Positions 1 through 42,436 of a stretch of 42,436 nucleotides of DNA are shown here, piece after piece; the first letter of the stretch is position 1; the number at the start of each line of letters is the position of its first letter. The position numbers and the translations under genes were made by a program. Source of the stretch: an uncultured Synechococcaceae cyanobacterium (GTDB lineage Bacteria > Cyanobacteriota > Cyanobacteriia > PCC-6307 > Cyanobiaceae); the NCBI GenBank assembly GCA_902536065.1, contig CACAVZ010000001.1, positions 133,518 through 175,953 of the forward strand, read 5' to 3'. The notes beneath the pieces were generated by a model. That model searched no databases. It saw only the letters and a program-made list of their open reading frames with translations, and was not told where the DNA came from.

Positions 1-203
1 ACAGAGTTAATATCTTCTATTTCATGATATTTAATTAACAATGATGAGCATAATTTATCTATCTCACCCCTATTAGTGGGACTAGCCTCTCTTGTAGTTG
101 AATAAACAGCTTGGATATTGAAATCTATAGCCAGTTTAGGGATGATTTTTTCAGTAAAGCTACCTGATCCCAAAATTATTATGTTTGAATTTATTTTGGC
201 CAT
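1..203 (-). CDS. Formyltransferase-like protein, N-terminal fragment
   Basis: This gene runs off the left edge, so only 67 N-terminal residues are visible, starting at an ATG at 203. They begin with a hydrophobic strand and a glycine-rich turn (ILGSGSF), followed by a VYSTTREASPTNRG stretch and a later ISoleucine-rich end. That is the layout of the formyl_trans_N fold, in which methionyl-tRNA and sugar formyltransferases use 10-formyl-tetrahydrofolate. A DegT-family sugar aminotransferase lies upstream on the same strand, 248 bases away. This favours an amino-sugar N-formyltransferase over tRNA formylation, but that is inference. Another Rossmann-like enzyme is possible because the catalytic N-H-D residues lie outside the window. 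Confidence 0.55.
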   Translation of the reverse strand, partial: MAKINSNIIILGSGSFTEKIIPKLAIDFNIQAVYSTTREASPTNRGEIDKLCSSLLIKYHEIEDINS

Positions 204-219
204 TTTTTCAGAGAGTTTA

Positions 220-243
220 GATCTTTAAATCTTGATTTAGATC
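220..243. repeat. Imperfect palindrome upstream of the formyltransferase-like gene
   Basis: TAAATC (226-231) and GATTTA (234-239) are complementary around a CTTG-type turn, and GATC at 220-223 pairs with GATC at 240-243 if two T residues are bulged. The element lies about 17 bases upstream of the minus-strand start at 203. It has no T-tract after it on the minus strand, so it looks more like an operator or 5' leader hairpin than a terminator. It is weak and AT-rich, so chance is possible. Confidence 0.3.
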
Positions 244-451
244 AATCTTTGTTCCTTATGTTTTACTCTAAAAAAGTTAAATTTATTTAGAGTGTTATTT
301 TTTAATTCTTAGTATAAATTCCAAGTATTTCATTCTTTGTTATTATAACCTGCAATTTGATCACTTAAATAAAGGTTTTTTTCATTAACTTTTTGAAATG
401 AACCATTGAGAAAAATTTATTAATTTAATGAAGAAATATTTTAAATTATTT

Positions 452-1537
452 TTAAATTTTCATAACTTGAACTAATCTTTTAATATGATTTTTTTCTAAT
501 CCATCTCCAGAAGGCAAATATATACCATTCGAACTGAAAATTGTTTCAGGTAAATTCAATGACGATTCGAACAAATAATCTGCTGAAGATATGTCTGGAT
601 AAAATTCCCTAGTTTCAATACTTGCTAATCTAAGTTTTTTTGTTAACAAAGACCTATCCCTACTTAAAAATTCTGAATATATAGGAATCTCACCATTTTC
701 AATATCAACGTGAATTGGGGATAATTCTCTTGGATCAATATTATCTAAGTAAAACTTATAATTCTCTAAATGTTTTTGCTTCTTAAATTCTATTCTCTTT
801 AACTGATTTAACGCAATTGATGCTAAAACATTACTCATTCTAAAGTTGGAACCAAGTTTGTTCCACTTATTCACATTATTTATTTCTTTTATTCCATGAG
901 TTCTACGCTCTTTTAATTCTTTATAAAATGAAAGGTCATTTGTTACTATCATCCCTCCTTGTCCAGAAGAGATCAATTTTGCCATAGAGAACGAATATGT
1001 TCTGCAATATTTGATATTAGATTTTTCTATATATTTATGGGGTCTTGGACATGCAATACCTTGTGCAGCGTCCTCTATTATCCAAATATTATTTTTTTTT
1101 GCTAAATCTATTAGCTCTTTAGTAATAGCATTTCTTCCATTAAGACTTACTGGGACAATAACTTTTGTACTGCTCGTAATAAGTTTTTGAAGATGTTCTA
1201 TGTCAAGTATCATATTTTTTTCTGATACAGAACATATTTTTATTTTTGCTCCAAGTAGTTTAAATGCATGTGCCGTAGCAATCCAAGTTCGATTAGGAAT
1301 AATAACCTCATCTCCTGTTTTTATTCCAGCAGCTAAACCTGCTAATTGTAGTGCGGTAGTGCCGCTTGTGGTCGCAACTCCATACTTGCCAGATTCAATA
1401 TCACTAAATTCTTCTTCGAACCTATTAACAACCTCCCCTTGACTTAATTTTCTTGATTCAAGTGCTTTGTAAGCACAATTTATGTCATCTTCTGAGATAG
1501 TTGACCACCATAGAGGAATGGTTTGGTTCTCAACCAT
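452..1537 (-). CDS. DegT/DnrJ/EryC1/StrS-family PLP sugar aminotransferase
   Basis: This 361-residue protein has the length and motif order of the DegT/DnrJ/EryC1/StrS family, which transaminates nucleotide-linked keto-sugars with pyridoxal phosphate. Visible motifs are GTTALQLA near residues 59-66 (phosphate binding), EDAAQG at 155-160 (D156 contacts the pyridine nitrogen), SFSMAK ending in K187 (the Schiff-base lysine) followed by SGQGG, and GSNFRMSN near 229-236. The start is ATG at 1537. It lies upstream of a formyltransferase-like gene, suggesting an N-acyl amino-sugar for O-antigen or another surface glycan. The exact sugar cannot be read from the sequence. Such genes are often in variable islands in picocyanobacteria (established knowledge). 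Confidence 0.9.
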   Translation of the reverse strand: MVENQTIPLWWSTISEDDINCAYKALESRKLSQGEVVNRFEEEFSDIESGKYGVATTSGTTALQLAGLAAGIKTGDEVIIPNRTWIATAHAFKLLGAKIKICSVSEKNMILDIEHLQKLITSSTKVIVPVSLNGRNAITKELIDLAKKNNIWIIEDAAQGIACPRPHKYIEKSNIKYCRTYSFSMAKLISSGQGGMIVTNDLSFYKELKERRTHGIKEINNVNKWNKLGSNFRMSNVLASIALNQLKRIEFKKQKHLENYKFYLDNIDPRELSPIHVDIENGEIPIYSEFLSRDRSLLTKKLRLASIETREFYPDISSADYLFESSLNLPETIFSSNGIYLPSGDGLEKNHIKRLVQVMKI

Positions 1538-1729
1538 TTAATATAAAAATAATTAATTATTAATTATTGCATAAAAGCTTGATATAGTTGCAAATATAAG
1601 TGTTTTATTTGAAGGTATAATTTAATTATTAAGGTAAAACTTTAAAATTATAGAAGAAAAAACAAAAATGAAATTTATATGACTTCAAAAATTTGACTTG
1701 AAAGATTTAAAGCTTCTTTTTCAAAATTT

Positions 1730-2089
1730 CTAGTCATCCCACATATCTTTTTTATCTTGATCTAAATTATTCCGATCAAGATATTCTATTCTTTGTTTCT
1801 GAGAATCTATTTCTGTTTCGAGAACGTTTTTATTTTCAATGTATTTTGTTTGTATTTCTAAAATAATTTTTTCAAATTGCTCTCCAAAAAAATTTGACAT
1901 TTCTCTCCATGCTTCCATTTCTTCTTCTTTGCCAATAGTATCGTTTATCTGATGAGAAATAATTTCTAGTACAAACCTTTTGAGTTCTTGATAACTCATT
2001 GATTCAACTTTTTTTTGAATGTAAAATTCTTTAAGATGTTCTAGTTGTTTTTTTGATAAATCAGAATAGACAATAGACTTCTTTTTCAT
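1730..2089 (-). CDS. Hypothetical protein, charged and helical, 119 residues
   Basis: I do not recognise this family. The protein has 119 residues, is rich in Lys, Glu and Gln, and has no signal peptide or membrane segment. The stretch from about residue 35 to 110 looks almost wholly helical, and the part from about 75 (EKIILEIQTKYIENKN) has coiled-coil-like spacing. It ends in an acidic DMWDD tail. It starts at ATG 2089. It stands alone between the sugar aminotransferase and the rpaA region, with gaps of about 190 and 400 bases. Its length and balanced composition in an AT-rich genome argue that it is a real, probably lineage-restricted, gene. No function can be assigned. Confidence 0.65.
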   Translation of the reverse strand: MKKKSIVYSDLSKKQLEHLKEFYIQKKVESMSYQELKRFVLEIISHQINDTIGKEEEMEAWREMSNFFGEQFEKIILEIQTKYIENKNVLETEIDSQKQRIEYLDRNNLDQDKKDMWDD

Positions 2090-2491
2090 AGATACCTAAA
2101 TTTTTTTAAATATAGTCAAAATTATTAGTTTCAACACTCAGAAGAAATCAAAAACTTTAAACTTAAATAAAATCTTCTTTGAAAACTGTGAATCATTATT
2201 TAATTACATTTTAGGTAGTTTATAATGGTGATTTGAATGAGATATTTTTTTAAATATAAAATATAAAATTAATATTATTAGTCTAATTATTAAGAAAAAA
2301 TAAATAGAATCGAAAGAAATTGTGAAATTTAAGCCTTCTGAAAATTTAGAAATTCTTTCTAATGGCCTACTGTTACTAACTTTCAAGTTAAATTCAATTG
2401 ATAAAATTCTTTACACTAATTCAGCAATCTTCATAAATTCTTGAGAGAATCATAATACTAAAACTTAATTTTTATTTAATAGTTTATAAAT
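2090..2491. other. Gene-poor 400-base stretch upstream of rpaA
   Basis: This is the longest stretch without a convincing gene. It is very AT-rich. It holds one 60-codon minus-strand reading frame (2204-2386) with a run of Ile, Leu and Phe that could be a membrane helix, but such runs arise easily from AT-rich DNA, and there is no ribosome site or recognisable family. The right end must hold the rpaA promoter and leader. I see no tRNA-like or strong stem-loop structure in it. Confidence 0.5.
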
Positions 2492-3280
2492 ATGAAAATT
2501 TCAATCCTCTTAATTGAAGACGACCGTGATATGCGTGATTTGGTGGCTAAGCATTTAGAACATTCTGGTTTCGATGTCCAAAAAGCTGAAGATGGTATTA
2601 AAGGTCAGGCATTAGCTCTTCAATATTCACCAGATTTAATACTTCTAGATTTAATGTTACCAAGTGTCGATGGATTAACTTTATGCCAGCGACTAAGAAG
2701 AGACGAAAGAACGTCAAATATCCCAATTTTGATGATAACTGCTTTAGGCGGTCTTAAAGATAAAGTGACTGGATTTAATTCTGGAGCAGATGATTATATT
2801 ACTAAACCATTTGATTTAGAGGAATTACATGTACGCATAAAAGCTTTATTAAGAAGAACCAGCAGAGCACAATTAAATTCTAGTAACCAGCAAGAAATAT
2901 TAAATTATGGCCCCTTAACTCTTGTACCGGAAAGATTTGAAGCTATCTGGTTTGAATCGCCCGTTAGATTAACACATCTTGAATTTGAATTACTTCATTG
3001 TCTTTTGCAGAGGCATGGTCAAACTGTATCTCCTGCATTAATTCTTAAAGAAGTATGGGGATATGAACCTGATGACGATATTGAGACAATAAGAGTTCAT
3101 ATTCGACACTTACGTACAAAACTAGAACCCGATCCACGTAAGCCTACTTATATAAAAACTGTATATGGTGCTGGATATTGTCTTGAATTACCTATTGGTT
3201 CTCAAGTTGAAACTGCTAGGCAAGAATTTATTCAAGCAAGAAATCCTGATTTGATAAATTCTGCAGTTGATAGAACTTAA
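2492..3280 (+). CDS. rpaA: Response regulator RpaA (OmpR family)
   Basis: This 262-residue regulator has a receiver domain (about 1-120) with E9, D10, D11, phospho-acceptor D53, T83 and K105, and a winged-helix DNA-binding domain (about 137-235) that ends in the family-typical [11 protein letters not shown]. The phrases [21 protein letters not shown] and PERFEAIWF match RpaA rather than RpaB. RpaA is the output regulator of the cyanobacterial circadian timer, phosphorylated by SasA, and was first named for phycobilisome association. It starts at ATG 2492. Its stop overlaps the stop of holB on the other strand by four bases. A C-terminal tail of about 29 residues beyond the winged helix has no assigned role. 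Confidence 0.93.
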
Positions 3281-4242
3281 ATATCTTCTATTGAAATTTT
3301 TAGCAAAGTAATTTCCCATGCCAACCTGGGTTGAATGTTTTTTCTCAAAAAAAATTTTAATTTTTCAAGTTTTTTAACTAAAGCAATATTTTTTGTCTTT
3401 CTCCACCAAATAGTTTGAATTAAATTCACTAAACAAATTTGTTGATAAATTTCTAATCTTTCAGATATTAATTTTGATATTTCTACTATTTGCAGGTAAT
3501 TTTTTATTGGATAATCTAATTTATTTAAAATTACATCTGAAAAATCATTCCAAATTTCAATATTTTTTAATAATTGATTTGGAGATCCATTTGCAGATTT
3601 CAGTAAGTCTTCAAGTTTTAATTTATTATTAATATTTAATTTAGAAGTATCTAAATAATCTTTTAAAATAGACTTTATTTTTTTACTAGAAAAGGATCGA
3701 AATCTGACTATTTGACATCTTGAGATTATTGTATCTAAGAGAAGATTTAATTTAGATGTTATTAAAATAAAAATACCGTTACTAGGTTCTTCTAAGGTTT
3801 TTAAAAGGCAGTTTGAGGCTGCTTCGTTTAAGAGATGTGCATCAATAATTAAAACAATTTTTTTTTCTGCATTTATTGATTTCTGACCAAGAAAATTTTT
3901 GATATTGCGTATTTGAGCAATTTTAATAATCTCAGATCCACTTTTCATTTTTTTATGATCGGAACTTCCTGAATTTTTAGTTTCCAAAAGAGAATCAGGT
4001 TCGATAATTAAAAAATCAGGATGGTTATTATTGGTAATTCGCTCTTCAATATTCTCGGTTGTTGAAGTTGAAGACTGTTTGAGAATCTCTTTTATAAAAC
4101 GAAGGGCAGTTTGCTTTTTCCCTAATCCTTCAGCACCACAAAATACATAACCATTAGCAAATGTTTTATTTTTAATTATGTTCTTAAGAAAGGTATTTAC
4201 TTCGTCATTAAATAAAAAATTATTTTTTTTAATCTCAATCAT
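3277..4242 (-). CDS. holB: DNA polymerase III delta' subunit
   Basis: This 321-residue AAA+ protein is the clamp-loader delta' subunit, which helps load the sliding clamp at the replication fork. A glycine-rich loop [11 protein letters not shown] lies near 36-46, the AAA+ Walker B region is LIIDAHLL (131-138), and the hallmark [12 protein letters not shown] (142-153) is followed by an SRC sensor at 174-176. The C-terminal half is poorly conserved and Lys/Ile-rich, as usual for AT-rich picocyanobacteria. Its start overlaps the tmk stop by four bases, a pairing of tmk and holB seen in many bacteria. Its stop overlaps rpaA tail to tail. Confidence 0.9.
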
Positions 4243-4877
4243 TTTTTATTAGAAAAATTATTTAGTACAGTCTCTTTAATTTGATGAGAAATAGTTTTAA
4301 TATTTTGTGAGGCAGATATTACTTTCCAGTTTTTTTCTTTGGCAATTAGTTTGAAGCCTTCATTTACTTTTTCTAAAAATTCAATACCTTCTGATTCTAT
4401 TCTATCTGGAATTTCATTTTTTCTTCTGAAAATGCTCTCTTCTGGGGAAATTTCTAAGAAAAAAGTTAGATCAGGAGATTCTCCCTGACACACAATAGAT
4501 TCAATATTTTTAATTATTTCTAAATTTATATTTCTCCCATAACCTTGATAAGCCAAAGTAGAATCCGAAAATCTATCACTTACTACCCAATCATTGTTAT
4601 TTAACGCAGGTGAAATTATTTTGGAAACGTGTTCAGCTCTGTCCGCTGAATAAAGCAACAGTTCTGCAAGCGATGAAGGTTTGTTATTTTCATTATTATC
4701 AAGAATCAGTCCTCTAAGTTTTTTTCCTAGAAGACTCCCTCCCGGTTCTCTGGTTGTAATTAATTTACACCCTTTCTTTATTAGACCACTATTAGGTAGC
4801 CATTTAGATAGTTCATCTATTTGGGTAGTTTTACCACATCCATCAATACCCTCAATAACAATAAATTTCCCTTTCAT
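4239..4877 (-). CDS. tmk: Thymidylate kinase
   Basis: This 212-residue protein phosphorylates dTMP to dTDP in the cytoplasm for DNA synthesis. It shows the P-loop GIDGCGKTT (10-18), the substrate-binding TREPGG (42-47) and [12 protein letters not shown] (101-112), all typical of bacterial Tmk, and has normal family length. Its ATG at 4877 directly abuts the stop codon of the copper ATPase gene, and its last four bases overlap holB, so the three genes probably form one transcript and may be translationally coupled. Identification is secure. Confidence 0.96.
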
Positions 4878-7181
4878 TTAATCTAAAGATAAAGCATTAA
4901 TTACAACTGTAATAGAGCTAGTAGCCATTAATAATGCTGCTATTGAGGGTGTAAGAAGGATACCGTATTTGGGGAATAAAATGCCGGCGGCTAAAGGTAT
5001 TGCTAGTAAGTTATAACCAAAAGCCCATGTTAAATTTTGCTTTATTTTTTTTATAGTTTTTTTTGCAAGATTTAAGGCATAGGGTAATCCATCTAGTTGA
5101 TCTCCCATCAATACTACATCTGCATTTGCCTTCGCTATTTGAGTCCCTGATCCTACCGCAATTCCTAAATCTGAGGATGCTAAGGCTGGGACATCATTAA
5201 TACCATCACCTATCATGGCTACTTTATTATTGATTTTTAAATTTTCTATAGTCTTCAGCTTAATTTCAGGAAGGAGATCCCATTTTACTTCTGTTTCTTT
5301 ACAACCAATTTTTTTTGCTAAAGCTAAAACTGTTTGTTTTCTATCTCCACTTAAAATATTAATTTTAAACTTGTTATCTCTCAAATTTTGAACTGTTTTA
5401 ATTGAATCATCTCTGAGCAAGTCTCCTAACAAGATAAAGCCTAATAACTTATCTTTGATACTTACTCCAACGATAGTATTCGTTTTTGTCTCTTCGTTTT
5501 CAATAACTTTTTTTGCATCACTATCAAAAATTATTCCTTTGCTTTGTAGCCATTCAATATTTCCAATATTAATAAGTCCATCAATTGAATCAAGTTGGCC
5601 AGAAATCCCTCTACCTGAATGGTTAAAAATTTTTTTTATTGGCAATAAACTTAAATTTTGTTTTTTTGCCTCTTTAATTAAGGCTTCCGCGATTGGATGC
5701 CTGCTTTCATTTTCCAAACTGGCAGCTATTCTTAACAAAAATGAATGATCATTATTATTTTTATAATCAACAATGAAAAGGTTACCTTTTGTTAAAGTAC
5801 CTGTCTTATCAAAAATAATGTGATTAATTTTCGAAGCCATCTCTATTTTGTCACCACCTTTAAATAAAACACCTTTTTTTGCTGCTTTGCCTGATGCGAC
5901 AGTTATTACAGTTGGGGTGGCTAAACCTAATGCACAAGGACAAGCAATTACTAAAACAGCAATTGACAATTGAATTGCTAAACTCAGGAAATTCTCAGCA
6001 TTACTACCAAGCGAACTATGAAGTGTATGGTTTGAGTGAATTATTAATTGATGATTATGACTTAATAAATCAGGCCAAATATTTCTTGCCCCCTTCCACC
6101 AAAAGAAGAAGGTTAAAGTAGCAAAAATAAGTACAAAGTAAGTAAATTTTCCTGCAATTTCATCAGCAATTCTTTGAATGGGTGGTTTTTTAGCGTTTAC
6201 AGACTCAATAAGACTTACTAGTTTTGCAAGAGAAGAATCAACGCCGACATTTATTACTTTAAGTCTAAGAGTTGAACTAAGATTTAAAGAGCCACTAGAT
6301 AGATTTTCGCCTTCTTTCACTTCGATTGGTTTGGATTCTCCAGTAATATGAGAAACATCAACATATGAATTTCCTTGGGTAACAATGCAGTCAGCAGGTA
6401 CTCTGTCTCCTGCTAAAACTTGAATTTCTTGCCCAGGTTTTAAAGTATTTACTCTTATTACTTTTATTTGATTATCTTCTGTGTAGATATTTGTCATTTC
6501 AGGTTGAAGATCTAATAACTCCCCAATGGATGAACCAGTTTGATATCTTGCTCTTTCTTCTAAGAAACGCCCAATCAGTATAAAGCCTAACAACATAACT
6601 GGTTCATTAAAAAAACAAGGCAAACCAGTAGCAGGAAATATTAACGATAGAAGACTTGTTGTATATGCGCTAGTAACTCCAAGAGCTACTAAAGAATCCA
6701 TATCTGGACGGTTCTTGATAAATGATTTAAATCCACTAATAATAATTCCTCTGCCAGGAAATAATAGAGCTAATGTTGCTAATGAAGCGTGAAAAAAGAT
6801 ATTACCTAGTATTGGAAAATTTATATATCTTCCTTCTGCTAAATGACCTAAACCTGAAAATAATAGAAGTAATAAGGCAAAAGTTAGTTTTTTCCATTGA
6901 TTATCCCAATTCTTTTTTTTTTTCAAATCTGCTTTATTTATAATTTTTGAAAAATCATTTATGTAAATCTTTGATGGGAAACCGTTCTGTTTTAGACTTT
7001 CGAGAACTGTTTCTATTGCTGTATGTTTATGGCTAATTTCAAAATAGGCACTTTCAGTGAGTAAGTTAACAGAAACATTTTCAATACCATCAGAATTATT
7101 CAATATTTTTTCAACAGTATTCACACAACCTCCGCACTTCATTCCTGTAATGCTTAACTGAATGCTCTTCATATTTTTCAC
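4878..7181 (-). CDS. Copper-type P1B ATPase
   Basis: This 767-residue ATPase pumps a soft metal, most likely copper(I), across a membrane. An N-terminal HMA domain carries GMKCGGC (13-19). It is followed by paired membrane helices, the phosphatase loop TGES (280-283), the metal-selecting CPC (414-416) in a membrane helix, the phosphorylated DKTGT (458-462), the HP motif (495-496) and GDGINDVPAL (658-667). CPC plus a CxxC-type HMA is the Cu/Ag class. Cyanobacteria have CtaA and PacS for plasma and thylakoid membranes to supply plastocyanin, but which one this is cannot be told. A His-rich outer loop (375-388) is notable. It is first in a probable operon with tmk and holB. Confidence 0.92.
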   Translation of the reverse strand: MKNMKSIQLSITGMKCGGCVNTVEKILNNSDGIENVSVNLLTESAYFEISHKHTAIETVLESLKQNGFPSKIYINDFSKIINKADLKKKKNWDNQWKKLTFALLLLLFSGLGHLAEGRYINFPILGNIFFHASLATLALLFPGRGIIISGFKSFIKNRPDMDSLVALGVTSAYTTSLLSLIFPATGLPCFFNEPVMLLGFILIGRFLEERARYQTGSSIGELLDLQPEMTNIYTEDNQIKVIRVNTLKPGQEIQVLAGDRVPADCIVTQGNSYVDVSHITGESKPIEVKEGENLSSGSLNLSSTLRLKVINVGVDSSLAKLVSLIESVNAKKPPIQRIADEIAGKFTYFVLIFATLTFFFWWKGARNIWPDLLSHNHQLIIHSNHTLHSSLGSNAENFLSLAIQLSIAVLVIACPCALGLATPTVITVASGKAAKKGVLFKGGDKIEMASKINHIIFDKTGTLTKGNLFIVDYKNNNDHSFLLRIAASLENESRHPIAEALIKEAKKQNLSLLPIKKIFNHSGRGISGQLDSIDGLINIGNIEWLQSKGIIFDSDAKKVIENEETKTNTIVGVSIKDKLLGFILLGDLLRDDSIKTVQNLRDNKFKINILSGDRKQTVLALAKKIGCKETEVKWDLLPEIKLKTIENLKINNKVAMIGDGINDVPALASSDLGIAVGSGTQIAKANADVVLMGDQLDGLPYALNLAKKTIKKIKQNLTWAFGYNLLAIPLAAGILFPKYGILLTPSIAALLMATSSITVVINALSLD

Positions 7182-7288
7182 GATAGAAGCTAATTAATGC
7201 TTGTCATTATTTTTAACTATAATAAATGTAATAAACTTTTTAAATAGTTATTTTTTAATTACTATAAAATTTCATTAGATTTAGAGCA

Positions 7289-7810
7289 GTGCCTAGTAAT
7301 CAAAACAGAGACAATTTTATTGATAAAGCTTTTACTGTAATCGCTGAATCAATAGTAAAAATAATGCCAATTGCTGAGAAAGAAAAAAAGGCATACATCT
7401 ACTATAGAGATGGTTTAGCTGCGCAAAATAATGGTGATTATTCTGAAGCATTAGAGTATTACAAAGAAAGTTTACTGCTTGAAGAAAATAAAATAGATAG
7501 AGGTGAAACTTTAAAAAATATGGCAATAATATATATGAGCAACGGTGAAGAGGATTTGTCTATTGAAACTTATGAAAAAGCATTAATAGAAAATCCTAAA
7601 CAACCATCATGCCTTAAAAATATAGGTTTAATTTATGAAAAAAGGGGAAGATTCGCTGAGCAAAATGGTGATATAGATCAGAGAGATATTTGGTTTGATA
7701 AAGCTGCTGAAGTCTGGTCTAAAGCAGTAAGATTATATCCAGGTGGGTATCTAGATATTGAGAATTGGTTGAAAAATTCAGGAAGAAGTTCAATTGATAT
7801 GTATCTCTAA
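7289..7810 (+). CDS. ycf3: Photosystem I assembly protein Ycf3
   Basis: This 173-residue protein has the N-terminal block [22 protein letters not shown] and three tetratricopeptide repeats (about 35-68, 72-105 and 116-153) seen in Ycf3 of plastids and cyanobacteria. Ycf3 is a thylakoid-associated chaperone needed to assemble photosystem I, acting on PsaA/PsaB. The start is GTG at 7289, chosen because the conserved MPxxQxxDNFIDK opening begins there. It is divergent from the copper ATPase across about 107 bases, and its stop is five bases from the convergent radA stop. Copper export and photosystem I assembly are both thylakoid matters, but a shared regulation is only a guess. Confidence 0.95.
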
Positions 7811-7815
7811 TTTTT

Positions 7816-9168
7816 TTACTCTGCCAAAGAATAGTCAACTGCTTCTTTAATATTGGAAATCTCTTTGATATTTATTAAATTTTGAAAATTATTGTTTAGT
7901 TCCTCTTCAAGTTTTGGCACTACGATATTTTTGATACCTAATCTTACAGCTTCTTCTATCTTTGTTCGAAGGGTATTCGATTTTCTAACCTGACCGCTCA
8001 AACCTAATTCCCCAATAAATGAGCTATTTTCCAAAGGGGGGATATTTTTCAAACTTGATAAAATTGATATTGCTACCCCTAAGTCAGATGACGGATCATT
8101 AATTTCAAAACCACCACCAGTGGCTATATAACAATCAAATTCAGATAATTTTATACCTACATGTTTTTCAATAACAGCAAGAATTTGATGCAATCTATTT
8201 ATATTAATTCCAGTAGTAGTTCTTCTTGGGTTACTATAGAAAGTTTTATTTACCAGTGCTTGTATATCAACTGCTAATGGCCGAGTGCCTTCATTTGTAA
8301 TAGTAGTTGTTAAACCTGAAATATTTTCTTTATTTGAAAAAATTGAACTTGGGTTCTTTATCTCATGTAAACCATCTTCAAGCATGTCAAAAATTCCAAT
8401 TTCAAAGGTCGATCCAAATCGATTTTTTATACTTCTTAGTAATCTATGTGAGGAAATATTATCTCCTTCAAAGTTTATTACTGTATCAACTAAATGCTCA
8501 AGAGTTTTAGGACCAGCTAAAGAACCATCTTTAGTAACATGACCAATTATGAGAAGCGCGATATTATTATCTTTGGCAAGATTTTGTAATTCAGATGAAC
8601 ATGCTCTAACTTGAGAAACCGATCCTGGTGCACTTTGCATTTCATGATTATGGATGGCTTGAATACTATCAATAATTGCGAATCTTGGATTTACGCGTTT
8701 GATCTCTTCCATAATTAGAGATAAATTAGTTTCTGCAAAAATTTTTAAATCAATACTTTTTTGATTTAATCTTTCCCATCTTATTTTTACTTGTTCTAAA
8801 GATTCTTCCGCGGTGACATAAAGGACCTTTTCTTTGAGTGATATTTTCCCAGCCGATTGAAGAACTATTGTGCTTTTACCTATTCCTGGTTCTCCTCCAA
8901 GTAAAACAATAGATCCAGGTACTATTCCACCTCCAAGAACTCGATCAAATTCCTTAAAACCACTTGTAAATCTTAATATTTTTTTTGATGAAATCTCATT
9001 AAACGTTATAGATTTTTTATTACTTTTTATATCTTTATAATTAGATCTTTTAATTTTAATTTCTTCAACAATAGAATTCCATGAGTTGCAATTCAGGCAT
9101 TTCCCAAAGTATTGAGAAGTTTCAGATCCGCAATTCTGACAAATAAAAGTTGATAATTTGTTAGACAT
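7816..9168 (-). CDS. radA: DNA repair protein RadA/Sms
   Basis: This 450-residue protein has the full RadA layout: an N-terminal zinc finger with C10, C13, C24 and C27, a RecA-like ATPase with Walker A GGEPGIGKST (91-100), the RadA-specific KNRFG motif (248-252), and a C-terminal Lon-protease-like domain from about 295. RadA is a helicase-like factor that drives branch migration in homologous recombination and repair. It starts at ATG 9168 and is divergent from rpaB across about 107 bases. No key residue is missing. Identification is secure. Confidence 0.96.
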   Translation of the reverse strand: MSNKLSTFICQNCGSETSQYFGKCLNCNSWNSIVEEIKIKRSNYKDIKSNKKSITFNEISSKKILRFTSGFKEFDRVLGGGIVPGSIVLLGGEPGIGKSTIVLQSAGKISLKEKVLYVTAEESLEQVKIRWERLNQKSIDLKIFAETNLSLIMEEIKRVNPRFAIIDSIQAIHNHEMQSAPGSVSQVRACSSELQNLAKDNNIALLIIGHVTKDGSLAGPKTLEHLVDTVINFEGDNISSHRLLRSIKNRFGSTFEIGIFDMLEDGLHEIKNPSSIFSNKENISGLTTTITNEGTRPLAVDIQALVNKTFYSNPRRTTTGININRLHQILAVIEKHVGIKLSEFDCYIATGGGFEINDPSSDLGVAISILSSLKNIPPLENSSFIGELGLSGQVRKSNTLRTKIEEAVRLGIKNIVVPKLEEELNNNFQNLINIKEISNIKEAVDYSLAE

Positions 9169-9275
9169 TATGGTTCTGAAGACTTTAATGGAACTAAAAT
9201 GTTTGGGATATTGCCCCTCTACAAGTTAGATTAGGTTAATAATAAATTCTCTTACTGATTAGCTAATAGAAACAA

Positions 9276-10022
9276 ATGGCTCTATCTAGTCAAACTAAAG
9301 AAACAATTCTTGTCGCAGATGACGAAGCGAGTATTAGAAGAATTCTTGAGACGCGTCTCTCTATGATTGGTTACAAAGTAGTTACTGCAAGTGATGGTAA
9401 AGAGGCACTAAAGTTATTTAAAGATTACGAGCCTGATTTAGTAGTACTCGATGTAATGATGCCCAAATTAGATGGCTATGGAGTTTGTCAAGAATTAAGG
9501 AAAGATTCTGATGTTCCTATTGTGATGTTAACTGCATTAGGAGATGTTGCTGATAGGATAACAGGCTTAGAATTAGGCGCTGATGATTATGTAGTAAAAC
9601 CATTTAGTCCTAAGGAATTAGAAGCAAGAATTAGGTGTGTGCTAAGAAGAATTGATAAAGAACAAATTCCTGGAATGCCTAATTCAGGATTAATTTTGGT
9701 TACTGATATAAAAATTGATACAAATCGAAGACAAGTTTTTAAAAGTGATGAGAGAATTAGATTAACTGGTATGGAATTTAGTCTGTTAGAACTTTTGGTA
9801 AGTAGGTCAGGCGAGCCATTTAGTAGAGGAGAGATTTTAAAAGAGGTTTGGGGATATACACCTGAGAGACATGTAGATACAAGAGTAGTAGATGTTCACA
9901 TATCAAGATTAAGATCAAAACTGGAGGCTGATCCAGCAAATCCTGAACTTATATTAACAGCGAGAGGCACGGGATATCTTTTTCAAAGGATTGTTGATAT
10001 TGCACCTTTTGAAGGTAAATAA
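9276..10022 (+). CDS. rpaB: Response regulator RpaB (Ycf27)
   Basis: This 248-residue OmpR-family regulator has a receiver with D15, D16, phospho-acceptor D59, T86 and K108, and a winged-helix DNA-binding domain ending in ARGTGYLFQR. The opening ETILVADDEASIRRILETRLSMIGY is diagnostic for RpaB/Ycf27. RpaB, partnered with the kinase NblS/Hik33, controls high-light and photosystem genes and is essential in model cyanobacteria (established knowledge). It starts at ATG 9276. Its stop is followed immediately by the plsX ATG, so light-stress regulator and lipid synthesis genes probably share a transcript. Confidence 0.96.
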   Translation: MALSSQTKETILVADDEASIRRILETRLSMIGYKVVTASDGKEALKLFKDYEPDLVVLDVMMPKLDGYGVCQELRKDSDVPIVMLTALGDVADRITGLELGADDYVVKPFSPKELEARIRCVLRRIDKEQIPGMPNSGLILVTDIKIDTNRRQVFKSDERIRLTGMEFSLLELLVSRSGEPFSRGEILKEVWGYTPERHVDTRVVDVHISRLRSKLEADPANPELILTARGTGYLFQRIVDIAPFEGK

Positions 10023-11441
10023 ATGGGCAAAGAAACTATACAAAAAATTAATAAGCCCAGAGCTATCAGAAGATTAGTGATTTGGTACAAAAGAAACTCG
10101 GCAGTAACTTCAATAGTAGATACTGCAGCTAGTTCTGCAGTTACCGCTAGTAATGTAGCGGGAAATGTAGTGTCCGGTGCTGGATCTGTTGTTAGTACAG
10201 CAAGTAATGTTGCAAGTAATGTTGCAGGTAATGTTGCAGGTAATGTAGTCTCAAGCGCTGAATCCGTTGTGAATACTGCTAGTAGTGTAGTTTTAAATGC
10301 TAGTTCCATAGCTAAAAATACATTACAGCCATTAGTTTTTGACCCATTAAAAAGATTACAAAATAACGATAATATTTTAGATAAGGAAGTGGATTCAAAA
10401 TCTAAAAGAATTTGGATTGCAGTTGATGGCATGGGTGGAGATTATGCTCCCGGGCCAATACTAGAAGGATGCCTTGAAGCCATTAGCAGATTTCCTATCA
10501 ATATAAAGTTTGTTGGCAAAATTGAAAAAGTTAAAAATGCAGCAGAAAAAATTGGTTTAGTAGAATTACTTGAAAAAGAAATAGAAAATAATCGTCTTGA
10601 ATTAATTGATAGTGGAGATCCTGTTGGGATGAATGAAGAAGCTACTGCAGTCAGGAAAAGGAAAAACGCAAGTATAAATGTTGCAATGGATTTAGTAAGG
10701 AATAATAAAGCGCAAGCTGTTTATTCAGCTGGTAATTCAGGAGCAATGATGGCTTCAGCCATATTTAGAATTGGAAGATTGAAGGGTGTTGAAAGACCTG
10801 CTATAGGGGCATTATTCCCGACACGGGATCAAACTCGTCCTGTATTAGTGTTAGACGTTGGTGCAAATACTGATTGTAAACCTTCTTATCTTCATCAGTT
10901 TGCTCTTCTAGGTAATATTTATGCAAAAGATGTCTTACAAGTAAAAAAACCAAGAATTGGTCTATTAAATATTGGAGAAGAAGAATGCAAAGGTAATGAT
11001 TTATCTCTTAAAACATTTGAACTTCTATCCAATGAAAAAAGTTTTGACTTTGGAGGTAATTGTGAAGGTCGAGATGTTTTGTCAGGTAGTTTTGATGTAG
11101 TAGTCTGTGATGGTTTTACTGGTAATATATTATTAAAATTTCTTGAGTCTGTTGGCGGTGTTTTATTAGATATTTTAAGATCTGAGCTTCCAAGAGGAAG
11201 GCGAGGAAAAGTTGGCTCAGCTTTTTTAAAAAGTAATCTAATAAGAATAAAGAAAAGGTTAGATCATGCAGAACATGGTGGCGCTTTATTACTTGGAGTT
11301 AATGGTATTTGCGTTATTGGCCATGGCAGCAGTAAGTCTTTATCCGTAGTTAGTGCTCTTCGCTTGGCCCACTCGGCAGTAAACCATAATGTGATGGAAA
11401 ATTTAAATCAACTTCAAAAGCTTCAAGTTTTAAATTCTTAA
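10023..11441 (+). CDS. plsX: Phosphate acyltransferase PlsX with long repetitive N-terminal extension
   Basis: From about residue 130 (IWIAVDGMGGDYAPGPILEG) to the end this is a normal PlsX of about 343 residues, which converts acyl-ACP to acyl-phosphate for phospholipid synthesis. The first 128 residues are extra. They comprise a basic opening (RAIRRLVIWYKRN, 13-25), a low-complexity block of Ala, Val, Ser, Asn and Gly (about 27-100), and LQPLVFDPLKRLQNN (101-115). The ATG at 10023 abuts the rpaB stop, and no frame break separates extension and core. The extension could bind membrane as an amphipathic helix, which is inference. It is followed by fabH, fabD and plsC. Confidence 0.95.
   Translation: MGKETIQKINKPRAIRRLVIWYKRNSAVTSIVDTAASSAVTASNVAGNVVSGAGSVVSTASNVASNVAGNVAGNVVSSAESVVNTASSVVLNASSIAKNTLQPLVFDPLKRLQNNDNILDKEVDSKSKRIWIAVDGMGGDYAPGPILEGCLEAISRFPINIKFVGKIEKVKNAAEKIGLVELLEKEIENNRLELIDSGDPVGMNEEATAVRKRKNASINVAMDLVRNNKAQAVYSAGNSGAMMASAIFRIGRLKGVERPAIGALFPTRDQTRPVLVLDVGANTDCKPSYLHQFALLGNIYAKDVLQVKKPRIGLLNIGEEECKGNDLSLKTFELLSNEKSFDFGGNCEGRDVLSGSFDVVVCDGFTGNILLKFLESVGGVLLDILRSELPRGRRGKVGSAFLKSNLIRIKKRLDHAEHGGALLLGVNGICVIGHGSSKSLSVVSALRLAHSAVNHNVMENLNQLQKLQVLNS
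10200..10247 (+). repeat. Four 12-base tandem repeats inside plsX
   Basis: Four copies of a 12-base unit, GCARGTAATGTT-like, run head to tail at 10200, 10212, 10224 and 10236. The first two are identical, the third differs by one base, and the fourth by one more at its end. Related partial units occur at about 10147-10170. Each unit encodes Ala-Ser/Gly-Asn-Val, so gain or loss of a unit keeps frame. This is consistent with recent slippage expansion. Confidence 0.9.
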
Positions 11442-11451
11442 AACATATTGC

Positions 11452-11469
11452 GTCAAATTTATGTTTGAC
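11452..11469. repeat. Short inverted repeat between plsX and fabH
   Basis: GTCAAA (11452-11457) and TTTGAC (11464-11469) are perfect inverted copies with a six-base spacer, in the 52-base gap between plsX and fabH. It could be a small operator or an mRNA hairpin setting the ratio of the two products. There is no T-tract that would make it a terminator. Confidence 0.4.
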
Positions 11470-11493
11470 TTATATAAGTAATTAAAAACTCTT

Positions 11494-12501
11494 TTGGAAG
11501 AAAAAAAGTTCAGTCAGATTGGAGTCTCATTTAAAGGAAGTGGAAGTTATGTGCCTGATCAAATTCTGTCTAATCAAATAATTAGTCATAAGGTAGATAC
11601 GAGTGATGAATGGATAAAAACTAGAACAGGTATTTCTGAGAGAAGAATTTCTAATTTAGAAGATAATGTTACTGATATGGGTTACAAGGCTGCACTAAAT
11701 GCGATTGAAAAAGCTAATTGGGATATTAAGACAATTGATTTGATCGTTTTAGCTACTTCTACTCCTCATGATTTATTTGGTTCGGCGCCGTCTATTCAAG
11801 CTAAATTGGGTGCTTCTAATGCTGTAGCTTTCGATTTAACTGCAGCATGTAGTGGTTTTTTATTCGCCTTAATAACCGCTTCGCAATTTTTAAAAGGAAA
11901 TAATTTCAAACGGGCTGTAGTTATTGGAGCAGATCAATTATCAAGCTTTGTTGATTGGAATGATAGAAGAAGCTGTATTCTTTTTGGAGATGGTGCGGGC
12001 GCATTAGCAATTGAATCCATAAATGAATTTGATAATTTTATAGGTTTTGATATGAGAACTGATGGAGAAAGGGGTTGTTTTTTAAATCTCCCATCAAAAA
12101 ATAGTATGGATTCAATAATTGATAATATTCATTTCATAAGGGGAGGTTTTTCACCAATCCAGATGAATGGTCAAGAAGTTTATAAATTTGCAGTAAGAGA
12201 AGTGCCGATAATTCTTAAAAAGTTGTTTAGAAAAACGAACTATAGTTCTGATCAAGTTGATTGGCTCGTATTACATCAAGCTAATCAAAGAATATTGGAT
12301 TCTGTAGGAGATAGATTGAAAATTCCTAAAGCAAAAATTCTCAGCAATTTAGAAAAATATGGTAATACTTCAGCGGCAACAATTCCTCTAGTGATGGATG
12401 AGGCCATTAGAAATAATAGAATTAAACAAAATGATATTATTGCTATCAGTGGTTTCGGTGCTGGGCTAAGTTGGGGGGCAGCTCTTATTAAATGGGGCTA
12501 A
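11494..12501 (+). CDS. fabH: 3-oxoacyl-ACP synthase III
   Basis: This 335-residue enzyme starts fatty-acid synthesis by condensing acetyl-CoA with malonyl-ACP. The catalytic triad is visible: C119 in TAACSGF, H261 in HQANQR and N291 in NTSAATIP. It ends with the usual FGAGLSWGAALIKW. The start is TTG at 11494. No ATG or GTG lies between the plsX stop and the conserved GVSFKGSGSYVP, so TTG is the best supported start. It follows plsX by 52 bases and precedes fabD by 19, in a lipid-synthesis operon. Confidence 0.95.
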   Translation: MEEKKFSQIGVSFKGSGSYVPDQILSNQIISHKVDTSDEWIKTRTGISERRISNLEDNVTDMGYKAALNAIEKANWDIKTIDLIVLATSTPHDLFGSAPSIQAKLGASNAVAFDLTAACSGFLFALITASQFLKGNNFKRAVVIGADQLSSFVDWNDRRSCILFGDGAGALAIESINEFDNFIGFDMRTDGERGCFLNLPSKNSMDSIIDNIHFIRGGFSPIQMNGQEVYKFAVREVPIILKKLFRKTNYSSDQVDWLVLHQANQRILDSVGDRLKIPKAKILSNLEKYGNTSAATIPLVMDEAIRNNRIKQNDIIAISGFGAGLSWGAALIKWG

Positions 12502-12520
12502 AAACAAAATAGGTAAAATT

Positions 12521-13417
12521 ATGAATGTAGCATGGGTATTCCCTGGACAAGGTTCTCAGAAAATTGGAATGGCAAAACAAATTGAAAATTTGCCAAATAC
12601 AAAGGAGAGGTTTAGCTATGCTTCTGAAATATTTGAGAGGAATTTATTTGAAATTTGTGAGTTAAACACTCAATCAACGAATCCTTTGAGTGATCTGAAT
12701 GATACGAGAAATACACAAATCTGTCTTTTTTTAGTTGAATCGATTTTGTTAGATGCCTTAAAGGATAATGGTTTTAAACCAAACATTGTTGCTGGGCATA
12801 GTCTTGGAGAAATAACGGCATTATATTGTGCGGATGTTTTTTCATTTGAAGATTGTATATCACTAATAAAAGTAAGATCTCAATTAATGGTGAATGCTGG
12901 GCAAGGATCTATGGCAGCAGTTATTGGTTTTGATAGAAATCAACTGGATTTATTAGTTAAAAAAATTGATGATATTGTGATTGCTAATGACAATAGCTCC
13001 TCCCAAGTTGTCTTGTCAGGATCTAATAAAGCCTTAGATAATTTATCGAGAGAAATTTCGTGTAAAAGATTTCTTAAATTAAATGTTTCAGGCGCATTTC
13101 ATTCGCCATTTATGAATAATCCTTCAATAAAATTTTCTGAGTATTTAAAACAGATAAACTTTAAAAGTCCTTCTTTTCCTGTGATAAGTAATTATGAACC
13201 TTCACTTTGTAGAAATCCTGATGAGCTTAAAATTAGATTAGAAAATCAAATGTGTAATGGAGTTAGGTGGCGAGAAACTATGGATTTAATGGCAAAAGAT
13301 TGTGAACTTCATATTGTTGAAATTGGCCCCTCAAATGTACTTAGCGGTTTAGCAAAAAGACATCTGAAGGATGTAAAAATTTCTCAAGTTTCATCTTCTG
13401 ATCAAATAACTTATTAA
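12521..13417 (+). CDS. fabD: Malonyl-CoA:ACP transacylase
   Basis: This 298-residue enzyme moves malonyl groups from CoA to acyl carrier protein. It has the opening FPGQGSQ (7-13), nucleophile S94 in GHSLGE, R119 in KVRS, and H194 in GAFHSPFM. It starts at ATG 12521, 19 bases after fabH, and ends five bases before plsC. The order plsX-fabH-fabD is a classic bacterial lipid operon. Identification is secure. Confidence 0.96.
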   Translation: MNVAWVFPGQGSQKIGMAKQIENLPNTKERFSYASEIFERNLFEICELNTQSTNPLSDLNDTRNTQICLFLVESILLDALKDNGFKPNIVAGHSLGEITALYCADVFSFEDCISLIKVRSQLMVNAGQGSMAAVIGFDRNQLDLLVKKIDDIVIANDNSSSQVVLSGSNKALDNLSREISCKRFLKLNVSGAFHSPFMNNPSIKFSEYLKQINFKSPSFPVISNYEPSLCRNPDELKIRLENQMCNGVRWRETMDLMAKDCELHIVEIGPSNVLSGLAKRHLKDVKISQVSSSDQITY

Positions 13418-13422
13418 TTAGA

Positions 13423-14043
13423 ATGCGAAATAATGTTTTTCAAAAATTAATTTATCAATTAGTTAGCAAAATATTTGTCTTACCTATCTATAAATTTGTA
13501 TTAAAGGGTCATTTAATAGGTAGTGAAAACATTCCGCAAAAAGATGCTTTTATAATGGTTTCTAATCATGGTTCTTTACTTGATCCTCCTTTGCTGGGTC
13601 ATGCTCTTGGACGCAATATTTCTTTTATGGCGAAGGCAGAACTTTTTAAAATACCTCTTCTAGGCTCTGTTATCACGGCTTGTGGAGCGTATCCTGTAAA
13701 AAGGGGAATTGCTGATAAAAATACAATTAAAATAGCATGTAAAAAATTATCAAATGATAATTGTATTGGAATTTTTATTGACGGCACTCGTCAAAAAAAT
13801 GGGCGAGTTAACAAGCCAAAGCAAGGCGCAGCATTATTAGCTTTTAAAAATCAAAAATTATTATTGCCTGTAGCAATAGTTAATACACATAGACTAATAA
13901 AATTTAAATTCTGTATTCCTTTATTTTCAAAAATTGTTATTAAAGTAGGAAAACCTATTCAACCTCCACAAAGCTCATCAAGAGATGATCTAAATTCTGT
14001 AACAATGCTCCTTAAAGATAATATTAATAATTTGATTGGATAA
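13423..14043 (+). CDS. plsC: 1-acyl-glycerol-3-phosphate acyltransferase family protein
   Basis: This 206-residue protein belongs to the PlsC family, which adds the second acyl chain to make phosphatidic acid. The catalytic NHGSLLD (H49 and D54) and the glycine-rich block KRG (93-95) are present. The third motif reads FIDGTR (118-123) where the family usually has F-PEGTR, so Glu is replaced by Asp. A hydrophobic segment near the N-terminus suggests membrane association. It is the last gene of the plsX-fabH-fabD-plsC run and its stop lies four bases from the convergent tsaB stop. Family is sure; exact acyl preference is unknown. Confidence 0.88.
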   Translation: MRNNVFQKLIYQLVSKIFVLPIYKFVLKGHLIGSENIPQKDAFIMVSNHGSLLDPPLLGHALGRNISFMAKAELFKIPLLGSVITACGAYPVKRGIADKNTIKIACKKLSNDNCIGIFIDGTRQKNGRVNKPKQGAALLAFKNQKLLLPVAIVNTHRLIKFKFCIPLFSKIVIKVGKPIQPPQSSSRDDLNSVTMLLKDNINNLIG

Positions 14044-14047
14044 ACAT

Positions 14048-14704
14048 CTAGTTAATTGGAGAAATAGGGTATAGAGGCAAAACTTTTTTCCAAGAATTTA
14101 CATTTGTATTTAATAGGTTTTTATTTGATAAATCTAATAGTTCTTTTAAATCTTTTTTATCATCATAATTAGCCTCTAAAAAAAGTTCGTCACTCTCAAA
14201 CTCTTTAAAAACTTTTGGTAAAACGGTTTCTCGAATAATTAAAACCGAAGAGTTTTTTTCGTTATGACAAATTTCATATTTACCTGCAATGAAACCCTTT
14301 CGTTTTAATTTTTTGTAAATCCAGAATGATTTTTTGTTTTTAAAGATATTATTTTTTAATGCAATTCTTTTTGCCATTATTTCAAATGAACTAAAACTGT
14401 CTAGAGGGCAATTTATTTGTTGTGAGATAGTTCTTGCCAACACAACGATAAGTCGAGAGGCATTAAAATTTGCTGGGCCTATGCTGACAGATATCTTATT
14501 TACTTTTTTTAAATTTTCTTTGGAAATGAATTTGTTAAAATCATTTATTAAGTTGTTACAAAGGTCATTATCAAATTTTTTGATAAATAATTCATCAGAT
14601 TCCAGGTTATTACTTTTTCTATATCCAAAGCCAAAAGAACTGTCTGTGCTATGAATTACTAATGTAGTATAATTTTCTTTTTGTTCGAATTTGTTTTTCA
14701 TCAA
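14048..14704 (-). CDS. tsaB: tRNA threonylcarbamoyladenosine biosynthesis protein TsaB, divergent
   Basis: This 218-residue protein is a divergent TsaB, an inactive relative of TsaD that helps make the t6A base at position 37 of ANN-decoding tRNAs. Recognisable parts are the strand LVIHSTDSSFGFGY (about 16-29), and SIGPANFNASRLIVVLARTIS, the counterpart of the GPGSFTGLR block, followed by the usual short substrate-side SFSSFEIMAK. It is Lys/Asn-rich. It starts at ATG 14704 or the next ATG. It lies seven bases after ycf34 on the same strand and is convergent with plsC. Confidence 0.8.
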   Translation of the reverse strand: MMKNKFEQKENYTTLVIHSTDSSFGFGYRKSNNLESDELFIKKFDNDLCNNLINDFNKFISKENLKKVNKISVSIGPANFNASRLIVVLARTISQQINCPLDSFSSFEIMAKRIALKNNIFKNKKSFWIYKKLKRKGFIAGKYEICHNEKNSSVLIIRETVLPKVFKEFESDELFLEANYDDKKDLKELLDLSNKNLLNTNVNSWKKVLPLYPISPIN

Positions 14705-14710
14705 TTACCT

Positions 14711-14962
14711 TCAAACAGGTAATTCCTTACCTGGATTAAATTTAGACCATTTACCAAATTCATTTGCAAAACTCTCGCAAGATTGAACATCCCAGTCAGT
14801 TTTATAATCACCATTATTATCTTTAACTATATTCACATGAATTAATGGTTTTTTTGCTTTAAAATCAGGTACATCACAAATATGATCAACACCATGATTA
14901 TTTTCAACATCATGATACGTGATACATCTATCAACCCACTTACAGTTGATGCAAATGCACAT
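14711..14962 (-). CDS. ycf34: Ycf34 iron-sulfur protein
   Basis: This 83-residue protein begins MCICINCKWVDRCITYH, with Cys at 2, 4, 7 and 13, and continues to PDFKAKKPLIHVNI, the signature of Ycf34 of red-algal plastids and cyanobacteria. Synechocystis Ycf34 binds an iron-sulfur cluster and affects photosynthetic electron transport (established knowledge). It starts at ATG 14962, only 14 bases from the ATG of divergent cca, and lies just upstream of tsaB. Identification is secure. Confidence 0.93.
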   Translation of the reverse strand: MCICINCKWVDRCITYHDVENNHGVDHICDVPDFKAKKPLIHVNIVKDNNGDYKTDWDVQSCESFANEFGKWSKFNPGKELPV

Positions 14963-14976
14963 AATTAAAAAATAAA

Positions 14977-16194
14977 ATGAAAAGTAAGATTCTCACTGAT
15001 CATACACTAATAATTGATGAATTAGAAAAAAGTATAAAATTTCATAATTGGAATTCTATCCTAGCTTTTTTACCTAAAGGATCATATTTGGTTGGTGGTT
15101 ATATAAGGGATATTATTTTGAGAAGAGAAACTGAACATGTGGATGTTGATATTGTGGTACCTTTAAATGCAATTGAAATTGGCAAAAAGATAGCAGCTAA
15201 TATTGGATCAAAATTTATAATTTTAGATAAAAAAAGGGAGGTAATAAGAATTATTCTCAATCATATTTACATTGATATTGTAAATCAGGTTTCATCCACG
15301 ATTGAGGGAGATTTGAGTTCTAGAGACTTTTCAATTAATTCAATCGCTTTTTCATTTGATAAGAAGTGTTTGTTTGATCCATTAAATGGCCTGAAAGATT
15401 TAAATTTTTCTGTACTTAGAACTCATTCTGAAAGGAATTTAGTTAATGATCCTTTACGAATATTAAGATGTTTTCGATTTGTTTCAGAATTAAATTTTAA
15501 AATTGATCTTCATTTAATTACCTTTATAAAAAAAAATAAAGGGAAATTATTTCTTGTTGCTAAAGAGAGAATTAATTATGAAATACAGAAAATAGTAAAT
15601 GGGGTCAATGCTCTTGACGCGATTATGTTGATAAAAAAAATAAATATATTTGGTACTGATAATTTGTATGAAGAATCTTTTTTTTTGGATTTAGAAAAAA
15701 TTAATTTTGAAGAATTTAATAAGGAAGAAAAAGAGAAATTTTTACCATTATTTTTTATTACTCAAATTTTAGATGAAGCATCTCTTGAAAAATTTAAATT
15801 TAGTAAGGTTGAAATTGCAAAAACTAGGTTACTACGAAAATGGCACTTTTTTTTGAAGAATAAAAATATCAATCAAATAAATGAATTAGATAGGTTCGCA
15901 TTACATCAAGAATTAGAAATGTTTCTTCCATCTTTTATTTTTTATTTACCTAAAGATTTACGATACGATTGGCTAACTAGATGGCGTAACAAAGATGATA
16001 AATTATTTCATCCCTCAAATTTACTGAATGGAGATTTGCTTAAAAAAAATCTTAAAATAAAGGATGGGCCTATTATTGGGGAGATTTTACAATACCTTTC
16101 AAAGGAACTCGCATATAAAAGATTGAATAATTTTGATGAAGCTATTTATAAAGCAAAACAGTGGATTGAACAAAATGCGCCAAAATGTGATTAA
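14977..16194 (+). CDS. cca: tRNA nucleotidyltransferase / poly(A) polymerase family
   Basis: This 405-residue protein has the class II nucleotidyltransferase head: GGYIRD (40-45), catalytic Asp pair D56 and D58 in VDVD, SSRDFSINSIAF (114-125) and NDPLRILRCFRF (157-168). Family members add CCA to tRNA 3' ends or are poly(A) polymerases. As no other copy is visible here, CCA addition is the simpler call. The C-terminal half is divergent. It starts at ATG 14977, 14 bases from divergent ycf34, so its promoter probably overlaps that gene. Confidence 0.88.
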   Translation: MKSKILTDHTLIIDELEKSIKFHNWNSILAFLPKGSYLVGGYIRDIILRRETEHVDVDIVVPLNAIEIGKKIAANIGSKFIILDKKREVIRIILNHIYIDIVNQVSSTIEGDLSSRDFSINSIAFSFDKKCLFDPLNGLKDLNFSVLRTHSERNLVNDPLRILRCFRFVSELNFKIDLHLITFIKKNKGKLFLVAKERINYEIQKIVNGVNALDAIMLIKKINIFGTDNLYEESFFLDLEKINFEEFNKEEKEKFLPLFFITQILDEASLEKFKFSKVEIAKTRLLRKWHFFLKNKNINQINELDRFALHQELEMFLPSFIFYLPKDLRYDWLTRWRNKDDKLFHPSNLLNGDLLKKNLKIKDGPIIGEILQYLSKELAYKRLNNFDEAIYKAKQWIEQNAPKCD

Positions 16195-16252
16195 ATACAC
16201 ATAGCTTAGTTTTGTTTTAAATTTCAGAGTTCAAAATCATTCTTAAAAATTT

Positions 16253-16672
16253 ATGAGTATTCGCATTTACATTGGCAATTTACCACAAGGATTTAATCCT
16301 AAAGAATTTGATAAAATTCTAAAATCAATTTCTGATTCGATTCGATTTAAAACAGTTTTAGATAAGGAAACTAGGGAATCTAGAGGGTTTGGCTTCGCAA
16401 CAACAAATAATGAAGAAAATGCTAATCTTTTAATTCAAAAATTAAACGGTTTTGAATTTAATGGTTCCAAATTAAGGGTAGAGCTTTCAGAAAAGAAAGA
16501 TTCTGCTTCAAATAAAAAAAATGGTGCAAACTTTAATAAGAATAAGAAGAGGAAAGATTTTAAGAAAATTGTCCATAGTGATGCTCCTAATCTTGAAGCA
16601 CCAGATCCAAGATGGGCTGGAGAATTGTCTAAATTAAAAGATTTGTTAGCTAATCAAAAGACGCCTGCGTAA
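16253..16672 (+). CDS. RRM-type RNA-binding protein
   Basis: This 139-residue protein has one RNA recognition motif (about 3-80) with RNP2 IYIGNL (5-10) and RNP1 RGFGFATT (44-51). A Lys/Asn-rich linker (81-107) follows, and then a tail APDPRWAGELSKLKDLLA that looks conserved rather than random. Cyanobacterial Rbp proteins of this type bind RNA and some direct thylakoid-protein mRNAs to membranes (established knowledge for related proteins). It starts at ATG 16253. Its stop abuts the stop of convergent crtB with no gap. Confidence 0.88.
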   Translation: MSIRIYIGNLPQGFNPKEFDKILKSISDSIRFKTVLDKETRESRGFGFATTNNEENANLLIQKLNGFEFNGSKLRVELSEKKDSASNKKNGANFNKNKKRKDFKKIVHSDAPNLEAPDPRWAGELSKLKDLLANQKTPA

Positions 16673-17581
16673 TTATTTAATTCGAGAAATTAAAAAAGAT
16701 ATAGGAATTTCAAAAGCTTTTACTGAATTTTTTACAAAAGCTCTATTGTTAAAAACGTCATAGTCTAGCCTTTCAATAGAATCTAAGATACCTCTATAAA
16801 GGCGTAAAGATGTCCAAACAGGCCATCTTGCATCAGAGGATAACCACTTAATTCCATCTTCAGACTTCTGGAACCAATCACGTGCCCTTGTTAATTGAAA
16901 GTTCATTAGTGCTTTCCATTGATTATTTATTTCACCTTTTAAAAGTTTTTCTTCAGAATAATTAAATTTTTTAATATCTTCTTGTGGAAGATAGATTCTA
17001 CCTCTTTGCCTATCTTCGCCGACATCTCTTAATATGTTTGTTAATTGATTAGCTATACCTAAAGCTATAGCTGCTTCTGAGGGGTCAGGTTTTGCACTCC
17101 ATGGGGCTGAGGTGTAAGCACTATCGATTCCCATGACATTCTGAGTCATCAAACCAACGGTCCCTGCGACTCTATAACAGTAGAGTTTTAATTCATCAAA
17201 GTCTTTATATCTAAACTTGTTAAGATCCATTCTTTGGCCGTCTATCATATCTAGATAAGGTTGAATACTTTGTGGATATTTCTCGATTGTGTCTAGTAGA
17301 ACTGCATCTAATTCTGATTTAATGTTGCCTTTAAAGACACTCTTTGTATTTTCTTCCCATGCATTTAAATTATCTGCAAGTTCATCTTGCGATTTAGTTG
17401 AAGCTTCTAAACTATCCATTATTTCATCTGTTCTTCTACACCATACATAAATAGCCCAAATAGCTTTTCTTTTTTCTATCGGTAGTAGAAGAGTTCCCAA
17501 GTAAAAGGTTTTAGCCCATTTTTGGGTTTCTTTTCTGCATATCTCATATGCCTGATCTAGTTGAGAAATTGAATTTTTCAA
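16673..17581 (-). CDS. crtB: Phytoene synthase
   Basis: This 302-residue enzyme joins two geranylgeranyl diphosphates to make phytoene, the first committed carotenoid. The two Asp-rich motifs are visible: DEIMD (52-56) and NILRDVGED (182-190, with D186 and D190), the latter followed by RQRGRIYLP. Family length is normal. It starts at ATG 17581 and follows crtP on the same strand after 40 bases, the usual cyanobacterial crtP-crtB order. Its last base abuts the RRM gene on the other strand. Confidence 0.97.
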   Translation of the reverse strand: MKNSISQLDQAYEICRKETQKWAKTFYLGTLLLPIEKRKAIWAIYVWCRRTDEIMDSLEASTKSQDELADNLNAWEENTKSVFKGNIKSELDAVLLDTIEKYPQSIQPYLDMIDGQRMDLNKFRYKDFDELKLYCYRVAGTVGLMTQNVMGIDSAYTSAPWSAKPDPSEAAIALGIANQLTNILRDVGEDRQRGRIYLPQEDIKKFNYSEEKLLKGEINNQWKALMNFQLTRARDWFQKSEDGIKWLSSDARWPVWTSLRLYRGILDSIERLDYDVFNNRAFVKNSVKAFEIPISFLISRIK

Positions 17582-17621
17582 AAAGTTATATCTGGATTTT
17601 AAAATTACTTAAATGTAAATG

Positions 17622-19064
<1,443 letters not shown>

Positions 19065-19112
19065 TTAAAGTTAGAACATAATAGTTTTTTTCGTTGATTA
19101 TTTTGCAAAATT

Positions 19113-19460
19113 ATGGAAAAAATGCTTTTAAAATCAACTACTAGACATGTCAGGATTTTTACTGCTGAAGTAGTTGATGAAGAATTAAAGTTTCATCCAA
19201 ACAAATTGACTCTTGATTTAGATCCAGATAACGAGTTTATTTGGAGTGAAGATTCTTTGGCTAAAATAGATAAAAAATTTCAGGAATTACTTAAAGAGAG
19301 AGTAGGAAAGAATTTAGATGATTACGAACTTCGGAAGATAGGATCAGAAATCGAAGGTTTAATTAAATTTTTGCTTCAAAGTGGGCAACTGAGTTACAAC
19401 CCTGATTGTAGAGTAATGAATTATTCTATGGGTTTACCAAAAACCAATGAAGAACTGTGA
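19113..19460 (+). CDS. ndhM: NDH-1 subunit M
   Basis: This 115-residue protein is NdhM, a peripheral subunit found only in cyanobacterial and plastid NDH-1. It has the expected [13 protein letters not shown] opening, a [12 protein letters not shown] core and an [14 protein letters not shown] end. NdhM helps tie the hydrophilic arm together near the ferredoxin-side module. The start is ATG 19113; a second ATG three codons on is possible. Its TGA overlaps the GTG start of the next gene by four bases, which predicts coupled translation. Confidence 0.94.
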
Positions 19461-20077
19461 ATAGACCAACCTCAAATAGAAGACCAAGAAGAGGCTCGAA
19501 TAGATCATATTACTCTTCCAATCAAAGAGACTTTGATTCTTATGGGCAAAAAAATAGATTACCCTCTTCTCCTGAACAAAAGATCAACTTCAGTACAGGA
19601 ACCATCGCTGTTCTTGCAGGAGTGCTAATTTTAGGTGTTGGTATTGGGAGTGCTATTACCAGCACAACAGATGGCGGACAAGGTAATATAGCTAGTCAAC
19701 AACAATTAGATATGGCTGTTCCGGATCCTGAATTTTGCCGACAATGGGGTGCCAGCGCATTTGTAATTGACGTCGAAATGTATACAACTTTGAATCCATC
19801 CACCAGTTTCGTAACCCAACCAGCTCTTCAGCCAGGTTGTGTAATTCGTCGAGAGAATTGGACGGTTTTACAAAAACAAGGAGCAATTAGTAATGAAGAT
19901 GTTAGAGAATGTAAGCAAAGAATGAATACTTTTGCTTATATCGGATCTATACGAGATAAACCAATAGTTAAGTGTGTTTATCAAACTGACGTCAATGAAA
20001 ATAAATTTATAATTAAAGGAGATGGGCAAGCTGAAGATGGAGGAGTAGGAATTAATAAAGAAGCAATTCAGTTTTGA
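19457..20077 (+). CDS. DUF3172 single-pass membrane protein
   Basis: This 206-residue protein matches the cyanobacterial DUF3172 layout: a basic, Ser/Asn/Arg-rich N-terminus (1-45), one membrane helix (about 47-68), and a soluble domain with four Cys (94, 128, 152 and 173) and the block [25 protein letters not shown]. By the positive-inside rule the Cys domain faces the lumen or periplasm, where disulfides could form. It starts at GTG 19457 overlapping the ndhM stop (GTGA). Function is unknown. The coupling to ndhM suggests a part in NDH-1 or thylakoid assembly, which is inference only. Confidence 0.85.
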
Positions 20078-20099
20078 TCATATTTGTTTTGTCTGGATT

Positions 20100-21044
20100 C
20101 TATGTTTTTCTTAATGGGCTTTCTAAACTAGCGAATTGAGGTAGGATATTTTTCTTGAATACTTCTGATGCACGTGAAGTATATCTTGATGGATTAGTAA
20201 TCAACTTAAGTTCTCTTTTGACCTCTAAGTCAGTAATAAAAGCTTTGTGGATTGTTCCTGCCGCTAATTCTCTTTCAATTGAAACAACTGGCAAAAAAGA
20301 AGCGCCTAAACCTGATTGGACTGCATTCTTGATTGCTTCAAGAGAATTAAGTTCCATCTCAATTTTTAATCTTTGAATATCAAGTCCAGAATCTTGTAGA
20401 AGTTTATCAACAACTTTTCTTGTTGTTGATTGAGAATCTAATGTTACGAAGTTTAATTTGTATAAGTCTTCTTTTAAAAGCTCTCTTTTATTAGAAAGTT
20501 GATGCTTGGTGGGTAAAACCAATGCTAATTCATCTGTTGCATATGGAATAATTTGCAGTAAATTTTCTAAATCGCTGGGTAATTGTCCTCCAATAATTGC
20601 TAAATCAATTTGTCCATTGGCAACACTCCACCCGGTTCTTCTAGTGCTATGGACTTGAAGTTGAACAGATACATCAGGATATTTTTGTCTAAAAAGTCCA
20701 ATCATCCTAGGCATTAAATAAGTTCCTGTTGTTTGACTGGCTCCAATGACAAGAGTTCCGCCTTTTAAACTATTTAAATCTTCAATAGCCTTACAAGCTT
20801 CATCACATTGATTTAAAATTCGTTCACAATATTCAAGTAAAAGTCTTCCAGCTTCAGTTAATAAAGCTTTTCTACCACCTCTATCGAAGATGGTAATTTC
20901 TAGTTGTTTTTCTAAATTTTGTATTTGCAAACTTACGGCAGGCTGGGTTACGTACAAAAGATCTGCTGCTTTTTTAAAACTACCTTGAGCTGCTATAGCT
21001 TTTAATATTCTTAGTTGGTCGAGAGTAAATGGTAATTCGGGCAT
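20100..21044 (-). CDS. rbcR: LysR-type regulator, RbcR/NdhR-like
   Basis: This 314-residue protein has an N-terminal LysR helix-turn-helix (about 6-64, with [24 protein letters not shown]) and a periplasmic-binding-like effector domain from about 95. Cyanobacterial and red-algal members (RbcR, CmpR, NdhR) sense carbon or photorespiratory metabolites and control Rubisco, bicarbonate transport and ndh genes. The opening [20 protein letters not shown] best fits RbcR. It is divergent from Z-ISO-ndhF-ndhD, and a T-N11-A inverted repeat lies in the shared gap. Family is sure; the RbcR name is moderately sure. Confidence 0.88.
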
Positions 21045-21087
21045 CTATTGTGCCAACAATTATTTATAATTCTAATGCCTAGGAGTA

Positions 21088-21100
21088 TTCTTGTTAAGAA
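21088..21100. promoter_or_regulatory. Candidate LysR-regulator site between rbcR and Z-ISO
   Basis: TTCTT-GTT-AAGAA is a perfect inverted repeat and fits the T-N11-A rule for LysR-type operators. It lies 44 bases upstream of the rbcR-like start (21044) and 27 bases upstream of the Z-ISO ATG (21127), where an autoregulatory site is expected. A CCTAGG palindrome is at 21078-21083. Short AT-rich repeats do arise by chance. Confidence 0.45.
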
Positions 21101-21126
21101 CTAAATTATTCGAATGATCAAAATTT

Positions 21127-21855
21127 ATGGAGACTCATAAAACTTCTTTTGTAATATTAACCTTGATTTTAATTTTTGCAGTAATTCATAGCGGTGGAGC
21201 TGCATTAAGAATTAAAGCGGAATCTATTATAGGACCTAGAATATGGCGTTTATTTTTTGTTTTTTTAAGTTTACCATCGGCACTTATTTTGATTAGTTAT
21301 TTTCTAGCGCATAGATATGATGGGATAAGATTATGGAATTTTCAGGGAAATAGTTTTGTTTTTGTATTAGTTTGGATTTTAACTGCAATAAGTTTTCTGT
21401 TTTTATATCCTGCTACTTACAATTTGTTGGAAATTCCCTCTATTTTAAAACCAAAAGTTCGAATTTACGGAACGGGGATAATGAGAATTACAAGACATCC
21501 ACAAGCATTTGGTCAGATAATTTGGTGTTTTGCTCATACTTTATGGATTGGTACATCATTCACATTAATTACTTCTGTTGGTCTTATTTTGCACCATCTT
21601 TTTGCTATTTGGCATGGAGATAAAAGATTGTCTAGAAGATTTGGTGAGGAATTTGAAAACTTTAAAAAAAATACTTCTATAATCCCCTTCATGGCAATTT
21701 TTGAAGGAAGGCAAGAATTGAAAATTAAAGAATTTTTTAGGTTATCTCAACTTGGTATATTGATTGCAATAGGTATACTTTGGTGGTCTCACCAGTACAT
21801 AAATATCGCTGTAAAAACATTTAATTCATCATTTTTGTCTGAATTTTTCAAATGA
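21127..21855 (+). CDS. z-iso: 15-cis-zeta-carotene isomerase (Z-ISO), NnrU family
   Basis: This 242-residue protein has five or more membrane helices and the family blocks FAVIHSGGAALR (17-28), RITRHPQAFGQIIWCFAHTLWIG (from 120), HHLFAIWHGDKRLSRRFGEEFE (156-177) and SIIPFMAIFEGRQ (184-196). These match plant Z-ISO more closely than denitrifier NnrU proteins. Z-ISO is a heme enzyme that isomerises the 15-cis bond of the CrtP product so that zeta-carotene desaturation can proceed. Candidate heme-ligand His are 21, 124, 137, 156 and 157. It starts at ATG 21127, divergent from the LysR gene and 37 bases before ndhF. It might be labelled simply NnrU elsewhere. Confidence 0.88.
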   Translation: METHKTSFVILTLILIFAVIHSGGAALRIKAESIIGPRIWRLFFVFLSLPSALILISYFLAHRYDGIRLWNFQGNSFVFVLVWILTAISFLFLYPATYNLLEIPSILKPKVRIYGTGIMRITRHPQAFGQIIWCFAHTLWIGTSFTLITSVGLILHHLFAIWHGDKRLSRRFGEEFENFKKNTSIIPFMAIFEGRQELKIKEFFRLSQLGILIAIGILWWSHQYINIAVKTFNSSFLSEFFK

Positions 21856-21892
21856 CAGTTTAAAATTGCAGATATAAGTTTATTTTTATAAA

Positions 21893-23917
21893 ATGATCCC
21901 TCAAGCCTCAGAAATTGCATGGTTAATTCCTGTTTTCCCTCTTATTGGGGCAGTGCTTTCTGGTTTAGGGTTAATAAGCATTAATAAGAAAATTAATAAC
22001 TCTAGAGAAATAGTTTCTATAGGTCTGATTTCTTTTGTTGGTATATCTGCAGTAATTAGTTACAAAGCGCTGATTGAACAAATTAATGGTTATCAATCTG
22101 TAGAAAAATTATTTATATGGGCTAATGCTGGGGATTTTACAATCCCAATGGGATTTGTTCTTGATCCTTTGGGCAGTGTAATGCTTGCTTTAGTAACTAC
22201 AATAACTTTGTTAGTGATGATTTATTCTCATGGTTATATGGCACATGATAAGGGTTATGTCAGATTTTTTACTTATCTAGCTTTATTTAGTAGTTCGATG
22301 ATGGGATTAATAATTAGTCCAAATCTTCTAGAAATATATGTTTTTTGGGAATTAGTTGGAATGTGTTCTTACTTATTGGTTGGTTTTTGGTACGACAGAG
22401 ATGGTGCAGCACATGCTGCACAAAAAGCATTCGTTGTTAATAGAGTTGGAGACTTTGGCTTATTGTTAGGAATCCTTGGTCTTTTTTGGGCAACGAACAG
22501 TTTTGATTTTAATGAAATAGCAACTGGAATTTCTAAATCATTAGCTGATAATTCAATACCTATTTGGGCTGCTTTACTTCTTTGTTTTTTAGTTTTTTTA
22601 GGGCCAATGGCAAAATCTGCGCAATTTCCTCTTCATGTATGGTTACCTGATGCAATGGAGGGTCCGACACCGATTTCTGCACTAATCCATGCAGCTACGA
22701 TGGTTGCTGCAGGAATATTTCTAGTAGCTAGGCTTCAACCCCTTTATTCAATATTCCCTTCTATTCAGTTTATTATTGCTTTAGTTGGAAGCATCACTTG
22801 TTTTTTAGGGGCTTCTATAGCTTTGACCCAAATGGATTTAAAAAAAGGTTTAGCATATAGTACTGTTTCTCAGCTTGGTTACATGATGCTTGCGATGGGT
22901 TGTGGAGCTCCAGTAGCTGGAATTTTCCACTTGGTTACTCATGCTTGCTTTAAAGCAATGTTATTTTTGGGATCTGGTTCAGTAATACATGCTATGGAAG
23001 AAGTAGTTGGCCATCAGCCTGTATTAGCTCAAGATATGAGATTGATGGGCGGATTAAGAAAAAAAATGCCATATACATCAACAACATTTTTAATAGGTTG
23101 TGTAGCAATTAGTGGAATTCCTCCATTGGCAGGTTTTTGGAGTAAAGATGAGATACTTGGAAATGCTTTTATATCATTCCCAGCTTTTTGGTTTGTAGGA
23201 TTTTTAACTGCTGGTATGACTGCTTTTTATATGTTTAGGCTTTATTTCTTAACATTTGAAGGAGATTTCAGAGGTGAGAATAAAGAATTGCAAAAAGAGC
23301 TTCTAATAGCCTCTAAAACAAATCTAGATGAAGAAAATGAAGAAGATCATGAAGAACATGGTTCTATTCATGAGTCTCCCTGGTCAATGACATTTCCCTT
23401 AGTATTCCTAGCTGTACCTTCTGTAATTGTCGGCTTTATGGGTCTTCCATGGGATAGCAAAATTGCGAATTTACTAGATCCTGAAGAAGCAGAGACTGCA
23501 GCAAAAGCATTCGAATTAAAAGAATTTTTGCCTTTAGCGATAGTCTCAGTTCTTATTGCATCAGCTGGAATCTTTATCGCTTATCAGGCATATTTTGTGA
23601 AAAAAATTAATTTAACACTTTTATTTGCCGAAAAGTTTCCCAGCATCAACCGATTTTTATCTAATAAATGGTATCTAGATGATATTAATGAAAAACTTTT
23701 TGTTAAGGGTAGCAGAAAACTTGCAAAAGAAGTCTTAGAAGTTGATTCTAAGGTTGTTGATGGCGTCGTTAATCTTACTGGACTTGTTACATTAGGAAGT
23801 GGAGAAGGCTTGAAATATTTTGAGACTGGTAGAGCTCAATTTTATGCGCTCATTGTTTTTGGAGGTGTAATTCTTCTAGTGGCTATATTTGGTTTCCAAT
23901 CTCCTCAATTATCTTAA
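21893..23917 (+). CDS. ndhF: NDH-1 subunit 5 (NdhF)
   Basis: This 674-residue multi-helix protein is NdhF, an antiporter-like proton-pumping subunit of NDH-1. It has the N-terminal Proton_antipo_N block (GFVLDPLGSVML), a membrane Glu at 153 in FWELVGMCSYLLVG, and the FPLHVWLPDAMEGPTPISALIHAATMV core shared with NuoL. A charged insertion with EENEEDHEEHG (about 479-489) separates later helices. The long C-terminal helix is present. It starts at ATG 21893. The ndhF-ndhD pair with full-length proteins suits the respiratory/cyclic NDH-1L form rather than the CO2-uptake form, which is inference. Confidence 0.96.
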   Translation: MIPQASEIAWLIPVFPLIGAVLSGLGLISINKKINNSREIVSIGLISFVGISAVISYKALIEQINGYQSVEKLFIWANAGDFTIPMGFVLDPLGSVMLALVTTITLLVMIYSHGYMAHDKGYVRFFTYLALFSSSMMGLIISPNLLEIYVFWELVGMCSYLLVGFWYDRDGAAHAAQKAFVVNRVGDFGLLLGILGLFWATNSFDFNEIATGISKSLADNSIPIWAALLLCFLVFLGPMAKSAQFPLHVWLPDAMEGPTPISALIHAATMVAAGIFLVARLQPLYSIFPSIQFIIALVGSITCFLGASIALTQMDLKKGLAYSTVSQLGYMMLAMGCGAPVAGIFHLVTHACFKAMLFLGSGSVIHAMEEVVGHQPVLAQDMRLMGGLRKKMPYTSTTFLIGCVAISGIPPLAGFWSKDEILGNAFISFPAFWFVGFLTAGMTAFYMFRLYFLTFEGDFRGENKELQKELLIASKTNLDEENEEDHEEHGSIHESPWSMTFPLVFLAVPSVIVGFMGLPWDSKIANLLDPEEAETAAKAFELKEFLPLAIVSVLIASAGIFIAYQAYFVKKINLTLLFAEKFPSINRFLSNKWYLDDINEKLFVKGSRKLAKEVLEVDSKVVDGVVNLTGLVTLGSGEGLKYFETGRAQFYALIVFGGVILLVAIFGFQSPQLS

Positions 23918-24002
23918 TTACAATTGTGTGTCTTCACTGTCCAATGGGGTGAAAAAATACAGAAAATTTCTAGACTTTATTTAAGATAAATTTCTTATTA
24001 AA

Positions 24003-25643
24003 TTGAGTACTTATTTTTATACAAATTTTGCAACGCAAATTTTGGGAACCTTGGGAGCTGGATTGTCTAATTTTCCTTGGTTATCTGCATCTATTCTGTT
24101 CCCAATTGGTAGTGCATTTGTTATCCCTTTTTTCCCAGATAAAGGGAATGGAAAAGAGGTTAGATGGTTTGCTTTGTCTATTGCATTAATAACTTTTTTA
24201 ATAACTGTCGGTTCTTATATAAATGGTTTTGATATTAGTAATGAAAATGTTCAACTGAAAGAAAATATTAGTTGGCTCCCTGATTTAGGTCTTACTTGGT
24301 CTGTTGGCGCTGATGGCATGTCTATGCCGTTAATATTATTGACTAGTTTTATCACTGCTTTAGCGGTTCTTGCTGCATGGCCAGTTAAGTTTAAGCCAAA
24401 GTTATTTTTCTTTTTGATATTGGTGATGGATGGTGGGCAAATCGCTGTGTTTGCAGTACAAGATATGCTTTTATTTTTTCTAACTTGGGAACTTGAGTTA
24501 ATTCCCGTTTATTTATTACTGGCCATATGGGGTGGCAAAAATCGACAATATGCAGCAACAAAATTCATTATTTATACAGCTGGCAGTTCTATCTTCATTC
24601 TTCTTGCAGCTTTAGCAATGGGTTTCTATGGTACAGAAATTCCTAACTTTGAGTTTTCTCACTTGGCAGCTCAAGATTTTAGTCAAAGATTCCAAATATT
24701 ATGTTATGTAGGGCTTTTAATTGCATTTGGTGTGAAACTGCCAATAGTACCTCTTCATACTTGGCTACCAGATGCTCATGGAGAGGCTACAGCTCCTGTT
24801 CATATGCTTTTAGCAGGAATTTTATTAAAAATGGGAGGATATGCTCTTTTAAGATTTAATGCGCAATTATTACCCGTTGCTCATGCTCAATTTGCCCCAT
24901 TATTAATAGTTCTAGGGGTTGTTAATATAATTTATGCTGCATTAACTTCTTTTGCTCAAAGAAATCTTAAAAGAAAAATTGCATACAGTTCGATAAGTCA
25001 TATGGGTTTCGTTCTCATTGGTATAGGGAGTTTTAGTAGTCTTGGAACAAGCGGAGCTATGCTGCAAATGGTTAGTCATGGATTAATTGGCGCAAGTTTA
25101 TTTTTTCTTGTTGGGGCTACCTATGACAGAACAAAGACTCTTAAACTTGATGAAATGAGTGGTGTAGGACAAAAAATGAGAATAATGTTTGCTCTTTGGA
25201 CTGCTTGCTCCCTGGCTTCCCTGGCTTTACCGGGTATGAGTGGATTTGTTTCCGAATTGATGGTATTTACAGGATTTGTTACTGATGAAGTGTATACGCT
25301 TCCTTTTAGGGTAGTGATGGCCTCTTTAGCTGCTATCGGTGTAATACTTACTCCTATTTATCTACTTTCTATGTTACGCGAGATTTTCTTTGGTAAAGAA
25401 AATCCTAAATTAGTCGAAGAAAGAAAACTTGTAGATGCAGAGCCAAGGGAAGTTTATATTATTGCTTGTTTACTTTTGCCGATTATCGGTATAGGTTTGT
25501 ACCCAAGATTAGTTACTGAAAGTTATATTGCATCTATCAATAATTTGGTCGATCGAGATTTAACTGCAGTTAAAGGTGCAGTAAAAACAAATATTTTTTC
25601 AGGTACTAAAACATATGATATTTTAAAAGCTCCAACAATATAA
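24003..25643 (+). CDS. ndhD: NDH-1 subunit 4 (NdhD)
   Basis: This protein of up to 546 residues is NdhD, the second antiporter-like subunit, with [41 protein letters not shown] and [16 protein letters not shown]. It pumps protons in the NDH-1 membrane arm. The start is uncertain: the longest frame opens at TTG 24003, but a second in-frame TTG at 24042, just before the conserved [18 protein letters not shown], is equally plausible. It follows ndhF by 85 bases. Identification is secure. Confidence 0.95.
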
Positions 25644-25766
25644 TTTTTTAAATTAATGCAATATTGTTTGGCATTAAATCAATTAAAAGATATCTTGTGA
25701 GTAGATTTTATCTATTTCAAAATATCTTATTTAAATCCTATTGATAGGCAACAATTAGGCCCTAGA

Positions 25767-26588
25767 TTGTTGATCAAGTTTCTTCAAGACGCTGCAGGAA
25801 AAGGCGAGCTTGATCCATGGGATATTGATGTAATAAGTGTAATTGATAGTTTTTTAGAGCAATACTCCCATACTTTTAAGCAATCTTCAAATAGTCAAAT
25901 CTCATATCATAAGGATTTAGCTGAGACAAGCGAAGCTTTTTTTGCTGCTTCCGTACTAGTTAATTTAAAGGCTCAAGTTTTGGAATCTGATGTTTTCAAA
26001 GAAAATTCTTCCGATTTTGAAGATAATTTTGACTTGGATGATCAAGATTGGATTGATAATGAGTTTAATATTCCAAAATTTCCTGAAAAATATCTTAGGA
26101 GAAGATCAATTGCACAACCAATTCTTAAACGTACAACAACATTGGGAGAACTTGTAAGTCAGTTAGAGTCCATAGCAGAAGTTATTGAAACCCAAGATCT
26201 GCTGCTAATGAAGAGAAAAAGAAATAAAAAATATTCTGATAAGGCTTTAATTTCACAAGTAAAATCTCTAGCACATCGCGAGAAACTTCCAGAAACCACA
26301 AAAGCATTAGGGAAATTTATTGATGGATGGGAAAAAGCATTACAGTGGATAGATTTTGAATATCTAGTTGAGAAATGGCAAACTGTTGTAAAAAATGATT
26401 TAGATAAAGATCGTTTGGGAGTTTTTTGGGCGTTGTTATTTTTATCATCCGAAAACAAAATTGAAATTAAACAAATTAATTCCTTATATGGCCCAATTCA
26501 AATTAAAAGAATAATTCCCGAAGGAGGTTTAGCTCAATTGCCTATAGAGAATCTTGATGTAACCAAGACCGTCCCTTCTGCTGTTTAG
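25767..26588 (+). CDS. scpA: Segregation and condensation protein ScpA, start uncertain
   Basis: This is the kleisin ScpA, which bridges the SMC dimer in chromosome condensation. Conserved blocks are ELDPWDIDVISVIDSFL, the ETSEAFFAASVLVNLKAQVLES helix, and a C-terminal winged-helix region ending near IKRIIPEGG. The only ordinary in-frame start is TTG 25767, but this cuts the family's opening motif: reading upstream gives RQQLGPR just before LLIKFLQDAAGKGELD, equivalent to the usual FEGPLDLLL. So the true start probably lies upstream, possibly ATT at 25740. The frame is open back to a stop at 25698. It follows ndhD by 123 bases. Confidence 0.87.
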   Translation: MLIKFLQDAAGKGELDPWDIDVISVIDSFLEQYSHTFKQSSNSQISYHKDLAETSEAFFAASVLVNLKAQVLESDVFKENSSDFEDNFDLDDQDWIDNEFNIPKFPEKYLRRRSIAQPILKRTTTLGELVSQLESIAEVIETQDLLLMKRKRNKKYSDKALISQVKSLAHREKLPETTKALGKFIDGWEKALQWIDFEYLVEKWQTVVKNDLDKDRLGVFWALLFLSSENKIEIKQINSLYGPIQIKRIIPEGGLAQLPIENLDVTKTVPSAV

Positions 26589-26607
26589 GAGCTTATTAGT
26601 AATAACG

Positions 26608-26613
26608 TATAAT
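26608..26613 (+). promoter_or_regulatory. Candidate -10 box for the NDP-sugar pyrophosphorylase
   Basis: A consensus TATAAT lies 23 bases before the ATG at 26637, and an AAGAGG ribosome-binding site at 26621-26626 sits ten bases before that ATG. The -35 region is weak, as usual in picocyanobacteria. Start of transcription near 26620 would leave a very short leader. Confidence 0.5.
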
Positions 26614-26636
26614 CTTTAAAAAGAGGTTTTGAATTC

Positions 26637-27815
26637 ATGAAGGCAATGATACTTGCTGCAGGTAAGGGTACACGTGTTCAGCCTATTACGCATGTGATCC
26701 CGAAACCGATGATTCCGATTTTGCAAAAACCTGTTATGGAGTTTCTCTTGGAACTTTTAAGAGAACATAACTTTAAGGAAATAATGGTAAATGTTTCTCA
26801 TCTGGCTGAAGAAATTGAAAATTATTTTAGGGATGGGCAAAGATTTGGAGTAGAAATTGCTTATAGTTTTGAAGGAAGAATTGAAGATGGAGAATTAATA
26901 GGTGATGCTTTAGGATCCGCAGGAGGATTAAAAAAAATTCAGGATTTTCAAAATTTCTTTGATGAAACTTTTGTCGTTTTATGTGGTGATGCTTTAGTTG
27001 ATTTAGATTTAACTCAAGCTGTAAAAAAACATAAGCAGAAAGGAGCTATTGCGAGCTTAATAACAAAGAAGGTAACTAAAGATCAAGTATCAAGTTACGG
27101 TGTCGTGGTTTCTGATGAAAACGGCCGTATAAAGGCTTTTCAGGAAAAGCCAACAGTTGATCAAGCTTTAAGTGACTCTATAAATACAGGTATTTATCTT
27201 TTCGAACCCGAAATTTTTAATTACATACCTTCAGCAGAGAAATTTGATATTGGAGCTGATCTTTTCCCTAAACTTGTTGAAATGGATTTACCATTTTTTG
27301 CATTACCAATGGATTTTGAATGGGTAGATATTGGGAAAGTTCCTGATTATTGGAGTGCTATTAGAAATGTATTACAAGGTAAGGTAAGACAAGTGCAAAT
27401 ACCAGGTAAGGAAATAAAACCCGGAGTTTTTACAGGCTTGAATGTAGCGGCTAACTGGGATAAGGTTAATATTACCGGGCCAGTCTATATTGGAGGTATG
27501 ACTAGGATTGAGGATGGAGCAACTATTATTGGCCCATCAATGATTGGACCAAGTTGTTGCATTTGTGAGGGGGCAACTATAGATAACTCAATTATCTTTG
27601 ATTATTCAAAAATTGGTAAAGGTGTAAGACTTATGGATAAGTTAGTGTTCGGTAAATATTGTGTTGGGAAAAATGGAGATCATTTTGATTTGCAAGATGC
27701 ATCTTTAGATTGGTTAATAGCAGATTCAAGAAGATCTGATTTGACTGAGCCATCTCCTCAGCAGAAAGCTATGGCAGAATTATTGGGTACTGATTTGATT
27801 AATATTCCAGACTAA
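26637..27815 (+). CDS. NDP-sugar pyrophosphorylase, mannose-1-phosphate guanylyltransferase-like
   Basis: This 392-residue protein has the nucleotidyltransferase signature LAAGKGTRVQPITHVIPKPM (6-25) and VLCGDALVDLDL near 118-129, followed by a C-terminal left-handed beta-helix of hexapeptide repeats (about 265-340, for example GATIIGPSMIGPS). It activates a sugar phosphate to an NDP-sugar, most likely GDP-mannose or a glucose nucleotide. The substrate cannot be fixed by eye. It has its own TATAAT and AAGAGG sites. It may feed surface-glycan synthesis, as might the DegT gene at 452. Its last 17 bases overlap metF tail to tail. Confidence 0.87.
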   Translation: MKAMILAAGKGTRVQPITHVIPKPMIPILQKPVMEFLLELLREHNFKEIMVNVSHLAEEIENYFRDGQRFGVEIAYSFEGRIEDGELIGDALGSAGGLKKIQDFQNFFDETFVVLCGDALVDLDLTQAVKKHKQKGAIASLITKKVTKDQVSSYGVVVSDENGRIKAFQEKPTVDQALSDSINTGIYLFEPEIFNYIPSAEKFDIGADLFPKLVEMDLPFFALPMDFEWVDIGKVPDYWSAIRNVLQGKVRQVQIPGKEIKPGVFTGLNVAANWDKVNITGPVYIGGMTRIEDGATIIGPSMIGPSCCICEGATIDNSIIFDYSKIGKGVRLMDKLVFGKYCVGKNGDHFDLQDASLDWLIADSRRSDLTEPSPQQKAMAELLGTDLINIPD

Positions 27816-28689
27816 GATCAGCTTTTTCAATAATCTCAGGAATTAAATGCTCTGATTTTACTGCCATTAGATGAACACCATTTGCGATATTAAAAAAATC
27901 ATGAGCTTGTTCAGCTGCAATTTTAATACCTTCTTGTAATGGCTCTTTGGAATCTTTAAGACGATTTAAGATATTTTCAGGGATGTTTGCACCTGGAACG
28001 TATTTGTTTATAAAGAGAGCATTTTTGTAAGATTTTAATAGGAATACTCCTGCAATTACAGGAATTTCAAGAGGCTCGGCTATTTTTTTGCAGAAATCTA
28101 TTAAATTTTCTTTTTCCATAACCATTTGAGTTTGTATAAATCTGGCTCCACTCTCTTTTTTCTTTCTTATTCTATTTTCTAAACTTCTTTTATTTCTGCA
28201 ATTTGGATCAGCTGCAGCACCTGCAAAAATAAATGTTTTTTGATCGTGAAGTTCTCCTAGGGTAGGATCAATTCCTCTATTGAAAGCCTGAATTTGTTGA
28301 AGCAATCTAACAGACTCAAACTCATGCACGGCCTTGGCATCTTGTTGATCCCCAGCTTTTACTGAATCACCGGTAATGCATAAGATATTTTTGATTCCTA
28401 AAGCATTTGCTCCCAGAATGTCCGATTGTAAAGCGATTTTATTACGATCTCTGCAAGAAATTTGCATTACTGGTTCTATTCCATTTTCCAGTAATAGTTT
28501 GGACATTGCCAAGCTGCACATTCTCATTACAGCTCTACTTCCATCGGTAATGTTAACAGCATGTACCTTATCTTTCAAAAGTTGTGCTATCTTAATAGAT
28601 CTTATGGGGCTTCCACCTCTTGGCGGCATTAACTCTGCCGTTATTACCTTAGATCTTTTTTCTAAAGTCTGCTGAAGTTTTGATTTCAA
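27799..28689 (-). CDS. metF: 5,10-methylenetetrahydrofolate reductase
   Basis: This 296-residue FAD enzyme makes 5-methyl-THF for methionine synthesis. Family marks are VITAELMPPRGG (15-26, with E19 as the likely catalytic Glu), the NITDGS block and CITGDSVKAGDQ, and a MVMEKENLIDFCKKIAEP stretch in the last third. It is a TIM barrel of the usual length. It starts at ATG 28689 and overlaps the sugar pyrophosphorylase by 17 bases at the stop ends, the longest overlap in the window. It is divergent from pedR. Confidence 0.94.
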   Translation of the reverse strand: MKSKLQQTLEKRSKVITAELMPPRGGSPIRSIKIAQLLKDKVHAVNITDGSRAVMRMCSLAMSKLLLENGIEPVMQISCRDRNKIALQSDILGANALGIKNILCITGDSVKAGDQQDAKAVHEFESVRLLQQIQAFNRGIDPTLGELHDQKTFIFAGAAADPNCRNKRSLENRIRKKKESGARFIQTQMVMEKENLIDFCKKIAEPLEIPVIAGVFLLKSYKNALFINKYVPGANIPENILNRLKDSKEPLQEGIKIAAEQAHDFFNIANGVHLMAVKSEHLIPEIIEKADLSLEY

Positions 28690-28752
28690 TTGCTTTTGTT
28701 TCCTAGTTGGTTAACAAGTGTACTGAGATTGCTAAACTTAATTAATATAAAA

Positions 28753-28757
28753 AAGGA
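28753..28757 (+). promoter_or_regulatory. Ribosome-binding site of pedR
   Basis: AAGGA lies nine bases before the ATG at 28767. Clear Shine-Dalgarno sites are rare in this window, so it supports this start and suggests strong translation of pedR. Confidence 0.6.
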
Positions 28758-28766
28758 ACTGTTTAA

Positions 28767-29045
28767 ATGCAAATGGTTGAAGAAGAAGTAAACAACATTG
28801 ATATGATGGGTCTCTCAGCAAGAGAGATGGAAATCATTGATCTCGTAGCCGATGGGCTTACAAATCAAGAAATTGCGGTAAAACTAACTATTAGTAAAAG
28901 AACTGTTGATAATCATGTAAGTAATATGTTCACAAAAACTGGTTCTAAAAACAGAGTAGCACTTTTGAATTGGGCAATGGACAACGGAAAGATTTGTAGA
29001 GATGGGTTTAATTGTTGTACACTCCCAGACTCTGATCAAGATTAG
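28767..29045 (+). CDS. pedR: Redox-responsive LuxR-type regulator PedR
   Basis: This 92-residue protein is a lone LuxR/GerE helix-turn-helix (about 16-80): SAREMEIIDLVADGLTNQEIA, TISKRTVDNHVSNMFTKTGSKNRVALLNWAMDNG. It has no receiver domain. The ending KICRDGFNCC (C77, C83 and C84) matches PedR of Synechocystis, which responds to photosynthetic electron transport through thioredoxin and a Cys (established knowledge). It starts at ATG 28767 with an AAGGA site. It is divergent from metF, and its stop overlaps the small gene at 29042 by four bases. Confidence 0.9.
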   Translation: MQMVEEEVNNIDMMGLSAREMEIIDLVADGLTNQEIAVKLTISKRTVDNHVSNMFTKTGSKNRVALLNWAMDNGKICRDGFNCCTLPDSDQD

Positions 29046-29194
29046 TATAACCCTTTACTTTTTTTATCTTTACCCAAATCAATTAGACAATAATTTGTAG
29101 AACATAATTCAAAGAGTTCAGCATATGCAATACATGCATCCTTGTCTGAATCAACGAATCTCAATATTCCTTCTTTGTCGTAAAGACCATACAT
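29042..29194 (-). CDS. Small conserved-looking protein, 50 residues
   Basis: I do not recognise the family. The frame from ATG 29194 to TAA at 29042 encodes 50 residues, MYGLYDKEGILRFVDSDKDA at the start, with a Cys-Ile-Ala-Tyr-Ala-Glu-Leu-Phe-Glu-Leu-Cys helix and a basic KDKKSKGLY end. Mixed charged and aromatic residues and the G-L-Y-D-K-E-G-I-L-R-F opening look like a real folded small protein and not AT-rich noise. It ends four bases inside the pedR stop on the other strand. It could be a thylakoid or redox helper, but nothing shows that. Confidence 0.65.
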   Translation of the reverse strand: MYGLYDKEGILRFVDSDKDACIAYAELFELCSTNYCLIDLGKDKKSKGLY

Positions 29195-29284
29195 CTGAAA
29201 AAAATAAAAATAGATTTGCTTAAATATAAAGAAAATATAAAAGATGAGTGGCTCCTCTGCCTAGTTTCTTTTTAAAGTTGTTTA

Positions 29285-29758
29285 TTATTCTTCGTTCCAC
29301 CCTGAAAAAGGATTGTTGGCAAGATTGAAATTGGAGTAATGGGTCAGCCCAGTAATTTCTTTTGAAATGAAAGATGGAAGAATTAAATCTTCCTCTTCAT
29401 TAGAAAGTTCAATTTCTGCAATTTCAAGTGGATAATTATTTTCTTTAAAGCAATCTATAATCCAAGATTTTTTTTTAATTTCTAATAAGTATCTATCTTT
29501 TTTAATTGTGTTTGAAAGATTTGACATTATTGTTTCAGCATCGCTTCGTGGAATGGAGTATTCAAATTCAAAGTTGGTAAAACCCTTGATATGTTTTTTA
29601 AATGTAATTTTAGAGTTTTTGCCTATAAGCCTTACCCTTATAATCCAACCATCTAAACTTTTGGAAAAATATCCTTGTTCAATATAAACTTTTTTATTTA
29701 TGAATTCTTTCCAATTATCATTTTTTATAAGAAATCTTCTTTCTATCTCAAAGGCCAT
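29285..29758 (-). CDS. CYTH-domain triphosphate tunnel metalloenzyme
   Basis: This 157-residue protein opens with EIERRFL (4-10), a variant of the ExExK metal-binding motif with Arg at the last position. Other tunnel-strand elements follow: GYFSKSLDGWIIRVRLIGKNSKITFKKH, then EFEYSIP and LEIAEIEL. Small bacterial CYTH proteins are mostly tripolyphosphatases, while adenylate cyclase and thiamine triphosphatase are other family activities. The substrate is unknown. Its ATG at 29758 directly abuts the NAD kinase stop, so it is the last gene of the ndhA-ndhI-ndhG-ndhE-nadK run. Confidence 0.88.
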   Translation of the reverse strand: MAFEIERRFLIKNDNWKEFINKKVYIEQGYFSKSLDGWIIRVRLIGKNSKITFKKHIKGFTNFEFEYSIPRSDAETIMSNLSNTIKKDRYLLEIKKKSWIIDCFKENNYPLEIAEIELSNEEEDLILPSFISKEITGLTHYSNFNLANNPFSGWNEE

Positions 29759-30670
29759 TTAATTTTTGAAATTATTTGGAGACAAATCGCCTTTCCAATC
29801 TAGTTTTTTTATTAAGGTATTATAGTAACTTGTGCTTTTTTTAAACTTTATTATTTTGCAGGGTGATTTTCCTTTCTTGATCTCACAGTAATAATTTTCC
29901 TTAATGGTCATACATTTTGAACCGTCAGTCCATAATTTAATTTCCCCTTTACTTTTTTTTACTGGCTTAATGATTACCGTACTTGTATTAGGTATGATGA
30001 TTGGTCTACTAGCTAAACTCATTGGGCATATAGGGTTAATAATCATTCCATCTATACTTGGATGTACTATTGGACCTCCCGCAGCCATTGAGTAGGCTGT
30101 TGAACCCGTAGTTGTAGCTACAATCAATCCATCACCTTTATATTCATTTACCTTCTCATTATCTATTTCAATTTGTATTTGATTGGTCGGCGAAATATCT
30201 TCTTCAACGGATTTAAAATAAAAATCATTTAAGGCGTTATAGCTTTTTATTATTTTTTTCTCAGAACTTGTCCCCTCAATACAAACATTGCAATTTAATC
30301 TATTACGAAAGTCAATTAAATATTCTTCGTTTTCAAGGATTTTAATAAAAGATTTGTCAAATAAAAATTCTTTCTCTTGAGTAAGAAACCCTAAATTACC
30401 TCCAATATTAATACTCAATAAAGGAATATTATAATCAGCTAATGCATTTGCACATTTCAGGAAGGTTCCATCTCCACCAAGAACTATGCCAATATTCGGC
30501 TGTAATTTGAGATTACAAAAATATTTTTCAATTTCATCTTTATGAAAGTCACTTTCAAATATTTTAGATTGTATATTTTTTGCTTTTAGGACTTCTTCAC
30601 AAAATTTAGAAGCCTCTTGAGCTATAGAACTATCTGAACGATATACAATAAGCACCAATGAAAGTTTCAT
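29759..30670 (-). CDS. nadK: NAD kinase
   Basis: This 303-residue enzyme makes NADP from NAD and ATP. It shows GGDGT (65-69) in [10 protein letters not shown], the NDFYFK block, and [26 protein letters not shown], the classic catalytic and substrate loops. It starts at ATG 30670, nine bases after ndhE, and its stop abuts the CYTH gene. NADP supply beside an operon for photosynthetic electron transfer is functionally sensible. Cyanobacteria usually have two NAD kinases; which one this is I cannot tell. Confidence 0.95.
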
Positions 30671-30679
30671 TTAGTGGTT

Positions 30680-31000
30680 TTACCATTTTAATAAATTAAA
30701 ACTTTCCATATCTACAGTCACCCTATTCCTGTAAAGAGATAACAAGATAGCTAATCCAACTGCTGCTTCTGCGGCAGCTACAGTAATCACAAAAATTGTA
30801 AAAACTTGTCCTTGAATTAAATTATTATCAACATAGGAAGAAAACGCCATTAAGTTTATATTTACTGCATTTAGCATTAACTCAATGCTCATAAGAACTC
30901 TTACTGCATTTCTGCTATTTAATAATCCCCAAATACCAATGCAAAATAGTGCTGAAGAAACTATTAAAAAAGCTTGAAGAGGAATTGATTCTAAATTCAT
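30680..31000 (-). CDS. ndhE: NDH-1 subunit 4L (NdhE)
   Basis: This 106-residue protein has three membrane helices and the NuoK/NdhE sequence [26 protein letters not shown], with the conserved membrane Glu in SIELML, followed by [22 protein letters not shown] with the second one. It sits between NdhA and NdhG in the proton-translocating arm. It starts at ATG 31000, 18 bases after ndhG. The terminal MESFNLLKW is the usual end. Confidence 0.96.
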
Positions 31001-31018
31001 AATAAGAAATACAAAAGG

Positions 31019-31618
31019 TTAATTTTTATTTGTAAGTAAAGGTTCTGATGATTTTTCAATTAACTCTTGATCAACAGGCAGTCCTGTCGAAATATCTTTG
31101 CTCATTACATCTCTTCTAGCTAAAACAATAGCCCCAATCATTGCCATTAAAAGTAAGACTGAAGCTACTTCAAATGGGAGTAAATAATCACTAAAAAGAT
31201 GTTCACCAATCCTAATAGTTGATTCTTCTCCAATAGAGTTTTGAGGACTTGATAAGCTCCATACATTGGTCAAGTCAACTCTTATTAATAGGCTTAGAAG
31301 GGTTAAACATATCGATGTTGATATAACTCTTCTCGATTTAATGTCATTAATAGGCTTTAAATCTTCTTTTTTATTGACTAGCATTATTGCAAAAATTATT
31401 AATACATTAACTGCACCCACATAAACTAAAACTTGGGCTGCAGCAACAAAACTTGCATTTAATAGAAGATATAATCCTGCAACACTCATGAAAACTCCAC
31501 CAAGCAGAAATGCTGAATAAACAATACTTTCGAGCAACACAACACCAAGTGCTCCAATAATGACAACTAAAGATAAAACTGTAAAACAAATAAATTGTGT
31601 TGTTATGGCAATGGACAT
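31019..31618 (-). CDS. ndhG: NDH-1 subunit 6 (NdhG)
   Basis: This 199-residue protein has five membrane helices and the NuoJ/NdhG core YSAFLLGGVFMSVAGLYLLLNASFVAAAQVLVYVGAVNVLIIFAIMLVNK (given in part at residues 35-83). A hydrophilic stretch follows, then a last helix near 150-168. It is part of the NDH-1 membrane arm next to the quinone channel. It starts at ATG 31618, 13 bases after ndhI, and is followed by ndhE. Confidence 0.95.
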   Translation of the reverse strand: MSIAITTQFICFTVLSLVVIIGALGVVLLESIVYSAFLLGGVFMSVAGLYLLLNASFVAAAQVLVYVGAVNVLIIFAIMLVNKKEDLKPINDIKSRRVISTSICLTLLSLLIRVDLTNVWSLSSPQNSIGEESTIRIGEHLFSDYLLPFEVASVLLLMAMIGAIVLARRDVMSKDISTGLPVDQELIEKSSEPLLTNKN

Positions 31619-31631
31619 AAATTAATGTGAA

Positions 31632-32258
31632 TTAATTGTTTGGATTAGAAACTTTATCTTTATTTTCATTGGATTCAGGCCTCATCCAATCATAAACTTC
31701 TTCCGGTAATTTACCAACTCTTGCATCTGAAGCTGGGATTTCATGAGGGTCCATGACACCTTTAGGAAGATAGGCAAGTTCTCTTAGAGGTTTAACTGAA
31801 GGATCTGTTGTAACATTTGTGGGTAGTCTGCCAAGTGCGACATTGTCGAAATTTAAATTGTGCCTGTCAAAAGTAGCTAATTCATATTCTTCGGTCATTG
31901 ACAGACAATTAGTTGGGCAATATTCAACACAATTTCCGCAAAAAATACAAACTCCAAAATCTATTGAATAATTTCTAAGTTCCTTTTTTTTGGTTTCTTT
32001 ATTCATTACCCAATCAACTACTGGGAGATTTATAGGACATACTCTCACACAAACTTCACAAGCAATACATTTATCAAATTCATAATGTATCCTTCCTCTA
32101 TATCTTTCAGAAGGTATTAATTTTTCATATGGATATTGAACAGTAACTGGTCTTCTTCGAAGATGATCAAAAGTTACCGAAATACCATTGTATAAGTATT
32201 TGCCAGCATTAAATGCTTCTTTGATATAGCTATTTATTTGTTGAAGGAAATTGTTCAT
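31632..32258 (-). CDS. ndhI: NDH-1 subunit I, two [4Fe-4S] clusters
   Basis: This 208-residue protein has two ferredoxin-type motifs: C64, C67, C70 and C74, then C104, C107, C110 and C114. They bind two [4Fe-4S] clusters that carry electrons from ferredoxin toward plastoquinone. The opening with [27 protein letters not shown] is typical. The C-terminus beyond 150 has the cyanobacterial [19 protein letters not shown]. It starts at ATG 32258, 68 bases after the ndhA stop, and a strong hairpin lies in that gap. Confidence 0.96.
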
Positions 32259-32300
32259 TTCGAAGAATTTACTTAGTTGTTTTATTTTAGTGGATTAATT

Positions 32301-32330
32301 TTAAATTTAAGTATTTTTACTTAAATTTAA
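32301..32330 (-). promoter_or_regulatory. Perfect 13-bp hairpin embedding the ndhA stop codon
   Basis: The arms 32301-32313 and 32318-32330 are exact inverted copies around a four-base loop (TTTT on the plus strand). The ndhA stop codon (32327-32329) is inside the ndhA-side arm. The element is in the transcript between ndhA and ndhI. There is no T-tract after it on the minus strand, so it is more likely a stability, processing or partial-attenuation element than a full terminator. Confidence 0.75.
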
Positions 32331-33445
32331 CCACCAAAGAATTGCGGAAAAGCAAGTTTTAATCCTGCTGTTATCAAAAGATTAGCAAGAGAAATAGGCA
32401 GAAGAAACTTCCATCCTAGATCTAACAGTTGATCAATTCTTACTCTAGGAGTTGTCCAACGTAATAATATTGCAATAAAAACTAAAAGATATGCTTTTAG
32501 TACAGTCATTACAATTCCTATTGATGCAGTGAAAACCTGAATAAAGGGTGCATTAATAGGTAAATTAAGAAACTTAGCTATTAATTCAACTGGAATAGGA
32601 AAACCCCATCCTCCCAAATAAAGTATTGATACTAATAAAGCGGAAAGAATTAAATTAATGTAACTACCCAGGTAGAACAATGCGAATTTCATCCCTGCAT
32701 ATTCAGTTTGATATCCCGCAACTAATTCTTCTTCAGCTTCGGGTAAGTCAAACGGAAGTCTCTCACATTCTGCAAGAGCACAAATCCAAAAGACTATAAA
32801 ACCAACTGGTTGTCTCCATATATTCCAACTTAGGATTCCAGCACCACTTTGTTGGTTGACAATGTCAACAGTACTTAAAGAATTTGTCATTAGTACGATA
32901 GCCAGTACAGATAAAGCTAAAGGAATTTCATAACTTATTGATTGTGCCGCTGCTCTTAACCCTCCTAATAAAGAATACTTATTATTTGATGCGTATCCGC
33001 TCATAAGAAGGCCAATTGGCTGAATACTGCTTAAAGCAATCCATAGGAAAATTCCAATGCCAACATTACTTATTAAAAGGTTTTGTCCAAAAGGAACAAT
33101 TAGCCAGGACAGAATCACTGGGACAAGAACTAATATGGGTCCTGCAGTGAAGAGAATCCCATCCGCTTTGGCAGGAATAATATCTTCTTTCACAAGTAAC
33201 TTAAGACCATCTGCAATTGGTTGGAGGACGCCGAGCGCTCCAGCATATTCTGGACCTATTCTTTGTTGAGCAGCAGCAGATATTTTTCTTTCAAGCCAAA
33301 CTGTTACTAAAACGCCAACAACTGCCGCTACCAAAACCAAAAGCATAGGAAGAGGGAGCCAAATTATATGAGCGATTTCGCTGGAAAGGCCAAAACCTTT
33401 TAAGAATTCATTAAAACTATATTCGAGATCTAATCCGTATTCCAA
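32327..33445 (-). CDS. ndhA: NDH-1 subunit 1 (NdhA)
   Basis: This 372-residue protein has eight or more membrane helices and the NuoH/NdhA blocks [37 protein letters not shown] and [18 protein letters not shown], the last two lining the quinone cavity. It anchors the hydrophilic arm and forms most of the plastoquinone site. It starts at ATG 33445, 75 bases from the gltA stop, and is the first gene of the ndhA-I-G-E-nadK-CYTH run. Its stop codon is in a hairpin. Confidence 0.96.
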
Positions 33446-33478
33446 AATTTTTATGTTATTTACTTAATAGATTAACTC

Positions 33479-33508
33479 TTCATAAACAATATGTGTGTTT
33501 TTTATGAA
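33479..33508. repeat. Inverted repeat between gltA and ndhA
   Basis: TTCATAAA (33479-33486) and TTTATGAA (33501-33508) are exact inverted copies 14 bases apart, in the 75-base gap between the gltA stop and ndhA start, both on the minus strand. It could end gltA transcription, shape the ndhA leader or bind a regulator. No T-tract follows it on the minus strand, so terminator function is not favoured. Confidence 0.5.
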
Positions 33509-33520
33509 AAGCTGCAAATA

Positions 33521-34666
33521 TTATTCTCTACTTTCTAAGCTGATCCAATCTCTTGGTGCTGAACCTGTATAAATTTGCGATGGTCTGAAAATTCTATTTG
33601 CTCCAAGTTGCTCTCTCCAATGAGCTAACCAACCAGCCACTCTAGATATGGCAAAAATTGGAGTAAATAAATCACGAGGAATACCAAGTTTTCTATAAAC
33701 AAGGCCAGAATAAAAATCCACGTTAGGGAATATACCCTTAGGTCCAAGTCTTGATATTGCCTCTTCCTCAAGTGATTTAGCAACTTCATACATTTCATCT
33801 GCTCCAAATCTAATAAAAAGTTCTTCTGCAAGTTTTTGAAGAATTATTGCTCTTGGATCTTTGACTTTATATTCTCTGTGGCCAAAGCCCATTATCTTAC
33901 TTTTATTTTTTATTGCATTATCTAAAAAGGACCCAGCATTTTCTGGGGTTTTAATCTCTTCTAACATCGCAATCACATCCTCGTTTGCTCCTCCATGCAA
34001 TGGGCCAGCTAAGGTTCCTACTGCAGAGGCGATGACAGCATATGGATCTGTAAGAGTACTTGAAGTCACCCTAGCGCTAAATGTACTTGCGTTTAAACTA
34101 TGTTCGGCGTGTAGAATTAAGCACCTATCAAAAACTTTTGCGGCTATAGGATCTTGTTCTTTTTCAGTCAACATGTAAAGAAAATTTGATGAGTAAGTTA
34201 GATCATCTCTAGGTTGAATTGGGTCTTGTCCTTTTCTAATAAGTTGGAACGCTGCAATCATTGTGGGTATTTTTGCTATTAGTCTTATGACTGCGTTGTA
34301 GATGTAATTAGGATCATCTATTGCTCTACGCGAATAGAAGAGCCCCAAAGAAGCTGCACTAGATTGAAGAGCATCCATAGGATGACCAGTTGCAGGGAAA
34401 CATTTCATCATATCTCTAACTCTAAAACTTAACCTTCGATGCATCTGAACTTCTTGCTCGAAATCTCTTAGTTGAATAGCTGTGGGCAATTCACCCCAAA
34501 TCAATAGGTAAGCAGTTTCTAAAAAACTGCTTTTTTTGGATAGTTCCTCAATGGAATAGCCTCTGTACAATAATTTACCTTTGTTGCCGTCAATATCACA
34601 TATGGATGAATTAGTTACTGGAACACCCTCTAATCCTGGTTTTAAAATTAGTTTGTTACTATCCAA
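33521..34666 (-). CDS. gltA: Citrate synthase
   Basis: This 381-residue enzyme condenses acetyl-CoA and oxaloacetate. Catalytic residues are H224 in PLHGGAN, H263 in GFGHREYK and D317 in VDFYSG. LHAEHSLNASTFSARV (185-200) is the other hallmark. It is the short, hexamer- or dimer-type form common in bacteria with an incomplete or unusual cycle. It starts at ATG 34666. It lies upstream of ndhA on the same strand with an inverted repeat between, and the long gene-poor leader on its other side is about 125 bases. Confidence 0.96.
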   Translation of the reverse strand: MDSNKLILKPGLEGVPVTNSSICDIDGNKGKLLYRGYSIEELSKKSSFLETAYLLIWGELPTAIQLRDFEQEVQMHRRLSFRVRDMMKCFPATGHPMDALQSSAASLGLFYSRRAIDDPNYIYNAVIRLIAKIPTMIAAFQLIRKGQDPIQPRDDLTYSSNFLYMLTEKEQDPIAAKVFDRCLILHAEHSLNASTFSARVTSSTLTDPYAVIASAVGTLAGPLHGGANEDVIAMLEEIKTPENAGSFLDNAIKNKSKIMGFGHREYKVKDPRAIILQKLAEELFIRFGADEMYEVAKSLEEEAISRLGPKGIFPNVDFYSGLVYRKLGIPRDLFTPIFAISRVAGWLAHWREQLGANRIFRPSQIYTGSAPRDWISLESRE

Positions 34667-34791
34667 TTGCTTAATTCAATATCAAATACTTATAGATTAA
34701 AGATAGTCAAATAATTTTTAATTAACCACAAGATATTAACTTCGCAAAAATTAAAATGATTGTTTTTGAAGCTTGTTTGAATAAATTTAAT

Positions 34792-36258
34792 TTAAAGAAT
34801 GTTTAATATTGTTTCTCTGTAAATAATTGGATTTTTTTCAGGAATAGACTGACTTATGATTTCTAGCGATTCTTCATTTGATATTTTTAAAATATTTTTA
34901 ATGAGAAAATTAAGGTCCTGCAAATTAGAAAAATATTCAATTTTATTAGTATTACTATCTTTGATATCAACTTTCGAATAAAGAAAAGCAGATTTATCTT
35001 TATTACTTTTTAGGTTAAAAAATTTTTTTGATATTTTCTCAAATTCTTTACCATCAATTAAATTATTACTTATGGTTTGTAAACCTTTTGATTCTATCGA
35101 ATAGATATTTTCAAAAGATAATTGTTTTATAACATCGTCTTTTTCTTCAAGAATATCTTTGGAATATATCGAATAAATATCTTCATTTTGTTTCAAAGTA
35201 TATTTGTTGAAATCTTTTAGCTTTCTCAAAGTACTTAAATCAAATTGATCTTCATTATTTTTTTCAAACGTAATATGCCAATTTTTATTTGAATTGAGAA
35301 TTAAAATGTTTTGATTATTATTTTGATTCAACTCTTCAAAAAAACTGAGTTGAAAATCATTTATTAAGGGATTAAGATGTTTGTCAAAATTTTTCGTATC
35401 ACAAAAAATTAAATTTTCTGGATTATCTTCATTACTATTCTCTTCATTCATTAACTTTTCGTAAGTAAGAATATCAATATTTTTTTTATTATTTAGTAAA
35501 TATGATTTTAAAATTAGTTGATTATTTTTAAAGTCAAAAATTGTAGCAATTTTATCCCCATTATTCTCAGGAAAAATTTCTTTATTAAAAAATTTACTTT
35601 CCAAAAATTTATTTGTGAATAATATATTTTTTTCTTTGTTCAGTCCAACAAGTTCTCCCTCATATTGAAATTTTTTTTTCTTAAAATTTTTACTAGAGAT
35701 AATACTATTTTTGATTAATTTTTTATCTGATGAAGCAATTATATAATTATCGTCGGTTCGGTATATATAGTTAAGAAAATTTATTTTGTTTTTTCTATTA
35801 ATTGAAATTATCTCATCAATCTGATCTATTTTACTAGGCAAATTTAATAAATCATCTATTGTTTTTTCTGGCTTAATTTTAAAAACAATCAAAATATCAT
35901 CTTCAAGCTTTTTATTATTTTCAAAAGTTGAGATTATAAGTTCATTATTATAGATATCTTCTAATTTATTGTTGCCTAGATCTATTCCTAAGTAATCTAA
36001 TATAGAGTCTTTTATTAAAAAAAAGTTATCTTTATTTGTTGGATTTTTATCCTTTTCATTATTATTAACGATATTAAAACTATCTAAATTTGAAATAAAT
36101 AATAATTTATTGTTTTCAGGTGCATATTTTAAGATATTTATTTGCTCAATATTTGTACTTTGTTCCTTCTTTTTATTAGTAGAAACTTTTTTAAAACCAA
36201 AAAAAAGTAATAAAGATAATAATAGGATTATTGCTACTACTCTAAGTTTCATTATCAA
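34792..36258 (-). CDS. Membrane-anchored DUF3352-like protein
   Basis: This 488-residue protein has one N-terminal hydrophobic helix (about 5-22, VVAIILLLSLLLFFGF) followed by a basic FKKVSTNKK, so it is either a signal anchor or an uncleaved signal. The rest is soluble, very rich in Lys, Asn, Ile, Asp and Glu. Its start, ILKYAPENNKLLFISNLDSFNI, resembles DUF3352 proteins of cyanobacteria (P-x-x-x-x-L/I-F-I-x-x-L). No catalytic motif is seen. Composition is more AT-driven than its neighbours, suggesting weak constraint. It starts at ATG 36258 or the ATG two codons on. Function is unknown. Confidence 0.75.
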   Translation of the reverse strand: MIMKLRVVAIILLLSLLLFFGFKKVSTNKKKEQSTNIEQINILKYAPENNKLLFISNLDSFNIVNNNEKDKNPTNKDNFFLIKDSILDYLGIDLGNNKLEDIYNNELIISTFENNKKLEDDILIVFKIKPEKTIDDLLNLPSKIDQIDEIISINRKNKINFLNYIYRTDDNYIIASSDKKLIKNSIISSKNFKKKKFQYEGELVGLNKEKNILFTNKFLESKFFNKEIFPENNGDKIATIFDFKNNQLILKSYLLNNKKNIDILTYEKLMNEENSNEDNPENLIFCDTKNFDKHLNPLINDFQLSFFEELNQNNNQNILILNSNKNWHITFEKNNEDQFDLSTLRKLKDFNKYTLKQNEDIYSIYSKDILEEKDDVIKQLSFENIYSIESKGLQTISNNLIDGKEFEKISKKFFNLKSNKDKSAFLYSKVDIKDSNTNKIEYFSNLQDLNFLIKNILKISNEESLEIISQSIPEKNPIIYRETILNIL

Positions 36259-36341
36259 TGTTTATTTTTATTTTTAACAATAAATTTCCTACTGCAACTT
36301 AATTTATTAAATTGTAAATAACACATAATTTATCCTATAAA

Positions 36342-36692
36342 TTGGGAAGTTATCCAAAATCTATAAATGCTTCTAGTCTAAATGATTGGTTTAATTCTGA
36401 GAAAGAAGATCCCGTCTTGATTGATGTAAGGGAGCAGTCAGAGCTTGAACTGGCTCGTTTCTCAAAAGAATTTTTACATATACCAATTAGTAAAGTCACA
36501 TCTGAATACGTTGAAGAACTATTTGATGGCTTATCAGACAGAGAAATCGTTGTTACCTGTCATGCAGGAATAAGAAGTTATAACTTTTGTCAGTGGTGTT
36601 TAGATAATAATATTGTGAGCGAAATATGGAATCTGGAGGAGGGTATTGATGGATGGAGTAGATATATTGACCCATCAATACCAAGATATTGA
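36342..36692 (+). CDS. Rhodanese-domain protein
   Basis: This 116-residue protein is a single rhodanese domain. It has the D28-V-R30 block in LIDVREQSELELARF and the active loop CHAGIRS with C73 as the sulfur-carrying Cys. It may carry sulfane sulfur or act in thiol chemistry; the partner is unknown. The start is TTG at 36342, where the frame opens before YPKSINASSLNDWF. No closer ATG or GTG would keep the first strand. Its stop abuts the trpB stop on the other strand with no gap. Confidence 0.88.
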   Translation: MGSYPKSINASSLNDWFNSEKEDPVLIDVREQSELELARFSKEFLHIPISKVTSEYVEELFDGLSDREIVVTCHAGIRSYNFCQWCLDNNIVSEIWNLEEGIDGWSRYIDPSIPRY

Positions 36693-37937
36693 TTAAATAT
36701 CTAATGAAGATGCAACGGTATTAACATCTTTGTCGCCTCTTCCTGAGCAATTGATAACTATATTAGTATCTTTTTCAAGAGTAGGGCATAATTTATCTAG
36801 CCAAGCAAAGGCATGGGAAGTTTCAAGTGCAGGTATAATTCCTTCAAGTTCACTAACAAGTTTTAAAGCGTCTAAAGCTTCTTGATCTGTAACTGATCCG
36901 TATTCTGCTCTACCTATATCTTTTAAATGGCTATGTTCAGGTCCTACTCCAGGGTAATCTAAACCTGCACTTATTGAGTGAGCTTCTTGTACTTGACCAT
37001 TATCATCTTGCAAGAGAAGACTCATTGATCCATGCAAAATTCCAACTGACCCTTTAGTGATAGTTGCAGCATGTTTGTCAGTATCAACTCCGCTTCCTGC
37101 GGCTTCAACTCCAATAAGACGTACAGAAGTTTCTTTAACAAAAGGATGGAAAAGCCCCATTGCATTTGATCCCCCACCTACACAAGCAAGCAAAATATCG
37201 GGAAAAGATCCAAATGATTCCAAACATTGTTTTTTAGTTTCTTCACCTATAACTGCATGAAAATCTCGCACAATCTTTGGGAAAGGGTGTGGGCCTGCAA
37301 CAGATCCTAAAATGTAGTGTGTGGTTTCGACATTAGAAACCCAATCTCTAATGGCTTCACTAGTGGCATCTTTAAGTGTTGAAGTTCCAGAATTTACAAC
37401 TTTAACTTCAGCTCCTAGAAGTTTCATTCTGAAAACGTTAAGGGATTGCCTTTTTATATCTTCAGCACCCATGTAGATAATACATTTCAAGCCAAATCTC
37501 GCACAAACAGTAGCTGTAGCAACTCCATGCTGACCTGCTCCAGTTTCTGCAATTATTCTTTTTTTGCCCATTCTTATTGCCAGTAAAGCTTGTCCGAGGG
37601 CATTATTAATTTTGTGAGCCCCAGTATGGTTTAAATCTTCTCTTTTAAGCCATATTCTAGGAGTTGCTTGTTTGGTTTTGTAATGTTCAGTAAGTCTTTT
37701 GGCTTCATAAAGTGGTGTTTCTCTTCCTACATAAGTCTTAAGAAGATGATTTAATTCTTCTACAAAAAGTTTATCTTTCCATGCATTAGATGCAGCCGTT
37801 TCAAGCTCAAAAAGAGCAGGCATTAGCGTTTCAGGAACATATTGACCACCATATTTTCCAAATCTTCCCTCTTTGGAGGGTTGATTTAAATCGTCATTTT
37901 TATAGTTTTGATCTTTGAGAGAAAATGTACTTACCAC
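36693..37937 (-). CDS. trpB: Tryptophan synthase beta chain
   Basis: This 414-residue PLP enzyme joins indole and serine to make tryptophan. It has [19 protein letters not shown] (24-42), HTGAHKINN with K109 as PLP lysine, ETGAGQHG starting at E131, and GGGSNAMG for the phosphate. It starts at GTG 37937. An inverted repeat begins six bases upstream of that start. It is divergent from the SUI1-like gene and convergent with the rhodanese gene. No trpA is beside it, as often in cyanobacteria. Confidence 0.96.
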
Positions 37938-37942
37938 TTTTT

Positions 37943-37970
37943 CTATAGAATAAGTATTAACTTACTATAG
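37943..37970. promoter_or_regulatory. Near-perfect inverted repeat between trpB and the SUI1-like gene
   Basis: CTATAG (37943-37948) and CTATAG (37965-37970) pair as outer arms, and TAAGT (37951-37955) and ACTTA (37960-37964) as inner arms, with a four-base loop and a two-base AA bulge on one side. It fills most of the gap between divergent starts 37937 and 37986. It could be an operator shared by both promoters, or a hairpin in a leader. Confidence 0.6.
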
Positions 37971-37985
37971 GTTATATTGAAAATA

Positions 37986-38297
37986 ATGGGAAAAAAGAAT
38001 TGGATCGAATTTGATAATCAAGAAAAAAAATCTGAAGAAACAGCTAAGGTAGATACTGTTAATAAAAGATCAAAAATAAATATTTCAAAACAAAAAAAAG
38101 GTAAAAAGGGAAAGACTGTAACTTTAATTAGAGGTTTAGGCACTGAGGATGAAATCTTATTAAAAGAATTACTAAAAAAAATTAAAGTTTATTGTGGGAC
38201 TGGAGGAAAATTGATTGATAGAAATATCCAGTTACAGGGTGATATGGTATCGAAATCAATTGAGTTTCTTCGTAAAGAGGGATTTCATAATTTATGA
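37986..38297 (+). CDS. SUI1/eIF1-like translation factor
   Basis: This 103-residue protein has a basic N-terminal tail and a C-terminal SUI1 fold with VTLIRGLGTEDEILLKELLKKIKVYCGTGG and QLQGDMVSKSIEFLRKEGFHNL. It is the bacterial relative of eIF1 (YciH in E. coli), linked to start-site fidelity. I chose ATG 37986 over the TTG at 37977, since ATG follows three codons later and fits the usual MGKKNWIEF opening. It is divergent from trpB and precedes cysC by about 30 bases. Confidence 0.9.
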   Translation: MGKKNWIEFDNQEKKSEETAKVDTVNKRSKINISKQKKGKKGKTVTLIRGLGTEDEILLKELLKKIKVYCGTGGKLIDRNIQLQGDMVSKSIEFLRKEGFHNL

Positions 38298-38327
38298 AGC
38301 AAGGGTTAGGATAGGTTTTTAATTTTG

Positions 38328-38963
38328 ATGATGCAAAAAATGAAAGAACAAGATCAAACAAAGTCAACCAATATAAAGTGGCACAACTTAACTATTGATA
38401 GAGAAAAGTTAGAGAAAATGAGAGGTCATAAAGGTATGGTTATCTGGTTTACAGGTTTATCTGGTTCTGGTAAAAGTACTTTGGCCAACGCTTTAAATGA
38501 AGTTTTACACTTAGATGGTTTTTCGACTTATGTTTTGGATGGAGATAATATCAGACACGGTTTATGTAAAGATCTTGGTTTTTCGGATGAAGATAGAGAA
38601 GAAAACATAAGAAGAATTGGCGAAGTTGCGAATTTATTTATGAATGCTGGGATAATAACTATTACTGCATTCGTTTCGCCATTTATTAGCGATAGAGATA
38701 AGGTGAGAAAAATTATTGGATCTAAGGATTTTATTGAAGTTTATTGTTCTGCTGATATCACAGTTTGCGAAAATAGGGATACTAAAGGTCTTTATAAGAA
38801 AGCTCGTTTGGGTGAAATTAAGGAATTTACAGGGATTTCTAGTCCATATGAAGCTCCTCATAATCCTGAAATTGTTGTAGATACAGGTTCGTTAGATTTA
38901 AATGATTCCGTTAAAAAAGTTATTCACTACCTTAAAAAAGAAAATTTTCTTGACAAGGCCTAA
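38328..38963 (+). CDS. cysC: Adenylylsulfate kinase
   Basis: This 211-residue kinase phosphorylates APS to PAPS in sulfate assimilation. It has P-loop GLSGSGKST (43-51), DGDNIRHGLCKDLGF (71-85), and FVSPFISDRDKVR with S117, typical of CysC. The ATG at 38328 is the first of several close Met codons; the conserved NIKWHN near 15-20 fits any of them. It follows the SUI1-like gene and is convergent with purE across 15 bases. Confidence 0.95.
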   Translation: MMQKMKEQDQTKSTNIKWHNLTIDREKLEKMRGHKGMVIWFTGLSGSGKSTLANALNEVLHLDGFSTYVLDGDNIRHGLCKDLGFSDEDREENIRRIGEVANLFMNAGIITITAFVSPFISDRDKVRKIIGSKDFIEVYCSADITVCENRDTKGLYKKARLGEIKEFTGISSPYEAPHNPEIVVDTGSLDLNDSVKKVIHYLKKENFLDKA

Positions 38964-38978
38964 TAGAAAAATACTAGT

Positions 38979-39515
38979 TCATTTATTTTGAAGATAATTG
39001 TCAGGTCCAATAGTTGATAACTTATCATTTTTATTTCTTACCTGTGTATGTAGATTTTCTCTGAATTCTTTTAAATTTTTCTTTATGGATTCATCAAATA
39101 AACTGATCATCTCTATTGCCAATAATCCAGCATTCTGTCCTCCATTAATTGCAACTGTTGCAACTGGAATTCCAGCGGGCATTTGAACGATTGATAAAAG
39201 AGAGTCCATTCCCTTCAGTGTCTTACTCTCTACTGGTACTCCAATTACAGGAATGCAAGTTATGGATGCCAGCATTCCTGGAAGATGAGCAGCACCTCCA
39301 GCACCCGCAATTATTACTTTTATGTTTTCTGATTCTGCATTTTTTGCATATTCCATCATTTCAATGGGTGTTCGATGAGCAGAAAGTATACAAACTTCAG
39401 TTTTTATTCTAAATTCTCTTAAAATATCAATTGCTGGTTTCAATGTATTTAGATCTGAATCACTACCCATTACGACAGCAATTTTATAAATTTCTTTAGA
39501 ATTCAATTCTGACAA
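38979..39515 (-). CDS. purE: N5-CAIR mutase
   Basis: This 178-residue enzyme moves the carboxyl group in purine synthesis. It shows GSDSDLNTLKPA from residue 17, SAHRTP (45-50) with H47, and GAGGAAHLPGMLAS. It is the short bacterial class I form. It starts at ATG 39515 and is divergent from chlM across 89 bases, where an inverted repeat and a TATAAT lie. Identification is secure. Confidence 0.96.
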   Translation of the reverse strand: MSELNSKEIYKIAVVMGSDSDLNTLKPAIDILREFRIKTEVCILSAHRTPIEMMEYAKNAESENIKVIIAGAGGAAHLPGMLASITCIPVIGVPVESKTLKGMDSLLSIVQMPAGIPVATVAINGGQNAGLLAIEMISLFDESIKKNLKEFRENLHTQVRNKNDKLSTIGPDNYLQNK

Positions 39516-39536
39516 AATAACAAATCAATTCTTTCC

Positions 39537-39542
39537 TATAAT
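39537..39542 (+). promoter_or_regulatory. Candidate -10 box of chlM
   Basis: A consensus TATAAT lies 62 bases before the chlM ATG and shares its last base with the first base of the inverted repeat at 39542. Transcription would start near 39549, within the inverted repeat. No clear -35 box is present. Confidence 0.5.
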
Positions 39543-39565
39543 GGCGCGCAATTAATTTGGCGCCA
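39542..39565. promoter_or_regulatory. GC-rich inverted repeat in the purE-chlM promoter
   Basis: TGGCGC (39542-39547) and GCGCCA (39560-39565) are exact inverted copies 12 bases apart, about two helical turns between arm starts (18 bases), in DNA that is otherwise nearly all AT. They straddle the expected chlM transcription start, as a repressor operator would. Confidence 0.6.
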
Positions 39566-39604
39566 GTTAGTTAGTATTAAAAGAATAAATTTTCATAGAA
39601 TATT

Positions 39605-40306
39605 ATGACGTCAAATAAGATTATCGAAAAAAGTGAAGTTAGGGAGTATTTTAATGGTACTGGATTTCAGAGATGGAATAAAATTTATAGCAAATCTGAT
39701 GAAATAAATACAGTTCAGAAAAATATTAGGAAAGGACATCAAAAAACTGTAGATGATGTAGTCTCATACATCAAAAATTATCCTGAACTAACAAAAAAAA
39801 GTTATTGTGACGCAGGCTGTGGTGTAGGAAGTCTTTCCATACCTTTACTAAAACTCGGTATAAAAGAACTACAGATGAGCGATATTTCTTCTGAAATGAT
39901 TAAAGAAACAAAAAAACGCATTCATGAATTAGATTTGAATCAAGGTAAAATAAAATATGAAGTCTGTGATCTGGAAAAATTAAAAGGGTTATTTGATGTT
40001 GTAGTTTGTTTGGATGTATTTATTCATTATCCTCAACCGGTCGCAGAAGAAATGGTTCAACATCTATGCGATTTAAGTAAAGAAAAACTAATCGTTAGCT
40101 TTGCTCCTTATACCCCAGTTCTTGCTGTTCTAAAAAATATTGGGAAATTATTTCCTGGGCCAAGTAAAACTACGAGAGCGTATACATTGAAAGAAAAGGG
40201 TATTATTAATGCTGCTAAAGAAAGAGGATTTAAAGTTGTTAAAAAGAAATTAAATCAAGCCCCTTTTTATTTTTCAAAACTAATTGAATTTGAAAAAATA
40301 AAATAA
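39605..40306 (+). CDS. chlM: Mg-protoporphyrin IX methyltransferase
   Basis: This 233-residue SAM enzyme makes Mg-protoporphyrin monomethyl ester in chlorophyll synthesis. It opens EVREYFNGTGFQRWNKIYS (11-29), has the SAM-binding DAGCGVGSLSIPLL from D69, and the CLDVFIHYP and FAPYTP blocks seen in ChlM. It starts at ATG 39605. It is divergent from purE, and its stop is one base from the convergent response-regulator stop. Confidence 0.95.
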   Translation: MTSNKIIEKSEVREYFNGTGFQRWNKIYSKSDEINTVQKNIRKGHQKTVDDVVSYIKNYPELTKKSYCDAGCGVGSLSIPLLKLGIKELQMSDISSEMIKETKKRIHELDLNQGKIKYEVCDLEKLKGLFDVVVCLDVFIHYPQPVAEEMVQHLCDLSKEKLIVSFAPYTPVLAVLKNIGKLFPGPSKTTRAYTLKEKGIINAAKERGFKVVKKKLNQAPFYFSKLIEFEKIK

Positions 40307-40307
40307 T

Positions 40308-41036
40308 TTATTTGACTAAATGATTTTCAAGTGCATAACGAACTAATTCTGTTCGGCTAGATGTACCTGTTTTTATAAAAAGTCTACTTACATATTTCTC
40401 AACATTTCTAATAGATGTTTCAAGCTGTCTTGCAATTTCTTTGTTCATCAGTCCCTCTGCTACTAGTTGAAGCACACTTGCTTCTCTAGGAGTAAAACTA
40501 GGAAGATTTATTTTATTTTCTGGATTAGTCTGGTTTTGGTCTGTGAGCATAGATTTTATTTCAGTAATTTGTTTTGCCATTTTGCTTACGTCAATGTCTG
40601 CGAATCGTGCCGCTTCTTTTAATAATCGTTCTTGTCTGTTGATTACATTTTTGACTCTTGCAGCTAATTCATCGGGATCGAAGGGTTTGGAAATATAATC
40701 ATCAACTCCTGCAAGATAACCTTCTGTTCTGTCTAGGGTCATTCCTTTTGCAGTTAGAAAAATAACTGGAGTTCCTCCTAATTTTTCATCCTCTCTAATT
40801 TTTTCTAATAAAGCATAACCATTGGCTCGGGGCATCATAACATCGCTAATTATCAAATCCGGGAAAATTGTTTTAGCTTTTTCCAGACCATCCTCTCCAT
40901 CAACTGCAATAAATATTTCAAAGCCTTCATCTTCTAGAAATGTTTTAACAGCTGTTCTTAAACCAGGCTCATCATCAACTAATAAAATTCTTGATTTTCT
41001 TACCGGTTCATTATTTATTTGATTAATTTCATTCAT
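40308..41036 (-). CDS. NarL-type response regulator, Rre1/Ycf29-like
   Basis: From ATG 41036 this has 242 residues: a receiver (about 14-135) with D21, D22, phospho-acceptor D65, T95 and K117, a linker, and a LuxR-type helix-turn-helix (about 178-240, TPREASVLQLVAEGLMNKEIA). This is the layout of Rre1/Ycf29, linked to Hik2/Hik34 and stress responses, but NblR-like or other NarL regulators are not excluded. A start at 41105 is possible but would run across the 5' end of the divergent desulfurase gene, so I take the later ATG. Confidence 0.85.
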   Translation of the reverse strand: MNEINQINNEPVRKSRILLVDDEPGLRTAVKTFLEDEGFEIFIAVDGEDGLEKAKTIFPDLIISDVMMPRANGYALLEKIREDEKLGGTPVIFLTAKGMTLDRTEGYLAGVDDYISKPFDPDELAARVKNVINRQERLLKEAARFADIDVSKMAKQITEIKSMLTDQNQTNPENKINLPSFTPREASVLQLVAEGLMNKEIARQLETSIRNVEKYVSRLFIKTGTSSRTELVRYALENHLVK

Positions 41037-41082
41037 TTTTTTAATTCTTGAATTTGATTTTCTAGTAATAAACAGAATTTTA

Positions 41083-41088
41083 TATACT
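41083..41088 (+). promoter_or_regulatory. Candidate -10 box of the cysteine desulfurase, possibly leaderless
   Basis: TATACT ends seven bases before the ATG at 41096. If it is a -10 box, transcription would start at or next to the A of the ATG, giving a leaderless mRNA. The -35 region is weak. Confidence 0.4.
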
Positions 41089-41095
41089 AAACATA

Positions 41096-42241
41096 ATGCT
41101 ATCAACTCCCATACTACTAGACTATCAATCTTCGACTCCTTGCTCTAAAGATGTCGTTGATTCTATGAAACCATTTTGGAGTGAGATATTTTCTAACCCT
41201 ACAAGCAAAACTAATTTGGCGGGGATTAACGCCAGCGCTATATTGGAAGCCTCAAGAGAAAAAATAGAACAAAGTTTATTTCTTAAGAATAAAAAAGTTA
41301 TTTTTACAAGTGGGGCAACTGAATCTAATAACCTAGCCTTATTAGGTTTTGCAAGAAATTTCTATAAAAAAACAGGAAATTATGGACATATTATTACCTT
41401 AAAAACGGAGCATAAAGCTGTTTTGGAGCCCTTAAACCAACTAAAAAAAGAGGGATTTATGGTTACAGAAATTAACCCTGAGAAAGATGGCTTAATTTCT
41501 GAAGAACAATTCAAAAAAAATATAAGAGAAGATACATTTCTTGTTAGCGTTATGTTAGCTAATAACGAAATAGGAGTTATTCAGCCCATAGAAAATATTT
41601 CAAAGATATGTAAATCGAGAGGAATAACATTCCACTCTGATTTTGCACAATGTTTAGGTTACATGGCGTTAGACAATCTTTTATCAGATGTAAACATGAT
41701 AACGATGAGTTCTCACAAAATATATGGTCCTAAAGGGATAGGACTTCTTTTGATTGATGAAGAAATTAATCTTGAGCCTTTAATTGTTGGAGGAGGTCAG
41801 GAATATGGTCTTAGGTCTGGCACATTACCTCTCCCTTTAGTGGTTGGCTTTGCTAAAGCAATAGAGATAGCAGTTCTTAATCAAAAAAATAATGCTGAGA
41901 AATTACTTTTTTATAGAAATAACCTTTTAGAGGGGTTGTTAAAAAATAATTCCGGTTTATTAATTAATGGCTCCATAGAAAAAAGATTACCTCACAATTT
42001 AAATTTGACTGTATTGGATTTAAACGGAGCAAAGTTTCATAAACTTTTAAAATCTAAAATAATTTGTTCTACTGGATCTGCATGTAGTAATGGTGAACCA
42101 TCTCATGTTTTACTAGCCTTAGGTAGATCTCTTAAAGAAGCAGAATCTTCAATAAGGTTAAGTATTGGATTAAGTACTAATTCAAAAGATATAAAAGAAG
42201 CAATTCATATTCTTACAAATACGATCAGATCATTACGATAG
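41096..42241 (+). CDS. Cysteine desulfurase (NifS/IscS class)
   Basis: This 381-residue PLP enzyme takes sulfur from Cys for iron-sulfur clusters and thio-cofactors. It has the DYQSSTPCS opening, TSGATESNN (71-79), TEHKAV with H106, SHKIYGPKG with K208 as PLP lysine, and SACSNGEPSH with the catalytic C330. The NifS/IscS-type long loop with Cys supports group I. It starts at ATG 41096. It is divergent from the NarL-type regulator and convergent with rsmH across 13 bases. Other desulfurases exist in cyanobacteria, so its specific clients are not known. Confidence 0.94.
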   Translation: MLSTPILLDYQSSTPCSKDVVDSMKPFWSEIFSNPTSKTNLAGINASAILEASREKIEQSLFLKNKKVIFTSGATESNNLALLGFARNFYKKTGNYGHIITLKTEHKAVLEPLNQLKKEGFMVTEINPEKDGLISEEQFKKNIREDTFLVSVMLANNEIGVIQPIENISKICKSRGITFHSDFAQCLGYMALDNLLSDVNMITMSSHKIYGPKGIGLLLIDEEINLEPLIVGGGQEYGLRSGTLPLPLVVGFAKAIEIAVLNQKNNAEKLLFYRNNLLEGLLKNNSGLLINGSIEKRLPHNLNLTVLDLNGAKFHKLLKSKIICSTGSACSNGEPSHVLLALGRSLKEAESSIRLSIGLSTNSKDIKEAIHILTNTIRSLR

Positions 42242-42254
42242 AAATTATTGGCTT

Positions 42255-42436
42255 TTAATTTAATTGAGCAATTCTTAATTTTCCACTTCTAGCTCTTTTA
42301 TTAAGTTCGACCTCTTGTTCGGAGGGAGTTATTGGTTTTTTTGTCAGGTTTTTTAGTCTTTGATCATTCTTAAAACAACTTTTAACTAACCTATCCTCAA
42401 GGGAATGAAAACTAATAATAGAAATAATACCTCCTG
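42255..42436 (-). CDS. rsmH: 16S rRNA m4C1402 methyltransferase, C-terminal fragment
   Basis: The frame from the right edge to TAA at 42255 encodes about 60 C-terminal residues: [18 protein letters not shown], then [30 protein letters not shown]. This is the well-conserved end of RsmH (MraW), which methylates C1402 in the ribosomal P site. The N-terminal SAM-binding part lies outside the window. It is convergent with the cysteine desulfurase. Confidence 0.93.

Follow-up and report, generated by a model that had tools for sequence, protein, structure and literature searches.

Background

PlsX must reach the membrane, and in Bacillus it is described as a peripheral membrane enzyme anchored by an amphipathic peptide (PMC6702220). 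For B. subtilis, two reports place this peptide, which carries membrane localisation, in a 13-residue fragment of the hairpin tip (residues 250-262) (PMC6702220, PMC10146087). The exchanges L254A, L254D, and L258A send the enzyme to the cytosol, and L254E, L258E, and A261D keep its localisation, which was explained by snorkelling side chains (PMC6702220). Other genera show little conservation of this peptide, a point that its finders leave open (PMC6702220). In cyanobacteria, PlsX of Synechocystis was localised to the thylakoid (PMC6878006), and thus a cyanobacterial PlsX does sit on a membrane.

The solved PlsX proteins of B. subtilis (6A1K, 1VI1) and Enterococcus faecalis (1U7N) belong to the same core family and fold as the protein studied here. 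The Bacillus chain starts at the core and has a short hairpin-tip anchor, whereas the PlsX encoded in the DNA analysed here (42,436 nucleotides from an uncultured Synechococcaceae cyanobacterium, hereafter the window) has an arginine at the position of Leu254 and a 128-residue N-terminal extension. A model for such long PlsX proteins already exists in the databases (NF010419; PRK13845, putative glycerol-3-phosphate acyltransferase PlsX, 440 positions), and its description names the enzyme only. In the open-access papers surveyed by title and abstract opening, neither a PlsX N-terminal extension nor its function is described.

PlsX core and N-terminal extension

The plsX ATG directly abuts the TAA of the upstream response-regulator gene, and fabH-, fabD-, and plsC-like frames lie downstream (Table 1). 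The window belongs to a Prochlorococcus-group genome: 80 kept loci match this PlsX over its length with 90-96% identity, most of them titled Prochlorococcus and a few 'uncultured Synechococcaceae'. Matching genes of full length are present in the cultured strains MIT 9201, MIT 9302, and MIT 9107.

Table 1. Features at the plsX locus (positions refer to the window, residues to PlsX).
Feature	Residues	Position	Strand	Remarks
Response regulator		9276-10022	+	Name from reading of translation
plsX		10023-11441	+	ORF, 472 aa
Variable lead (MGKETIQKINK)	1-11	10023-10055	+	dN/dS 0.172
Basic-aromatic block (PRAIRRLVIWYKRNSAVTSIVDTAASSAV)	12-40	10056-10142	+	dN/dS 0.067
Ala/Val/Ser/Asn/Gly repeat	41-99	10143-10319	+	dN/dS 0.058; most likely a weakly amphipathic helix; length varies between relatives
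End motif (LQPLVFDPLKRLQ), near-invariant	101-113	10323-10361	+	dN/dS 0.008 (residues 100-113)
Loosely constrained linker	114-128	10362-10406	+	dN/dS 0.315
PlsX catalytic core	129-472	10407-11438	+	Pfam and fold match
Hairpin tip (LPRGRRGKVGSAF)	389-401	11187-11225	+	Aligned to B. subtilis 250-262
fabH-like frame		11494-12501	+	Name from reading of translation
fabD-like frame		12521-13417	+	Name from reading of translation
plsC-like frame		13423-14043	+	Name from reading of translation

The Pfam family FA_synthesis covers the whole core (residues 132-459, model positions 3-323/324, E 1e-102), and the scores for TIGR00182 (365.4 bits, cut-off 243.4) and NF010419 (887.7 bits, cut-off 729; best stretch residues 65-472) exceed their cut-offs. 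Alignments of solved PlsX proteins to the window protein begin at residues 130-132, in agreement with the initial annotation, which had placed the start of the core at about residue 130. A fold search with the full model returned PlsX in its top three rows (Z 41.6-44.4), followed by phosphotransacetylases at about 25. The closest solved fold is B. subtilis PlsX 6a1k (6a1k_B; Z 44.4, rmsd 1.5, 322 residues aligned), and the hairpin site of the model holds two predicted helices (residues 364-388 and 393-413), as in the PlsX fold with its helical hairpin. Judged by profile and predicted fold, the core is that of a normal PlsX (phosphate acyltransferase), with a predicted activity converting acyl-ACP to acyl-phosphate.

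The 128 residues preceding the core comprise a basic-aromatic block RAIRRLVIWYKR, a length-variable Ala/Val/Ser/Asn/Gly repeat, and a near-invariant LQPLVFDPLKRLQ. Residues 1-25 have a net charge of +7, and A, V, S, N, and G make up 88% of residues 34-99 (94% with Thr included). In an alignment of 145 extensions, L18, W21, Y22, R24, and V28 are invariant, and L101, Q102, P103, V105, D107, P108, L109, R111, L112, and Q113 are conserved in at least 90% of the sequences. This alignment holds a random 60 of the 82 extensions from the window's genus, minus a copy of the window's own, and leaves out L237; another alignment lacked L129 and L134, which the start pattern had missed. Several features read from the translation alone were borne out, namely the conservation of the basic opening and of the FDPLKRLQ end, the approximately 70 residues rich in Ala, Val, Ser, Asn, and Gly, and the recurrence of Val or Ile/Leu at residues 45, 49, 56, 63, 67, 71, 75, 82, 89, and 96, all ten of which are Val or Ile.

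Among close relatives (89 distinct out of 92 sequences), dN/dS is 0.058 in the repeat vs. 0.054 in the core. By this codon comparison, the repeat is under as much constraint as the core and purifying selection acts throughout the extension, whose most constrained part is the end motif region.

Helix prediction and periodicity

AlphaFold2, applied to the extension only with the 145 aligned extensions, produced one helix at residues 11-100 and a short helix at residues 108-113 with moderate confidence (mean pLDDT 66, pTM 0.25; block pLDDT about 60-81), whereas in the whole-protein model residues 26-124 have a pLDDT below 50. The structure prediction proposed in the initial annotation therefore yielded a helix for the extension on its own and low confidence in the context of the full protein. 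Disorder without an amphipathic face, which had been named as the outcome contradicting a lipid-binding helix, describes the extension only as far as this low pLDDT goes, as an amphipathic face exists.

The hydrophobicity spectrum of residues 27-99 has a significant helical peak at 99 degrees (p = 2e-4 vs. shuffles), as anticipated from the spacing of the valines, and that of residues 41-99 peaks at 98 degrees (p 8e-4); the helical moment of residues 12-40 alone is not significant (p = 0.16). The same shuffle test gave p <0.01 in 47 of 50 segments, these being 50 out of 55 after five were set aside as shorter than 36 residues or empty by pattern. Of 135 distinct segments of at least 25 residues, 131 peak within 94-106 degrees (scan 60-180 degrees), with a mean of 99.65 degrees, corresponding to 3.61 residues per turn. 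The four exceptional segments peak at 76-82 or 127.5 degrees. Outside the window's genus, helical periodicity is found in 69 of 73 segments.

Within residues 25-100, 16 of the 20 V/I/L deviate from the hydrophobic axis by no more than 90 degrees, and 26 of the 30 N/D/E/K/S by more than that. The single continuous stripe opposite an Asn/Ser face that had been described for this protein is thus nearly realised, apart from a few strays. Ala (49%) and Val (33%) dominate the nonpolar face and Ser, Asn, Gly, and Thr the polar face, and the helix as a whole has 3% charged residues, a mean hydrophobicity H of 0.30, and a mean moment of 0.25. Periodicity and model together indicate that the extension is most likely one long, weakly amphipathic alpha helix spanning about residues 11-100. 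Searches of solved structures with the extension gave no convincing relative (best E 0.2, an outer-membrane protein), and Pfam at E up to 10 returned no family besides FA_synthesis; the low complexity of the sequence weakens these searches, including the one for perilipin. Outside PlsX, the full protein also weakly matches a chain named 'M protein' over residues 103-180 (E 0.0028).

Distribution and whole-turn spacing

PlsX was found in 282 of 300 genomes of the window's taxonomic family, presumably the picocyanobacteria with Prochlorococcus, marine Synechococcus, and their relatives, and in 193 of 194 genomes of the class. All 51 family genera with readable N-termini have an N-terminal extension (hand tally of 59 genera; three gave no match, the N-terminus was cut or broken in three more, and two were unread). 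In a tree of the core, calculated without most near-identical loci of the window's genus and without rows whose core is shorter than 330 residues, an N-terminal extension occurs in 89 of 89 family rows vs. 0 of 45 other rows, and the family rows form a single group with support 100. Neither the basic block nor the end motif was found in these 45 rows or in 108 other loci. The compared sequences thus define the extension as a trait of one taxonomic family, and the protein as an otherwise ordinary enzyme to which this lineage has added a conserved, helix-forming N-terminus. A search at E up to 10 found no second copy of the extension in the window's own genome (assembly 70.7% complete).

The 89 family rows comprise 79 full extensions, six short ones (one of which, L224, merely lacks LQP), and four with a RIRRIRR-type block. 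Neither the short nor the RIRRIRR forms group with the full extensions in the core tree, in which the deepest fork is unresolved and for which the tree program warns of possible long-branch attraction of the RIRRIRR branch; judging by this branching, the block may have arisen before the repeat. The family sits on a long stem branch, with 2.12 changes per column. In one genus (L138, L145, L149, and L169), a strongly basic block RRAIRRIRRIRRLSR (HRIRRIRR in L149) occurs with no repeat. In another genome (G049), the PlsX match is split into two pieces (L238 and L240) with 124 bases between them; their coordinates place them in different frames, reflecting either an assembly error or a frameshift.

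Between the WY[RK][RK] block and LQPL, the spacing takes 20 distinct values from 14 to 94 residues. In 132 of 137 segments, and for 16 of the 20 lengths, it deviates by at most 0.4 residue from a whole number of helix turns, with a best period of 3.62 (periods 2.5-8 scanned) and an R(3.6) of 0.75 over the 20 distinct lengths, a value reached by none of 20,000 random length sets. This analysis draws on 184 family loci out of the 193 whose core start could be read; the other nine lack one of the motifs (four RIRRIRR-type, four short, and one without LQP). With the segments of the window's genus removed, whole-turn spacing holds in 71 of 75 and the best period is 3.64. Part of this regularity is expected, since the repeat is itself built of units of approximately four and seven residues. 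In 1,500 runs, no simulated unit-duplication walk with steps of 4 and 7 attained the observed concentration, and walks with steps of 4, 7, 11, and 18 did so in 1.3% of 1,500 simulations. With or without a contribution of unit duplication to the spacing, the repeat unit is helix-phased. Seen over nearly 50 genera, the whole-turn spacing records with unusual clarity, in evolutionary terms, a helix missed by full-protein prediction.

Variability of the hairpin tip

Aligned to 1vi1/6a1k, Arg393 of the window PlsX falls on Leu254 and Lys396 on Lys257, and the hydrophobic residue that a Bacillus-type anchor has at the Leu254 site is thus absent. The Leu254 counterpart is Arg in all 171 family loci, about half of which belong to one genus, and in all 89 tree rows. 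In other Cyanobacteriia, a bulky hydrophobic residue occupies this site in 71 of 78 distinct readable loci (L 26, W 20, I 16, V 5, and M 4; the others are A 1, T 3, and K 3, with R 0); the tip was unreadable in 18 of 96 distinct other loci, 16 of them outside the class, plus L205 and L304. The six loci among these 78 with Lys (3) or Thr (3) at the tip have no extension, which weakens the case for an anchor moved from the tip to the extension. Across the core, the family shows 27 diagnostic sites and seven sites with a lost hydrophobic residue. In the family, residues 268-269 (window 10824-10829) are Lys/Arg followed by Asp, at sites where other Cyanobacteriia mostly have hydrophobic residues.

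The lineage with the extension is hence also the lineage whose tip became basic, a correlation among sequences that suggests a relocation of the anchor. The tip swap is not necessarily tied to the extension, because it represents one event on a long stem branch with many diagnostic sites. Nor does Arg393 imply lost tip binding, since B. subtilis PlsX is reported to tolerate L254E (PMC6702220); an Arg tip may still bind the membrane because Arg, too, can snorkel.

A putative N-terminal membrane anchor

With slightly better than even confidence, we propose that the extension is an added N-terminal membrane anchor of PlsX in this family. The helix, opened by the basic-aromatic block, closed by LQPLVFDPLKRLQ, and loosely linked to the normal PlsX core, would most likely fold on the thylakoid or plasma membrane. 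There, the Arg/Lys block would contact anionic head groups, Trp and Tyr would sit at the membrane interface, and the shallow Val/Ala stripe would fill packing defects. The anchor would keep PlsX where acyl-phosphate must pass to PlsY. It may act alongside the hydrophobic hairpin tip or in part take its place; in this lineage, the tip has lost its Leu254-type residue. We infer membrane binding, the membrane involved, and any replacement of the tip from these features. The basic-aromatic block would be a likelier first membrane contact than the repeat. The amphipathic segment comprises 76 residues in the window and only 25-43 in many relatives, and without the block such a short repeat would be a weak binder, because its nonpolar face has few large residues and because perilipin 4 is reported to need more than 66 residues for droplet targeting (PMC5889406).

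The initial annotation had likened the extension to the repeat helices of perilipins and synuclein. This holds for the weak moment and the single face: the helices of perilipin 4 and alpha-synuclein are likewise described as long, weakly hydrophobic, poor in aromatic residues, low in moment, and close to 11/3 periodicity (PMC5889406). The moment reported for perilipin 4, the weakest lipid-surface helix known, is 0.257 vs. 0.25 here, values that are roughly comparable given a different program and helix angle (PMC5889406). The likeness does not extend to charge, as 15% of perilipin 4 residues are charged vs. 3% in the PlsX helix with its nearly uncharged polar face, nor to length, as the perilipin 4 repeats are described as free of indels between them (PMC5889406), whereas the PlsX helix varies in length among relatives. 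Furthermore, the PlsX helix is attached to an enzyme, and the resemblance to both proteins lies in the putative way of working; the profile and solved-structure searches, weak on such sequence, showed no homology. In its uncharged Ser/Thr/Gly face, the helix presumably resembles the ALPS curvature sensors.

A clade combining an Arg tip with a constrained added helix makes the anchoring question directly testable. As an account of the family's origin, a transfer of the anchor from the tip to an N-terminal amphipathic helix whose length may change only by whole turns is tentative and rather doubtful. If this account is correct, bacteria would have a lipid-packing helix built into the first step of phospholipid synthesis, through which the recruitment of PlsX could follow the membrane's state.

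Alternative functions of the extension

Instead of binding lipid, the two extensions of a PlsX dimer, or those of several dimers, could pack against each other via the Ala/Val stripe as a dimer or oligomer device that scaffolds enzymes. The small residues dominating the nonpolar face would suit tight helix packing, PlsX is reported to be a dimer (PMC6702220), 7-residue units are common in the segments, and at the heptad angle (102.9 degrees) the spectral power reaches 0.78-0.86 of the peak in 4 of 10 long segments outside the window's genus, where heptads may thus be present. In contrast, the window's own segment attains 0.13 of its peak at this angle, compared with 0.96 at the 11/3 angle, which disfavours a heptad coiled coil for this protein. 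For the 72 segments of at least 54 residues, which come mostly from one genus, the corresponding values are 0.26 and 0.91, and almost no charged residues lie beside the stripe, so that we regard packing as unlikely, although it may take the variant form of a right-handed 11-residue coil.

We see a comparably small chance that the block and LQPLVFDPLKRLQ dock onto a partner (e.g. acidic acyl-ACP, PlsY, or FabH), with the helix serving as a stiff arm that fixes how far apart and in which phase they lie. Positions conserved in at least 90% of the 145 extensions lie mainly in these two end motifs, LQPLVFDPLKRLQ has the lowest dN/dS (0.008), and whole-turn spacing preserves the relative face of block and end motif. 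The constraint on the repeat, which in close relatives equals that of the core, is however beyond the need of a bare spacer.

A low-complexity linker grown by repeat slippage and mostly just tethering the basic block would account for the indels of 4, 14, 18, and 22 residues between close relatives, the pLDDT below 50 in the full-length model, and the existence of short and RIRRIRR forms without the repeat. Given the low dN/dS of the repeat (0.058), the helix stripe in 131 of 135 segments, and the whole-turn spacing, a free linker was rejected as the main reading, and this explanation appears quite improbable.

Translation of the extension

That the extension is not made, with translation starting near the core, is highly improbable: the sole in-frame start near residue 129, where the initial annotation had considered an internal start, is a GTG at residue 123, codons 2-131 contain no ATG, purifying selection runs along the whole extension, and a candidate start codon precedes the basic block in 88 of 88 distinct family sequences (TTG 67, GTG 12, ATG 9). 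The extension is very probably a real, translated long helix. For translation-start proteomics of Prochlorococcus, we found no relevant publication in the open-access literature.

In close relatives, the ATG abuts the upstream stop codon in all 78 loci read (TAA 76, TAG 2; two of 80 were unread). Outside the window's genus, 71 of 99 family loci have a TTG at a shared LxPK-like site as candidate plsX start. This TTG lies just upstream of the basic block (L112-L170, L212-L234), and gene callers may miss it. Opposite the extension, the window has an antisense open frame of 149 aa (window 9983-10432, - strand). In 76 of 78 loci from close relatives, an antisense frame likewise stays open along almost all of the extension, possibly as a by-product of codon make-up.
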